A stretch of 64,000 bases of DNA from Microbotryomycetes sp. JL201. Lineage: Eukaryota > Basidiomycota > Microbotryomycetes. How positions within the stretch are numbered: position 1 is the stretch's first letter; each line of letters opens with the position of its first letter. Shown piece by piece: positions 1-64,000 of this stretch. The DNA lies in NCBI GenBank assembly GCA_033819885.1, contig JAQYUZ010000054.1, positions 46,231-110,230 on the forward strand, written 5' to 3'. The translations under genes and the position numbers were made by a program. A model generated the notes under the pieces. That model saw nothing but the letters and a program-made list of their open reading frames with translations. It ran no database searches and was not told where the DNA came from.

Positions 1-427
1 ACAGACTTTGCACTTGCCGCGAGCATATTCAGAGTCCTAGGTACGCCTGACGAGGAAAGTTGGCCAGTGAGTCATTCATCAGACTATTCTGCTCCCATGT
101 CTTGAGCGTGAATCTGATCGCGTGGTCTACTACTTGAAGGAATCCAAGGATTTGCCATCTTTCAAGTTTTTTACGTTTCAAGATTTCGGAGCTCCAAAGT
201 TGAGCGACAAATTGGTTCATCAACCCGAAAGCCCACGAGAGAGTTTAGTGGCGCTCATTCAAATGATGCTACAATACCCAAGTCAGGACCGATTGAGGCC
301 CCGACGAGCTTTGCAAGACAGCGTCTGGAACAAAGTCGTCATGGCGCGCGAGCCAAACATCGGAGAACGTTGCACGTCCCTCGCATACTATTTGGAACGG
401 TACCGACCTTCTTCTGTGTTTAGTTGA
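1..427 (+). CDS. C-terminal end of a CDK-like (CMGC) protein kinase, 5' end outside window
   Basis: The window opens inside an exon reading in frame 1 that ends in the motif RVLGTPDEESWP, the LGTP-x-E-x-x-WP signature of the C-lobe of cyclin-dependent kinases. An intron with a GTGAGT donor at 67 and an AAG acceptor near 139 joins it in phase to ESKDLPSFKFFTFQDF and then MLQYPSQDRLRPRRAL. The latter is the conserved end of the kinase fold (ML-x-y-P-x-x-R-x-x-A-x-x-AL). The stop is at 425-427. The ATP site and catalytic loop lie outside the window, so the CDK subtype cannot be assigned; a CAK/Csk1-like divergent CDK would fit the loose spacing. It converges with GPI16, with only 67 bp between the two stop codons. 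Confidence 0.75.
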
Positions 428-494
428 TTCGCGCCTCTGCTTCTTTTTATCACGTGTTGTTATACAACAATTGTAAAGCCTTTCCAAAAATCCT

Positions 495-2700
495 CTATTG
501 TGCCTTGCGTTGATCGTCTGTTTCATTATCGTCTGGTTCGAAGCTAACAACGTACCATTTCCTGACGAGAGTGTTGACAACCGACCCAAAAAACAAGGCA
601 ATGACTGTACTTGTCAGTATAATGACGTTGTAAGGCATACTGAAATCTGGCGTGGGCAAGTCGATCAACGCGCTCGTCGTTCTCAGCTTGAGTTGTGAGT
701 CGATTTTGCCTTGACGTAGTCGTAATGCGACAGGCATGGACGTGTTTGAGGTTGAAGAAGACAGCAAGGTCACGATAGCGCCAGGCACTTCGAATCCTCT
801 GTGCGCATCAGAAGGATACTCTGTGTACCAAAGAAAGCTACTCTCGTAATCGACGAGCAGCTGTTGTTTCGATCGAGCTGGAATGGACAAGAGAACTTGC
901 AACGTTGTGGGTCGAGCTCGTGCGATCGGTGGCGTGTACGACAAGTCGAGAACGCTGGCGGCGGAATCGTCCATTGATACGATCTGAAGGGAACCTATGA
1001 ATGCGCGTAACCACCAAGGCCAAGTCTCGACCCAGACAACTTGCACGTCGACGTCTTGATTGTTGCAGATTTCGACGCCGATTCGACCGCGCTCTTGGCC
1101 GTAGCCGGCAAACAGCAGCCGACGAACTGAAAGGGGCGGCACCTCATACCGGTCTTGAGGCGCTGGAATGGTTCAAGGTTGAGCGAAAGGTTTTATTCGA
1201 TGCACACAACTGAGCTTACGGTAACGGTACTGGTTTTCGCCGGGCCAAGCTACCGAAACGTCCAGAGCTTGTTCCGACGAAGCTGAATGGGCCATACAGA
1301 TAAGCAGCAGGTCACGCATAAGCGGGATAGACATACTGGTCAGGTCCCACGAAGCAACGTCCACGTCACCATGTCGACTTGGCACCATTCCGTCTTTTGG
1401 CTCGATCCGAAACGGTTCCTTTGAATGACTGGGCACAAGCAGGTCGACACGCGACGAATTGGCGACAGGGCATGCTGCGCTCAGTTGTCGGTCAAACAAG
1501 CTCGTGAAAGAAAAATCTGTGCCAAGGAAGCGATGGCTGTCAGTGCCTGTTGGAGCAATGAGAGTGGGCGACAAAGTACCTCTGCTGCCAAGATGCCCTT
1601 GTAACCTCGACTGCCTGACCGGATCAACGACACTTCCGACTTGCAGTTGGACCTCGAGTTTGTCCACGCTGCTTTTAATCATCTTGATCTTTAACAACGT
1701 CCATTCGCCGTCGAACAACTTGTGAGGGTTGAGCAGTGAGCCGAGCCCAGCATGAGATGCGCATGGCAACAAGCTCAGAAACGGCGTGAGAGATTCTGTG
1801 CAAGTAGCTTGAAGCCTTGGCAAGGACATATGAAACATTTTGTTCTCTAGCGACGGACGTAGATGGTCAGAATGGGCCGACAAAAAGTTTCACTCGCTCA
1901 CCTGATGCTCTACCGTGAGCTTCGTATCTCGTGACCCACGACGGAGTGCTGACACTTTGTTCGACTCCGTTGCTCACTCCAGCACAAAACAGTCCGCTCA
2001 ACGAATTTGTCAGTTCGATGAATCTCTTGTCCACTTCGTCCGCGCTCGTCCTCGCTGATGTGTCGTCATTTTGCGTAAGTTGTGCCGTTTCATTTCGCTT
2101 TGATCGTTTGTCCAACCAAGCAACGACTTCGATACCCGACGCTGGCACCTCGAACGCCAGTGTCTGTCCATCGCCACCGTGGCTGGCCAATCCACTTCGA
2201 CGAGACTTTTCTCTCGTACCCCACCTGTCCAAGTTCCATCTTCCTGAACTTAGACTGAGTTCAACTTGTTTGACTCCGTACAACTCTACAAGCGACACCA
2301 AAGTACTTGAAACGTATTTCGTTTTTTGAACTGTACAGAACGTTGGGATCCATCCCCGGAATCAGTTGCACCTCATCACAGATTGTGCAAGAGTGAACCG
2401 ACCATGTACGTTTGAAGCTTGTTGTAAAGGACGAGTCGGTCCATTCATTCGAAAGGTGAACGTGCTCAACACTTTACCGTCCAACAAGGGTTCGACTTCC
2501 AGATGTTCATCATAGCTGTCGATTGGTTGTTTCGGTCGATTGCGCCCGGCGTGAGCTTGTTCGGGTACACGGGACACGACGTTGTCCGCCTCGAGCCGTT
2601 GCAGCTCATCAAGGCCAGTCTCGACGTGTGCGTCGCTAGCACAGGTACTTGAGAGACATGTTGACAGGACTAGCAGAGATGCGAGCTTGCGCACGCGCAT
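495..2700 (-). CDS. GPI16: GPI transamidase component GPI16 / PIG-T
   Basis: This is a subunit of the ER-membrane GPI transamidase, which swaps the C-terminal signal of proteins for a GPI anchor. The chosen ATG (2700) opens a hydrophobic signal peptide (LASLLVLSTCLSS). The luminal domain follows, with family motifs: VEPLLDGKVLSTF, ELYGVKQVELSLSSGRW, ELTNSLSGLFCAG with its conserved Cys, VVWVETWPWWLRAFIGSL, RARPTTLQVLLSIPA and a TEYPSDAHRGFEVPGA block. A single C-terminal membrane segment (VIILTSTVIALFFGSVVNTL) ends in a short charged tail, as expected for the family. Several introns interrupt it, for example near 1146-1212. Together these match PIG-T over nearly its full length. The neighbouring tandem-PH gene lies 190 bp upstream on the same strand, and nothing suggests shared function. 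Confidence 0.93.
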
Positions 2701-2890
2701 CCAAGTCGAACAAGCGTGGCTTCAACCGGTCAAGAAGCGCAGCGCAACACCGCCAGACGATGACGACGAGGACAATAAGTAGTGACAATGACACAAGGAA
2801 GAAGAAGAAGAAGATAGAAGGAAGCAAAAATGTTTTGAGCCCTCCTCGAATTTCATTTACATCCGGCCTTGCTTCGCCAAACAGAACAAA

Positions 2891-5414
2891 TCAAGAATGT
2901 GCTGCCGACGTGCCACCATTGAACCTCTTCTCGACTGCTTCTCTGATAGCTGTTCGAGCTGCATCAGTGACGCTCCGTTGTCGGCCATGTTGACTCGGTC
3001 TCCTCAAACCTGTCGGTGGCGGTCCACTGGACGACGACGACATTCCGCTGTTGACTTCATTCAGCGCAAGCGGACTATGAAGCTGAGTCGTAGTCGTAGA
3101 CATCGTCGCCACTGGCATCTTGTCAGGGCCAGGAGCGTGAGCAGCAGCTTGACTCTGGGCGACCGCAACGTCACTCGTTGCTCCTGCCCCACTTTGTCCA
3201 CCACCAATCGTACCGGGCGACACCGCAGACGTCGTCGATCCAACAGGTTGAAGTTTACCCGATTTCCGCGCGACGAGACACTGCAACGCTGCCAACCATT
3301 TAATCTCGTCTTCTTCAGTCGGAGCACAAACGAGGTACGTTCGTTTCGGCGTAATGATCTTGAAACAGTTTTCATAATTGCGATCGGCTTGAGAGATCAG
3401 GTTGGCAGGCGAAGAAAGGGGCATCGAACTGGAGGAGCCAGGTGACATGGGTTCAGACAAGGTGCTTTGTCGTCTTGCGCCAGTGCCCACGCCCGTGCCG
3501 CCGCCTCCTCCTCCGCCTCCCTCGTATTCGATCGCGTCCAGTATCCTCGTAATTGGAATCTGTCGATGAATTTTGGTGTCCTGCAGATCCATCACGATGG
3601 GTCAACGTGATGAAGTTTGTGTCTCACGAAACCATTTTAAAGTCTCACCATGTGGGATTTCGAGTACATGAGTCTGCCACCCATCAAAACAAACCACCTC
3701 TTTCTCCAATTTTTGCGTTTGCCTTGCTTCATCAAGTATCCAGCCAAGATCACCTTGTTTGGGTCACCAAATCCGCCGTCAACCGGACCAGGACTGATCG
3801 GAGCCGACTGCTGCAATGGAGCAGCGGGCTGCTGCACTTGTTGTGATTGCGGCAGAGGTTGCGCTTGTTTTTGCTGAAGGGAATTTTCGACGAATTGTAG
3901 TCCCTGTACAGCGTTCGGACCGGGCGGAGAAACATAACGATCAAACCCGTCCTCGTCCTCAGAGCTCGAGACACCCCCACCCGGGCTTTGAGGGATCTGT
4001 AAACTGCCTTGTCTCGTACGTGAAAAGTACCCAGCGCTTCCAGCATTCGGTGGCAACGACAAGGTCAAGCTCGGTGACCTCGGCGCCGTCATGGCACTTT
4101 GCGTCGAGGGTCTTCGTTGTCGGTCAAACAGTGAGCTCCCTTCTAGCGGGTCGAGTTGAACAGGCGCTCCTGACGAGTCTTGCAACCCGAGCGCGCCTGA
4201 TGTTGGCGGTCCGGTTGCAGCTCCGGCGGACGAGGTCGAGGCGTACGAAGATGACAAGCCAGATGTTGATGTTTGAGAGTACGATGTTGGAGGGGTTGCA
4301 GGTGCAAATGCGGCCATACCCGGCACGTTCAAACCTGAGGACCCAGGGATCGGTATCGCAGCAGGTCCGACCGTGCCGTTTGGAGAGACAAGTCCAGGCG
4401 TCGGGGGTGCCGTCGGTTGAGGTGTCGTTTGACTCTTCTCCAACGAAGGCCTCCGAGTTGGTGTGTCGTTGCTCGATCTCGTCGTGGACGTCGTCAACAA
4501 GTCTTGCTTCGCCTGTTCGATCGACCTGCACCATGCTTGCACAGCCGCGTCCGACTCTGCCTTGATGTAATAAGTTCGCTTTGGAGTGACAATGCCAAAC
4601 GCGTGAGAATGTTTTTTGATCTCGACGGGTCCGACAGAGTGGATCTCTTGCAGCGGAATTAGTCTCAGCAGGCGGTATTCCTGCTCGTCCCCGTGCGTCA
4701 GCCGAGAACGATTCGAAAAGCCAAAGCTCGAACAAAGCGCACCTTGTCGTTCTTGTACATTGCCAATTGACCTCCTCTTAGGACGAACCACCTCTTTTTC
4801 CAGGTCTTGCGCTTTTCGCCCTTTTTCATGAGGTAGCCGCTCTTGACGGCGACATTGTCGCTCAACCTTGCATTGTCTTGCTGCACTCGCAATCTCTCCA
4901 TTGCGCGGTTGATTGATACGTGTCCTGAGTGGTTCTGCGTCGCTGACGCTGAAGTGAAATGTCCCGTTTGGGATTCGTGAGGCCCCAAGGTGGCGGCGGC
5001 GGTAGATGACGCGTCAGAGTCTGAACCCGATTCTTGTTCGGAAATTGCGGTTAGAGGCACGTTTGGTCTGTTGGGTGACGACGGGGTGTCGTCCTCTGAC
5101 GCGCTCGACATGCCACTGGCCGAGCTGGTCGAGATTGCAGGGTGGACCTGCCGGAGCAAGAAAGGGAGTCGCAAGATCCCGATCAGAACATGGTTGACCA
5201 GAGCACGAATCATAAAGTGGTCATGATTTTTGCTCACTCTTCTGGACACCGAGCTGCCTCTGCGTTGCATCTGGTTGTCTGCAGCAACTGTGAGGTTTGA
5301 GGTTGCGAGCGGCGCGAGCGCCACGTTTGGCGATCCTAGTTTACGGTGAACCTCCTGGGCTGACGGTCCGTTGGTCGCTGCGTTTGACATGCTTGTATTC
5401 GCCTGCGTAGTCAT
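2891..5414 (-). CDS. Tandem pleckstrin-homology (PH) domain protein
   Basis: Two PH domains are visible. The first begins SGYLMKKGEKRKTWKKRWFVLRGG and ends with IVTPKRTYYIKAESDAAVQAWCRSI. The second begins AGYLMKQGKRKNWRKRWFVLMGGRL and ends with IITPKRTYLVCAPTEEDEIKWL. Each is split by one short intron (4681-4742 and 3581-3648) at nearly the same place in the fold, after the first strands. Both carry the basic K-x-n-K/R-x-R loop typical of phosphoinositide binders. Between and after them are long Ser/Pro/Gln-rich low-complexity stretches. An in-frame hydrophobic stretch near 5147-5235 is flanked by a GTGAGC donor and a CGGCAG acceptor and is probably an intron, so the protein is about 800 aa. 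Inference: a membrane-recruited adaptor. No catalytic domain is seen. Confidence 0.8.
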
Positions 5415-5924
5415 TGTAGTCGTCGTAGTGCGGTATGGTCGCGAGTATGCTGCCTGGGCCCTGTCCTGGCCGGGGCTTGGCCAGAGTCACGTCGTCAAGC
5501 AAGCGCTAGCTGCAGTGTACATGAACATGTCAACTGTCTGAACAGCGCGGTCGCAGTATTGGCAGAGTCTCGGCCCGCTCGGTTCGTTCGAGGACAGCGG
5601 TAATTGTACACTGACTGGCCACAGACAGGCACAGGCAGCGCTATTTCCGTCTCATATCCTCATGAGCGCCTGTCTTGGGCCCGTCGCAGCGCGTGTCGGC
5701 TCGCGTTGGCTGACGTCGTCGGTTCACCGGTCGGCCGCGCCCCATCTGCACGTTCTCAGACGACCATTTGCGCACTGCACAGGACTCACATACTCCAGAA
5801 GAGTGTATGCACAATGTCGGAAACAGCGGTCAAGGCGATTTGCAGACAGCCGAACCCGGGACACGAAAGCGGGGCAGAATTTACATCAACTACACAAGAC
5901 TCAAGCTCTTTGACGTTGTTCCAT
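5415..5924. other. Intergenic region between CPS1-like gene and tandem-PH gene
   Basis: This holds the 5' region of the PH-domain gene and the 3' region of the carboxypeptidase gene, both read leftward. Short open frames run through it on the + strand but have no recognisable motif, and I see no RNA gene or repeat. Confidence 0.5.
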
Positions 5925-8390
5925 TCAATCGCTTTCCTGCCCTTGTGCGTTCAGAATCAATTTGTAAAAGAACCGGATACCCGTCAAGTGAGCATCCTTG
6001 TGGATGCCTGCGCGTATACAACGAACAAGGTCAGCAACACTTGGCTGACACAAAGGTATGGCACGGCCAAGGGCCCGCCACTCACGCTCATCGACCGTAT
6101 GGAACCCTTTGATCAAGTCGAGTGAAGCAGGCACAAACCTGAAAATGTTGCGCGTCAAGTCCCAGGTCCATTTCGTGTCCGTGTTGGCTACAAGATGGTC
6201 AAACACCGAGTCAGAGTCCGTCAACATGCAAAGAGATGCAGAGCAAGACACGGCCGACTGACCAATCATGCCACTCGGGGCGACGATAGCCCCTTTGAAC
6301 ACGTGCTTGATCGTGCCACTCATCAAGTCAAACGCATATCCAGAAGCGGGAGTCAAAGGTGCAGGCTCAAGTGCGCTGTCACCAACGACGACAAGCTTGA
6401 CAGTTCCGTGTCCAAACACCTCATCGCCACCCGTCTCTTGAACGGCAATGCCGTCTTCATCGTGCGACTCGAAAGCTTCAAAGGTCATGTTGAACTGCTT
6501 CTTGACGACAGGTTCCAAGACGGATTTGATATGACTGAGGGTCTCGTTGACTGATGATTGAAAGTCAATCCGATAGTTGATCGTCGCCGTCGTGTATTCT
6601 GGCAAAGCGTTGACCTGAGCGTGTAACCTCCAAGTCAGTCTCTCTCAATTTTTTTCAGTCGGCAGGACGCTCTCAGGCACACCTTGATGCCGCCATTGAC
6701 GAGATTGATGGCCTGAGTCGTGCTCAAGAACGCCCTCATAATCGGGTCTCTGTCGGCCATGTCCTTGCCCAACTTCTTCCACTCTTTCTTGTTCCTGATC
6801 CTCTTTTTGAACTTTTTGTCAACCTGCCCGTAATCAGCAGCGCATTGCAAATATTGCAACACGGGGCTGCCTTGCTCCAGTTTCACTTCGCTCGGTTCGT
6901 CCTCCAATTCGACCAACAAGCGACTCAAGACTCCAATACCAGTGTGGTGAGGTGGAACGGAGGCGTGCCCTCCGTTCGTAGACACGCTCACTTTGACAGA
7001 CACGGCACCTTTTTCAGCCATACCGAGACGTGCAAACGTTCGACCGAACGATTGATCCACGCCCGTAAAACCTTCATCGACGATCAACTCGATACCGTCG
7101 TGACCGTAACGAGATAGAATCAGCTCGGCGAGAGGTTTCGCCGTGCGAGAACCGCCAATCTCTTCGTCAGAACCGAACGAGAGAAGGATGGTGCTGTGAG
7201 CGTTTTCAACGGGTGTGAGTCTGACGAGAAAGTATTTCGGCACAATCAGAAATTCAACTGACCGTCGCGGCTCAAAGTCTTCATCCATGAGCTTTTCGAC
7301 GGCCGACAAGATGCCGATCAGAGTGTTTTTGCAATCGGCGGCGCCGCGCTGTGTATATATCCGCACGAGCCGAACAGCGAGCTGAGCGACAGCAATTATT
7401 CAATCGTACGAATCAGACTCACGCCCCATACCCATCCGTCATCGTCGAGGTCTCCAGAGAACGGCTCATGTTGCCACCTGTCAATGGTCGAAGGGTTGAC
7501 GGGCACGACGTCTGCATTTGCACATCTTAGCAAGTGAGCAAACGTCAGAGTGTTAATGTAGCTCACCCTGGTGAGCCATAAGCACCTGTACGGAAAGAGC
7601 GTTCGGGTCAGGGCGTCTGGTTTCTCAGTCTCTCGAGAGGCGCCGGCCTGCTCACGATCGGCTTCAAGCTGTCGTCTGATCCTTTCCACGTGTACAGCAA
7701 GCCATACTTGGCCACCTCTTCCACCTGCAGCGTTTCGTAACTATCCGCGGGTTCGTCAGTGTGCTTTGATGATGCAGTGTGATCAGTGAGGACTGACGTG
7801 CGCGGATACGACGATTTGAGAAAGGCGTGCAATTGACCCATCGGTTTGAACCTGTCGTCGTCTTCGGGTTTACCCATGTCATCGTATGATTGCGTTGGCT
7901 GGAGAGTGAAAGCGACAGAGAACGTGCCCTGGTCATGTCAGTGTCTGTCAGGACCGGAGACGGGCAGCGGACTTGCGATGCGAATCGAACCTCTGAGGCG
8001 GTCCAAAGCTTTTGTGACATAGTCGGCGTCTTTTGATGGGTCCCAGTCGTGGCCGATGTTGATCGGGTCGACTTGGCGTGGACATTTCGCTGCGGCCGAG
8101 GTGCTGCTTTCGTGCGGATGGCGGTGGCCGAAGCCGAGGCAGCCATTGCTGCTCAAGGGGGACGACGAAGACAGCGACAAGGCCGCAGCGGCCAACTGAG
8201 GTGCTTTGACGTATCCTGTTGCCGTCGCAACGGCCAAGAGCGCGCTCGTCGCGATGCCGGCGCCGACCAAGTGGAGCTTCCGAGGGCAGCTCGATCGGCC
8301 TTGGTGCGCGAGCATGGCTCGGTCGTCGGCATCGAGGTCATATTTGGCTCCTCCTACGTGCTTTTCTTCGGAATGATCTGGTCCGACCAT
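5925..8390 (-). CDS. CPS1: Gly-X carboxypeptidase, M20 zinc peptidase family (CPS1 type)
   Basis: A vacuolar-type metallocarboxypeptidase that removes C-terminal residues. The ATG at 8390 gives a short acidic N-tail followed by a membrane anchor (LVGAGIATSALLAVATATGYV); upstream in-frame codons look like 5' UTR. Downstream come ESYDDMG-like and KYGLLYTWKGSDDSLKP motifs, DVVPVNPSTIDRWQHEPFSG (metal site region), then after an intron RGAADCKNTLIGIL. Further blocks are LLSFGSDEEIGG with the catalytic/metal Glu pair, HTGIGVLSRLLVELE and NALPEYTTATINYRIDF. This is the complete order expected of yeast Cps1, interrupted by at least five introns. Its start codon is only 92 bp from that of the divergent acyl-CoA-binding protein gene. 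Confidence 0.93.
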
Positions 8391-8482
8391 GTCGTCGCAG
8401 GTGCAGTCGCAGGTGAAAAGGTCGACTCGAGCTCGAACCGAAACGCTCTCCCTTTTGACATCAACCTCGACTCGCATCAGCC
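8391..8482. promoter_or_regulatory. Compact head-to-head promoter region, CPS1 and ACB1
   Basis: Only 92 bp separate the two divergent start codons, so the genes must share this interval plus parts of each other's 5' UTR or first introns for transcription initiation. No clear TATA element is visible on either strand. Confidence 0.5.
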
Positions 8483-9442
8483 ATGCCGTACTCTTCCTCT
8501 CAATTTGACAAAGCTGTCGAAATTATGCAAGTCGTTGTCCGTCCGTGTGACACGTGCATGCATGCGATCGAACGAGCTCCGCTGACGTCGTCCGCGGCCT
8601 CGCGTTGGCGTGCCTCGATTGCTCGTCAACAGCGGCAGCTTGCCAAAGGACGGCCCCATCAAGCCATCTCAGAATGATCAGCTCACTGTGAGTCGTCGCA
8701 TGCCCGTCTCGACAAGCACACCAGCGAATGCACGGGCGCTCCGGCGACCTTTTGTTCGGCCAACAAACGCACATGACAGCAGCAAGAACAACTTTGCGAC
8801 GGCGTCATACACATCTCACAAATTGCTGGTCAAACCGAGCTATTCGCTACCGATTTCTATGCGCGCTTGCATTCAAACACGCGGCCTCTCGGCCGAGTTG
8901 CCCCAACCGGTCGAGCGCGCGCTTTCACATGCATCGCATACAATCCCGTCTATTCCGATCGACTTCCGAACGCATCATTGCATCAGACTCACCACGCTTT
9001 GTTCCATGTCTCGAAACTGACACAAACATGATCCGCATGCGCGCCAGTTTTACGGACTGTACAAGCAAGCGACCATTGGCGACGTCAACACGAGCCGCCC
9101 CGGCATGATGGACTTTACCGGCAAGGCAAAATGGTCAGTTTCAAGCGCGAGCGAGCACACGCCTGAAGCAGCATCACTAGCCAAAAATCACGCAAGGCCA
9201 ATTCTGACCAGCGGGCCCATGTCTTTGTAACAGGGACGCGTGGAAGAAGAACGAGGGCTTGTCCTCTGACGAGGCAAAGTCAAAGTATGTCGAGGAATTC
9301 ATCAAGATCCTCGACAAGGTCGACCACGAAGAGTCGCAGAAGCACAAGCAAGCCGTCAGTTCACGTATTTCCTACACTGGCTTTGCATGTGTGTCCGCTG
9401 ACATTTGATCGGCTCTGCTGCGTACAGGTCGAGTCGGCTTAG
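8483..9442 (+). CDS. ACB1: Acyl-CoA-binding protein
   Basis: A small cytosolic carrier of long-chain acyl-CoA. Exon 1 (from 8483) encodes [16 protein letters not shown]. Later exons encode [17 protein letters not shown], then [29 protein letters not shown] and [19 protein letters not shown]. These contain the conserved YKQAT and KWDAW acyl-CoA-binding helices. The last intron ends at 9427, and the final exon contributes only VESA and a TAG at 9440-9442. The protein is about 100 aa, the usual size. The first intron's donor is uncertain: none of the nearby GT sites joins exactly where the family alignment predicts, and a GTGTGA donor at 8545 keeps the frame. About five exons in 960 bp is very intron-dense. 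Confidence 0.92.
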
Positions 9443-9579
9443 GAATGATTTCCTCCCACGATCAAGGCAGTGCGTTCTCGTCAATTTGTAGACTTTTGAA
9501 CTCTTGAAATACTCATTCGTCAAATATGATCGAAACCATGCAACCGAAAAACTCGAATCTAACAACTCCGACACCTTTC

Positions 9580-11384
9580 TCATCTATCATCACACCTCTC
9601 ATCTAAAAACTTTTCAATCTCGTCTCGAATGACCTTTCCAGCATCATTTCCTGTCCAACCTCGTTCCTTTAATTTTCGCTTCTCGTGCTGACCAAGTTCG
9701 AAAGCGTGTTGAACGTGCATTTGCCAACGACCCGCTTCAAAGTCTGTGCGTGACAGTTCAACGGACGTCCCTCGTTGACGCATCAAGCGACGCAAGCCAA
9801 ATTCCTCGATGAACAAAGGTCGAGGGACTGCAGCCAGGCCACAGTGTACGGTGAGTGTCGGAAATAAATGAAAAGGACAGAACGACCCACCGTAAACGAA
9901 TGGAGTAGCGGCCGAGATCGTTTCCGAACAAGTACCGTAACCCTGTGCGCCAAAGGAATGTCACCAACGCGACTCATCCACCCGCTCGCACACGACAACT
10001 CACCAGTTTTCCCAACACAACATCAGCAGTCGCAGTCAAATCTGGGACGTAAACGTCTTCATGACTTGCAAAGAATTTGTCTGGCAAATCCTTTTTAATC
10101 TCGTTGCCGTTGCCCAATCCGCAAACGATTGCGATCCAGCCTGGAGGTAGCAGACCTGCCATTGATGGGTTCGTCGATGCAGGTGAAGGAGGTGACAAGG
10201 CCCCGTTGACGGTCGTTGACGAACCGAATGCAGGACTTTCGGCGAGGGGAGTCGCCAAAGGGCTTGGAGGTTGACTTTTCGGCCTGGGTATGCTCTGTCC
10301 CCCAAAACTGACCAACAGAATCTTTGAATCGTGCAGCTCGGGCGGAACGTTCAAACTTGACAGCAATCTCGTTCTGAATGCAGACTCAAACACGTTTGGC
10401 GAAAGAGGTCTGACAATCAAAGGCACGTCGACGACTTTACCTCTCGGAACTTTGGACGTCGGGCGAGACAAGATGGCTTCAACTTCGGGTGTAAAGCTCG
10501 ACTTGTCGTTCGTGACCCATTTGCCCGCGGGCATTGGCACGTCCGTGTCGAACGCTGGGATTGGGATGACTCCGGGTAGACGAAGCAGCAAATCCGCGCA
10601 TTTGTAGTCTTCTATCGTACGATTGACGAGAGGATCTAACAGAGACGCTGGCAGAGGCGGTTCGGGCGACATGTCGTGAATCGTGGGAGTGGCGGGATGC
10701 GAGAGGTACGAGTAGCACGAATCGAACGTAAAGCTGCTCCCGAGTGTCAGTATTGAGACTTATTGCTTTGTTCCGGTCAACGGTTGACCTACTTGCTGAC
10801 GATGATGCTAGGGATGCCTGCGCCTGCAGCGGCGGCGCTGAAGCTCAACCGGATTAGCTCTTTGAGCGATTCCACAAGCCGCACTCTAGCTAGCTCACCA
10901 TCCCAGGAACGTCGAGTCGCTCAGGACGGCGTCAATATGCTGCTCTTTGAGCCATGCCACTTCTATCGCCAAAGTCTCGTCCCGCTGATCGACGAACTCG
11001 TTCAACACGTCAAATGTCGCCCTCCTGTCGACGTCATACGCTTTTGGCTGGACGATTCCGGCGTCAACGTTTCGTTTCCGGTACGTGGCGTATCGTGGTA
11101 AACGAGGCAAGGGCTCTGACGTTGAACTCGTCGCCGCCGCCGTCGTTGCTGCAGGGTCCAACACGGCCACGAACGGTGTCGTAGGCGCATTCGTGACGAT
11201 CGCGACGTCGTGGCCGGCTTCAAGGAGGCTGACGGTCAGCGCAGACACGCGTGTCGCGTGCTGTACCGATGCGTAGTCGAGATGACAAGGTCAGTGACGC
11301 GACATGCACGCAGACAGACGACCGCATGCTTACTCCGTAGCCATGTCCGCTGCAGTAGAACGCAAATTTGCGCATCGTGGGCAT
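9580..11384 (-). CDS. GT-B-fold glycosyltransferase-like protein, related to the N-terminal domain of L-arabinokinase
   Basis: Exon 1 (ATG 11384) encodes MPTMRKFAFYCSGHGYG and splices in phase to HATRVSALTVSLLEAGHDVAI. Together they give the GHGxGHATR glycine loop seen at the start of plant L-arabinokinases and related MurG/MGT-like transferases. Later exons give FVDQRDETLAIEVAWLKE, DAVLSDSTFLG, ILLVSFGGQ, WIAIVCGLGN, DVYVPDLTATADVVLGKLGYG and TCSETISAATPFVYV. The FGGQ and KLGYGTCSE blocks belong to the C-lobe of the fold, where the nucleotide-sugar would sit. The protein ends at 9580 with a short charged helix and has no GHMP kinase domain, unlike arabinokinase. Donor and acceptor sugars are unknown. 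Confidence 0.7.
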
Positions 11385-12086
11385 CCTCGGCTGCGATTAG
11401 CCGGCGTGCGGGACGGGTTCAGAGGTGTCGCGCGCGTCGGCCTTGGAGGCTGCGGCAGTCGGAGGCTTGTTAGCAAGCCAGAGCAATATTCTCAGACGCC
11501 AATCTCGTCAATGTCATCTTTGATTGACCAGCCAGGGCTCGGACTTGCCGGCGAGACTCTTGAAAATGACATCACGTGACCTTTCTTTCGCTCGCTCGCA
11601 CAGAGCTTATTCCAAGCCACACAGTTGGCGAGCATGGTACAGCTGAGCAATGCGCCGCATCAAATGCCAAGCTGGATGACGACAGTTGTCACTTGAACCT
11701 AAAGTCTCTCTGTGTCGTCAAAGCATGATCAAGCAATCGAGTTGCTCAAAGCAGCTCAGTGGTCACCACGTTCTCAAGAAAGATCGCAATTTGCTTTGGA
11801 GGTTACCATTCCCATTTCTGCTGGTTCCACACTCTCAGTGCAACAGGTGGCTGAGGTTGACTACCAAGTCACGTGCACGTGCACGCGCACGCGCCTGTTC
11901 TCTTGCTCAGAGACTGGTTCGTGTCTGAACTCCGACTCGGACGCCTCGTCCGTCGCAACTGTGCATCTCACAGCGTGCACCTGTCAGACGACCGAGTCAG
12001 TCGACAGGGCTCTCTGGACAACTGTCGCTCCCTCGACCCCCGGGCCCCCGCGTACTCACCGAGTCGTACCACAATCGTCAGCCAGC
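11385..12086. promoter_or_regulatory. Divergent intergenic region with CACGTG elements
   Basis: About 700 bp between two divergent start codons. It contains a perfect TCACGTGA palindrome at 11572-11579 and an alternating ACGTGC/GCACGC tract at about 11871-11895 with two overlapping CACGTG cores. CACGTG is the core site of Cbf1/bHLH factors in fungi; use here is inferred. Confidence 0.4.
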
Positions 12087-13354
12087 ATGGACCACCAGCC
12101 AGATGTCGTCAAAGAGCTGTGAGTTTTGGTTGGCAGGGCCATGAAGCCTCATACGAATGTACTGATGCCGCGCGACGCTACGCGTGCCTTGCCGCTTAGC
12201 ACTCACCCCCGCATGCCCTCGTTCAAAGCGTTCGTCCTTGTCAACGGCCAGCGTGTCAACGTATACAACATCTCGCAAGTCGGACCCAGGACGACGGTGG
12301 GCTACATCGAAGCGAGTGACGACCAAGAGTTCGAGATTGGCTACGAATCGCTCGGGTCAGAGTTGCACAAAGTCAGCAAAGCATTAGATGTCACTGCGCT
12401 TGTCGACGATACATTGTGAGAACCCAGCCGTGAACTTTTTGTCACACTGTGCTGACTTTGTCCCTGCAGCGTTGACGCAAGGTGTTTTTATAATATCCCC
12501 GGGAACCGAGAGCCACGGCGTAGAACAATTGATGGATTCAGAGAGAACCCAGTGCGTTGAAATTTTGCTACAGCAGGACCATTCTGACATGTTCGGGGCA
12601 GACGAGTATCCGACCGTTCAAGTTTGGCACTGTTGCACTGACCGACGATGAAGATCGTGTGCCGCAGAGTGAGAGCTTCCACAAGAATGTGGGCACGATC
12701 CAGTTAAAGTGCAGGCGCCTCCACGGCTACAGCACCGGGGCGGAAGCATCTTTCGGGTGCTTTGAAAAGCAGTCTCTCCATGAGGCGTCAAAAAAAGCGC
12801 GCCTGAGTCACCAAGCAGAGTCAGTTTGGACAGTGCTCGCAAGTCAGCTGATACGGCTGACTTTGGATTAACCGATCAGACTCGGCGCTTCAAAGCACAG
12901 TCCTGATCTCGGTAGCTTCTGTACCCCGAGCTACATCGATCATCATTCAGACAAAGCTTTCGCCGTTATTGAATTCCGCTACTGCTCGCGCTGTGAGTTT
13001 GAGGAAGGACGTAGCAGCACTGATCGCTGATCAGCTTGCACTCAGTCCTGCTCGAGATTGGGGGACATTTGCCAGGTGAGAGAGACATGGTCATATTCTG
13101 AGGTGGCGCAAGAACTTGACTCATGCCAACACGCAGCCCATCTGATGCCTCCGGCTCCAGCCACGCCTCCGCCTCCGGCTCCCCTGCTTGACCCGACCCG
13201 AGAAAGTGACGACGAAAGCTCTCAATCCAGCTCTGAACTGTCACGCCTGCGAAAGCGGGTCGCAGAACTCGAACGCTCGAAGAACAAGAAGCGTAAAATT
13301 AAGCGAGAAAGAGCAGTCAAACCGGAACCAGGCGAGGTCGTGGTTTTGGATTGA
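12087..13354 (+). CDS. DUF7918-family protein with coiled-coil and nuclear-localisation-like C-terminus
   Basis: Seven exons join in phase. MDHQPDVVKEL (12087-12118) joins THPRMPSFKAFVLVNGQRVNV and TTVGYIEASDDQEFEIGYE. After a 49-nt intron comes TSIRPFKFGTVALTDDEDRV, then NVGTIQLKCRRL, FAVIEFRYCSRFLLEIGG and a Pro-rich linker. The order (beta-strands, RPF-x-F, DDE, NxGTI-x-L, a YRS-like strand, then a helical Arg/Lys tail) matches my recollection of the basidiomycete-expanded domain DUF7918, whose function is unknown. The last 65 residues form an ELSRLRKRVAELERSKNKKR helix, a basic KRKIKRERAVK cluster and the ending KPEPGEVVVLD. Inference: a nuclear protein. Confidence 0.75.
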
Positions 13355-14598
13355 ATCGTCTCGACGTGACATCTATCGAGCGAGCTTTGCTTTTGTCTTT
13401 TGTTTCCTCTTTGCTCGATGTGATTTGTTGTACCTTGCATGTTCCTTGGCTTGGCAACTTCTTTGGTTCGGGCCTCTGAGCGGCTTGACCTCTGTCCATG
13501 CGCCCTCGGCTTCAATGGCCATATCGCCCTCGCGTCGTACTCAATCGCAGCTGTGAGAATTCAATCAGCGGCAGACGGACCGCTGATCAGCTACGGGCTC
13601 GCCTTAGGTCAAAGACAATTTCACGTATTACGCCGCACGCGTCACATTTGAACCATTTGTCTGTCGTGCCTACAATGATTTTTGACGCAAGCAAAACCGA
13701 CGCCCCAAATGAGGCAAAGAGCGGCAACAGGAAGAAGAAAGATTGAAGCAAGGGACCGTGCATTCGCGTTTGAAAGAAGTCGTGCAGCCTTTCTGGATAC
13801 ACAGCGAGTCCGATCTTGTATGCGCATCTGGTTGTCAATTGCGAGCTAATTCAAATATATGTGTAGAGCGCGAACTTGGCTTTCGTGTCGCGGAAGAGCG
13901 GTCCGCCGCACCCAGTAACCAGCTTCTGACGGATTACACTCAGCCCGTCAACCAATATGCGGACATCATGAAAGATATCTTGGAGATAGCGAGCATCTGA
14001 ATTCCTTGCCTTTGCGTTGGAAATTGTATGTCAACGCTTAGATTCAGTGAGGTGGCGATGCATGGCTTGAGAGGGGGTTTTTTTTTTGTTTCGTGCTGAA
14101 AGTGTCCTCAAGCTCTTGTCCAAGAACTTGCTGCAGTGCACCCTTGTCCGATGCTATCCTGTGTCGGTCACGTGACTCTCGCACCTTTTTATGTGTCTGT
14201 GTCTCGTTGCCGTTGCAAATTTGGAGACCAAGTGCCAGCCTGAGATTATCAGACTGGATGCAAGCGAGACAGGGCATGTGTGACTTACGAGACCCATTTG
14301 CAATCCAGACCAGGAGCTGCTTTCAAAGTCCTCGGACTTTGCTGGCAGGCTTCGTTTGATTGGCTCATACAATTGCTTCCCGCCGTGTCGGCTGCCCAAC
14401 AAGCTCTCCATCACGAGCGCAATCACCGCTTGCCCCTGCAAACGAGGCGGAACAAGGCGTACGAAGAGCGCACGCGTCTCGCATGAACGCGGCCTGAGCA
14501 CTGACGGCTAGCAGGCAGCCTGCTGACGTGCCATCCTAGTCGAGCCAGTCAACTTGACAGTGCTTTCACTCTAAGCTTGGAGCCCCACTGCGAGGACC
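13355..14598. other. Intergenic region before the F-box gene
   Basis: No gene is recognised with confidence. The minus strand between 13587 and 13838 has an open frame with one hydrophobic segment and a CDAC pair, but its in-frame upstream start is not ATG and I do not recognise it. There is an 11-nt T run at about 14078-14088 and a perfect 10-bp palindrome at 14167-14176. Confidence 0.4.
14167..14176. promoter_or_regulatory. GTCACGTGAC palindrome (bHLH/Cbf1-like E-box)
   Basis: A perfect 10-bp inverted repeat centred on CACGTG, about 420 bp upstream of the F-box start codon. The same 10-mer recurs at 50798-50807 and 61943-61952, always outside recognised exons. Confidence 0.5.
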
Positions 14599-16810
14599 AT
14601 GAGCACAAACTCAAGGCCTTGGTCGGTTGACGCTCATGCCTCGACCGACATCCTTTCGCGCATGCCGTTTGACATCCTGGAAGAGGTGCTTCAGAACCGT
14701 CAAGCCTGGAAATGCTGAGCTAAAAGTACCACTCTTGCAGCTCTGCCAATCCATGACAGGTCCTTCACTTGTCAAATTCGCCCAAACGAGCAAAAAACTT
14801 AAGACAAAAGTTGCTCTCCAAAGCCGCAAGACTCATCTGGTCTCGGCACTTGCATGCCGGATGCTTGCTGGACCTCTCCTGCTTGCGAAATGGTCTGAGT
14901 GCTCTCGACATGACGCTCCTGCAATACGGCACCAACTGTAGCGTCAGCCATCGAAAGCACTTGCTGAATTGTGCGATACTAACCATCTCGTCCACAAGCT
15001 CTGCGGTCGCGCGGTGGCCTACCTTGACTCTGTCAGAGGCGGCCTTGATTTCGTCGACTGGGTGGCATTGAAACGCGTGTGCGACGGCTGTTCTGCAGGG
15101 TATTTCCCTCAAAAGAATTTGAAGCGTTTCCAGTGCGGAGGTTGCAGTAAGCCTGCTTTGATATTCTCGCGCTCGCGATTGGGACTCAGTTCGACTCGTT
15201 CGTTGCGCAGGGGCTTGCGACCGTATATCCCTTGGTGCGCCGGTGATCTAAGGATGAAGAATGATGCTGACCACGGTAAAGCTGCCGGCCGAAGGGAAGC
15301 ATTTGCCGAGTTATGGCTCCGAGTCCAAAGCAAACAGGCTGTGAGCACCTTGAATCTGTTTCAAGCTCAGGCTTGCTTACTGACTGCAAACGTTTCAGGC
15401 TGGTTTGGACGCGAGTCGAGACCGGGCAAAGCTGGGTCGCGCAATCACCTGGGAACTTGGGCGCTTGGAATCGACGTTTCAAGAGCAAGTAAGCGAACAG
15501 CATGCAGAACATTGGCACAAAATGGAACACTTGCTCTCCAAGAGCGGCTGGACAGAGCTGGAGTAAGTCGTGAAGCAATCCAGGTCATACTCAGGCAGAA
15601 CTGAAGACGAGTCACGATCGAATTTGGGATGACGCCGTGTCGCAGAATCAGCATGCACAAATACAATGTCTATACGAAGACGGATTCTGTCGACTTTGAT
15701 GTTGGTTCTGTTCCGAACCTGCAAGAATTCCACAAGCGTGACTTTCTCACCGGGACGAGCTCGAGGTCGCCGGCTTTGTGGCTGGCGTTTGGGCAGACGA
15801 TCATCCCATCGTGCTTGCCGCATCAAAAGTCGCTTGGTGCGTAAAGTTGACGAGGTTTCGGTACCGCATCTGCTGCGTCGGGGAGCTGAAATTTAGTTCA
15901 CAGACTGGCGCAGGTATCACGAAGACTTGCAGTTCGCCGCCACGCGTTGGCAACAAGAAAAGGCATTTCAAGAGCGGGAGGCCAACCTGCGTAAATTGCT
16001 CGTTGGCATCCGAGATGCTTTTATTCACACGAGACCGCGATACAAGCATTTCGACTGCGTCAGACGACTTGACTTTGAAAATCTGGCGGCCGCCAAACGG
16101 CTGCGCAAGTACTTGATGACCTTGTCACAGGAGATCGATGAGCAAGCCATACAGGGGCTCAGATCCGAGTTTTTCAAGCAAGTCGAGGACGTGTGCTTGC
16201 AATGGCAAATGCAGCGACGCATCGAAGGGATCAAGGCGATTCTTGTCGCAATCGACGGCCTCAGCAACGACGAAGCCGAGACAGACATGGCGCGCGCTTT
16301 CGCCGCAAGCATCTATGACGAGGCTTTCATGCGTCGAGCGGTCTGTGTGCTGTATCCACCGGAACTTTCGGATCGGCCAACTACTTTGGATGAATACCTG
16401 AGCAATGGCACGTTCAATATTCACCGGTCAACGCCATCTACGGACGTGCCCTTGGAGGATTGCTTACCCGAGCGTGCGATCAAGTGCGCACGATCGTGCC
16501 TCGCTGCGGCCGGGTTGGATTTGAATACATCCATCGACGAAGTCAAGAATGTAAACGGCTGCTGGATTTGGCAGGACGAGCCAGGCGGAGTTGAGCGCCG
16601 TCGGACGTTCGGAAGAATGGTGAGTGTCTTTCCCCCACTCGAACAGCATGTTGATTTGCCTATTGACGATTACGCTGCCAGGTGCTGCTCACGCGCAGAT
16701 ACAATGTTGAAAGAGTCAGATTTTTGCCAACCTCGAACTCGGCGCCATCTCGACCAGCCGAGGTCACAGATTTGCGCACAGGTAGCAGTGACGCGCTAGG
16801 AGACTTTTGA
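14599..16810 (+). CDS. F-box protein of a basidiomycete-type multi-exon family
   Basis: The N-terminus reads STDILSRMPFDILEEV, the start of an F-box (L-x-x-x-P-x-D-x-L-x-x-I). After an intron it continues SLVKFAQTSKKLK, KAARLIWSRHL and GLSALDMTLLQYG. This layout (F-box, then W-x-x-A..., GL-x-x-x-x-y-x-x-LL-y-G) is seen in the large F-box families of basidiomycetes, which recruit SCF ubiquitin-ligase substrates through Skp1. The middle holds a VCDGCS...FQCGGCS four-cysteine pair and long amphipathic helices (WELGRLESTFQEQ, WQQEKAFQEREANLRKLL). The C-terminal part continues through DDYAAR; a final intron may then join FGRM to VLLTRRYNVERVRF, with TGA at 16808-16810. Introns between 15600 and 15910 are not fully resolved. 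Confidence 0.6.
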
Positions 16811-16908
16811 AACGGTCTTGTTTAGATTGTAGCAACATTGTCTCACACGTGATGCGGCGCAATTTGTAGGTCGGACGGGTTTCCTTCTCCAGAGTTTAGA
16901 CGAAGACC

Positions 16909-17812
16909 ATGTCGCCCTCGGCAACCGAGGCAGCGTCAGTTCTGTCTCGAGTGCCTCCAGACGCACCTCAGCGTGCACAGATTGCACAGCTGGACCGCGT
17001 ACTAGCCGCCGTCGAGCGCGCACGGGCCTCTGTACCGCAACTGCTGCGGTCGTTCACGACGCCCGCCGCGACGCCGTTAGATCACGCCAATATATACAGG
17101 CAAGCGTCCACCGAAGCTTGGACGAGCGTGCGCGTGCTCGGGGAGCAAGTCGACGCCGCACAAACGATCGTCGCAGAAACACAGCAAAGCGAGCAACAGG
17201 ACGCAACAGGCATCGTTGTCAGGCAGAAACAAGTGAACGGACAGGATGGACATGGCTGGAACACGCTCGCGGCACTCATGGCGCGCGCAGAGACTGGCAA
17301 CGCGCTGCATCAACGACCGACGGTGAGGATGATGGGTGACGGGCCGACTACAGTACAAGAATTGGACGAGTTCATACAAAAGTGGCACGACAAGCATCCG
17401 AGGGTCAAGCTGCAGCTCGAAGGAGCCGAAAATGATCGGATCGCCACACGGATCAAGCTCTTGCTCAAAGGAACTATGAAGGCGGTCATCATGCTGCACC
17501 ACCCTGTTGCCTCGAAGAGTGACCAACCGCGCTTCGTCTTGGCAGAGCGTGTCGCGTGCTTTGGCATCAAAGAAGACGTGAGTGGCGGTGTTTTCCGTGT
17601 GGCCGAGAGCACAGACTGAGTGGTTTCTGCTTTATCTTCAGAAACCGCTATATCTGCCCTCTCAATTCTCGGCGTTCAATCAGGTCACGAAGACTGCGAT
17701 GGAGACAATCGAACGCGACCGGCTGCAACAACACGTGCAAGGCAAGCCACACTCGAACCTCGAGGCGATTCTGGCAAGTTCAATCGTCTCGCTCACATTG
17801 CATGAATGCTGA
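16909..17812 (+). CDS. Probable Mediator complex subunit, Med27-like
   Basis: Exon 1 gives an N-terminal helix (IAQLDRVLAAVERARASVPQ), a TVQELDEFIQKWHDKHP segment and RIKLLLKGTMKAVIML. After the GTGAGT intron (17578 to about 17640) the reading continues KPLYLPSQFSAFNQVTKTAM and ends LASSIVSLTLHEC with TGA at 17810-17812. The arrangement resembles fungal Med27/Pmc3 (N-terminal coiled coil, then a beta-rich region followed by S-x-x-x-x-F-x-x-V-T). Med27 sits in the Mediator tail and links activators to RNA polymerase II. The usual C-terminal cysteine-rich tail is short here. The assignment rests on pattern memory only; an unrelated coiled-coil protein remains possible. Confidence 0.4.
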
Positions 17813-17974
17813 CGCTGTCGGAATCTTGGGTAGACGCTCCTGTCGGACCCGCCACTTCCATTCTGATTGCGTCTTTCTGCAAGCTGAATCGCCAATCTTT
17901 TTTTGATTTGTTGTTGTCATACTAATCTGAAAATTTATGAAGAGGGTCTGACTTTCGCTTGCACCGATGGGATT

Positions 17975-18009
17975 TCGGCCGACAACTTTCGGCCGAACGC
18001 ATCGGCCGA
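17975..18009. promoter_or_regulatory. Three TCGGCCGA palindromes in tandem
   Basis: Perfect 8-bp palindromes lie at 17975-17982, 17989-17996 and 18002-18009. Start-to-start spacing is 14 and 13 bp, and the last is about 100 bp before the oxygenase start codon. The CGG/CCG half-sites resemble targets of fungal Zn2Cys6 activators; binding is inferred. Confidence 0.5.
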
Positions 18010-18112
18010 GATAGTAGTCGGCTTAGTTTAGAACGACTGTACAACCGCATGAGCCGACTCTCTCTCTTCTCTTCCACCTTTCTCATCACATCGGACATCC
18101 ACCTTGCACAGT

Positions 18113-19509
18113 ATGTCTGCCTCGGCACCAACTTCGAAGAATCAAGTCCCAGCCATCTCGTTGCGAGACTTTGATAACCGCCGCGACGAGATCCGCGACC
18201 AGCTGATCGCTGCCGCTTCCGACATTGGTTTCTTGTGAGTGAATACGTATTGTAATCATGCCTTACAGTGCTTGTGAGGCTGATTGATACTGGCACTCAG
18301 TACTCTGGTTGATCACCCCATTCCGCTTGAGCATGTCGACGCCGCTTTCGAGCTATCTCGACGCTTCTTTGACCTGCCTCTCGAAGTCAAACAAAAGACA
18401 CCGTAAGCTCGTGACGAAGGTTTCCCCTTTGAGTCATCTTCTAACTCGGTCCGCGTCGCAGCTTCAACGGCAAAAATATGGGTTTCGAGTACAAGTCACA
18501 GATCCGACCTTCGACGGGATATCCGGATGAGAAAGAGTCGATGCAACTTGGCTTTGGTTTGGGCCCAGACATGACAAAGTCATGGCCAGCCGATACCGAC
18601 TGCCCTGGGTTCCGCGTCGAGGCTGAAAAGTTTATGAAAGAAGTGCAAGGATTGAGCGTCAGATTGATGGAGCTGTTGGCAGAAGGAGTAGGGCTGGTGA
18701 GTGATGCTCGTCACTCCGCGCGCGCGCTGCAACTAGTCTAAACTTTTGTCACGCTGCAGCCCTCCAACACGTTTACGGACGGCTCAGTGTGCCCTGAAGA
18801 CAGTGACAGAGAAGACTCGATGTCTACTCTCCGCTTATTGCACTATACGAGCTGTGAAGAAAAGGACTTTGGCGAAAACTATTACCGAGCAGGTGCACAC
18901 GCCGATTTCGACATTTTGACTCTCTTGTTCCAGAAGGAAGGTCAAGACGGTCTTGAAGTATGCCCTGGCAGGGCAATCTCCACAGACTTTGGATACGGAG
19001 ACGAGTGGACGCCCGTCAAGGTTCAAAAGGGTTCGATTGTCTGCAACATTGGCGACCAATTGATGAGGTGGTCGGATGATAAACTCAAAAGCACGTTCCA
19101 CCGAGTCAGAGCACCTTCGAGGTTGAGGAACGAGTATATGGGACCTCGGTAAGCTGGCAAGCCATTTTGCGGAAAGACGCCACTAAATCTCTGGCTTTCG
19201 ACAGCTACTCTATTGGCTTTTTCAATCAAGCAAGAAAGTCTGCCGTCATTCAAGGACCTCTCAAGCGGTATCCCGAGATTGTGCGCTGCACGACAAAGCT
19301 GAACGAGTTCACAACTGACGGAAAAGCTTGTCCCACAGACTGGCGCCGAGTTCATCGCCCAAGCCATGAACCGCAACTTTGCAGCAGCTTTGGAAAAAGC
19401 AAAACTCAAGACGTACGACATTCGACCCGAGATTGCAGAGCTCAACAAAGGGTATGAGGCGTCGGGTACAGGTTTAGCAAAGGCTCCAGTCTTGCAGGCG
19501 AGCGCTTAG
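18113..19509 (+). CDS. 2-oxoglutarate/Fe(II)-dependent dioxygenase, isopenicillin-N-synthase-like
   Basis: A cytosolic non-heme iron oxygenase. The N-terminal DIOX_N region reads VPAISLRDFDNRRDEIRDQL and, after an intron, VDHPIPLEHVDAAFELSRRF. The catalytic jelly-roll has RLLHYTSCEE, then AGAHADFDILTLLFQ, whose H-x-D supplies two iron ligands. STFHRVRAP gives the third ligand histidine, and YSIGFFNQA follows where the 2OG-binding region ends. The C-terminal exon (AEFIAQAMNRNFAAALEKAK) closes with TAG at 19507-19509. About five introns are present. The substrate is unknown; fungal relatives act on diverse small molecules. The promoter carries the TCGGCCGA triplet, suggesting dedicated regulation. 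It converges with the kelch protein gene, 182 bp apart. Confidence 0.85.
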
Positions 19510-19691
19510 AGATTCGTTAGAGGTATCTGTAGTTGTAATATCTGTGCACTCATCACATGGGAACTTGCGTTGTCAAGAGAGGAGGTTGAAAGCAAACAAG
19601 GTCCGAAATTTGGCAACTAGAGAGAACGACAATGACATTTGCAAAATTGAAAGAGAAAAACAGAAAAAGAGTGCCTACGATCATGGCACTT

Positions 19692-22600
19692 CTACAACAC
19701 GTCTGGATTTGCGACGTACAATACTGGCTTGCGAGCGAGCTTGTGCGCCACTTTCGGCCGCCTTTCTTCGTCCACGTCTACCAACGACCGACTCGTAGTC
19801 ATTGCTTTAGTTGGTGACCGGGGTTCATTCACAAAAGTCATCGATTTGGACGATGGCAGAGGTCGAGGAGGTGTGGATTCTGACGCTGGCGATGACCCTG
19901 ATGCACGCCTCTCGATCTGTTGCACCATTGCTCGCACGCCTGCTGTACCAGCAGTCATCGGCGGCGCCCGACGTTTGGCTGCTGGAGTGACCGGCGAGGG
20001 GGGTGGAAGAGACCTGGGACCGAGCAAACGCCTCGAAGGAGTCGAAGGAGACGAAGGCGCGTCCGAACTCGGAGCGGGTCTCTTGCGACTGACAGACCTC
20101 GTCAAACTCACTCGATCAGAGAACGGATCCTCGAGCTCGTCATTCGGCGTCAACACAATCCTGACCTGCCCGACATCGTCGCATGACACCATCTCGACAT
20201 CTTTGTCTGTTTCGGGCAAACGACTGAATCCATCGTCATTTCGACCGAGGGTTGGCGTAAGATCGACTGATGTCATGCTTCCGCTGCCCGACCGTACTCG
20301 CTGCACAACGTCCATCGTTCTCATTCGCTCTTCAAGAACCGAACTGGTGGCGGTCACGTCCGATGATGCTCGAGAAGAGACGGAAGCGTCTTGCGCTCGC
20401 CGGCCTGTCTTTCTGAGTGCTTCTGGGTCAAATTGACCTTGATCGTCTGGCCCCGTCACCTCTCTTCGCCTCGTCGCACTCGCATCACTGAACGGATCTG
20501 ACGCGTCCGTGGCTGACCTCGACAAACCAGCAACGACGTCAAGACTAGGGGCCGGCGTTGGATCCCGGATGGCCTCGTTGGCTGTTGTGGTTGAGACTTC
20601 GACGGTCGACTTGCGAGACAGGCGGCCCCACCAGCTAGAGTTGCGCGGGCCGGTGAGATCGTTGCTGCCAGCCGACGATGACCTTGAAGTCTTGCGATTC
20701 ATCATGAACGGCATTAAAGCGGGAGAATTAAATGTGGATCCGTACAATGACTTGACTGGCGAAAACGGTCGAACTGGGACGCCCGTCATGGTCGAATGTG
20801 TGCTCGCACTGGCTTCACGTGTCAACGCCGTCATGCTATCGTTCCTGCCAGCGACAGAAGGCGAACCATATCGATCGCCGTCGTCCGATTCCTCCTCGTC
20901 AATCCTTGACAAAGCGCGAGCCGGGTCTTCAACATCTTCTCCGTCCGCGGACGTTGCCATTGCCGCGAATCCTCCGAGAGCAGAACCGAGGAACGAATTC
21001 GACGACTTGACGGTGTCTGTCACGACAGAACCATCTGCATTGTTCGAACCAGAGCCGAATTCGTAACCTTCCCACACGCCTCGGCCGCCACGGCCTCTGA
21101 TCGTGTCTTGATTGAGCGAAACTGTCTCTAGGTTGTCCGACGATTGTCCAAACGTCGTCCAGTGCAAAGATGGTTCGGGACCGTTCAATTCTGTAACGCT
21201 CAGATCATCCCAAACCGTCTCTTCGTCTCTAGCTGGTCCGAGAAAGTGTTGTCGACTTGGCGTCCGTCGATGGCTCTTGGCAAACAGTCCAGCGACGATC
21301 GCCTTGACACCCTTGACAGATTGATCGGGCGGCGGTAAAGGCTTCTCCAACATGTCGTCCACGTCAGTATTGTAAAAGCTGCTACGTTTAACGGTTTCGC
21401 GATACATAGGTCCTGCGACGAGTGATCCTTTGCCGTCATCGTCCTCGTCACCATGTCTTCCGCCGGGGAAAGTAGATTTCCATTTGGCCCAAGAGCCTTC
21501 GTACGCAGAATAGCGATGTTGTTTCCTTCGTCGACGAACGACCAACATGCCGACAGCCACGACTGCTAATGCTCCGAGAAGAGATCCAACGACGGCGCCG
21601 GCGACAACTTGGGTCGAAGTGGACGTCGTGGAGCTGCCAGTATCTTTGTCTGTCAATGCGCCCGCACGACCTGTTTGTGTTGGACCACCAGGAATGACCC
21701 AGGCGTTCGTAGAACCCGTTGGCTTTTGCTTGGTTGTCCATGCCACTGGTTGCACCGGGGCTGAAGCTGACGAGATGGGAGTAACAGACGTCTGAAGAGT
21801 CACAAGGATTGAAGGGTAGACTGTCGGATCGATGACGACTGTCGGAGTCATTATCGTCGACACCGAGTCTGTCGTTTTCGGATTCGGCACGATCGTCTCG
21901 TACGAAGGGTAGTATGCGTCGAGGAATGAGTCGTTGCCAGGCGCATATACGACTAGGTTGCTAGAAGCTGGATTTCGTTGACCGTAGCCTGGGCAAAGTT
22001 CAGACATGAGCGACTGAATTTTCACCTCAAGGTTGTAACACTCACCGAATGCCATCAGTACAGTCTCGCCCAATATTGTGGCCGAATGGCCCCAAACGAC
22101 TGGCCCGTCTGACGCGCTTGACCACCTTCGTTTGACGGTATCGAGGACGGCACTGTCTCCAAACACTTGCGTTCCATCCAACGACCTTCCACCTTGAATC
22201 CAAATCTGTCCGTTGCCTAGCGCGACGGCAGCAAGACCACGTCGCCCGTTTGGTGAAGAACCCGAGATTGGGACAACGTCCCAAGATCCCTGTCCGAGAT
22301 CGAGACTGGGTGTGTACACCCAAACGTTGCTCATCGACACCAGTCGTTCTTGCTGACCATTGTACAGTTGAGCTCCACCAATAATCCATACCGATGGCAT
22401 CTCGCCAACCTTTTGACTTGGCACGACAACAGCTTGGCCGTCCCACATGTCTGGTGGCACGACATCGTTTGAGCTGGGTTGCCATTGCTGCCACCGACCG
22501 GTTGAAGGTTCAATCGCGTCGTTGTTTTCGACGTCGACATTGATCTGACTTTCCCACATTTCGTTGAACGAGACACCGCTCTTGTCTGTTCTGAGACCGC

Positions 22601-23317
22601 CAAAGAACCAAGCCCGAGAAACTGTGCCGTTCGAGGCTGATGCGCTGTAGACTGATTCGCGCCGAAGTGGTTGCGTGGCCCAGTTGCGAGCGGCGTGGAT
22701 CCAAGATTGTAACGGAGGACTCGAGGCTGAGCAAGTCAGCAACCATGCACTGTCGTTCATGAGTGGCGAGGCGACGGTCAAGTCTCCCGAGGCGTCTCCT
22801 CCGAAAAACACTGCCGACGTTGACGACATGGCGACGGCCGCGCCCGACGATGCCGTTGGCCCGATGTCGTCTGAGACTACCCAAGGCGTGTTGGACAAGT
22901 TCTGGATCGGTCGAGACAAGTCGAGGGTCAAGGACGAGGCTTGTGCCGGACTTGACGCTGCAGTTTGACCGGGTGTGACCGTCTTGCCGGAAATGACGAG
23001 AAAGGTTGGGACGTCATCCGGAGTCAACAGCAGGGATGATTGCTGCCATCTGTGATGAAATGCACAGTTGAGCGTCATTAACAGTTCGCGGACTGATGCA
23101 CTCCACTTGTCGATACTCACCTTGTTAGCGTCATTGTTGATGTGGTCTTGTTTATTGCGACCTGGGCCTTGACAGAGCCTGGTCCGATGCATGCGCCGAG
23201 CAAGACGCAACCGAGTACCCGGCCTTGCATTGGTCGATGCGAGCTCGCCAGGCTACGCCGACTCAAGCCCTCCGTAGCAACAGGTTGCTCGCGTGTGTTG
23301 TGCCGTCGCCGCTTCAT
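19692..23317 (-). CDS. Kelch-repeat single-pass membrane protein with long cytoplasmic tail
   Basis: Exon 1 (ATG 23317; an alternative internal ATG at 23230) contains a hydrophobic signal sequence, GRVLGCVLLGACIGPGSVKA. A 70-nt intron joins it to one exon of about 1,100 codons. The extracellular half carries kelch/galactose-oxidase-type blades: AWFFGGLRTDKSG, VWIIGGAQLYNG, RRGLAAVALGNGQIWIQGG and GHSATILGETVLMAFGE. A Ser/Thr-rich juxtamembrane stretch leads to the membrane helix VVGSLLGALAVVAVGMLVV, followed by an RRRRK stop-transfer. The remaining 600 or so residues are Ser/Thr/Pro-rich with many SP, RSxS and TP sites and no enzyme fold. Inference: a surface protein whose tail is phosphorylated; the family is common in fungi but poorly characterised. 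Confidence 0.8.
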
Positions 23318-23748
23318 CTCTCAGCTATCGTTACCGGTCGTGTGCGCGCGTCAGTCGCAACCGCCGCGCGCTCGGTTCGTCCGCGCGCGCGTCACTGTGT
23401 TTGAGGGAACAGGCTAGCAGATGACTGTGTGCACAGCAGCCGAAACTGTGTTTTGTGGGCTGCCTGTCTGTCGGGTCGGCCGCCTCAAGCAGGACGCAGG
23501 AAGACGCCGTACGAAAGAGCGCCGACTCCGATCATTCAACATCAAGATATTCGCTCCCGAGTGCGCACGAGAGCTGCAGCACGGCGCCCCGCCATCACGC
23601 CCAACTTGCCGGCACATCTATGTACGTTGCAAGGAAATAGTACATCCTAGCCCTATTACTGGAGCAGTTAACAAAAGAGCAGAGTGTGGAATTTTTTCCA
23701 ACGAATGACTCAACCCCCCCGCGAGCCAGAGTCCAAGTCGAGATCTTT
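23318..23748. other. Intergenic region, ENA 3' side and kelch gene promoter
   Basis: 431 bp between the kelch start codon and the ATPase stop codon. CpG-rich alternating CGCG stretches occur near 23340-23400. No gene is recognised. Confidence 0.4.
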
Positions 23749-26700
23749 TCACACAACGTCGCGCGTCGGATTGTTCGAGACTTCCATTGTCTTCCAAGCT
23801 GCAAACACTCCCGTCATGCCATCTTCGTCGTCCGCGTCTGGGTTCTTGGCGTTCCGACGGCGGATGTATACTCGCTTGGCAAGTTTCCACAGCTCGACCA
23901 GACACACGAACACCAAAGTCGCGATAAAGGGAAGAGCAATCTCCCAAGTAATTGACTCGTGCTTCATAACGATTCGGTTCAATCCAGGAATGTCTGAAGA
24001 GAAAGAAGGCAAAAAAACAAAGCAAAAACCAAGTCAGCGCTCGCCGATAACGTTTCGAGGTCTGAATCACTGACAAATGAGAGGAAACACGGATACAAAG
24101 CCCGCCAAAACAGACCAGAACAAGAATTGATTGGCCCAGATGTCCCGAGCCCATTGCGTGTACGGACTGAAGAATGAATTTTGGCCACGTCAGCAATCCA
24201 GTGCTTTGGAAACCAAAGGGATATTGTGACGTACTGGTCAGACTTCGGCTTCATGCGGAAGAAAGATCTACGCATATCCATAACCTCGAATGCGAGAACG
24301 AGACAGATCCAAGTCATCGTAGCTGTGTTGACGAGCATTTCCGTCAGTGCCTTCTCCTCCCCCCCGTTAAAAGTCTTGGAGAGCCTACCGAATGAAGCGG
24401 ATCGTGCTTTGAAAACGAGAGCTGAGCCATTAAACGTGTTGTTGGAGTCACGTCCGAGGTCGCCGTTGCCGAAACCCCACACGATGATAACAAAGACGGC
24501 CAAATTGCAAGCGGCACCGAACAAGCCGTAGGCGACCAAGTCGATCAACACCTCAGGCGTAAAGATGCCAAATTTGAGGCTGTGCGGCTTGCGAGTAAGA
24601 ATATCGGGAGAGGCACGCTCGGCTCCGAGACCCATGGCAGGAAAGGAGGACGTGATCCTGGCGATAGACGCACAACGTAATCAGCATCCAACGGCTCCCT
24701 GTTGGAACGCAGAAACGAAGAAGTGTAGGGCTCACATGATGACCCAGAGAATCTCGATCGGAGTCAGAGGGAACACTGACAAATTGTCGACGTCTTTGAA
24801 AGAGAGACCGACAAGCAAAACGAGTGCCTGCATAACGTTGCCGGCCAGCAAGTGCAGGACGAATTTCTTGATATTGTCAAACATGCGACGGCCTTCCTCG
24901 ATCGCGTTCAAAATTGAAGCAAAATTGTCGTCCGTGAGTACGATATCAGAGGCGCTTGACACAAGCAAGATACTGTCGTCAGCTGGCTATTCTTTGATCG
25001 TGTCTGAACACACTCACTCTTTGGCGACATCGGACCCATTCATGCCCATTGCAATGCCGACGTCCGCGCGCTTCAGCGAGGGCGAGTCGTTTACACCGTC
25101 TCCCGTCATGGCACAGAACGCATTTCGTCTGTGAAGAGCGTCAACCATCCGGACTTTGGTGTGAGGAGCACAACGAGCGATAACGAGGGGCAATAATGGC
25201 AATGCGTCGACTTGCTCGTCTGACAATCTGTCAAACTGCGCTGCGGTCATAACCATGGCGTCCGCAGATTCTTTCGAGAGAGCATTGATGTTACGAGGCA
25301 GGATCCCGACTTGGAGAGCGATAGCACGTGCGGTCGCAGCGTGATCACCGGTAAGCATGTGGACTTGAATGCCAGCGTGATGGCACCGTCGGACGGCGCC
25401 TTGCGTCTCGGGACGAGGAGGATCTGCATGCAGGTACCTGTGAGTTGCTGACTCATCCTTTTCAGAGATGTGTGACTCACCATAGAGACCGACGAGACCT
25501 TGTAGGGTCATGTCAGATTCAACGTCCGCGCGCTGGTTGTCCTTGTCGCTGCCAGTCCACGGTTTTTGAGCCAAAGCCAACACTCGAAGACCTTGCTCAG
25601 CGAGAGCTTCGACGTTAGCCAAGATCTTTTCGGTCATGGCGTCGTCGATCGGCGCCGTTCCGTCCTCCAATTGAATATCTTTGCATGCGTCCAAAATTCG
25701 TTCGACGGCTCCTTTCATGAAAACAAATCTTTTACCGTCTGCGCGCTTGTAGATGACCGACATGCGCTTCAGATCAGAGTCGAACGGATACTCGGCCATT
25801 TGGGTCCACTCGGGCTTGTCACCCTCCGTCTTGGCTTGACGACCCCAGTCAAACCTGTGAGCGAGGACTTGTATGGCGCACTCTGTAGGGTCGCCTCGGC
25901 CCATCCATCCTTCGTCGCCTTGGAACACTTTGGCGACATTGCACATACTGGCAATGTTGAGCAGCGACTCTAGAGGTTGACCAAACTTTTGAACAATATC
26001 ATTACCCGACCCCTTTTCAGGCTGAGGAAGCGGGCCATCCCCGCGTTGCTTTTTCGATTCAGCATCCGCTTGTTCGGCAGGTGACTGGTTGGTGTACGAC
26101 AAATCCCCGATAGTAGGATTAAACGGCTCGTTCGATTCGCCAATCAGAACGGAACCGCGCGAGGGGATCCACGCGGCTTTGCAAACCATTTTGCCTTGCG
26201 TGAGAGTACCAGTTTTGTCAGAACAGATGTCGGTGACGGCGCCCAGAGCTTCGAGCGAGTCGAGCTTGCGGACAATGACGTTGCGTTTGACCATTGCGCG
26301 AGTGCCACCGGCGAGGGTGATAGTCAAGACCACCTGTATCAAATCGCAATGAGCAAACACTCTTTTACTTTCAAGTCGTGTCGCCGCTACTCACCACGAG
26401 AGACGCAGGAATCATAGCGAGACCAGTAGCGATTGCGTATAAGATAATTTCGCGGTTCGTCTGCCAATCATTGGCGCCAAAACAAATCATGGCAAACACC
26501 AACGCAACTCCGAAGAGGGCAATTGCGAGCCAAGACAGGGTGCGTTGCAGTGGTGTGCCGACGTTTGTGCCGAGAAAATTACCGACAATGTCGACGACGG
26601 TCATGCCCCACGCAGACACATAGCGATGCCACGGTGCCTTGCCGTCCTCATTCTTGCGGACTTTGCGGACCTTTGCGTCGCCTCCACGCAAGGATTCTGC

Positions 26701-27909
26701 TATGGCTCCGATTTCCGTCTTCATGCCGATGGCGACAACGATCCCCTTGGCGCGACCTTTTGTGACAGTGCTGGACGTGTATGCCATTGTGATTCGATCT
26801 TCCACGGCATCAACATTTGTGTCAATCACCCCGGTCTACAAATGGTCATTTGAACCCGAGCTCTCACCTCCAACACCAACATCACGCGCATCAAAACCTT
26901 CTTTAGCGGGCCAGGTGGCGTTTACGTCTTTGGCAACCGGCAAGCTCTCTCCAGTCAGCAGAGCTTCGTCTGTTTCAAAGTTCATGGCTTCCGTCAAGCG
27001 CATGTCGCCCGGAACTACGTCGCCTGCAGACGTGAATTACGACGCCGTCGCACAGACAAGAGTCAGTTCGTCGATCTTTACCGAGGAAGAAGCTGTAACG
27101 CACCTGTTTTCAACTCGACTAGATCGCCGACGACGAGCTCGGGTGCTGGGATTGTGATAGACTTTGCATCTCGAATAACTTGGGCCGTCGGCGACGCGAG
27201 CGACCGCAGCGAGTCCATAGTCTTGGCAGACGAGTATTCCCTGGCGCGATTGTCAAGCGCATGTTCAGTCCGTGATCAAAATACAGCATGCGTATAGAAA
27301 GACGCACTGAATAAAGCCGACGAAGACGTTGATGAGAATGACGCCGGCGATGACGCCAGCCTCGATCCAGCTCTGAATGCCTAACGAGACGGCAAAGCAA
27401 ATGATAAGGACGAGAACCATAGCATTGAATACTTGAGCCTGTATTTGTGCGCAATAGACATGGTCAGTCGGGTGTGCGACCAGGCGATCTTCCGAAAGAG
27501 TGCACGCGGAGTTCAACGGTCCACGGGCCGGTCCGTCAACATGTAGCTGTGAGCAGACACGCGCAGTGACGGTAGAGAGGGCTCATGGCAGATCATGAAC
27601 GCCTCGAGCTAGTTCGCGTGCACTTTGACAGATGACAGCGGCACTCACGGCGAGAATCGACCACGGATTGACTCCTCCACCACCGCTCAGCTGGTTCGGT
27701 CCATACTTTGCTTGTAGGGCGGCGACCGAGCTCGACTTGAGTCCGTCTTCGATGTTGGTCTCATACTTTTTCGCAATCTCTTGCGGCGAGAGCAAAAAGT
27801 CTGGCGAGTCGGAACCGCCCAACGTCCGATCAGAGCCCGTGTTGTGCTTTTCGAGCTTTTGCTGTGGCTTCTCGACGTCTTGGCGCGTCGTTGGAAGCGT
27901 ATCGCTCAT
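23749..27909 (-). CDS. ENA1: ENA-type (P2D) Na+/Li+-exporting P-type ATPase
   Basis: A plasma-membrane cation pump that confers salt and alkali tolerance in fungi. The ATG at 27909 opens [10 protein letters not shown], followed by the cation-ATPase N-domain ([20 protein letters not shown]). Then come M1-M2 ([19 protein letters not shown]), [33 protein letters not shown]-like actuator motif, [10 protein letters not shown], the phosphorylation site [13 protein letters not shown] and the [14 protein letters not shown] and [20 protein letters not shown] hinge motifs. The C-terminal membrane region includes [26 protein letters not shown] and [14 protein letters not shown] when spliced. [12 protein letters not shown] and [13 protein letters not shown] are typical of ENA rather than SERCA/PMR1. 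All introns I checked keep the frame, so the gene looks intact (about 1,090 aa). Confidence 0.94.
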
Positions 27910-28886
27910 TCCGTGTCGAGTGTAGAGAAAGAACAACCCAGTGTCGGTCTCGCGCGGCAGTCCCTCGAGTTGCTCCGACGAGCGTCCGCAGCAAGCTCTC
28001 GTCATAACCCTTGGCACGCCTTGGCGCGCGGAGCGATTCGAAATTTTTAGCAAACATGCCTCGCGAGCTCGGCCAGCCAAAAGTGTATGATGCTTGCACG
28101 CTCATGACTTCCAGCACAGGCTCAGGGTCCATCGGCATCTGAACTCGGACTTCTAGAAGACCCCGTGCACGGACTCGAGCGAAAAGCCCGCAAGTGCGGT
28201 GCCGAGGGCGGTCCCGTGCAATAATTCCGGTTGTCACCTGCGATGTAATCACGACTCATCAAGTGCAACCGTCGTAAAAAAATTCGACACAAGACCGGCT
28301 ACGGGTGTTATCTGTTTTAAAAGGACCCCAGACGCCAAGACCTGCAGTAGGGCGCACGTCCCGACGGGGCCGGTGCACGTGATCTGAGGCCGCAAGGGTC
28401 GTCAAAAAGGTCGGCGATTGAACGATCAGGCCATTCCCTGATCAAACCACCTCGCGTGCCTATCTGAGACGGGCATCGGCGCAGTGCTGACCACCTGGTG
28501 CGATAGTGGCGAGCGACAACGATTTGCGCACCTTGCTACACATACATCTGTCCGGCCACTGTCGACTGCTTGACGTACCGAGATGACGCATTTGTCAGCC
28601 AAACTTGAACGGTCGTTGTGCCACTTGACGAGACTGATTCTATTTTCGTCAGCTGACGACTCAGCTGGCCGCGGTTGACTGCCGCGATGAAATCACGTTA
28701 GATCTGGGTTTAGGACATTATTATCCACATAAAAGAATGCCAAAGAAAGTACCCGAGAGACCTACGAAGAGGTGATCACGCATTACGGGGTAGAGAGCCG
28801 GGCCCATTTGGTTTCGTCATAGCATTTTGCACACGACCGCTTGCGTTGACCGTCAAGCAGATTGTGCGTCAGACGTCAAAGCTGAC
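27910..28886. promoter_or_regulatory. Divergent promoter region, ENA1 and histidine-phosphatase gene
   Basis: 977 bp between divergent start codons, the longest promoter interval on the left half of the window. It includes a GCACGTGATC element at about 28374 and several CCGCGG/GGCCGC-like GC boxes. ENA genes are strongly regulated in other fungi, which fits a long upstream region. Confidence 0.4.
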
Positions 28887-29739
28887 ATGGCACGAAAGAT
28901 CTTTTTGCTGCGACATGGTCAAGCGTTGCACAGTCAGTCGTGCTAGAGACGGACAGACTCGGTCGACGGAGGCTGACCCTCTCGTACGTCTCTGTGCATC
29001 TCAACTCCGAGCCAGACGTCGAGCCAGAGGACCATTCTATACCGGATCCGATCTTGACGCAGGTATGCACAAGTGCTTGCAGTCGAGACGAGAGCCAACG
29101 ATGAGCGCCTTCACAGAAAGGTCAATTGCAAGCTCTCAGTACAGCTTCCAGATATGCCACATTTTTCGCGTCTCTTGACCCGGCCGAGACGACATTGATC
29201 ACGTCACCCTTGAGAAGAACGATTCAAACGACGTTGGCAGCGTTCGCTTCACTGTTGCCACCCGTGTCGACCAATCCTGTCAACTTGATCGTCATGCCCG
29301 AATGTGTCGAAACAGGTTCTGGAGTTAAACCATGCGATACGGGGTCTGACCTTGAAGAGACCCGACTGTTGTTTCCCCAAGAGTTTCTGGATTGGTCGAG
29401 GTGCAAGCCTGGCTGGAACGAGAACAAAGGCTTTTATGCATCGAACGAGCAAGGATTGGCCAACAGAGCAAGGTGGTTTAGACGATATTTGCGGGACGAG
29501 GTCAAGACGGAGATTGTCGTTGTCGTCTCTCATTTCGGGTTCTTGCGGCGGATAACAAAGACGCCACCTGAAGGCGTGAGCACTCGAGTTTTTTCGATTT
29601 AGACGTGAACATGATAGCTGACCATGAGTCGACACAGGCCGTGTGGCCAAATTCCGAGCTACGAGAGTATCGGTTTCAAGATGAGAGGGGACAAGACCCA
29701 GAGGCGGATCTCGAGGAAGTGGTGCATCCTATTCTATAG
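28887..29739 (+). CDS. Histidine-phosphatase (phosphoglycerate-mutase-like) family protein, PMU1 type
   Basis: Exon 1 starts MARKIFLLRHGQALH, the RHG catalytic motif of the family. A middle exon ends HSIPDPILTQ and joins KGQLQALSTASRYA, then ITSPLRRTIQTTLAAF (the second catalytic Arg region) and a VVVVSHFGFLRRI motif with the second catalytic His. The last exon, VWPNSELREYRFQDERG, ends with TAG at 29737-29739. The order matches the yeast Pmu1 group of phosphatases, not glycolytic phosphoglycerate mutase. The junction of exon 1 to exon 2 is not resolved: the frame of exon 1 meets TAG right after a weak GTCAGT donor. The downstream MIC10 start codon is only 73 bp away on the same strand. Confidence 0.8.
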
Positions 29740-29812
29740 CATAACCGGCAGTTTCATTCTTGTTGTACGACCGTGTCCAAGCTCCCTTTCCCTTTCCCCG
29801 TTTGCTTCAATC

Positions 29813-30800
29813 ATGGCCACCGAGTCCGCTGCCCCTGCGCGATCAGAAGACATTCTGTCTGCCAAGGTCAGTCTTGTGCGCTGTATGCTCCCAAGGTGCC
29901 GTGACCGTGGGCGGAAGGCAGCGTCCGCGCCTGTGCGATGACGCTCCACCCCTTCGGCGCGCGGGACCCAAGTTGAGATGGTGGCACTTTCCAATGGATG
30001 TCCTGTCTCGAAGTAGTGACAACTGACATTCTTGCATGCCGTTCGTTCGACTGTCATTGATTGCCGACGCGACTTACTTGGCCCGATATGGTCCGGTATC
30101 GTCTGACCGATATGCTAATGACCCAAATGCAACGCTTCATCGATACTTCCAGACCGACTTGTGCATCTCGAACGCCATCGTCAAAGCTGGCGTCGGATTT
30201 GGCGCAGGTGTCGTTGCGAGTGCGATCCTGTTCAGGCGTGAGTTCGAATGCACGGCAAACAAAGTGCCCCTGAGTTGCTCGTTACTCAATAGCTGTTCGA
30301 CGCGCGGCATGCTGACAAGTCCTTTCCCCTCTCCCGCGCGTGCGCGCCCTTGATCTCATAGGTCGACCGTGGCCTGTGCTGCTCGGCCTCGGTTTCGGAT
30401 TCGGTCAAGGGTACAGCGATTGCGAACGAGTGTTTAATCCCGCATCAGTCCCTGGCTTCAAGATTCAAGAGCAAGCCGGAGCCGCAAAGGCTGTCAGTAG
30501 TTTTGATGTTGGCCTGACTTGTTTCGTGTTTCAAGACGGCTGACGTCGGCGTTGCTCGCACAGTCTTCACCTTACTCAAACTTTAACCCTTTCGGCTCGT
30601 CTGCTTCAGCTGGCGCGTCTGCAGCAGCGGCCAAGCAACAGGCATCAGAGGCTGCGAGTGATTTGAAGAGCCAAGCCAAGCAAGTCAAGGACGCCGTCGT
30701 TGACAAGGCAAAGGACGCAAAGGATGCTGTCGTCGGTGAAGCCAAAAAAGTAGAGGCCAAAGTTGACGAAAAAGTAAAGACTGGTCCAAAGTGGGTCTAA
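29813..30800 (+). CDS. MIC10: MICOS complex subunit MIC10 with extended C-terminal tail
   Basis: MIC10 bends the inner mitochondrial membrane at crista junctions. Exon 1 encodes SAAPARSEDILSAK. Exon 2 gives the first membrane hairpin segment with its glycine motif, KAGVGFGAGVVASAILF. Exon 3 gives RRPWPVLLGLGFGFGQGY, the second helix with the GxGxGxG oligomerisation motif. Both glycine motifs are intact. A separate fourth exon of 78 codons adds a Ser/Ala-rich linker and then a Lys/Ala/Asp-rich amphipathic repeat (KQVKDAVVDKAKDAKDAVV) ending TGPKWV. Total about 168 aa, against about 100 aa in yeast. Exon phases agree throughout, so the tail is part of the reading frame rather than a neighbouring gene. 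Confidence 0.88.
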
Positions 30801-31067
30801 ATCAAGTGTGCGAGCTCTGTCGGCGAGAGGATTTCCGTGGCGAATGCGGGAAAGCAACCCGAAAAGTAAACTCATCCCCCTTTGTAATGCAACAATGAAA
30901 CCAAGACACACATGCAAAGATACTGCGCATCTCACGTGCTTGAGCGAAGGAGGGTCCGACGGGCGCTGCGCTCGGTGAATTTTGTCGCGTGAATCGGAGA
31001 GGCTCGAGCGCGCACAGCCTCTGCTGAAAACGAATGCTCGCGACTCGTTCGATTGCCATCAGACATC

Positions 31068-33341
31068 ATGACGATGCTGGCGCAGGTGGCATGGGTGCCA
31101 GTGTACCTCGTCGGTGCATTCGTGACCGTCGTCGTGCTCAACGTGCTCAGGCAGCTGGTGAGTGTTTGCCTCGTTTGGTGTTGAGCTGCAGAATTATGTA
31201 GTCGCGCGCGCGCGCGCGCGTTTGCTGCGAAAACAAGCACGCGCGCGCGCCCTGCGCTCATGACCGTCCATTGCGGTCGCTTGACGAGCACGCTGACATG
31301 ACTTTGGATCAGGTGCTGCCGCGTGATCCTACCAAGCCGCCCGAGGTGTTTCACTATGTGCCGTGGATCGGCTGCGCCGTCTCGTACGGCATGGACCCGT
31401 ACAAGTTTTGGGACGACTGCCGCAACACTGTCAGCTGTCTGACCGACTTGTATCACAAACGTGGAACTGACACGACACGCACGCACGCAGTATGGACCCG
31501 TCTTCTCGTATCCAATGCTCGGAAAGCAAATGACGGCCGCGCTCGGACCACTCGGCAGCAACTTTGTCTTGAACGGCAAACTCGCTCACGTCAACGCAGA
31601 ACAGGCTTACACAAATTTGACCACCCCGTCAGTCCCGTTCATCGTCCGTTGTCCTTTCATTTTTGCTCACTCTCGCCACACCCGCCTCTTTCACAGCGTC
31701 TTTGGTGACCAGGTCGTGTACGACGTGCCGAATCACGTCTTGATGGAGCAGAAAAAGTTTGTCAAGTTCGGCTTGACGACAGACAACTTTCGTCGATACG
31801 TTGGCTTGATCAAGGACGAAGTGACGGGTTACTTTGCGCGCGAGGTCCTCAAAGACGGCAAGGCAAGTCGCCAAGTATATCGCATTGCACTTCGAGCTCA
31901 ATGCTGACTCTTCGCCGCGACAACGACCTGAAAGACGTCTGCCTCGGTCGACGCATTCACAACGAGTTCGGAGATTACAATCTTGACGGCTTCCGCAACG
32001 CTTCAAGGTCCAGAAGTCAGAGCAGCTATGGACAAGTCCTTTGCTCAATTGTACCATGACCTTGACGGTGGATTTACTCCTTTGGTACGTTAGAATTGTC
32101 CTGAAGTCCCACGTCGACATTCAAGTCTGACAATCATCGACACGTGTCAGAACTTTGTTTTTCCGAACCTGCCATTGCCTTCGTACCGCCGTCGAGATGT
32201 CGCACAACGCAAAATGCGCGAATTTTATCTGTCGATCCTCAAGTCGAGGCGCGAGTCTGCCGAAGAGCCTCCGCTCGACATGATGACGGCATTGCAGAAT
32301 CAAGAGTATAAGACTGGTGAACCGCTCAGCGACAGGCAAATTGCTCACATCATGATTGCTTTGTTGATGGCCGGACAACACACGTCGGCTGCGACGGGAT
32401 CGTGGGCCATTCTTCACTTGGGCGAGCGACCTGATCTGCAGTGCGTTCATGAAGCTAGGCTCTCATAAAGTATTTCTGACGACCCGTCGCCCCCTTTCCT
32501 GAAGAGAGAAACTGTACCAAGAACAACTTGAAACGTTTGGCGACGGCAAAGGTGGTCTGAACCCTCTCAATTACGACGACCTCGCCACACCCTTGTTGTC
32601 GGCCGTCATCAAGGAGAACTTGCGTCTTCATCCACCTTTGCATACGATTATGCGTAAAGTCATTGCCGACTGTCCCGTGCCAACGTCGCTGGCTTCGCCG
32701 TCAGCCGAACCTTGCGCCTCGAGCACGTTCAAGAAGCAAAATGAAGGACGAGAGTATGTCGTACCAAAGGGAAACTATGTTCTTGCCGCTCCTGGCGTCG
32801 CTTCGATGGACCCAAAGATTTGGGGACAAGACGCGATGGAGTTCAAGCCGGAGAGGTGGATGGGCGAGCAGAAAGTGCCTGGAGAGGAAGACGAAGGTGA
32901 AGAAGATTACGGTTGGGGTAAAATTTCGAAAGGTGGCAAGAGCGCTTGTGAGTATTTTCCGCCTTGCGGTCGGTTTTGGACGATCGTTAACCTTGGACCG
33001 GTCCCGTGTCCAGACTTGCCGTTTGGAGCTGGCCGACATCGATGCAGTGCGTCCATTGATGCAAGGTGTCAATAGCGTGGGCTTTGTCTGACTGTTCACG
33101 CGCTCTCTACAGTTGGCGAGCAATTTGCCAACGTCCAGCTTGGTTCCATCCTGGCTACGCTGGTCCGCGAATTTACATGGACTTTGGATCAACCTTTCCC
33201 CGGCAACGACTATACTGTGCGCCAATGTTTAACTGATGATCTGGTTTCTTAGCTGATTATACCTATGGGCCCGAGCAGACAATGATTGTCATGCCGCTCA
33301 AGCCGTGCAAAGTGACGTTCACGAGGCGCGAGCGCAAGTGA
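31068..33341 (+). CDS. ERG11: Sterol 14-alpha-demethylase, cytochrome P450 CYP51
   Basis: An ER enzyme that removes the 14-alpha methyl of lanosterol/eburicol in ergosterol synthesis; the target of azoles. Exon 1 encodes an N-terminal membrane anchor (VAWVPVYLVGAFVTVVVLNV). Then come PPEVFHYVPWIGCAVSYGMDP, VYDVPNHVLMEQKKFVKFGL, the I-helix MAGQHTSAATGSW, KENLRLHPPLHTIMRK (ExxR), and LPFGAGRHRC with the heme-ligand Cys, which splices in phase to IGEQFANVQLG. The Tyr and Lys equivalent to Candida Y132 and K143 are present (VYDVPN, KKFVKF). About eight introns are used, and the TGA is at 33339-33341. A second ATG at 31074 is an equally possible start. Confidence 0.94.
31203..31251. repeat. Two (CG)n microsatellite tracts inside ERG11 intron 1
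   Basis: A run of nine CG dinucleotides at 31203-31220, then a second alternating CG tract at about 31240-31251, both within the 155-bp first intron (about 31158-31312). Alternating CG runs favour Z-DNA and slip during replication. Confidence 0.85.
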
Positions 33342-34102
33342 ACCATTGTGCAGACACTCGAGTTTCGATTGATTGTTTGGACGTCCATTCTTAGCTACTA
33401 GATAGATAAATGATCTGAGCACAGAACGAGTAATACACACGCTTGTCATCATATTGACAGGAGGTGTCGCCATCGATGGGGTGCGAATTCACCGCGCACG
33501 AGCGCTCTCGGCCTCGCCATTCGCCTCGACTGTCGTCGAGTGTGCTCGTCCGTGCCCTCACGCCGTCCGTATTACCAAGTGATTACTCTCGAGCCGGTGT
33601 GAGCGGTGCTCGCGCTCCGTGGAGTCTGTAGCGCGACGTGTGCGTCCCCCCACATTGCGCTTACCCCGCACCCAAACCCGGCCGGAGCCTGCACACGTTC
33701 GACGACAAGCTCTCGACGGCACTGGCGCCGCGTTTGATACGATAAATTTCAATCGCAGGCGTCGTTCTCACTCGTGGTCACTCGCTCAAGGAGCAATCGC
33801 GCACGGTTCTCGGTCTTCGCGCACGCACGGCGGCCGTGGCTCGTGAAAGCGTACGCACGCGCACGTTTTAAGGAATATTCCTCGATACTCAACTCGCGTC
33901 CATCTTGATTCACTCTACGTCCGTGACACCCATCCGTCGTAAGTTTGTTTCACTATTGCGAACTGATTCGCACTCGCGCTTAGCGCCGCCGTCGGCGTCA
34001 TGGCGCACTCCGAGCCGACGAACCAAAGTGGAGGCCAAGGGCTGACTTGCTTTGTATCTTGCCATCAGTTCTCCAGTCTGCCTGTGAAAGAATCTTCGAA
34101 CC
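33342..34102. other. Intergenic region with a 12-bp palindrome
   Basis: 761 bp with no recognised gene. A perfect palindrome AGGAATATTCCT lies at 33871-33882, about 220 bp before the next start codon; it contains the GAAnnTTC core of heat-shock elements. Flanking DNA is rich in CGCACG-type alternating purine/pyrimidine. Confidence 0.45.
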
Positions 34103-35414
34103 ATGTCTGCAACTGCAGCTGCTCCAGACCACCCCACGGGTGCACCGACAGTGACGCGCACACGTTCGCGGTCGTTCTCGACAGCAGACTTGCCACCGGT
34201 GCCCACTCCGAGCGTGCCCATCCCGTTGCAGCATAGCCCGCCACTCGCTTCGCCGTCGGCTACAACATCAGTTACCAGTCCAATCCTCAGCCCAACCTCG
34301 TCGTCACTTTCGGCCAGTTTGAAGGCTTTTGCAAACTTGAGCTTGTCGCCACCCACGACGCTCGACAGCGCAGAGTTTCAACGAGCGTTCCACCACGCTC
34401 GCAGGTCAAGCTTTAATGGAGTCGGAGGCATTGGACGACCTGTTGCCAACGATGCAGACATTGGCGTCAGTGCCAATCAGATCGGGCTCGCCACGGGCAC
34501 AGGACCAGTCCCGCCAATGTCGTCCTCGCCAACGTCCTCGACCGTGTCGGATACGCTCCCGACGCCGCCTTCATCTTCGCCTCCGAAAGTGCCGATGACG
34601 GGTACAGGCGGAAAGGGCGCGATCGGCATCAAAGTACCCGCCGCTCGTCAAGTCAAACCAAGCCAACTTGACGGCGTTTGCGAGAAGGAGGAATTATCAC
34701 TCGATGAAAGTGGGGGCGCTGGCAATGACCAAATCATGGCCGCGTCTGCACCTGCTTCTAACGCCATGTTTGCCAACGGAGCGAGGTGGGGTTGGCCTCA
34801 GGCGGATTCAACAGCGGCAACTGGAACGGCGGCGGCGGCAGCAGTCGGGCCGACTTCACCCGTCTTGTCATCTTCTCCACCTGGTGCAAGATCGGGTCCT
34901 ATCAGACGTGCTAGCTTGAGCACGTCGACGGCGACCATGCCACCAATGGTTCCGCTTGGCAGAGTCGTTTCGGCGGGATCGAACGGAGGCGGGGCAGCCG
35001 GATCGACAACGACCGGTTCAAAGGCCGCAGATGGTTTTGGCTTGTTTCGGAGATTGAGCGTGGGCGGTTTCGGTAGCAGGGTCAGTCTCAGTCTTGCTGG
35101 ACTGTTGCGAATCCGGAACGCTAACGCTTTGGTTTCTTTGTCAACGTCAGCCCAAGCCACCTTCGCCACCCGCCTCGACTTTCGGAGGCAGTTCCAATCC
35201 GTTTGCAAACAACACGTCGACATCATCGGCGTCGGCTGTCGCCTCTGTCCCAGCGCCAACTGCTCCGGTCCAGGCTCCTATTGTTGCCGCTGTCGATGAC
35301 GGACGAGGTCGCAAGTCCTTGACTGCTACGAGTGCGGTGGGCGGGGCCGGCACACGACCAAAGCGTCGAGTCAGCCCATTTGGTGAACGCATGCTGCGCG
35401 ACCTGGGTCACTGA
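34103..35414 (+). CDS. Ser/Pro/Thr-rich low-complexity protein with conserved-looking C-terminal motif
   Basis: Exon 1 is about 330 codons of mostly disordered sequence with many SP/TP sites (RTRSRSFSTADLPPVPTP, SPPTTLDSAEFQRAFHHARR). It ends in a more ordered GFGLFRRLSVGGFGSR. A GTCAGT intron of about 70 nt joins, in phase 0, to PKPPSPPASTFGG and the basic ending RPKRRVSPFGERMLRDLGH. The FRRLS and RR-x-S-P-x-G-E-R-x-L motifs look like conserved short linear motifs, possibly kinase or 14-3-3 sites, in otherwise unconstrained sequence. I recall a similar ending in ascomycete proteins of unknown function but cannot name a family. No membrane segment or enzyme fold is visible. Confidence 0.65.
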
Positions 35415-35889
35415 GTTCTGCACCGAAAACGCACCGAAAACGCGCCGTCTCTCCCTCCCTCTCTCTTTCTCCCTACTTGTCTGTTAACGGGGACGTGTTC
35501 GCTGAGCGACTCGTCTCTCGGTCAGTTCCTTTTGTTCTCGGCTGAATCTCGTGCTGGTGTTTGTGTGTCCTCTTTGCTTTCCGGTTGTTGATAATTTTGG
35601 TTTTGAACGTTCGTCAAAAACGACTTGCTCGCGTTACGAGTGCCATGCATGGTTATCCTTCTCCTTTTGTACGCGTGTCTCTTAAATATGTGTGAATACT
35701 TGTGCAATCGAGACATGACAGTGCAGGTACGAGCTCGGCTTTGTGTGTTGCCTTTAGATGAAGCGCGCTCGCTCACGCCTTCAAAAGGCACAGACGCGCC
35801 GACGCCGTGCGTTGCCGACGGCTCGCTCGTTGTTCTCCTCCTCCCCCTTCCTCTTTTCTCGCCTGTCCCCTGTGACAAGCATCAACGCA
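35415..35889. other. Intergenic / 5' UTR region before GCV1
   Basis: 475 bp between two tandem + strand genes. It begins with a CT-rich tract (about 35440-35475). An in-frame upstream ATG at 35758 could extend the next protein by 44 residues. Confidence 0.4.
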
Positions 35890-37674
35890 ATGTCTGCCGT
35901 CGTCTCCAGAATGTCGTGCTCGTCTACAACGTCGACCGCTATTCGACTCGGACTCCCCACACGCTCGTCATCCTCTTCCTCACCGACGTTGTTGATGTCA
36001 AGGTCCAAGCGTCTGTTGTCGACGACAGTGAGATCAATGGCCAATCAACGTACAGCTTTGTACGATTTTCATACTCGACCAGAACACGGAGGCAAAATGG
36101 TAGAGTTTGCAGGATGGGACATGCCATTGAGTTATTCTGGTACAAACGGAGAAAGAGTTGCAGGTGGACCAGGTACGTGCGATCCCTCCTCCCGCGCGCT
36201 CACGCGCGGTCTCACTCGTTCACGAAACTTTCTCTCTGCGCTCGAGTTTGGGTTTGTACGTAAAAGACTGGAAGCTGACGACTCGTTGACTTTCACTAGT
36301 GGCTGAACATCATCAAGTTCGTAAATCTGCTGCGTTGTTTGACGTCGGACACATGGTTCAAAGCACGTCAGTCATCGTGTCGTTTCTTCACTCGAGTCCA
36401 AAATTCGTTGAGCGATCGAGGCTGACACGTTCAACAGGTACGAAGGCCCCGGCGCAGCGGCATTCCTCGCTCACTTGTTGCCAGCGTCTTTGGACTCTCC
36501 TATTTCCGATGGACCGATCAAGAAATCGTCCCTGAGCGTCTTGTTGAACGACGAGGGTGGAATTATTGATGATTGCATGATTACGAGATGGGGTCCAGAA
36601 TCGTCAGTCCATCCCTTCAATGACTCGCGGCACGTGCAAACGCGACTGACATGGACATGCGTGCCTTCAGTTTCTACCTCGTTACGAACGCAGGCTGCGC
36701 CGCACGTGACCTCGAATGGATCTCTTCCCACCTCGCCACTTGGAACTCTTCTCACTCTGATTCTGAAAGAGTCAAGATGACTGTCTTGTCAAACTCTGGA
36801 TTGATTGCTCTTCAAGGCCCGGAAGCCCACGTTGCTTTGCAAAAACTTGTCGTTCAAGACTCTGGATCGTTCGAGTTGAACAAGCAATTGGTGTTTGGTC
36901 AATCGGCTTTCATCAAACTGGGAGCTAGTTCAACAATTGGCACCGTACACGTGGCAAGAGGTGGATACACTGGTGAAGACGGTTTCGAGATTTCGGTCGA
37001 CACGGCTCAAGGTACGGTCGACTTGGCCGAAGCTTTGGTCGATCAACCACAAGTCAAATTGGCAGGATTGGCTGCCAGAGACAGTTTGAGATTGGAAGCG
37101 GGTCTGTGTTTGTACGGACATGATTTGAACGAACAGACGGGCGTCGGAGAAGCTGCTTTGAACTGGGTTGTCGGTCAGTCGAAACTCTCTCGCCTGGTCG
37201 GATCCCGCTTCTTGTATATGCAATTTTCTGACATGTTCATCTACAACGTAGGCAAGGACAGAAGACAGTCTGGATCGTTCATCGGTAGCGAACGGACGTT
37301 GGACGAATTGAAAAAAGGTGGTTGCAGGCGTAAACGTATCGGACTCGTCGTCGAAAAGGGAGCTCCAGCACGAGGTTCGTAACCGATGCGCTTTGTCATG
37401 ACAGTATGTCTGCCTTGTCAACTGATAACATGAACTCCTTTCCCCAGAGGGAGCCAAAATATTTGATCCAGAAAGTAAAACCCAAGTGGGTGTCGTCACC
37501 TCGGGTCTGCCTTCACCTACACTCGGACAAAACATTTCAATGGGTTACATTTACACTGCCGAACCTGGTTTGAACAAGAAAGGTAGTCAAGTTTTGGTCG
37601 AAGTGAGAGGAAAGATGAGACAGGCTCAAGTCGTGTCGATGCCTTGGATCAAACCTGGTTACTTTAGAGGATAG
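35890..37674 (+). CDS. GCV1: Glycine cleavage system T protein (aminomethyltransferase), mitochondrial
   Basis: The tetrahydrofolate-dependent subunit that transfers the methylene group from glycine. The N-terminus is a Ser/Arg-rich mitochondrial presequence ending near KRLLSTTVRSM, followed by RTALYDFHTRPEHGGKMVEFAGWDMPLSY. Then come HHQVRKSAALFDVGHMVQS, GGIIDDCMITRW, FYLVTNAGCAARDLEWI, SGLIALQGPEA, RGGYTGEDGFEISV, LAGLAARDSLRLEAGLCLYGH and, near the end, GVVTSGLPSPTLGQNISMGY with VRGKMRQAQVVSMPW. The order and length (about 420 aa) are those of the complete enzyme. At least five short introns interrupt it. The start could also be 35758, which only lengthens the presequence. It converges with the thioredoxin-TPR gene, 140 bp apart. 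Confidence 0.94.
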
Positions 37675-37814
37675 ATTTGTGAACGCGCTTTGGTTTTGCA
37701 TTGCATAATTTCAAGTGACAACAAATGAACAAACGAAACAGAAACAGGCTTTGTCGTGTATGAAATAGAGTAAAAAAAAAAGCAGGGTCAGCCAAAACGA
37801 GCAAGAGCTCGGTT

Positions 37815-38778
37815 TCATGCTCGGGCTCGATCGAGTTTCTGTTGAGCTTCTAGTTTGACAGTTCCTTGACTGTATTCGACTGCTTTCTCGTATGCTTCGG
37901 CTGCTCGTGCTTTGGTTGTGTTCGTTTGGCCGTCCAAAGCCAAGAGAGCATCGCCGAGTCTGACGTAGGCCTTGCCCCAAGTCGGAGACAGTTTGACCGA
38001 CGTTTCAGCATCCGAAACAGCTGCAGACGAGTTTCCAATCTTGAGGTGAGTGATTGAGCGGTTCGCGTACAGTTGCGGAGATTCAGACTAAAACAGAGAG
38101 AGAAAAGTGTGCGCGTGCGCGATCGGGTTTCAGTTTCCGCTTTGAATCCTGACGTGAGGGGGATGACGCACAGCATGTTCGATCGCTTCCGAGTAGTGTT
38201 CGAGGGCTTTGTCAAAGTCCTGTGCTTTGAAGGCGGCGTCTGCCAAGTCTTTTGCTTCTTGAGCCTCGGTGGGTAATGGCGCGACAGGTGGGTTGGGTCC
38301 AGCGTGGGCAGTGATTGCCTTCATTAGGGATGGCGGATCTGCTCCACGAATCTAGTACAGTTCCGTATGTCAGTCCTGCATTCGGTTCGAAGCATCGGCT
38401 AGGAAGGAAACGCTGATCGCCTTACGGTCTCGACTACTTGGCCTTGTTTGATGACTTTGAACGTCGGCATGGCAGAGATCTGACTGTTCAAAGACAATAG
38501 AGCTGCGTCAATTTTGCGGCGGGACTTGAATGTGTCAATTTTGCGACATACTATTTCGCGGCGATCGGTTGCAACGCGTCAACGTCCACTCTCAAAAACG
38601 TGCTTTGTGGATACTGCCGACTAAAGTTGCTGAAGACTGGTGCTATCTGCTTGCATGGTCCGCACCAGGTTGCGTGAAAGTCTACAATGACGGTGCGGCC
38701 GAGTTGCTTGGCTGTGCGCAACTGGTTGTTCCATTCGCCGACGGATGTCACCTCGTGCAAGTTGGCAGGGCCACTCAT
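37815..38778 (-). CDS. Thioredoxin-TPR fusion protein
   Basis: The N-terminal thioredoxin fold starts MSGPANLHEVTSVGEWNNQL, has the redox motif VDFHATWCGPCKQIAPVF and, after an intron, the cis-proline loop SAMPTFKVIKQGQVVET. The next exon finishes the fold (RGADPPSLMKAI) and runs on without a break into tetratricopeptide repeats: DLADAAFKAQDFDKALEHYS, then YANRSITHLKIGNSSAAVSD and KAYVRLGDALLALDG. It ends RARA with TGA at 37815-37817. Because fold end and first TPR share one exon, the fusion is genuine. Plant TDX and some fungal proteins have this layout and link Hsp70-type TPR docking to disulfide chemistry; here that role is inferred. Confidence 0.88.
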
Positions 38779-39031
38779 GGCGCTAAATGCTCAGCCTGGT
38801 ACTGTAGCGTGTGAGAGAGAAGGATGGGCGAGGGCAACAAAGACTGAGCGCCAGGCGGAATTGTTGATGACTAAGCAGTAAAAAGCAGGATCACCAGCTA
38901 ACATTCGATTACGTCTGAATTATGAAAGAGGTCCGAGACGGGCCCGATGAGCAAAATGATTCGTCATGCCGATTATTCGCAACAGCGAGCCGCGCGGAGC
39001 TCGAGCGCGGGTTTGCTCAGCAACGCACAAC
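38779..39031. promoter_or_regulatory. Divergent promoter, thioredoxin-TPR and aldo-keto reductase
   Basis: 253 bp between the two divergent start codons. Both genes encode oxidoreductase-type proteins, so co-regulation is possible but not shown by any motif I can see. Confidence 0.35.
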
Positions 39032-40432
39032 ATGTCACTCGGCCGAGCCTTCTCGATTGGCACGGCTGGAGCCAAGATCCCTGCGGTCGGTCTCGGGTAA
39101 GTGAGCGACTCGTCTGATGTGATATCATTTCGATCGGATGCAACGACAGCGAAACGAGCACATGACATGCTAACTCTGATCGCAAACGCGATGCCGCCCC
39201 GCCTAGCACATGGCAGTCTGACCCAGGTGCTGTCCGCAAAGCAGTCGCCACTGCCATCAACGCAGGCTACAGGTGAGCTTGATGGGGCGAGCTCACCGGC
39301 CGTCGGCTTCAATGTGGGGCCGAGCCAATCGGCAGGCATACTGAATATCCGTATACCTCGCAGGCACATAGACTGCGCATGGATCTACAAGAACGAAAAC
39401 GAGGTCGGGCAGGGCATCAAGGACAGCGGCATTGACAGAAAAGAACTCTTTTTGACGTCCAAGCTGTGGAATTCGTCGCATGCCCCTGATCGCGTCGAGA
39501 AGGCATTGGACGAGACTTTACAGAATTTACAAGTGTCCTATCTGGACTTGTACCTGATGCAGTCAGTTGGCGCGCGCGCGCGCGCGAGATGCCTTGCCGC
39601 CACTGCCGGTTAATGTTGTCGCCCCTGCAGCTGGCCTGTCGCTTTCGCACAAGGCAAGACACCATCAGGCAAGCCCAACATTGATTGGAAATTGACCGAC
39701 GACCCCTTGCCGACTTGGCGCGCCCTCGAGGCGCTCGTCGAAAAGGGCAAGATTCGCAACATTGGGATCTCCAACTTTACGATCAAGCGAGCAAAGCATT
39801 TGTTGGACAATGCAAAAATCAAACCGGCCGTCAATCAGGTCGAACTCAATTTGCACTGCGCTCAGCCAGAGCTTGTCGAGGTGTGTAACGAACAAGGTCG
39901 AGTCGTTTTGTGCCCATTTGGCTAACACGACAGCTCGTCGCAGTGGTGCCTGTCAAATGGCATTCTTGTCGAGTCGTACTCCCCTCTCGGATCGACAGGT
40001 GCCCCCCAAATGGATGACCCAGTCGTGAGTGGCAATTTGATCTTCCAACCTCGCAGTCAGTCATGCTCATAGCGTCGCTCATGCAGGTCAAAGAGCTCGC
40101 ACAAAAGCACAATGTCGGTCCGGCAAACATTCTGATCTCGTGGCAAGTCGAACGCGGTTGCATTTGCTTGCCCAAATCAGTCACACCGGAGCGCATCGTC
40201 TCAAACTTCAAAGGTGCGCTGGCGTTAGAGGACATCACCTGATCTAGCATGGTCCAGCACTGCCGATTGCCGAGCTAAAGCTTGTCTCATGTGCGTAGAC
40301 GTCAAATTATCGAAAGAAGACGTCGACAAGCTCAACAAGCGTGCGAAAGAGTTTGGCACGAAGCGTACCGTTGACCCGTCAAAAGCATGGGGCGTCAACG
40401 TATTTGACGACAGCAAGCCCTCGAAATTGTGA
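39032..40432 (+). CDS. Aldo-keto reductase
   Basis: An NAD(P)H-dependent carbonyl reductase of the AKR superfamily. It starts [20 protein letters not shown]. Catalytic tetrad: Asp in [13 protein letters not shown] (after splicing), Tyr in the same block, Lys in [15 protein letters not shown], and the His in LYLMHWPVAF. The His codon is assembled across the intron 39562-39630. [26 protein letters not shown] and [17 protein letters not shown] follow. [22 protein letters not shown], the cofactor-binding end, precedes [21 protein letters not shown]. Eight or so exons; stop at 40430-40432. The length (about 320 aa) is standard. The natural substrate is not evident. Confidence 0.93.
39570..39586. 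repeat. (GC)n microsatellite inside an aldo-keto reductase intron
   Basis: Seventeen alternating G/C bases within the 69-bp intron 39562-39630, a few bases after the donor site. Confidence 0.85.
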
Positions 40433-41299
40433 AGCACTCGAGCACTCTAAGCGCGAATATGGTTGAAGCGGCAACAATTGTCTACGAAAATGAAGATAAG
40501 AAACTCAGCTGTGCTCAGGACACCGCGCAAATAAAATGCTTCAAGAGTTTGATCTTGATATCGGCATCCACTTGAGCTGGAACATGCACTTTTTTTCTAT
40601 CTGAGAAAGCCGGCCTCTCTTGCGTAGCCTGCGTTTGCCACGAGTACAGCCGCTTCCTACCGGCGCGAAATGTTACCGGTCGCTCGGCGCCTGTGAGCTG
40701 GCTGTGGTCTGATCGTTAGGGGTTCCGAGACTTTGTCGCTACTCCCCGCTCTCTGCACTCCCACCCATCCTCACTTTCGCGTTGAGCTCAAAAAATTCTT
40801 TGGATTTTTTGGGTTCAACGCGGGTCACTCTGGCCTTGCAACCGGTGAGTACACAGCCGAAACTATATGGCCTTGGTTCGTGCAAACTTGCTATCCTTTG
40901 GCTGCCCCTACATGCCTGCTTCGGCGTTGCACTCGCGCAGAATCCTTTCCATTGGAGCACCCGGGTGGAAACACGACACGGCACAGGCAGGCAAGCCACG
41001 TGGCAAAGTCATATTGATCGTAGTTTAGGAGGTGAGACGAATTCGGCATTGTCATCCCTTACACGCGCACATTGTTCTTGAGGCAGCATCGACAACGATC
41101 ATCAAGCTTTTCGGATTGCGTGTGCGAGGTTGGACAATTGTCATTGTTGATTGCCCGCAACATCCAAGGCTGTGTGCGTCACTGCAGGCCACAGTGTACC
41201 AATTTCCCTCGACAGGCGACTTGGCCCGAGCCTAGTGCTTCTCATTAGCTGTAAAGTGCCATCAAGTGGCTGTGTGGTCGCGTGCAGCGCCCTCGAACG
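40433..41299. other. Intergenic region before AP-3 beta
   Basis: 867 bp. Short open frames on both strands (about 40733-41081) carry no recognisable motif. No tRNA or repeat seen. Confidence 0.4.
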
Positions 41300-44200
41300 A
41301 TGGCCGCGCTCGACTCGCTCAAGCTCAACGCGGCCAGGCTCGGCGCACGCCTCTCGGAGAACCTCGCAGGTCAGCTTTGTTTGATTGAGAAGCCATATAC
41401 GTGGTGCACATGGCCACGGTGAACTTGCGGTCTGGGAACTGATAAAGATCCGTCCGCTTGTACTGAATAGAGCACTCACGAGACCTCGGCTTGATCGTCA
41501 GTTCACATGCATGATATGAACTCAAGCTGTCTGACAAATTCAATCGCTTTAGGACTCGTTTGCGAGCGGCAGCGGCGGCGGATCGGGCAAGTACCTCGAA
41601 AGCGGCGCAGTCGTCACCAATGCAGGCATCGAGGAGACAAAAAAGATGCTCGCGTCAAAGAGAGAGGCAGAAAGAATGGAAGGACTCAAGCGCGTTGTTG
41701 CCGTCAGTCAGAAAGGCAAGGCTATCTGAAGCAACGGCCGCTGATGAGCGCCACTCGCAGATGATGACAAAGAACTTGCCCGTGACAAGCTTCTTCCCTC
41801 TCGTGACTTCATTGCTATCACCTTCGACGCCTCTGCAAGCTCGCTCATTGATATCGGCCTATATTGTACATTGCGCTGCGACCGCTCCCGAGCTCGCCTT
41901 GCTGTCGATCAACGCTTATCAGAAGGACCTGTCCGACCCGAACCCGATCATCAGAGCTGGTGCCATCAAGACACTTGCGCTTATGAACCTCGACGACATT
42001 CGCGAGCTAGTCGGCTTGGCCGTGTCGAAAGGCGCTCGAGACGGATCTTGGTACGTAAGAAGAGCGTCGGCAGATGCCACAATCTCATTGTGGACGAGCG
42101 ATTCGACGGCTTCAAACTTCGACTCGCTTTTGCCGGCGTTAGTCGTATTGCTGGACAACGCATCGCCTTTGACGATCGGGGCAGCGTTGTCTGCCTGGGA
42201 GACACTCTGTCCGAATCGGTGGGACCTGATCCATCAAAACTACCGCAAATGGTGCAAAATCCTTGTTGACGTCGAAGAGTGGGGGCAATGCGTCGTCATG
42301 CGTGTATTGCTGAGATATGGAAGGACATTCTTTGTCGACCCGGCGATCAACGACGGCAAGGTAGACCCAGACGCCGAACTTCTATTGAAGGCTTCTGAGA
42401 TCTTGTTGCAGCACATCAATCCGGCGGTGAGCGGACAAGGGACGTTCGCTCGTCCCCTGAACTAAAGGCTCCTCGGACAGGTTACGTCAGCAGCAATCAA
42501 AGTACAATACTATCTCGGGCCAGCCGATCGTCACAGAACCATCGTCAAGCCGCTCCTCAGGCTTATGAGGACGACGGAGGAGGTGCAAACGTTTGCGCTA
42601 GAAGAGTGCGCGGCGATTGCTCAAAGTCGGCCCGTAGGTCAATTCACGCCCCTGAGCATATCAGCAGCTGACTCTTCACGTGGGCAGGATCTATTTGTCG
42701 ACTACGTACCCACCTTTTTGGTCCGGTTCACCGACTCACTCGCCAGCAAACAGGTTCGACTACGCATTCTTGTGGCACTTGCAACAGAGGCAAACATCAA
42801 CATGATCTTGACAGAGTTGTTCGCATACGTCAACGACTCGGAGGAATCATTCTCAGCTGAAGTGATCACAGCCATTGGAAAATGTGCGAGACGTGTCCCA
42901 GAGGCCATGGACAAGTGTTTGAAGGCGTTGGTCAGATTGTCGTCGAGCAAGAGTGGTGCGTCAGAAATATCCGCTGCTTGCGTGACGACTGACTCATCTG
43001 TTCTTACCAGACATGATTGTTTCCCGCTCAATCCTCGTCTTGCGATCTCTGCTAAGCTCGACGCAGTTTCCACTTATCGTCAGTCGCCTGCAGATTATAG
43101 AGAAACTTGTAGCGCTCTTGCACGAGAACAAGATTGGGCAACCTGCTGCACGAGCATCCATCTACTGGCTCGTGGGACAGTTTGCCGAGGACGGATTACT
43201 GGATACGATCGCTCCAGACACGGTCCGAGTTGGTGCCAAGAACTTTGCTCAAGAGGTGAGCTTATTACTCTGTAGCCCGCGTTCCTGAAGCTCGGCTGAC
43301 CGGCTGCATCACTGCGATAGTCTGATGCTGCAAAGCTTCAGCTTTTGACTTTGTCTGCAAAGCTCGTCGTCTTGTCCGCATCATCTCCACTCCAACCGAA
43401 CCTGACGACGTTGTCAATGTTGTTCACGTACTTGGTCACTTTGGGTCGGTACGACCTTGTCTACGAAGTTCGCGACAGGGCTAGGTTCTTGAAAGGCTTG
43501 GTCGAACAAGCTCAAACCGGCCAAGCGCACGGAGAGGCCAACATGACGTTGAACGAAGAAGATTTCAAGCGAGGTGTCTCGATTGAAGATCTGACAGGTT
43601 CGAGCGCTTTAGCTGCTCAACACGGTGCGAACCACATTGGGCTGAGCGGTCGCGATTTGAGAAGAATCTTGTTTGAAGGCAAGACGAAGGCTCACGGACA
43701 AGGTTCGTATCCGAAAAAATTGGATGGATCTAACAAACTAACAATATATGACCACAGAGGTTGCTGAGTCAGCAACAGAGCTGGGCACTTTCGCACTCGC
43801 ACTGCCCACACGTCGGCTTTTGTTTTCGTCCTCTTCTTCAAGCTCGGCTCTACCACCCTACGCCACAACTCGAGTCGCGCCATCTAGCATACGTGATCCA
43901 CCCACTCTACAAATGTCAAACGGCTCAGGCGAAACAGCTGCGGCAGAACGATCCTCGACACCGCTCCGCGGATTCGGATCAGATTCGTTCCCGGTCGGCT
44001 CAGAGCTTTTGTCATCACGTAGTGGGAGGGCGAGTCCGGTCGTGCTCGTGCCATCGAATTTGTCAGGCGAGAGTCCTGATCCTGCAGCAGGTTCGAGGTC
44101 GAGAGGGTCCCGGGGAAGAGGGTACGTTGATTTGGATGATTTCTTGGATGATGACGAAGGCGAAACTGAAAGCGAGGAGGACACTGAAGAAGAAGAGGGA

Positions 44201-44317
44201 AACGACGAAGACGATGACAGCGGTCAAGAGGAAGAGAGCGGCGAGACAGAGACTGATACGGGAGAGGACGAAGATGAAAGTGAAAAAGAACCGGAGATTG
44301 AACAGCAAAGACACTAG
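41300..44317 (+). CDS. APL6: AP-3 adaptor complex, beta subunit
   Basis: The large subunit of the clathrin-independent AP-3 coat that carries cargo from Golgi to vacuole. Exon 1 (MAALDSLKLNAARLGARLSE) and exon 2 (SGKYLESGAVVTNAGIEETK) precede the adaptin trunk. Helical-repeat motifs include FFPLVTSLLSPSTPLQARSL, LALLSINAYQKDLSDPNPII, RAGAIKTLALMNLDDIRELV, WYVRRASADATISLW, SEILLQHINPAV and LDTIAPDTVRVGAKNFAQE. The hinge is acidic and Ser-rich (YVDLDDFLDDDEGETESEED, then Glu/Asp runs) as in metazoan and fungal beta-3. No C-terminal ear follows; the protein ends at 44317 after the acidic tail. About ten introns, most under 80 nt. Confidence 0.92.
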
Positions 44318-44688
44318 ATCCATTTGAAATCGCAAGGCTCAAACCAACTTGTCTTGCTCGTATGCGAACGAAGTTCAAATTAGTTTCAGAAATCAAGCGC
44401 GAGGGAAAACAGCGCAATTTCAAATTCAAGCTCCTCTAGTAGCTCGAGCCAGCCAGAAACACACTCCAAACACACGACGTTTGAGTCGCGCCAGCGCTGT
44501 ACGCTGGCACGCATCACAGTGTCATACTTGTCCTCGAAGGGGATTCGCTGCAAGTCTTTCTGAAATTCGCCGCTTTCAGGATTCGAGTACTTGAAGCATC
44601 AATGCAAGTGCACCAACGCAGATCAAATAGTCAAGCAAAGCAAACTTCAAAGTTCCACCAGGATGAACTTCTCGGAAGAGCCGAAATG
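44318..44688. other. 3' intergenic region of AP-3 beta
   Basis: 371 bp between convergent reading frames; no gene or structured element recognised. Confidence 0.35.
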
Positions 44689-45360
44689 TCAAGCAAGTGA
44701 CCCGGTCTGAGCGCGACTTTGGCATGTGTACAGGTCGCGAGGTGCATCATGCGGCTTGTGCTTCAGCATCCTGCTAAGATCAAAGTGACGTGTCGCGAGA
44801 TCAGAGAATGCCAAAAACCCGCTCCTGTCGGCTGACGCCTTTGGTTGAAAGACCTTGCCCGCTTCCTGGAGATCTTGTAGCGTTGCCGCACCCGGATCCA
44901 GACCAACGCAATCGCAAGCCCAGCGTACGAGCTCGACTGACGCCTGAGAATGATGGAGGCGCCACATGCAATGGGCCGTCTGACCGTGCGCGTTAAGCGT
45001 TCGAGGCAGCACGACTCTGTAAAACGGCTGAAAAGAGGGCCGAGACCCCTCAAGCTTGTCCATATAGCAAGAAGTATCAAAGAAGGCTGCAATAGCGCGG
45101 TCAAACCAGTGCTTGTTGTATTCGCTTGCCGGGTAATCGAGTGGATCATTCGGGAGCTGCTGGAATTGCCGGCCTTCGCTACGCGACTGAATCACCTTGA
45201 TTGCTTGCACTCGAACATGCTCTTGCGCTCGTCGAATGTTATCGCTCGATCTCGATACCCCATTCCACTCTGGCCGGCATACGAGAGTTTCTTTTTCTCC
45301 ACCAGGAGCGGATCTTCGGTAGCTCGCACAACTAGTCCAACGGCAGCACGACCATGGTAT
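44689..45360 (-). CDS. Unrecognised coding region, possibly incomplete or degenerate
   Basis: An open frame runs from just after a TAA (45361-45363) to the stop at 44689, with protein-like composition: VCRPEWNGVSRSSDNIRRAQ, SEYNKHWFDRAIAAFFDTSC, NAHGQTAHCMWRLHHSQASV and LVRWACDCVGLDPGAATLQD. It has no ATG near its 5' end. A second frame just upstream (RRRELFLTHYAEFREQLESE, about 45340-45425) also looks coding but meets a TAG, and I found no intron that joins the two in phase. The NAHGQTAHCMW piece has a faint ankyrin look, not enough to assign. Either an exon junction escapes me or the gene is disabled. The histidine acid phosphatase gene ends only about 250 bp upstream. Confidence 0.35.
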   Translation of the reverse strand: MPWSCCRWTSCASYRRSAPGGEKETLVCRPEWNGVSRSSDNIRRAQEHVRVQAIKVIQSRSEGRQFQQLPNDPLDYPASEYNKHWFDRAIAAFFDTSCYMDKLEGSRPSFQPFYRVVLPRTLNAHGQTAHCMWRLHHSQASVELVRWACDCVGLDPGAATLQDLQEAGKVFQPKASADRSGFLAFSDLATRHFDLSRMLKHKPHDAPRDLYTCQSRAQTGSLA

Positions 45361-45606
45361 TTATGTCTTCAGTCTGTTCAGATTCCAGCTGCTCCCTAAA
45401 CTCGGCGTAATGCGTAAGGAAGAGCTCTCTCCTCCGATATACTCTGACTATACAGGAACTCGGTTGCGCGGGGTATTCACATGCGAGTCGTAGAGTCTCT
45501 CACCCTATGAGAGGAGAGTCGTGCGCACATACATTCGGCCCACGTCATACAAGCCGGTCAGGCTACCGCAAAGCCTCTACAACTATCAAAGAATAATTGC
45601 AAATGA

Positions 45607-47509
45607 TCAACGTCGGCTAAACGGCGTCGCACTTGATACAGAATCAGTCTTGCTCAACTCCACATCACCACTCCGGCCCCCTCTGGTTCTCGAACGCTTT
45701 GGCAGCTGAAACCTCGGCCAGACAAAGAACATGATGACAAATAGTCCAACTGCGAGCGCGAGCGTGACTGCAGCTCCAATAAAGCCGGCACCGACGGGTG
45801 AGAAGTGACTTTTCGCAGCGAGCTCGGCAGACAAGCGCCGATAGTTGTCGGCAAGTGCCACAATGTCGCAGCCAGAGTTGACCGTGTTGTTACAAGTGTG
45901 ACACCAGGCTGTCGTATTGGGCAACAAATTCGGCTGTGTGCTCATGCAAAGTCAGTCCGCCTGCGCTGTTCGATCTACAAACCCTGGTGACAAACCTCTA
46001 ATCGAGATACAAACTTGTCGAGGTCAAAGTCAATAGAGTCGGAACCAAACATTGGATAGTACGTAAAATCGTTGTCGACCGTGCCATTCTTGAAACCAAG
46101 TCGTACTGTCAAAGTCCGATCAGCATCGCGACATTCATGACTGGAATGGGCATTATGACGAACTATCATGTCCGTTTCCGGCAGAGTTGGCGCGGACTTC
46201 AAACACAACCGCGCTAGCATAGTCGACAATCGCGTCTGGATAATCGAATCCTGGCGCGCTAGACAACTCTGTCATATTGAACAGCGACAAGAAAGCTGGG
46301 CATAATGGTGTCAGCCAAGTAAAGCAGCTATGGACCGTGTCGCAGAACTCACGCTTGTACGAGACGTGATAGTGTGCAACTTTGACTTCGCTCTCTTGCG
46401 TGAATGCCTGTAGAGATGAGATGACCCGAGGCAGAAAAGTTCGTGCTGCAACTGCAGAGGAGGAATGCCTTATGAGGTTCATGCCCAACCTGTTCAGTCT
46501 GGCACACCCACTGTTTCCGATTCCGTTGGGGTCCGCCGACGTGAACGAGCCCCATTCGTGATAACTGCAATGGAGCGGGTCAGTTCATGACATGTATACC
46601 AACCCAATGGAGCTTACTTGGCCAGGTCTCTTGCTCTAGGAAGCGCGTTCATCCCAATCCGATTCAGCTGCTCAAGAAAACTGGCGTTGTGAATGCTCTG
46701 GACGTTCATCTGCATTCCCAGTCGTCTTCAGATCATTTGTCTCTGATCTAAGGATTTACTTTTTCGAACTCACGTAATCGAAAACATTCCACATGGATTT
46801 GAGATTGACCTCCCGGTCTCCGACCAACGGCTTCAGCGAGTTCAAAAATTCGATATTCTGTTGCTCGACTTGCACAAATTCTGCAGAATTGTAAAACGCA
46901 TTCGTGTGGTTTGTCCAAGTGGGACAATTGACCCAGCTCTCAAGGTCGACGTCGTCCGCTGGGAGAACAGTGTTGACTTGGATGTACTGATATCCTCCTA
47001 GGGGGCTTCAGCAGAGTGATGTCAATACACGTGTCCGTTAGAGGTTCAAAGACCAGCTTACCTTGCCACTTCGGTGCCATTTGCTAGCACCATTGAGCTG
47101 ACACTGTTTGATGAAACGTACGGTCAGTGCCACGCTTTCTGGCCCGCTGCGAATACATGCAAGCGTCCGCAACTCACTTGAGCTTTGGTGGAAACCAACC
47201 CTGAAACATGGCGACCGCCGAATCACTAATGACGCCCCCTTCGCCACCGCCGTCGACGGTCACGTTGAATTGGTTCGGGTCCAAGGTATCGCCGACAGCC
47301 AAGTCTTGAACATATGTTGGGCTTGAATCGTTGCTATATCTGGATCTCAGCAGTTGACCTAGTTGAAAACATTGTTGTTCGCCCAGTGGGGTGATGGCCG
47401 TATCTGTTGTCTTGTACGTCGTTGGGTCTTGGTAAAAGCCTTGGCGATCGCCATGACGGGCCATGATGACAATGCCGAGGACCGGGTTGCTGTTGTCAGA
47501 GGATGCCAT
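45607..47509 (-). CDS. Membrane-anchored histidine acid phosphatase
   Basis: The ATG at 47509 opens LGIVIMARHGDRQGFYQDP, with the RHGDR catalytic motif of the histidine acid phosphatase clade, then TAITPLGEQQCFQLGQLLRS. Further exons give YQYIQVNTVLPADDVDLESW, VQSIHNASFLEQLNRIGMN, HEWGSFTSADPNG and VKVAHYHVSYK. FLSLFNMTELSSAPGFDYPD and YASAVVFEVRANS follow, then a cysteine cluster WCHTCNNTVNSGC. A C-terminal helix VGAGFIGAAVTLALAVGLFV is followed by a short basic tail ending RR. Unlike secreted phytases there is no N-terminal signal peptide; the only membrane segment is C-terminal. The second catalytic motif is not the canonical HD as far as I can see. At least seven exons. Confidence 0.82.
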
Positions 47510-47896
47510 GTTGAGCTGGTTGACTCGAGCCGGACCGATTTGTCCGTCGCGCGCTCAGTCGATAAGCGTCGCCGCTGCACAAGGATCTGCTCGGCTAATA
47601 GACCTAGGTGGAACAATGCACACGAAGCTGGACCAAGAGGTTGGTGGCCCTCGAGCTGGCCGGGCAGGAGCTATGACAAGCTGCTTCGAAGCTTGCAGAG
47701 GCTCGAGCTCAAGATAATCACTCAATTGTTTGGCTGATATTTTCAATAAAGGTGGTAACATGATTAAATGGATGGGATGGGAAAGGCAGCCTATGGTAAT
47801 TTGGATGGCGCCAGTCGAAAGGAATTTGATGGAAATAAGACGAATGAGGCGGAAATATTTTGATGTGCAAGTGCACAAGTGAGTCGGACATCCCGC

Positions 47897-49396
47897 TTAG
47901 AAGGCAAGGACGACAGTCAAGCCAGCGGCGAGCAAAAGTGAGCCAGAGGCGACGAGAGTGTTGCCAGCGCTCTGTGAAATGGCGAAGATAATGAGTACGG
48001 TATTTGACTGTCAGATTGGGGTATGTGTGCGCTTACGGTGGGGGCGGCACCGGCGGCACCTGAAGCGGCAGACGAGGCGGCACCACCGATGGCACCAGTC
48101 GCCTGACTGATGATGGACGACGCGCCGCCGATAGCTCCAGACGCAGCTGACGAAGCACCGCTGACAGCCGACGAGGCGGCACCACTGGCACCGGAAGCGA
48201 CTGAACTGGCGCCAGAGGCAACTCCCGAAGCGGCCGACGAAGCGCCGGATGCGGCACCAGAGGCAGCAGACAAAGCGCTTGAAGCGGCGCCGGAGGCGGC
48301 GGATGAGGCACCAGAAGCAGCGGATGAGGCGCCGCTTGCGGCACCGCTAGCGACAGACGTGGCCGAAGCGCCGGCGCCAGTAGCACTGGCAGTGGCAGCG
48401 GCTGCGAATAGGCAGTGTCAAATCGCTGGGCGCAGATCATTCCTGAAAGGTAAAGGGTACTCACAACCTGAAGCGCCTGAGGCACCAGCACCGCCAGCAG
48501 CACCACCAGTGGCTTCTGCAAGAAGCGACAGTGAGAGCGTCAGCGAAAACCGAAACCAACGAGCACGCAAAGGTGCTCACCACCAGCTCCACCGCCTGAA
48601 ACGGGAACAGACGACAAGCCAGCAAGAGCCGACGAGACGGCGCCAGTGTAGCCGGTCGTGGCTGCAAGCGAAATCAAGCTGTCAGAGAAAGCGAGAAGGG
48701 GGATTGGCGGCTCGTGGGTCGACATACGAATGGCAGCTCCAGCAGAGGCGCAGACTTGCTGTCCGAGGGCGAGACCGGTCTGAACGTCACCGGCGGCGCA
48801 ATTGTCGATCAAGCATTGAGCCTGTCCGCGAATGAAGAGGTCAGCGGGCGCCCGAGTATGTGAGATGCTTAACATGATGTACATAAGCAGCAACGAATGT
48901 GGGGACAGCGCAGAGACCTATTCGTCGTGAGGGAAGCACGTGAAAGCATGTCAGTGGGAACGTTTAGGTCGATTGCCTGTCTCAGACAAACTGGGCCGCG
49001 CTTAATATAGCCAGAGCAGGCGCTATGGAGAAGCGCGTGATTCGAGTGTATGGCGCCCAAGACTGACCTGCAATGTTGGAAGGGTTGACACCGGGTGCGA
49101 GAGTGCCTGCCTCAGTGACCTTGACGGAGAACTGTAGCGAAACGGCGTCAGCGAACGCGCAAAGTTGGGTGACGAACGAAAGTTGGCGAATACGCACGCA
49201 AAGAGTGACGCAAGCCTGTCGAGAGCAACAATGCAGCGCGAGGAGCGAACAGGTGCAAGGAAGGCGCGTGTCAGCGTGTGTAATAGGGCGTGTCGCACCG
49301 ACGACGAAGGTTGAGTCTTACGGGAGCGTTTGACGGCAATTGGGCGGCCGTCAGGCCGGCGAGGGCCAACAAGGGCAACACGGCAGAGGCGAGCAT
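47897..49396 (-). CDS. CFEM-like GPI-anchored surface protein with Ala/Ser/Gly repeat stalk
   Basis: The signal peptide MLASAVLPLLALAGLTAAQ starts at 49396. Very small exons then join in phase: ACVTLC, then VKVTEAGTLAPGVNPSNIAG, LCAVPTFVAAY and AQCLIDNCAAGDVQTGLALG with QQVCASAGAA. The spacing of cysteines and the C-x-x-x-x-C...D-V-Q-T...VCA end resemble the CFEM domain of fungal surface proteins, which binds heme or mediates adhesion. Only six cysteines are visible rather than eight. A long Ala/Ser/Gly repeat (units like SAASGASSA) forms the stalk. The C-terminus NTLVASGSLLLAAGLTVVLA is a GPI-attachment type hydrophobic tail, ending with TAA at 47897-47899. Likely cell wall or plasma membrane. 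Confidence 0.75.
48040..48375. repeat. Imperfect Ala/Ser/Gly-coding repeat in the CFEM-like gene
   Basis: About 330 bp of imperfect short repeats (units near 9 to 24 bp with cores such as GCAGCGGATGAGGC on the + strand) encode the stalk on the minus strand. The same DNA leaves a long Ala/Glu/Pro-rich open frame on the + strand that is a by-product. Confidence 0.75.
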
Positions 49397-49662
49397 CGTC
49401 GTAAAGGTTTAACAGATGGATAGGAAGAGTGATGAATGTGCACTGCTAGGATGAGACGAGGCGGAAACCGTCAACGGACCAGACTCGTGAGGGTTCCGTC
49501 ACTCGCACGCGTGCGAAAATGATCGCCGCAAAGGGTACTCGCACGTTCAGCGAACGGAAAGCCTTCGACTAGTATACTTTGTAGCGACTATTCCAAAAAA
49601 AATTGCAGTGACGCCCATCCTCGGTCCCTTGATGGCATCAGCGTCACCTGGCAGCTAGCCCT

Positions 49663-49674
49663 GTCACCGGTGAC
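49663..49674. promoter_or_regulatory. GTCACCGGTGAC palindrome upstream of the CFEM-like gene
   Basis: A perfect 12-bp inverted repeat about 270 bp upstream of the start codon, in the 490-bp region 49397-49886. Apart from this element I see nothing recognisable in that interval. Confidence 0.45.
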
Positions 49675-49886
49675 GGTGCGGCTGTGCAGCCGTACATGAC
49701 AGAACGACCGAAACATGCTACTGTGCGCGCGCAGGTAGACATCATTGGCGCACAAATCCAATGATCATCCTTTGTCCGAGTTTGAAAGAAGCAAACACTT
49801 CAATGACATGAAAATGCAAAGGCGTGCGAAAAAGAGAAGACAAAGCCTATAAGACAAAGCAAGACATGCGCCTCCGAGGTGTGCTC

Positions 49887-50569
49887 TCAGTGATTCCGCT
49901 TTGTGCCTCCTGCCGCTTTGCCCTTTTGTCGCTCCTCGGCGGGGATCCCATCAGGAATAAAGGCGCCAAGCTTCTCAACTTTGCCAACGGTCCCGTCCAT
50001 GCCTTTGTACACCTGACCGTCCTTTGCAGCATTCACGGGTCGAATAAAGGTTTCGAAAGAAGGGTTCGAGCAAGCAGAAGCAACATTACTCGTCAGTCCG
50101 ACGTCTTTCATGCTCTTTGTCGCCGCGTATGTGTACACTCGCAAACACTTGTTCAATACGCACCTCTGGCTGTTTGCCTGCCGCGCGCTGCAATGTCTCC
50201 TTCGCCTCTGTAGCCATGTTTTTCGCGTAATCTATCCGCTTCTTGATCGGACCATCACCTTCATGACTTGCAGCCGGTCGTTTCTGCGCATTTAGGCAAA
50301 ACGGCAAAACGTTGAGGAACGAATCAGCTCTGACTGCGGGAGCGCGGGGGTTCGCGGTCTGTATAGAAGGCGACTCGACTGAACGAGCAAGTCTCGCTCA
50401 CCTCGCCGACTCCTTCACCTTCGGCTGGGGCGAACAACTTTGTACTGGATGCAAAAGTCCTCAAGACGGCAACCGATGTCTGAAGCGAGCTCAAGGTCGA
50501 CGAAACTTGCTGTAATCGCCTTTGATGCACGCTTGAGCGGCAGACGGCCATCAATCTGTTGCACGACAT
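49887..50569 (-). CDS. Small hypothetical protein, predicted mitochondrial
   Basis: Three exons give about 160 aa. Exon 1 (ATG 50569) is Arg/Ser/Thr-rich without acidic residues (SSVHQRRLQQVSSTLSSLQT, then LRTFASSTKLFAP), a typical mitochondrial presequence. Exon 2 encodes KKRIDYAKNMATEAKETLQR, a charged amphipathic helix. Exon 3 encodes SFETFIRPVNAAKDGQVYKG and VGKVEKLGAFIPDGIPAEER, ending TKRNH. The intron before exon 3 most simply ends at the AAAG before SMKDVG, which keeps the phase. I do not recognise a family. The upstream 311 bp to the PLC gene contain a GTCACGTGAC palindrome. Confidence 0.55.
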
Positions 50570-50797
50570 CTTTTCAGTTTGTCGATGGGGTCAGGTAGTA
50601 GTTCGGTGGGAAAGAACAGAGCGCGAACAAGAGCGCAGCGAACTCGTCTGTCTGACGTCGCCTGAGCCTGCCTGCACTGATCGCGCGAAAGTTGTCTTCG
50701 TAAATATTGGCTGCCGACCGTGGTGTTCCTCAAGCGGTCTACCCTTCGGATGATCGGCAGCGATGGCAAGCTGTGCACTTGAATCCAAAGAGGAGGC

Positions 50798-50807
50798 GTC
50801 ACGTGAC
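50798..50807. promoter_or_regulatory. GTCACGTGAC palindrome
   Basis: A perfect 10-bp E-box palindrome about 230 bp upstream of the small mitochondrial-protein gene and 74 bp beyond the PLC stop codon. Confidence 0.5.
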
Positions 50808-50880
50808 ATGCGACGAAAGCACAATCTAACAAATTGACAACAAAAAGAAAAGGCCCGTGTATGATGAAACATGAAATAAA

Positions 50881-53800
50881 TCAGCCGGCCAAGCCAGTAC
50901 TGACCACTCTGCTGTTGATGAACACCGTCGAAAACAGGTGCTGGTCCCCGTAAGCATCGTACAAGGGGACATGACGGTAACCTAGGCACCGAGAATCAAC
51001 TCATGCCATCTTTCTGCACCGAGAAGACTGACCTGGCAAGAGAGCGCCAACGGGAATGGCATAAGCGCCAAGGAAATCGCCCTTGCCTTCCTCCTTTGCC
51101 GCTTTGAAATTGCCCTTTGCGTTGAGGACCTCGAGCCTCACAAAAACAAGGTCCAGCATGCCCTCGGCAGGGTGACAAGAGAATTCGATCCTAGTCGCAA
51201 ACTTGAAAATTGGATTAAACGAGTTGCCCCTGGACGTAGGAGAATGAGCGATTGTGCAAAATTGCCGTGCCTCTGGACTCACGACACTACTTTCGTTCGT
51301 CGTTTGACAGGTTGGACAACGCCAGGCTGATACAGGCTGACTTCGACGAACGGGTCCACCCCGATCATCTCCGCTTCAGACGCCGACGACGAATCGCGCG
51401 GTCTTGGCAATTGTTGTGCCGATAAAATCTGCTCAAAGGATATTTTAGCAAAAGATGTCCTCAATCTGAGGCGCTTGACTCACCTCGAGCTCGAGCACAA
51501 ACTTTTCAGAGCGGACGAGCGCCGTCTTGTCCTTTTCGATACCTTTCTTGCGCAAAAGCTCGGGCTTGAGAACGTATCCCGACCTCCCGGTGCGAGAGAA
51601 CATGGCAGTGTTGAGTTCCATGCCAACATCTGCTCAGAACATCAGCTGCGGTCGAGGTCTGTTTCAGACGTGGTGAAGCTAACCAAATGTTTGCCAGTTG
51701 AGGGCGACGAGCTGGACACCTGCAGCCCACATGTGGTGGGGCGTGTAGTTTGAGCTTGCCAGCCTCCTCCCTCGCGGATACGCCCTGGTAAGATGCCCTC
51801 GATTATGCGCCACAAAGTCTTGCCTCGCTCCTTCGTCTCGGATCATCTTTGTCAAAGCCGATTCGCCAACCGAAATCACATGCGTCGGCGCATAATTTTC
51901 CTTCTTGTTGAAACCTCGAGCTTTGACACCAACTGTATACACAAGTAAAGACAGCAAGGCAGAAGACATGACATCGCTTTTCGGAGGCGGAGGCGGGGGA
52001 GTCGGGAATGCCGGCGACATTGGCGGCGGCGACGTGCTCAGCTGCGCGGTCAAACGGTTGCCTTGAGTCGTAAAAACACTTGCTGATGCGGGCGAGCTGC
52101 CCGAGAACGAAGACCGGTGGCTGGCGAGACTGCCAGAAGACGATCGCCGGGACAATGACGGACGGCGGATGTTTTCGCGTACGGCGCGAAACACTGTTCA
52201 TCCACAAATCAGCCGTGAACAACGTAAACCATCGTAAAAATGACCTTTCCGAATGTCAGAATCCGAGCTAGCTGACGAGTCGGCGCTCGAGCTCTCGTCA
52301 GGCACAACCGCGAGCGGAAATCCATTCGCGTTGGACGTTGTCACGAGCTTGTTCTTGGCCTGAGGACTGAAAGTCAGAGGCTATATTGATTCCGGAGCAG
52401 AGATGTGCACCTTGAGAAGAATGCGGCCCTTGAGATCGTTAGGCGAAGGCAGCTTTTCAATCTCGCCGTCCATATCGTCTAAGCGTTTCGACACGAGCGT
52501 GTCGCCGAGTGTCACTCGCATGATTTCTGCCAGTCTATCCTGTTGGGTCAATCCGCAATGCACCTCCATGCTGAGAATGACAGGGTATGGCGAAGATAGA
52601 AAAGAGTATTCCCGGATGGCCTCGAGAATCGTCCTGACGGGAATTTTTGACGTAAAAGTCAAGCCGTGGGTAACGACTGGCTCTCCATCGTCTCCGTCCC
52701 AGACGTCCACTGTAATTTGGTCAGTACTGACTCGATATTCGGGCCGCGGGGCTCACGCTCGACGCTGCGACATCCCTGCTCGAGGGCACGAATGTAGCCC
52801 TCAACAGTACTCTCGCCCTGGAATTGATTGCCAACAAGGTAGGTCTGAGGCGGATGCACTGTCAGCGTGTGTCTCTGAGCGCGGGTCGAGGAAGGTGTCG
52901 GCTCACGTTATGGCTCGAGCTAATGTAGTATTCGACAATAGGACGGTCCATATCCTGACCAGAATCGTCCCGCAAGGCAGCGTTGTCAGAAGACATCAAG
53001 AATGAACTAAAGCCGTCCAATGTGATTGTGCGTGTGTGGCGGTCGGCATACTTGATGAACGACTTTGTCAAAGCTTCTTCAGATTGATGTATCTTTACAA
53101 ATTGTTAGGGCAGATGAATCACCACAAAACTCGACAATGCTCACGCTCTGCCGTTCTTTCAGGAAGGTTTTCCAGGACTTTTCATCGAAAACGCCGGCGG
53201 CTCCGACCAAGCCGCGGTAGACCTCTTCCACCTCGTCCCTTCGCTTGAGTAGTTTCACAAATTTTTGAAATGCTTCAAAGTCCAGAAAATCGTTTGGGGC
53301 AGCCGTTTGCTGTCAGGCGGACGATTAGACTCGGCGCAAACTACTGCACGTTGTGTGACTTGCCTTGAATGCTGCAGAGATTTCATTCTTGCCCATGCCG
53401 ACGCCTAGGCGCATGCACAGCTGGTGGACCTCTTGCTCCGTAACAACTTTAGCCTCGTCTACAGGTTTCCATGATGTGCTCTCGTCTGCGTTGGCACAGC
53501 TCGGCTTCGCCAGGCGGCCTTCCTTGAAACCTTCAAGCGCGTTCTTCCACAATTGCGCAGCCTGGACATTTGGAGCAATGAAGTGCACGAGTTTGTAGTT
53601 GGATGCGTTGTTAAGGACCGATCGTTGAGGCGGAAGCGAATACACTAGCGTCATCCATCGCGGTTGGACGTCTCGCGAAATTTGCAAAGCTGTGCGGTAG
53701 AACGATCCTTGCGAGCCAAATCTCAGGTCCTTTAATCTTGAAAGGGGTACGGACGCCTGCTTCTTGCCGCCAATGCCGAATCCGCCTTTCTCCCAACAGA

Positions 53801-54463
53801 GGCGTACGTCTTGCCCTCCAACTAGGCCGATACCAACCTCGAGGCCTAATTCGCCATCGTCAGGCAAGTCGCCACCAATTTCTAGCCACATTTTTCGAGG
53901 CCTTGCACGTCTTGCGCTTTTGGCAGACACTTTCAGCATCTCGATACCAGGCTTGACGAGCTGAGGCGGGATCACGAACGTGAACGAGTTTCGTCGACCA
54001 CGCTTCTGAGCAGCTTCTGATTCCGTTGAGACTTGCGACGACTCGATTCCTCCTGTTTGCTCCAGACGCAATTCATGGTGCCCTAGCGATGAACGATGGG
54101 AAAATGAGTGAATAGACACGAACCGAGCGCTGAGCGACGAGACACGCAGTTTATGAGAACGCAATGATGTACATGCACTAGCTTCATTCGAAATGTCCGG
54201 CTGTCAAGCTTACCTGCATGTTGTGCTATTCTGTTTGGTCTGGACGGGTCCATTGGCATGACCGAACCTGGGCCAGCATGTGAAGGCCTGGGAGTCCCTT
54301 GGACAGGCGTCGGAGGAGTCTCTACCAATTTGACTGACGACGTGGCCGTGATCAGTGGTCGCAGGTGATTTTGATGGCTTTCTGGCGGAGCTGAGACAGT
54401 CGATTGTAGGCTCTGCGCTCCGTCTTGGCTTGCAGAGAGACCACCAGGGCATAAGTTGGCCAT
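50881..54463 (-). CDS. PLC1: Phosphoinositide-specific phospholipase C, delta type
   Basis: Hydrolyses PIP2 to IP3 and diacylglycerol at the plasma membrane. From the ATG at 54463 a disordered leader precedes a PH-like region ([40 protein letters not shown]) and EF-hand-like helices. The catalytic X domain has [13 protein letters not shown], with the first catalytic His, [29 protein letters not shown] and [20 protein letters not shown] with the second His. The Y domain reads [20 protein letters not shown], followed by [11 protein letters not shown] and [15 protein letters not shown]2 domain ([39 protein letters not shown]) ends in a TGA at 50881-50883. A Ser/Pro-rich linker of about 100 aa separates X and Y. 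More than ten introns. Confidence 0.92.
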
Positions 54464-54715
54464 CTTGGCGATAGATCTCAACCCGCCCCGGGAATGCGAG
54501 CGTAGTGCTTCGTCCTGTCGCGCGCTTCGAGCGAAGTGAAGGCGAAGGAGCCGCACAGGCCACGCGATCTTGGCAAATACCCTGCCACGCAAACAAATTC
54601 GCATCAAATCTTATGTTATCAGCAACGTCATATCCCCGACAATGCTTAAATCTTTGGAAATATGCATTCCCGCAAAAGCTCAATCAAGGTGGCGTCAAGG
54701 ACAAGCGCATCACGA

Positions 54716-54780
54716 GAGCTCAAAGTATGCTGCTTTTCACCATTCTACGAGCTCACGTATGCTGCTTTTCACCATTCCAC
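54716..54780. repeat. Tandem duplication, unit about 33 bp
   Basis: Two adjacent copies, 54716-54748 and 54749-54780, share GAGCTCA at the left and the core TATGCTGCTTTTCACCATTC, differing at a few bases. Confidence 0.85.
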
Positions 54781-55153
54781 CTGCGTGCACGGACCTGGAC
54801 GCCATGGGCGCTCACTTGCAGGCCAAGCGCGTAATAGACGCTTCTTTGCGACATCTGACTGTAGCGCTGCACAGGTTGCCATTGTTTGATCCAATCGGTG
54901 GGCAACCTCATGTTTTGCACTGTTGTGGTGATCGCGCGAAGCTCTGGACCGGATCGCAAGGATCTCGACCACAGAAGGTCGCCATGTCGCTTGGCAAGAT
55001 GAGGCTGGAAGTGGCATGGATCTCGCCGTCATCCGAATAATGCTACAATGGCGCCGCGGCAGGTCTACACCGGCGGTCACGTTGCAGAACCGTATCAAAA
55101 TTACACGGTTCTGAACCCATCAGAACTGGGGATCTCGATCCGTTGCAAGCAGG

Positions 55154-55231
55154 TAGGATGCAGGAGGGTGGCACTCGGCAAGTCGAAACAGATAGGATGC
55201 ATGAGAATGGCACTCGGCAAGTCGAAACAGC
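55154..55231. repeat. Tandem duplication, unit 39 bp
   Basis: Two adjacent 39-bp copies, 55154-55192 and 55193-55231. The right 20 or so bases (core TGGCACTCGGCAAGTCGAAA) are identical, and the left part has a few substitutions. Confidence 0.85.
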
Positions 55232-56166
55232 TCTCATAGCTTGTAGCACACCAAAGCTTTTCTGGCGGATCCCACCTGCAAAATAGCAGTCCATTAGAGC
55301 CGTACGAATTGGACGAAATTCAGCGGTACACAGGCGAGAGTGCTTCGCGACATGAGCTGCACATGTGCTACGTCGGGCACTGACGCATGATTGACCCTAT
55401 TTGCGCTTGCGGCGCCGAAAAATGAGGTTGGCGAGTTGTACCGACACGATTCTGGTCAAGGACGCTGCAACTTTCATGAACAGTGTCGCACTGCAAGTGA
55501 AGAGGTAATCCGGGTACAGTAATGGGCAATATTCTGCACGTATGCTGTGCATCAAAGCTACCTCATCTTCGGGGGTTTCCAAAGCTACCGAACCTCCGCC
55601 ACAACTTTTTCGCGGTGACAACATGCATGCATCGCTCGACAACGAGAAGGAATCCGGCAAAGGCGTTTCTCACCGGGAAGCAATGTTCTCGCCAAGAAAC
55701 CGAACTGCGCTCGAGTAGTTATGCACCAAAGACCGGACCGGCACAGTTGTTCGGGACTTTTAAAAGGTTTAGCCGGGCGGTGGGCGACGCGCCGACGCAG
55801 GGGCTGCGCAGCGATCAAAACCAGTTTTGGTCACAGTGCGCCAAGACGGAATCTCCTTCTGGAGAATTTTCATCCGTTTTGCGTCGCAGGCGCAGCACAG
55901 TCGGCCCCAACCAATTGGCTGCGCGAGCGCCCCAGGGCTCCCCACAGATGAGCAATCTGCCGACGCGGGAGGGCCAGATCTACGCTTCGCAGCGAGGCCC
56001 GCCTGGAGACTTGAATGCGTTGCCCCGCTTCACCACTCTTTCCTTTCCAAACATCACTGACCGAAAAAATCTTCGCTGTCGATACTTCCCAAGCGCCAGC
56101 CAGCCAATCTTCTCCCCTTGATCGCTCCCGGTCCTCTCTCGCCCGCTTCCGAGAACGCTCGCCGCG

Positions 56167-58240
56167 ATGGACTCGCCTATCGACGAGAAGCTCGCCGTCA
56201 AACATGTAGAGGAGCTGCACAGCGCCAATGCTCACGTGCAAGAGTTTGACCCCGTCATCGTCAAACGCATCGTCCGCAAGACGGATTTGTGAGTCGCGCT
56301 TTCGATCGATCACGGTCTCTTGGGATGAGCTTGCTTGCACTGACCTACAACAATTGACGTGAAGTATCCTTGTACCTCTCGTCACTCTGTTGTTCTTGCT
56401 GAACTTCATCGGTATGTCGCTGTGGAGAGCGCAACCGCCAAGAACCATCGGGACTCTGACCGTCCATTTGCTCCGCTCCCACCAAATAACGTGCAGATCG
56501 TGCTGCTGTCGGCAATGCCAACGTTGCCGGTCTGTCCAAAGACCTCAAGCTCTCAGCTGAGAAATATCAGTACAATATCGGTCAGTTGACCCCAATCCGA
56601 CGTCTCGTGCCGAGCGTTCGAGCTCTAAACAGCAGTCGCTAACCAGGACTGGGATCGTCCTTCCTTTCAACAGCTCTCATGATCTTCTACATTTTCTACA
56701 TTATTGTCGAGGTGAGCCCAGAAGAAACGAAGGCTGCTTTCGCGCGAAGCGCGGCTATGCTGACTGCGAGCAACCCTTGGTAGCCCATCTCGAACTTGAT
56801 TCTCAAGAAGGTTGGCTATCTGTGGTTGTCGTTCCTGGTCGTTGGATTCGGTGCCGTCACTATTGGTGAGTGCTAGTAAGAATGTGGCTGCCTAAGGGCC
56901 CTAAATGTTGACCGACACTAATCTGTCTGCAGGCTCTGCCTTTATGAAGAACTATGGCGAATTCGTTGTCGTCCGCATTCTTCTCGGCTGCACAGAAGGC
57001 GGTGTCATTCCGGCCGTCGCTTTCATTCTGTCGCGCTTCTACACTCGTCGTGAACTCGCTTTCCGATTCGGCATCTTTTTGGCCTTGGGCCCGACTTTGT
57101 CTGGCGCTTTCGGTGGCCTGCTTGCCGCTGGTTTGCTCAACTTGGGCAGCATTGGATCTGTCAAAGGATGGCGCTGCATCTTCCTCGTCGAGGGTTCGTT
57201 GATTTCGTTGTTGCTCCTGTAATGAGGGGTAAATTCAAACAACGTTGCTGATTCGTCTTTGCTGGCTTTCCAGGCATTCTCACGACCGGTGTCGGCATCT
57301 TGAGCATCTTCTTGTTGGCAGATTCGCCTGAGACTGCCCGATTTCTGTCTGCCGAGGAAAAGGTCATTGCGTCGGCCCGTGTTGCAGCCGAGCACATTGG
57401 CAACTCTCGCAAGCCTGCCACCAGAAAGACCACGATCCAAGGTTTTGCCAACATTCAAGTTTGGCTCTGCGCTTTCGGTTACGGCTTTGTCAACATTATC
57501 GTCCAAGGTACTTCGCTGTTTTTGCCTACTGTCGTACGGACTCTTGGAAAGTGAGTCCAGCCTCGTGCTTGTGCATTCGGTTGATGATGGCTAATCGTTT
57601 GCCGTCATGTAGTTACTCCACCATTGAAGTCCAGCTTCGCTCGGTGCCTCCTTACATTGTCGCTTGCGTCTACACCTTGACCATCTCGTGGTTGTGCTCG
57701 CGCACTCGCCGTCACGGCATCTTCATTATCGGCTCCATGCTCTTGTCGTGTGTCGGCTACATCATTTTCCTCGCCTCGACCAACAAGGCCGTCCTTTACT
57801 TTGCCACGTTCTTGACTTTTTCGGGTGCCGTTCCCTGCGGTCCCATCTTCTTGTCGTGGGCCGCCGCCAACTCTGCCCCCGATACGTCGCGCGCTATCGC
57901 CACCGCCATCGTACCCGGTGTCGGAACTTGGGGTTCAATTGTCGCCACATGGGCCTACCTTCCCAAATACGCCCCGCGCTTTGTGCCCGGCAACGCTCTC
58001 AACACGGCTGGCGCTCTCGCCGCTGCGGCTGTCGCCGGTGGCATTGTGAGTTTTCTATATTTTTCGGACGGACTGCGAGAAGCGTCTTCTGACCGGTATC
58101 GTTGTCTTCAGTTGCTTTATGTTCAAAATGAGAACAAGTTGCGCGAGCAGGGCCGCCGCGACCACCGCCTCGAGGGCCTTTCGCAAGACGAGATTGATGA
58201 CCTTGGAAACAGGCATCCCGACTTCCGTCTTCTGATCTAG
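56167..58240 (+). CDS. MFS transporter, anion:cation symporter type, tandem copy 1
   Basis: A twelve-helix plasma-membrane carrier of the ACS family (the group of yeast allantoate, pantothenate and nicotinate permeases). Exons give FILVPLVTLLFLLNFIDRAA, VGNANVAGLSKDLKL, LGSSFLSTALMIFYIFYIIV, EPISNLILKKVGYLWLSFLV, VVRILLGCTEGGVIPAVAFI, LSRFYTRRELAFRFGIF, WRCIFLVEG, LADSPETARFLSAEEK, FVNIIVQGTSLFLPTVV and GPIFLSWAAANSAPDTSRAI. N-D-R in helix 1 and the R-x-x-L-G-x-x-E-G loop are family marks. It ends HPDFRLLI with TAG at 58238-58240. About nine exons. From 56209 to 58056 it is base-identical to copy 2, as far as I compared, including all introns checked. The substrate cannot be named from sequence alone. 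Confidence 0.92.
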
Positions 58241-58399
58241 GGACCGCTCATGATTTATTCCGGGGTCAACGGGCACATCGCAGCGTTGCATCATTGTATT
58301 TGTCTGGTTTCAGAGGTTTTCTCCAATCTGAGAAGGGACAGGGCTTGTTCTTGTACACGTTGATCGAGGAACTGTATAAATGTTTGGCATCCGATTCGT

Positions 58400-58640
58400 T
58401 TCGGTCATCGATCGGGCTCTGGTGGCGAATGTGCCTGATCGCCGCTTTGTGATTGCCTGTACTCTGCAGAACGTCGAGAGAATTCTGACGCCTCTCATGT
58501 CGTTCACGCCTGCTCGTCCTTACCCTGCAGCCGCACATCGACGTTGCCGCTGGCTGGCTGGCTGGCCTCCGCAGTCTACGCTCTTCCACGCAGAAGAGGG
58601 CATACTCGTAGAACAGCATTCAAAGCGCAATAAGTATTGA
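58400..58640 (-). pseudogene. Decayed copy of the small membrane-protein gene found after MFS copy 2
   Basis: Read on the minus strand, a 56-bp stretch near 58550-58606 matches the functional gene around 61520-61585 at 40 of 56 positions without gaps. It encodes LFYEYALFCVEERRLRRP against LLYKRAILGEEQRRLPRP. A second matching block, GACGTnCTGCAGAG, and the neighbouring TGCCTnA-TCGCCGC lie at the expected distance downstream. Reading frames are shifted between blocks and no full-length frame remains, so this is a pseudogene fragment. Its position after MFS copy 1 mirrors that of the intact gene after MFS copy 2. The ends are approximate. Confidence 0.6.
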
Positions 58641-59132
58641 AGCAGTGGAATTATGTGGATTTTGCGCAGAAAGGAGGATCTCGAAGGCCGGATCAAGCGT
58701 GCGGGCGACCGCTACGCTGCGTGGCATCAGTTTTGGCTTGCAATGCGCTGAGACCGTCGCAAGCATTAGGAGCGGACTGGTTACAAATGAGGACAGAAGC
58801 AGAAATACGACGAAATCGGATGTGCAGTGATGTACGACTTTTCATGATAGTCTCCGCAGTGCTGCGCGGGTCGCCACAAAACCTTTCCCCCGCCGCAGCT
58901 CTGCGAACGCGACAATGCAAGTGCCAGATCTCCGGTTTGCTGCGCAAAGCTGCCGGCAGAATGGAACCCGTTGTTCTTCGTCCGCTCCTCTCTCTCTCGC
59001 CATCACTCTCGACCACAGACGTCCCTGTTTTTGTCTGTCGACAAACCTCCGTCCTCGTCAGAGCTTCGTATTGACGAAGACACCTGCTGCGCTCTCGTCC
59101 CGCCCGTCAATCGCTGCTCCTGAGCGCTCGCC
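58641..59132. promoter_or_regulatory. Promoter region of MFS copy 2
   Basis: It contains blocks that line up with the promoter of copy 1 in the same order: GGGCGAC (about 58706), CAGTTTTGG (about 58729) and GCCAGATCT (about 58922). The surrounding sequence has diverged, so these blocks are candidates for retained regulatory sites. Confidence 0.4.
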
Positions 59133-61206
59133 ATGGACTCGCCTATGGATGAAAAGCTCGCAGTCAAGCACGTCGAGGAGCTGCACAGCGCCAATGCTCA
59201 CGTGCAAGAGTTTGACCCCGTCATCGTCAAACGCATCGTCCGCAAGACGGATTTGTGAGTCGCGCTTTCGATCGATCACGGTCTCTTGGGATGAGCTTGC
59301 TTGCACTGACCTACAACAATTGACGTGAAGTATCCTTGTACCTCTCGTCACTCTGTTGTTCTTGCTGAACTTCATCGGTATGTCGCTGTGGAGAGCGCAA
59401 CCGCCAAGAACCATCGGGACTCTGACCGTCCATTTGCTCCGCTCCCACCAAATAACGTGCAGATCGTGCTGCTGTCGGCAATGCCAACGTTGCCGGTCTG
59501 TCCAAAGACCTCAAGCTCTCAGCTGAGAAATATCAGTACAATATCGGTCAGTTGACCCCAATCCGACGTCTCGTGCCGAGCGTTCGAGCTCTAAACAGCA
59601 GTCGCTAACCAGGACTGGGATCGTCCTTCCTTTCAACAGCTCTCATGATCTTCTACATTTTCTACATTATTGTCGAGGTGAGCCCAGAAGAAACGAAGGC
59701 TGCTTTCGCGCGAAGCGCGGCTATGCTGACTGCGAGCAACCCTTGGTAGCCCATCTCGAACTTGATTCTCAAGAAGGTTGGCTATCTGTGGTTGTCGTTC
59801 CTGGTCGTTGGATTCGGTGCCGTCACTATTGGTGAGTGCTAGTAAGAATGTGGCTGCCTAAGGGCCCTAAATGTTGACCGACACTAATCTGTCTGCAGGC
59901 TCTGCCTTTATGAAGAACTATGGCGAATTCGTTGTCGTCCGCATTCTTCTCGGCTGCACAGAAGGCGGTGTCATTCCGGCCGTCGCTTTCATTCTGTCGC
60001 GCTTCTACACTCGTCGTGAACTCGCTTTCCGATTCGGCATCTTTTTGGCCTTGGGCCCGACTTTGTCTGGCGCTTTCGGTGGCCTGCTTGCCGCTGGTTT
60101 GCTCAACTTGGGCAGCATTGGATCTGTCAAAGGATGGCGCTGCATCTTCCTCGTCGAGGGTTCGTTGATTTCGTTGTTGCTCCTGTAATGAGGGGTAAAT
60201 TCAAACAACGTTGCTGATTCGTCTTTGCTGGCTTTCCAGGCATTCTCACGACCGGTGTCGGCATCTTGAGCATCTTCTTGTTGGCAGATTCGCCTGAGAC
60301 TGCCCGATTTCTGTCTGCCGAGGAAAAGGTCATTGCGTCGGCCCGTGTTGCAGCCGAGCACATTGGCAACTCTCGCAAGCCTGCCACCAGAAAGACCACG
60401 ATCCAAGGTTTTGCCAACATTCAAGTTTGGCTCTGCGCTTTCGGTTACGGCTTTGTCAACATTATCGTCCAAGGTACTTCGCTGTTTTTGCCTACTGTCG
60501 TACGGACTCTTGGAAAGTGAGTCCAGCCTCGTGCTTGTGCATTCGGTTGATGATGGCTAATCGTTTGCCGTCATGTAGTTACTCCACCATTGAAGTCCAG
60601 CTTCGCTCGGTGCCTCCTTACATTGTCGCTTGCGTCTACACCTTGACCATCTCGTGGTTGTGCTCGCGCACTCGCCGTCACGGCATCTTCATTATCGGCT
60701 CCATGCTCTTGTCGTGTGTCGGCTACATCATTTTCCTCGCCTCGACCAACAAGGCCGTCCTTTACTTTGCCACGTTCTTGACTTTTTCGGGTGCCGTTCC
60801 CTGCGGTCCCATCTTCTTGTCGTGGGCCGCCGCCAACTCTGCCCCCGATACGTCGCGCGCTATCGCCACCGCCATCGTACCCGGTGTCGGAACTTGGGGT
60901 TCAATTGTCGCCACATGGGCCTACCTTCCCAAATACGCCCCGCGCTTTGTGCCCGGCAACGCTCTCAACACGGCTGGCGCTCTCGCCGCTGCGGCTGTCG
61001 CCGGTGGCATTGTGAGTTTTCTCTATTTTTCGGACGGACTGCGAGAAGCGTCTTCTGACCGTTATCGTTGTCTTCAGTTGCTTTATGTTCAAAATGAGAA
61101 CAAGTTGCGCGAGCAAGGCCGCCGCGACCACCGCCTTGAGGGTCTTTCGCAAGACGAGATTGATGACCTCGGAAACAGGCATCCCGACTTCCGTCTCTTG
61201 ATTTAA
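59133..61206 (+). CDS. MFS transporter, anion:cation symporter type, tandem copy 2
   Basis: The same exon-intron structure as copy 1, exactly 2,966 bp downstream. The protein begins MDSPMDEKLAVKHVEELHSA, where copy 1 has MDSPIDEK. In the first 42 bases I count seven nucleotide differences, only one of them changing an amino acid. Then 1,848 bp are identical. From 61023 onward differences return: one or two in the last intron, and about eight synonymous changes in the final exon, including CTG/TTG and TAG/TAA. Both copies keep full open exons, splice sites and all membrane helices, so both are probably active. The predicted proteins differ by a single residue, so any functional difference should lie in expression. 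Confidence 0.92.
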
Positions 61207-61354
61207 AGCTGTTGATTGGATTTGTTTTCAGAGAACGCTGGCTTCAACGCAGTACTCCATATTGTGTTGGGTCTACTCTTGTAGGGTCTCTCTCTCCCCG
61301 AGAGGGCATAGTGGTTGTACAAGTACCGGTCCATCGTGGAATCGAATGCAGTCG

Positions 61355-61820
61355 TTAATTATATACACCAGGTTCTTGATTCTCTAATACACTGCGATGC
61401 TCGAGATACCGTCGCGACGATGCCTCATTCGCCGCCTCTGCTTCCTTGATCCTCTGCAGCACGTCTGAAGGTATCCCTTCGTCTCCGGTAGCGGTTGCAC
61501 CTGCTTGTCCGTGTCGCTGCACGCGTGCATTTTCGCTGACGGTCGCTGGCCTCGGCAGTCGTCGCTGCTCCTCGCCGAGGATGGCGCGCTTGTACAAGAG
61601 CACTGACGAAGCGATCAAGAACGGAAATGTGACAATGATCGTGCGGATCCTGTAAGGCAATGGAAAGGTCAAGCAGTCTGTCGATGCCCGGCAGAACCAG
61701 TCTTGGCTCGAATCGCATACTCACCGGCGCGCATCGGGACTGAGAGGTGGGCGAGCCAGCTTGGTAAGATGGGAAAAGCAACGTAGGTGCTTTGCGAACG
61801 GCGGGAAGGTGGCGAGAACT
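61355..61820 (-). CDS. Small single-pass membrane protein, predicted mitochondrial; start unresolved
   Basis: Two exons join in phase across the intron that starts at the GTGAGT near 61726 (minus strand). Upstream: a basic, Phe/Leu-rich stretch HLTKLARPPLSPDARR. Downstream: IRTIIVTFPFLIASSVLLYK (the membrane helix), then RAILGEEQRRLPRP and a long charged helix DVLQRIKEAEAANEASSRRY ending PGVYN, TAA at 61355-61357. The N-terminus resembles a mitochondrial presequence, but the open frame reaches a stop upstream (near 61870) without an in-frame ATG, so a further 5' exon is likely. Small fungal mitochondrial proteins with this layout exist, but I cannot name the family. A degraded relative lies between the two MFS genes. 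Confidence 0.6.
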
Positions 61821-61942
61821 CGAAGCGAGTCGAGATGACCTCCCGCCCAGGAATTCAGCGAAATCTTTTACAACAGATGGGCATTCGCGATGATACTGTT
61901 TGTGATGACCTCGGTCGCTTGAAACCTACAAGAGTCTCGATA

Positions 61943-61952
61943 GTCACGTGAC
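61943..61952. promoter_or_regulatory. GTCACGTGAC palindrome
   Basis: The third perfect copy of this 10-bp E-box palindrome in the window, about 120 bp upstream of the known part of the small membrane-protein gene. Confidence 0.5.
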
Positions 61953-63668
61953 AGGCGTCGCTGTCAGCTCGATGTTGGACTGCTGCGTACACTGCATCTT
62001 TCTCGTTCGACTTGAAGTCTCGTCTTTAGATCGTCAGGCCTCGTTGTAAATGCTTGACGGGCAAGCAAGGCGAGACGAGTCCTGGCTATCGCAGCCGACC
62101 GCGATCGCCACCGCCTGGCTTTTGAATAGTCGGATACTTTGAGGCGGAGCATTTGACACTGGTGGTCATGGCTCTGCTGGGTGACAGGATTACAGCCACG
62201 AAAGCGGTCGGTGAGGTCTATCTATCGGACCCGAGTGCAGCTCGACTCTAGTCTGCGAGTTTGCCAAGCCGAGCTGCGACAAGCATTCGAGCCAACGACT
62301 ATCACACGCGTTACGCACCAATACTGTATTGGGGCAAAGTTTGCGAAAGCGGATTGTCTTTCAAAGAAAGTGCTGGTCTTCGTTACGGGGTTTCATCCGG
62401 TCCCATAGTCGCACAAGTTGGTAGAGCTAGGTCGCGTTACGGTTTTGCAAAATAGTTTGACCTCGGCATTCCATCCCACGGACACTCGCTTCGTTCTGCG
62501 GCACAAGCACTTTTAATATTTGAGCCAGACGGTGTCTAAATTGTCTTGCGGGTCCTGCAAGATTGCTTGATTGTGTAATTTGCAAGCGTTGTTGTGTGCA
62601 ATGGATGACAGCTCGAAGGACTGTCTGTAGAGTTGCGGACAGCATTCATGCTGTTGCGGCCTCTGCGAGATCCGGTCCGATTCGCTGTTCAAATTTCTAG
62701 ACATCAAATAGTCAGAACTCTGCACAAACCAGCTTGAATAGTGTCAACTCAAGACAGCTCGAAATGTTTTTTCGTTTCGTCGTCTTGCTTCCGCAAGCGG
62801 TCGAGCGTGCCAGCGCTGTGTCAATTCTGCGAAGCCGCTTTGGTACACTATAGCGGGTAAATTGAGGGTTGCACGCTATTCAAGAAAGGGCTTGACAGAG
62901 AAACTTTTTTTTTGAACGAAAGCACAGAGCTCCTCAATCCTCATTTGGCCAACATTCAGGCGTCTTGGCGGTGCCGATCTACATTCTGATGCAATGTGAC
63001 TGAACTTTGGAACGGATTCATCTCTCGATGAAGGCGGAAAAAAAGACAAATTGAGCAAGGCCGCGAGTCTGTCTGTTGGAGGCAGGAGGACGCTTAGCTC
63101 ACTGAGAGTGCTCAGATTTCAACGTGCCGGCTACGGCAGAATTTCATTTGAGGTCGGATTCGGTTTTTGCTGGAATATCAAAGGCATGATACTCGAGAAG
63201 CTTTGACTTGGAGATGAAATACTCGGAAACAGAAGTGGAGAGTCAGGTCTTGCTTCCGCTCACACTTTGGCAAATTCAGCGGACGCAAGTCGTGCTTCCG
63301 GGTTGACGTTGTGCATAGCAGGAGCACGAGAATGACTGTGTTTAGCAAACAGCCTCATGGGCGAGACAGATATTGTTTTCGACCGACCGTTGGCTTGAAT
63401 AACACCGCGCATACCAGTTCGCGCAATTCAGCTTGCGGCTGAAGTGTTGAGCGGGATTTGGCAAGCTTGTGCATGCTCTCAAGGGCGCTCAGCTCATGAC
63501 CAAGTCATTAATGCAACGGACAGTCTGGCATTGCAAAGCCCACCGAGTTCTTTGTCCTTTGATCAGTCCTCTCAAGAATCGAGCGGCAAGTGAAGTGCAA
63601 AAAAAAATAGCAGGAGAGCACTATGTGCAGTGCGCAATGAACGTGCGAGGCGTTGTCCGCACATGCAC

Positions 63669-63673
63669 AAAAA
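63669..63673 (-). terminator. RNA polymerase III terminator of the tRNA gene
   Basis: A run of five T on the minus strand begins 8 nt after the tRNA 3' end, the usual Pol III stop signal. Confidence 0.75.
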
Positions 63674-63680
63674 GAAAGCG

Positions 63681-63760
63681 TAACTCGGACGGGGATCGAA
63701 CCCGCGCTCTTCCGCTAAACAATATAGGAGGCGGACGCCGTACCACTTGGCCACCGAGTT
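63681..63760 (-). tRNA. tRNA-Arg (anticodon CCU) with an 8-nt intron
   Basis: All four stems fold. The acceptor is AACTCGG with CCGAGTT, and the D arm is GCC...GGC. The anticodon stem is TCCGC with GCGGA, and the T arm is GCGGG-TTCGATC-CCCGT. Internal promoter boxes are present: A box TGGCCAAGTGG and B box GGTTCGATCC. The anticodon loop has 15 bases (CTCCTATATTGTTTA), that is 7 plus an 8-nt intron placed after position 37. Removing it leaves a 72-nt tRNA. T33 is followed by CCT, reading AGG codons for arginine. A Pol III terminator follows. Confidence 0.9.
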
Positions 63761-63829
63761 TTTAATAATGTGAACTTCGCAGCAGTGTGTGTATAGAATC
63801 GTGTGACCAGATGTCGCAAATTTTAATCG

Positions 63830-64000
63830 ATGTCGCCGCCACGCACATATGCTAGCGCCGTCCTAGGACACCGCAAACCACCTGACAAGGGCTCAGGAGC
63901 TCACATACAGCGTCTCGTCACCGAGCGTGCGAACGCGTTCACGGTAGAGCTTCCCACGGGGTTGAAGGTTGAACAAGTCCGTACAGCCTTTAAAAAGCAG
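63830..64000 (+). CDS. Open reading frame running off the window, product unknown
   Basis: An ATG at 63830 opens 57 codons with no stop before the end: MSPPRTYASAVLGHRKPPDK, then GAHIQRLVTERANAF and TGLKVEQVRTAFKKQ. It starts 70 bp upstream of the tRNA gene, on the opposite strand. The basic, polar start (TYASAV...) resembles the beginning of ORF1/Gag-type proteins of fungal retroelements, some of which insert next to tRNA genes, but this is weak. It may equally be an ordinary host gene. Confidence 0.4.
   Translation, partial: MSPPRTYASAVLGHRKPPDKGSGAHIQRLVTERANAFTVELPTGLKVEQVRTAFKKQ

Follow-up and report, generated by a model that had tools for sequence, protein, structure and literature searches.

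Two adjoining genes for major facilitator superfamily (MFS) transporters lie in tandem in the genome of the fungus Microbotryomycetes sp. JL201, offset by 2,966 bp. Over most of their length they are the same, introns included, and at their ends and in their flanks they differ. The question that this locus raises is how one pair of genes can appear both new and old. The present analysis, which covered a window of 64,000 nucleotides around the pair (Table 1), suggests that the duplication is old and that the gene bodies were made identical much later by ectopic gene conversion, a reading that we put at about 90%.

The gene pair and its setting

Table 1. Features of the locus, in window coordinates
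Feature	Position	Strand	Observation
MFS transporter gene, copy 1	56167..58240	+	nine exons; spliced open frame of 499 aa
Copy 1, exons 1-5	56167-56288, 56365-56411, 56497-56580, 56647-56711, 56784-56865	+	exon 4 start likelier at 56674
Copy 1, exons 6-9	56933-57193, 57274-57550, 57613-58045, 58112-58240	+	
MFS transporter gene, copy 2	59133..61206	+	structure of copy 1 shifted by 2,966
Putatively homogenised tract, copy 1	56209..58056	+	0/1,848 sites differ from 59175-61022
Putatively homogenised tract, copy 2	59175..61022	+	same 1,848 bp as 56209-58056
Presumed unconverted 5′ end, 14 codons	56167..56208	+	6 synonymous differences and 1 replacement (I5M)
Intermediate zone	58057..58149	+	differs at 58057 and 58096, both within intron 8 (2 of 93 bp)
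Presumed unconverted 3′ end	58150..58240	+	8 silent differences in 91 bp
Diverged homologue of 58861-59115, upstream of copy 1	55918..56159		score 63
Decayed duplicate of 61219-61748 (sequence after copy 2)	58252..58781		gapped alignment score 156
Pseudogene relic of the small gene after copy 2	58401..58646	-	in-frame stop; tblastn
Intact small gene OIV83_005874, coding part of last exon	61358..61648	-	stop codon 61355-61357
Phosphoinositide-specific phospholipase C	51001..54340 (approximate, by eye against JL221 protein)	-	open frames, JL221 relative

The predicted protein carries an MFS_1 domain (PF07690, residues 48-424, E 1.8e-25), and the pair are putative Dal5-like MFS transporters of the anion:cation symporter group. 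The curated subfamily cut-off was missed, the best NCBIfam model, TIGR00893 (2A0114), scoring 149.7 bits against 395. A single-sequence search of solved structures gave no match at E 1e-6, and a profile search of solved transporters gave three weak matches (best E 2e-7). The more likely start of exon 4 is 56674 rather than 56647, judging from relatives: with the acceptor before 56674 the protein has 490 aa, the length of the protein in strain JL221, and nine residues absent from the 11 other aligned relatives are removed. The Met5 version, that of copy 2, is the cluster representative P0001, OIV83_005873 of Microbotryomycetes sp. JL201. When the 17.15-Mb assembly was searched with the tract, the two matches listed were copies 1 and 2; copy number and tract identity come from one assembly. 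Four regions of the assembly were examined, and the three further local MFS pairs in them are distinct copies.

The neighboring phospholipase C gene has a relative in JL221, OIO90_006371 (82% identity over 75% of the query; PF00388, PF00387, PF00168). In that strain the phospholipase C and MFS genes bear the consecutive tags OIO90_006371 and OIO90_006372, on a contig of 44,468 bp. Among the best 120 of 238 matches, JL221 is represented by a single one-member MFS cluster, a count in which strictly identical proteins might merge. At the protein ends outside the tract, the two copies differ from each other at 1 of 44 positions and from JL221 at 7 of 44 (p 0.058). Ends that are closer between the copies than to JL221 would fit a duplication that postdates the divergence from JL221, and also an earlier conversion of the ends. 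When the coding ends outside the tract were compared by eye with the JL221 protein and outgroups, several residues in which both copies agree and JL221 differs looked ancestral, and the JL221 protein is therefore uninformative on the direction of conversion.

The identical tract and its edges

The earlier note had described an offset of 2,966 bp and identity between the two tracts, and the match is indeed base for base. The tract spans all of introns 1-7 and extends 11 bp into intron 8, 519 intron bases in all, each identical between the copies, so that what the note had said of the introns is borne out as well. Across the gene span of copy 1, 17 of 2,074 sites differ, and these fall outside the block (7 before it, 2 and 8 after it). 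When 17 sites were placed at random 100,000 times, a run of 1,848 bp never arose, the longest being 1,198 bp (log10 P of about -15). None of the 962 intron and third-codon-position sites in the tract differs, which gives a 95% upper bound of 0.31%; had these sites diverged at the rate of the flanks, the chance of zero differences would be 10^-160. GC content is similar across the tract, introns and flanks.

The coding ends look altogether older. The seven differences that had been reported for the first 42 coding bases were all found, six synonymous and one exchanging isoleucine for methionine; pS there is 0.72, a figure based on only 8.3 synonymous sites. The roughly ten differences claimed for the last intron and exon were likewise counted, as 2 plus 8. 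The last exon differs at 8 of 129 sites, all silent and including the stop codon (TAG/TAA), with a pS of 0.34 for codons 470-499. Taken together, the two ends hold 13 synonymous differences and one replacement across 44 codons. Coding ends that bear old silent differences and almost no amino-acid change suggest selection for function, and on this pattern both copies appear to have been maintained as functional.

Sharp boundaries inside exons had also been proposed. This describes the 5′ edge, which is sharp and lies within exon 1, but not the 3′ edge, which is stepped, the tract itself ending in intron 8. Between the tract and the diverged end lies an intermediate zone in which intron 8 differs at 2 of 55 sites (2 of 66 for the whole intron), fewer than expected at the flank rate (P 2.5e-7). 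This zone may be what is left of an older tract or of one repaired in patches, and the stepped edge, as read from the aligned copies, hints at more than one conversion event.

Decayed duplicate sequence around the genes

The flanks had been called largely unalignable, which holds for comparison without gaps. With gaps, however, both flanks score above background. Downstream, 336 of 493 ungapped columns are identical over about 530 bp with 32 gaps, and the score compares with at most 45 for shuffles and at most 47 for 400 background stretches. Support is weak beyond about 58600-58630: a blastn alignment spanning the gene stops at 58627, and positions 58600-59132 compared alone scored 30 against a shuffle maximum of 43, which is not significant. 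The upstream alignment is weaker, with 158 of 226 ungapped columns identical over about 240 bp with 18 gaps; none of 400 background stretches reached its score (best 43), and the shuffle maximum was 57 in the longest comparison. Short pieces alone were not significant, whether upstream (60 and 150 bp, whose scores 13 and 34 of 200 shuffles reached) or downstream (60 bp, 10 of 200). Short best alignments between unrelated stretches are also 72-81% identical, and the case for the flanks thus rests on score and length. Divergence of the downstream flank is about 0.41 per site (K), as a floor. Counts of promoter motifs in the 300 bp upstream of either copy were too few for use.

The downstream duplicate contains the relic of a small gene that is intact after copy 2. 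The relic was detected by tblastn with P0241 (E 3.5e-5) and, at the same place, with the Sporobolomyces relatives P0242 (0.002), P0244 (0.002) and P0243 (0.015), all E values being for an 892-base target. Three further relatives of the intact gene were found, in Sporobolomyces only, and JL221 is absent from the four matches to it.

Origin of the identical tract

Ectopic gene conversion between old tandem paralogs best explains these observations, as the earlier note had proposed, and the case is strengthened by the extension of the duplicated block beyond the gene on both sides, where it is decayed. The duplication is old: the flanks have diverged by at least about 0.41 per site, against no more than about 0.31% at silent sites in the tract. 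The three marks of conversion are a duplication older than the similarity of the tract, to which the flank floor and the relic both speak; borders that are sharp within homologous sequence, as on the 5′ side, the 3′ side being stepped; and homogenised noncoding and silent sites, here the intron bases and third positions.

A simple recent tandem duplication whose ends diverged later would account for the near-identity of the gene bodies, but a single duplication has a single age, and the same block holds identical introns together with flanks that are diverged, gapped and marked by a pseudogene; we consider this account very improbable. Purifying selection alone might hold the copies alike, and the amino-acid sequence has indeed been kept at the presumed unconverted ends. 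Selection on the protein could not preserve 519 intron bases and the third positions, however, while silent sites at the ends reach a pS of 0.34-0.72, and the likelihood of this explanation is negligible. Equally negligible is homogenisation by way of RNA or cDNA: confinement of the tract to the gene is what such a route might produce, yet seven complete introns are retained, identical in both copies, which argues against an RNA template.

An artefact of assembly or polishing, in which somewhat different copies were given one consensus at both loci, deserves more weight, although we regard it as unlikely. The tract exceeds the usual insert length of short reads, and a collapsed node in a tandem loop can be written twice by an assembler. 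Against this, only copies that were already near-identical should merge, and divergence at the level of the flanks would have kept them apart; an artefact could thus mask a few differences but should not create the pattern from copies as diverged as the flanks. In addition, copy-specific sequence is resolved on either side of the block, and the three other local MFS pairs stay distinct, although these are too diverged for a strict test.

Under ectopic gene conversion, a tandem duplication of about 2.97 kb would have taken in the transporter gene together with some upstream sequence and the 3′ portion of the small gene. As the alignment shows, this extra fragment of the small gene has become a pseudogene and the intergenic flanks have drifted far apart. 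Much later, to judge from the pattern, a break in one copy may have been repaired at the DNA level from the other, replacing about 1.85-1.94 kb of sequence that begins at codon 15 and extends to intron 8 or the beginning of exon 9; at least two such events would account for the stepped 3′ edge. Conversion requires near-identity, so the gene body would be open to further conversion and the diverged flanks would not. A tentative extension, which we think somewhat less probable than its opposite, is that repeated conversion holds the proteins alike while the promoters diverge, giving one protein under two regulatory programmes, with the gene borders limiting conversion through lost flank homology.

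The JL201 pair is a clear case of an already known process, ectopic gene conversion, and a clean natural record of it in a fungal lineage that has received little study. Within a single duplicated block lie a relic that serves as a neutral clock, introns that were converted, and coding ends that escaped conversion and suggest selection on both copies. Coding divergence alone would badly misdate the pair: the gene bodies look new, and the duplication is old. Searches on Microbotryomycetes with gene conversion gave no paper whose title or opening abstract lines pointed to this locus, and the organism's name was absent among the matches listed for the strain names.

In a study of ectopic conversion (PMC12844118), Aspergillus flavus and A. 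oryzae likewise have nearly or fully identical paralogs, introns included, that represent older duplicates; that work concerns several gene groups and two-species trees, whereas the JL201 genes form a direct tandem pair spaced by about 3 kb, with exact tract borders inside the gene. Duplicates of low synonymous divergence in Saccharomyces cerevisiae are ascribed in PMC2728529 to gene conversion or codon bias. The likeness lies in coding regions far closer than their flanks and in a misleading appearance of youth, but codon bias is insufficient in JL201, since the introns are identical too. According to the same paper, 80% (5′) and 86% (3′) of the yeast pairs have only 0-10 bp of flank homology; unlike most of them, the JL201 pair retains traces of it. 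The length of the tract is near that of meiotic conversion tracts in S. cerevisiae, given as 1.8-2 kb (Mancera et al., as quoted) and, in PMC5736917, as medians of 2.9-3.6 kb.

Among transporters, the tandem hexose transporter genes HXT6 and HXT7 of S. cerevisiae are nearly identical. They resemble the JL201 genes as tandem, nearly identical members of the MFS, and differ in belonging to another transporter family. In PMC8150848 they are cited for an increase in copy number.

The tandem transporter genes and their identical tract

The assembly comprises 17.15 Mb in 92 contigs, and the window, positions 46231-110230 of contig C50, most likely reaches the contig end. In this basidiomycete of the Pucciniomycotina, two major facilitator superfamily (MFS) transporter genes lie in tandem (see table), the product of copy 2 corresponding to protein cluster OIV83_005873 of Microbotryomycetes sp. 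JL201, whose contig is given as 110,230 bp. The copies match Pfam PF07690, the best NCBIfam match, 2A0114, falls under its cut-off, and a profile search of solved structures returned three weak matches: a glucose-6-phosphate exchanger, a D-galactonate transporter, and a rice protein. They are likely organic-anion transporters of the Dal5-like group. The spliced model used here has 499 aa, as does the deposited protein. The 27 bp kept as coding in that model, within 56581-56673, are probably intron 3 sequence: an acceptor before 56674 yields 490 aa, equal to the protein of the related strain JL221, and drops residues absent from the 11 other aligned relatives; 490 aa is the more likely length.

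Gene features of the locus, in window coordinates
Feature	Coordinates	Strand	Remarks
MFS transporter copy 1	56167-58240	+	9 exons, 8 introns
MFS transporter copy 2	59133-61206	+	9 exons, 8 introns; head to tail with copy 1
OIV83_005874, small gene after copy 2	61358-61648 (last exon coding)	-	3 more relatives found

Base comparison bears out what the earlier note had read by inspection: at an offset of 2,966, all 1,848 of 1,848 bases of the tract 56209-58056 match, while 7 differences fall in the first 42 coding bases and about ten, as claimed, in the last intron and exon (2 in intron 8, at 58057 and 58096, and 8 in the last exon, from 58150 to 58240). The differences are indeed nearly all synonymous, 15 codons differing, stop included, with I5M the sole replacement. 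When the 17 differing sites were placed at random in 100,000 trials, no run of 1,848 arose, the longest being 1,198. With the tract as query against the assembly, the matches listed are these two loci, and no further exact direct repeats of at least 40 bp were found within the window outside the two genes.

Homology of the flanks

The earlier note had called the flanking sequences largely unalignable, a claim that gapped local alignment overturns. Downstream, 58252-58781 against 61219-61748 scores 156 (shuffles at most 45); this alignment has 32 gaps, and 336 of its 493 ungapped columns are identical. Upstream, 55918-56159 against 58861-59115 scores 63, with 158 of 226 ungapped columns identical and 18 gaps. 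Three unrelated stretch pairs scored 27-33, and the top background scores from 400 random window stretches were 47 (downstream) and 43 (upstream). Independently, blastn of the gene continues beyond the stop codon, up to 58627. Since the best alignments between unrelated stretches, though short, are themselves 72-81% identical, homology rests on score and length, and the flank divergence (K) taken from such alignments is a floor. Short pieces alone were not significant, whether the downstream 60 bp (10 of 200 shuffles equal the score) or the upstream 60 and 150 bp (13 and 34 of 200). The downstream block is well supported until ~58600-58630 and weaker further out, because 58600-59132 alone scores 30, below the 43 reached by the best of its shuffles. 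Upstream, the longest comparison had shuffles scoring as high as 57, near the 63 of the actual sequences, and the next two 300-bp upstream stretches score 32 and 20, without matched background.

Copy 2 is followed by the small gene OIV83_005874, for which the three further relatives found are each from Sporobolomyces. Between the MFS copies, from 58646 down to 58401, its protein has a 29% identical match (E 3.5e-5) that contains an in-frame stop, and the Sporobolomyces proteins match the same site (E 0.002 to 0.015), all E-values being computed on an 892-base target. This match is concordant in orientation and position with the DNA alignment of the flanks. The duplicated block therefore included part of OIV83_005874, the spare piece of which then decayed. 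The deposited protein starts MRAGE-IRTII and its relatives M(A/S)KLSPD(G/A)RR-IRTII; with a frame ending LSPDARR just upstream of its intron (within 61721-61867, minus strand), the first exon is probably misread in the deposited model.

Old duplication and probable gene conversion

Downstream, 157 of 493 ungapped columns differ (K ~0.41). Within the tract, none of 962 silent-type sites (519 intron plus third codon positions, on the 499-aa model) differs, giving a 95% upper bound of 0.31%; had these sites diverged as the flanks did, 0 differences would have a probability of 10^-160. A single duplication cannot account for both ages. The earlier note's proposal of ectopic gene conversion between tandem paralogs is supported by the old, aligned flanks, the decayed relic, and the identical tract, introns included, and overall its observation is confirmed with one correction. 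The pattern is that of gene conversion, in which the middle of the block would have been copied from one copy to the other, both outer parts keeping the old state; formally, a double crossover is an alternative. Because the introns are identical, the template was DNA. Given equal rates, the most recent homogenisation would date to about the final one percent of the interval since duplication.

The 5′ edge of the tract is abrupt and the 3′ edge stepped, from 0/1,848 to 2/93, then 8/91, then ~32% with gaps in addition. In the 1,941-bp stretch, the two differences both lie in the last 93 bp (chance 0.0023, for an interval picked post hoc). The stepped edge is suggestive of patchy repair or of an earlier event that extended slightly further. 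At 1.85-1.94 kb, the tract is close to the Saccharomyces cerevisiae meiotic tract lengths quoted or reported in PMC5736917. The JL201 pair is a clear case of an already known process. Elsewhere in the assembly (59 match rows listed), four regions surrounding other MFS genes were compared, and three of them hold local pairs, all diverged. One of these three, a tandem pair on contig C51 (region L016, 1167-1466 and 4341-4640), shares ~300 bp that are 84-98% identical and include an exact run of 71 bp, its other 100-column stretches showing 57-85%; these ~300 bp, picked post hoc, may be a short and older conversion patch.

Selection, the JL221 relative, and neighboring features

Across the 44 codons of the unconverted ends, 13 differences are synonymous and 1 is a replacement, which suggests that both copies have been maintained as proteins. 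By eye count, 7 of these 44 end codons distinguish JL221 from the JL201 copies (p 0.058 vs 1/44). The duplication may be younger than the JL201/JL221 split; alternatively, an earlier conversion may have included the ends. One JL221 MFS relative is listed at this level, OIO90_006372 (84%), its tag adjoining the phospholipase C gene OIO90_006371, each on a 44,468-bp contig; in JL201, copy 1 has the phospholipase C gene on its upstream side. The one listed relative and the adjoining tag fit a single copy in JL221, without proving it. By eye, the C-terminal part of the JL221 phospholipase C protein (P0121) resembles a separate window frame near 50086-50397 (minus strand), so the JL221 model may be a fusion of two genes.

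Two short tandem repeats, at 54716-54777 (32 bp x 1.9) and 55150-55230 (39 bp x 2.1), lie in the interval that separates copy 1 from the phospholipase C gene. A tRNA gene at 63681-63760 (minus strand) scores 54.6 bits with Rfam and is not listed by ARAGORN with the bacterial code; past it, an open frame leaves the window end.
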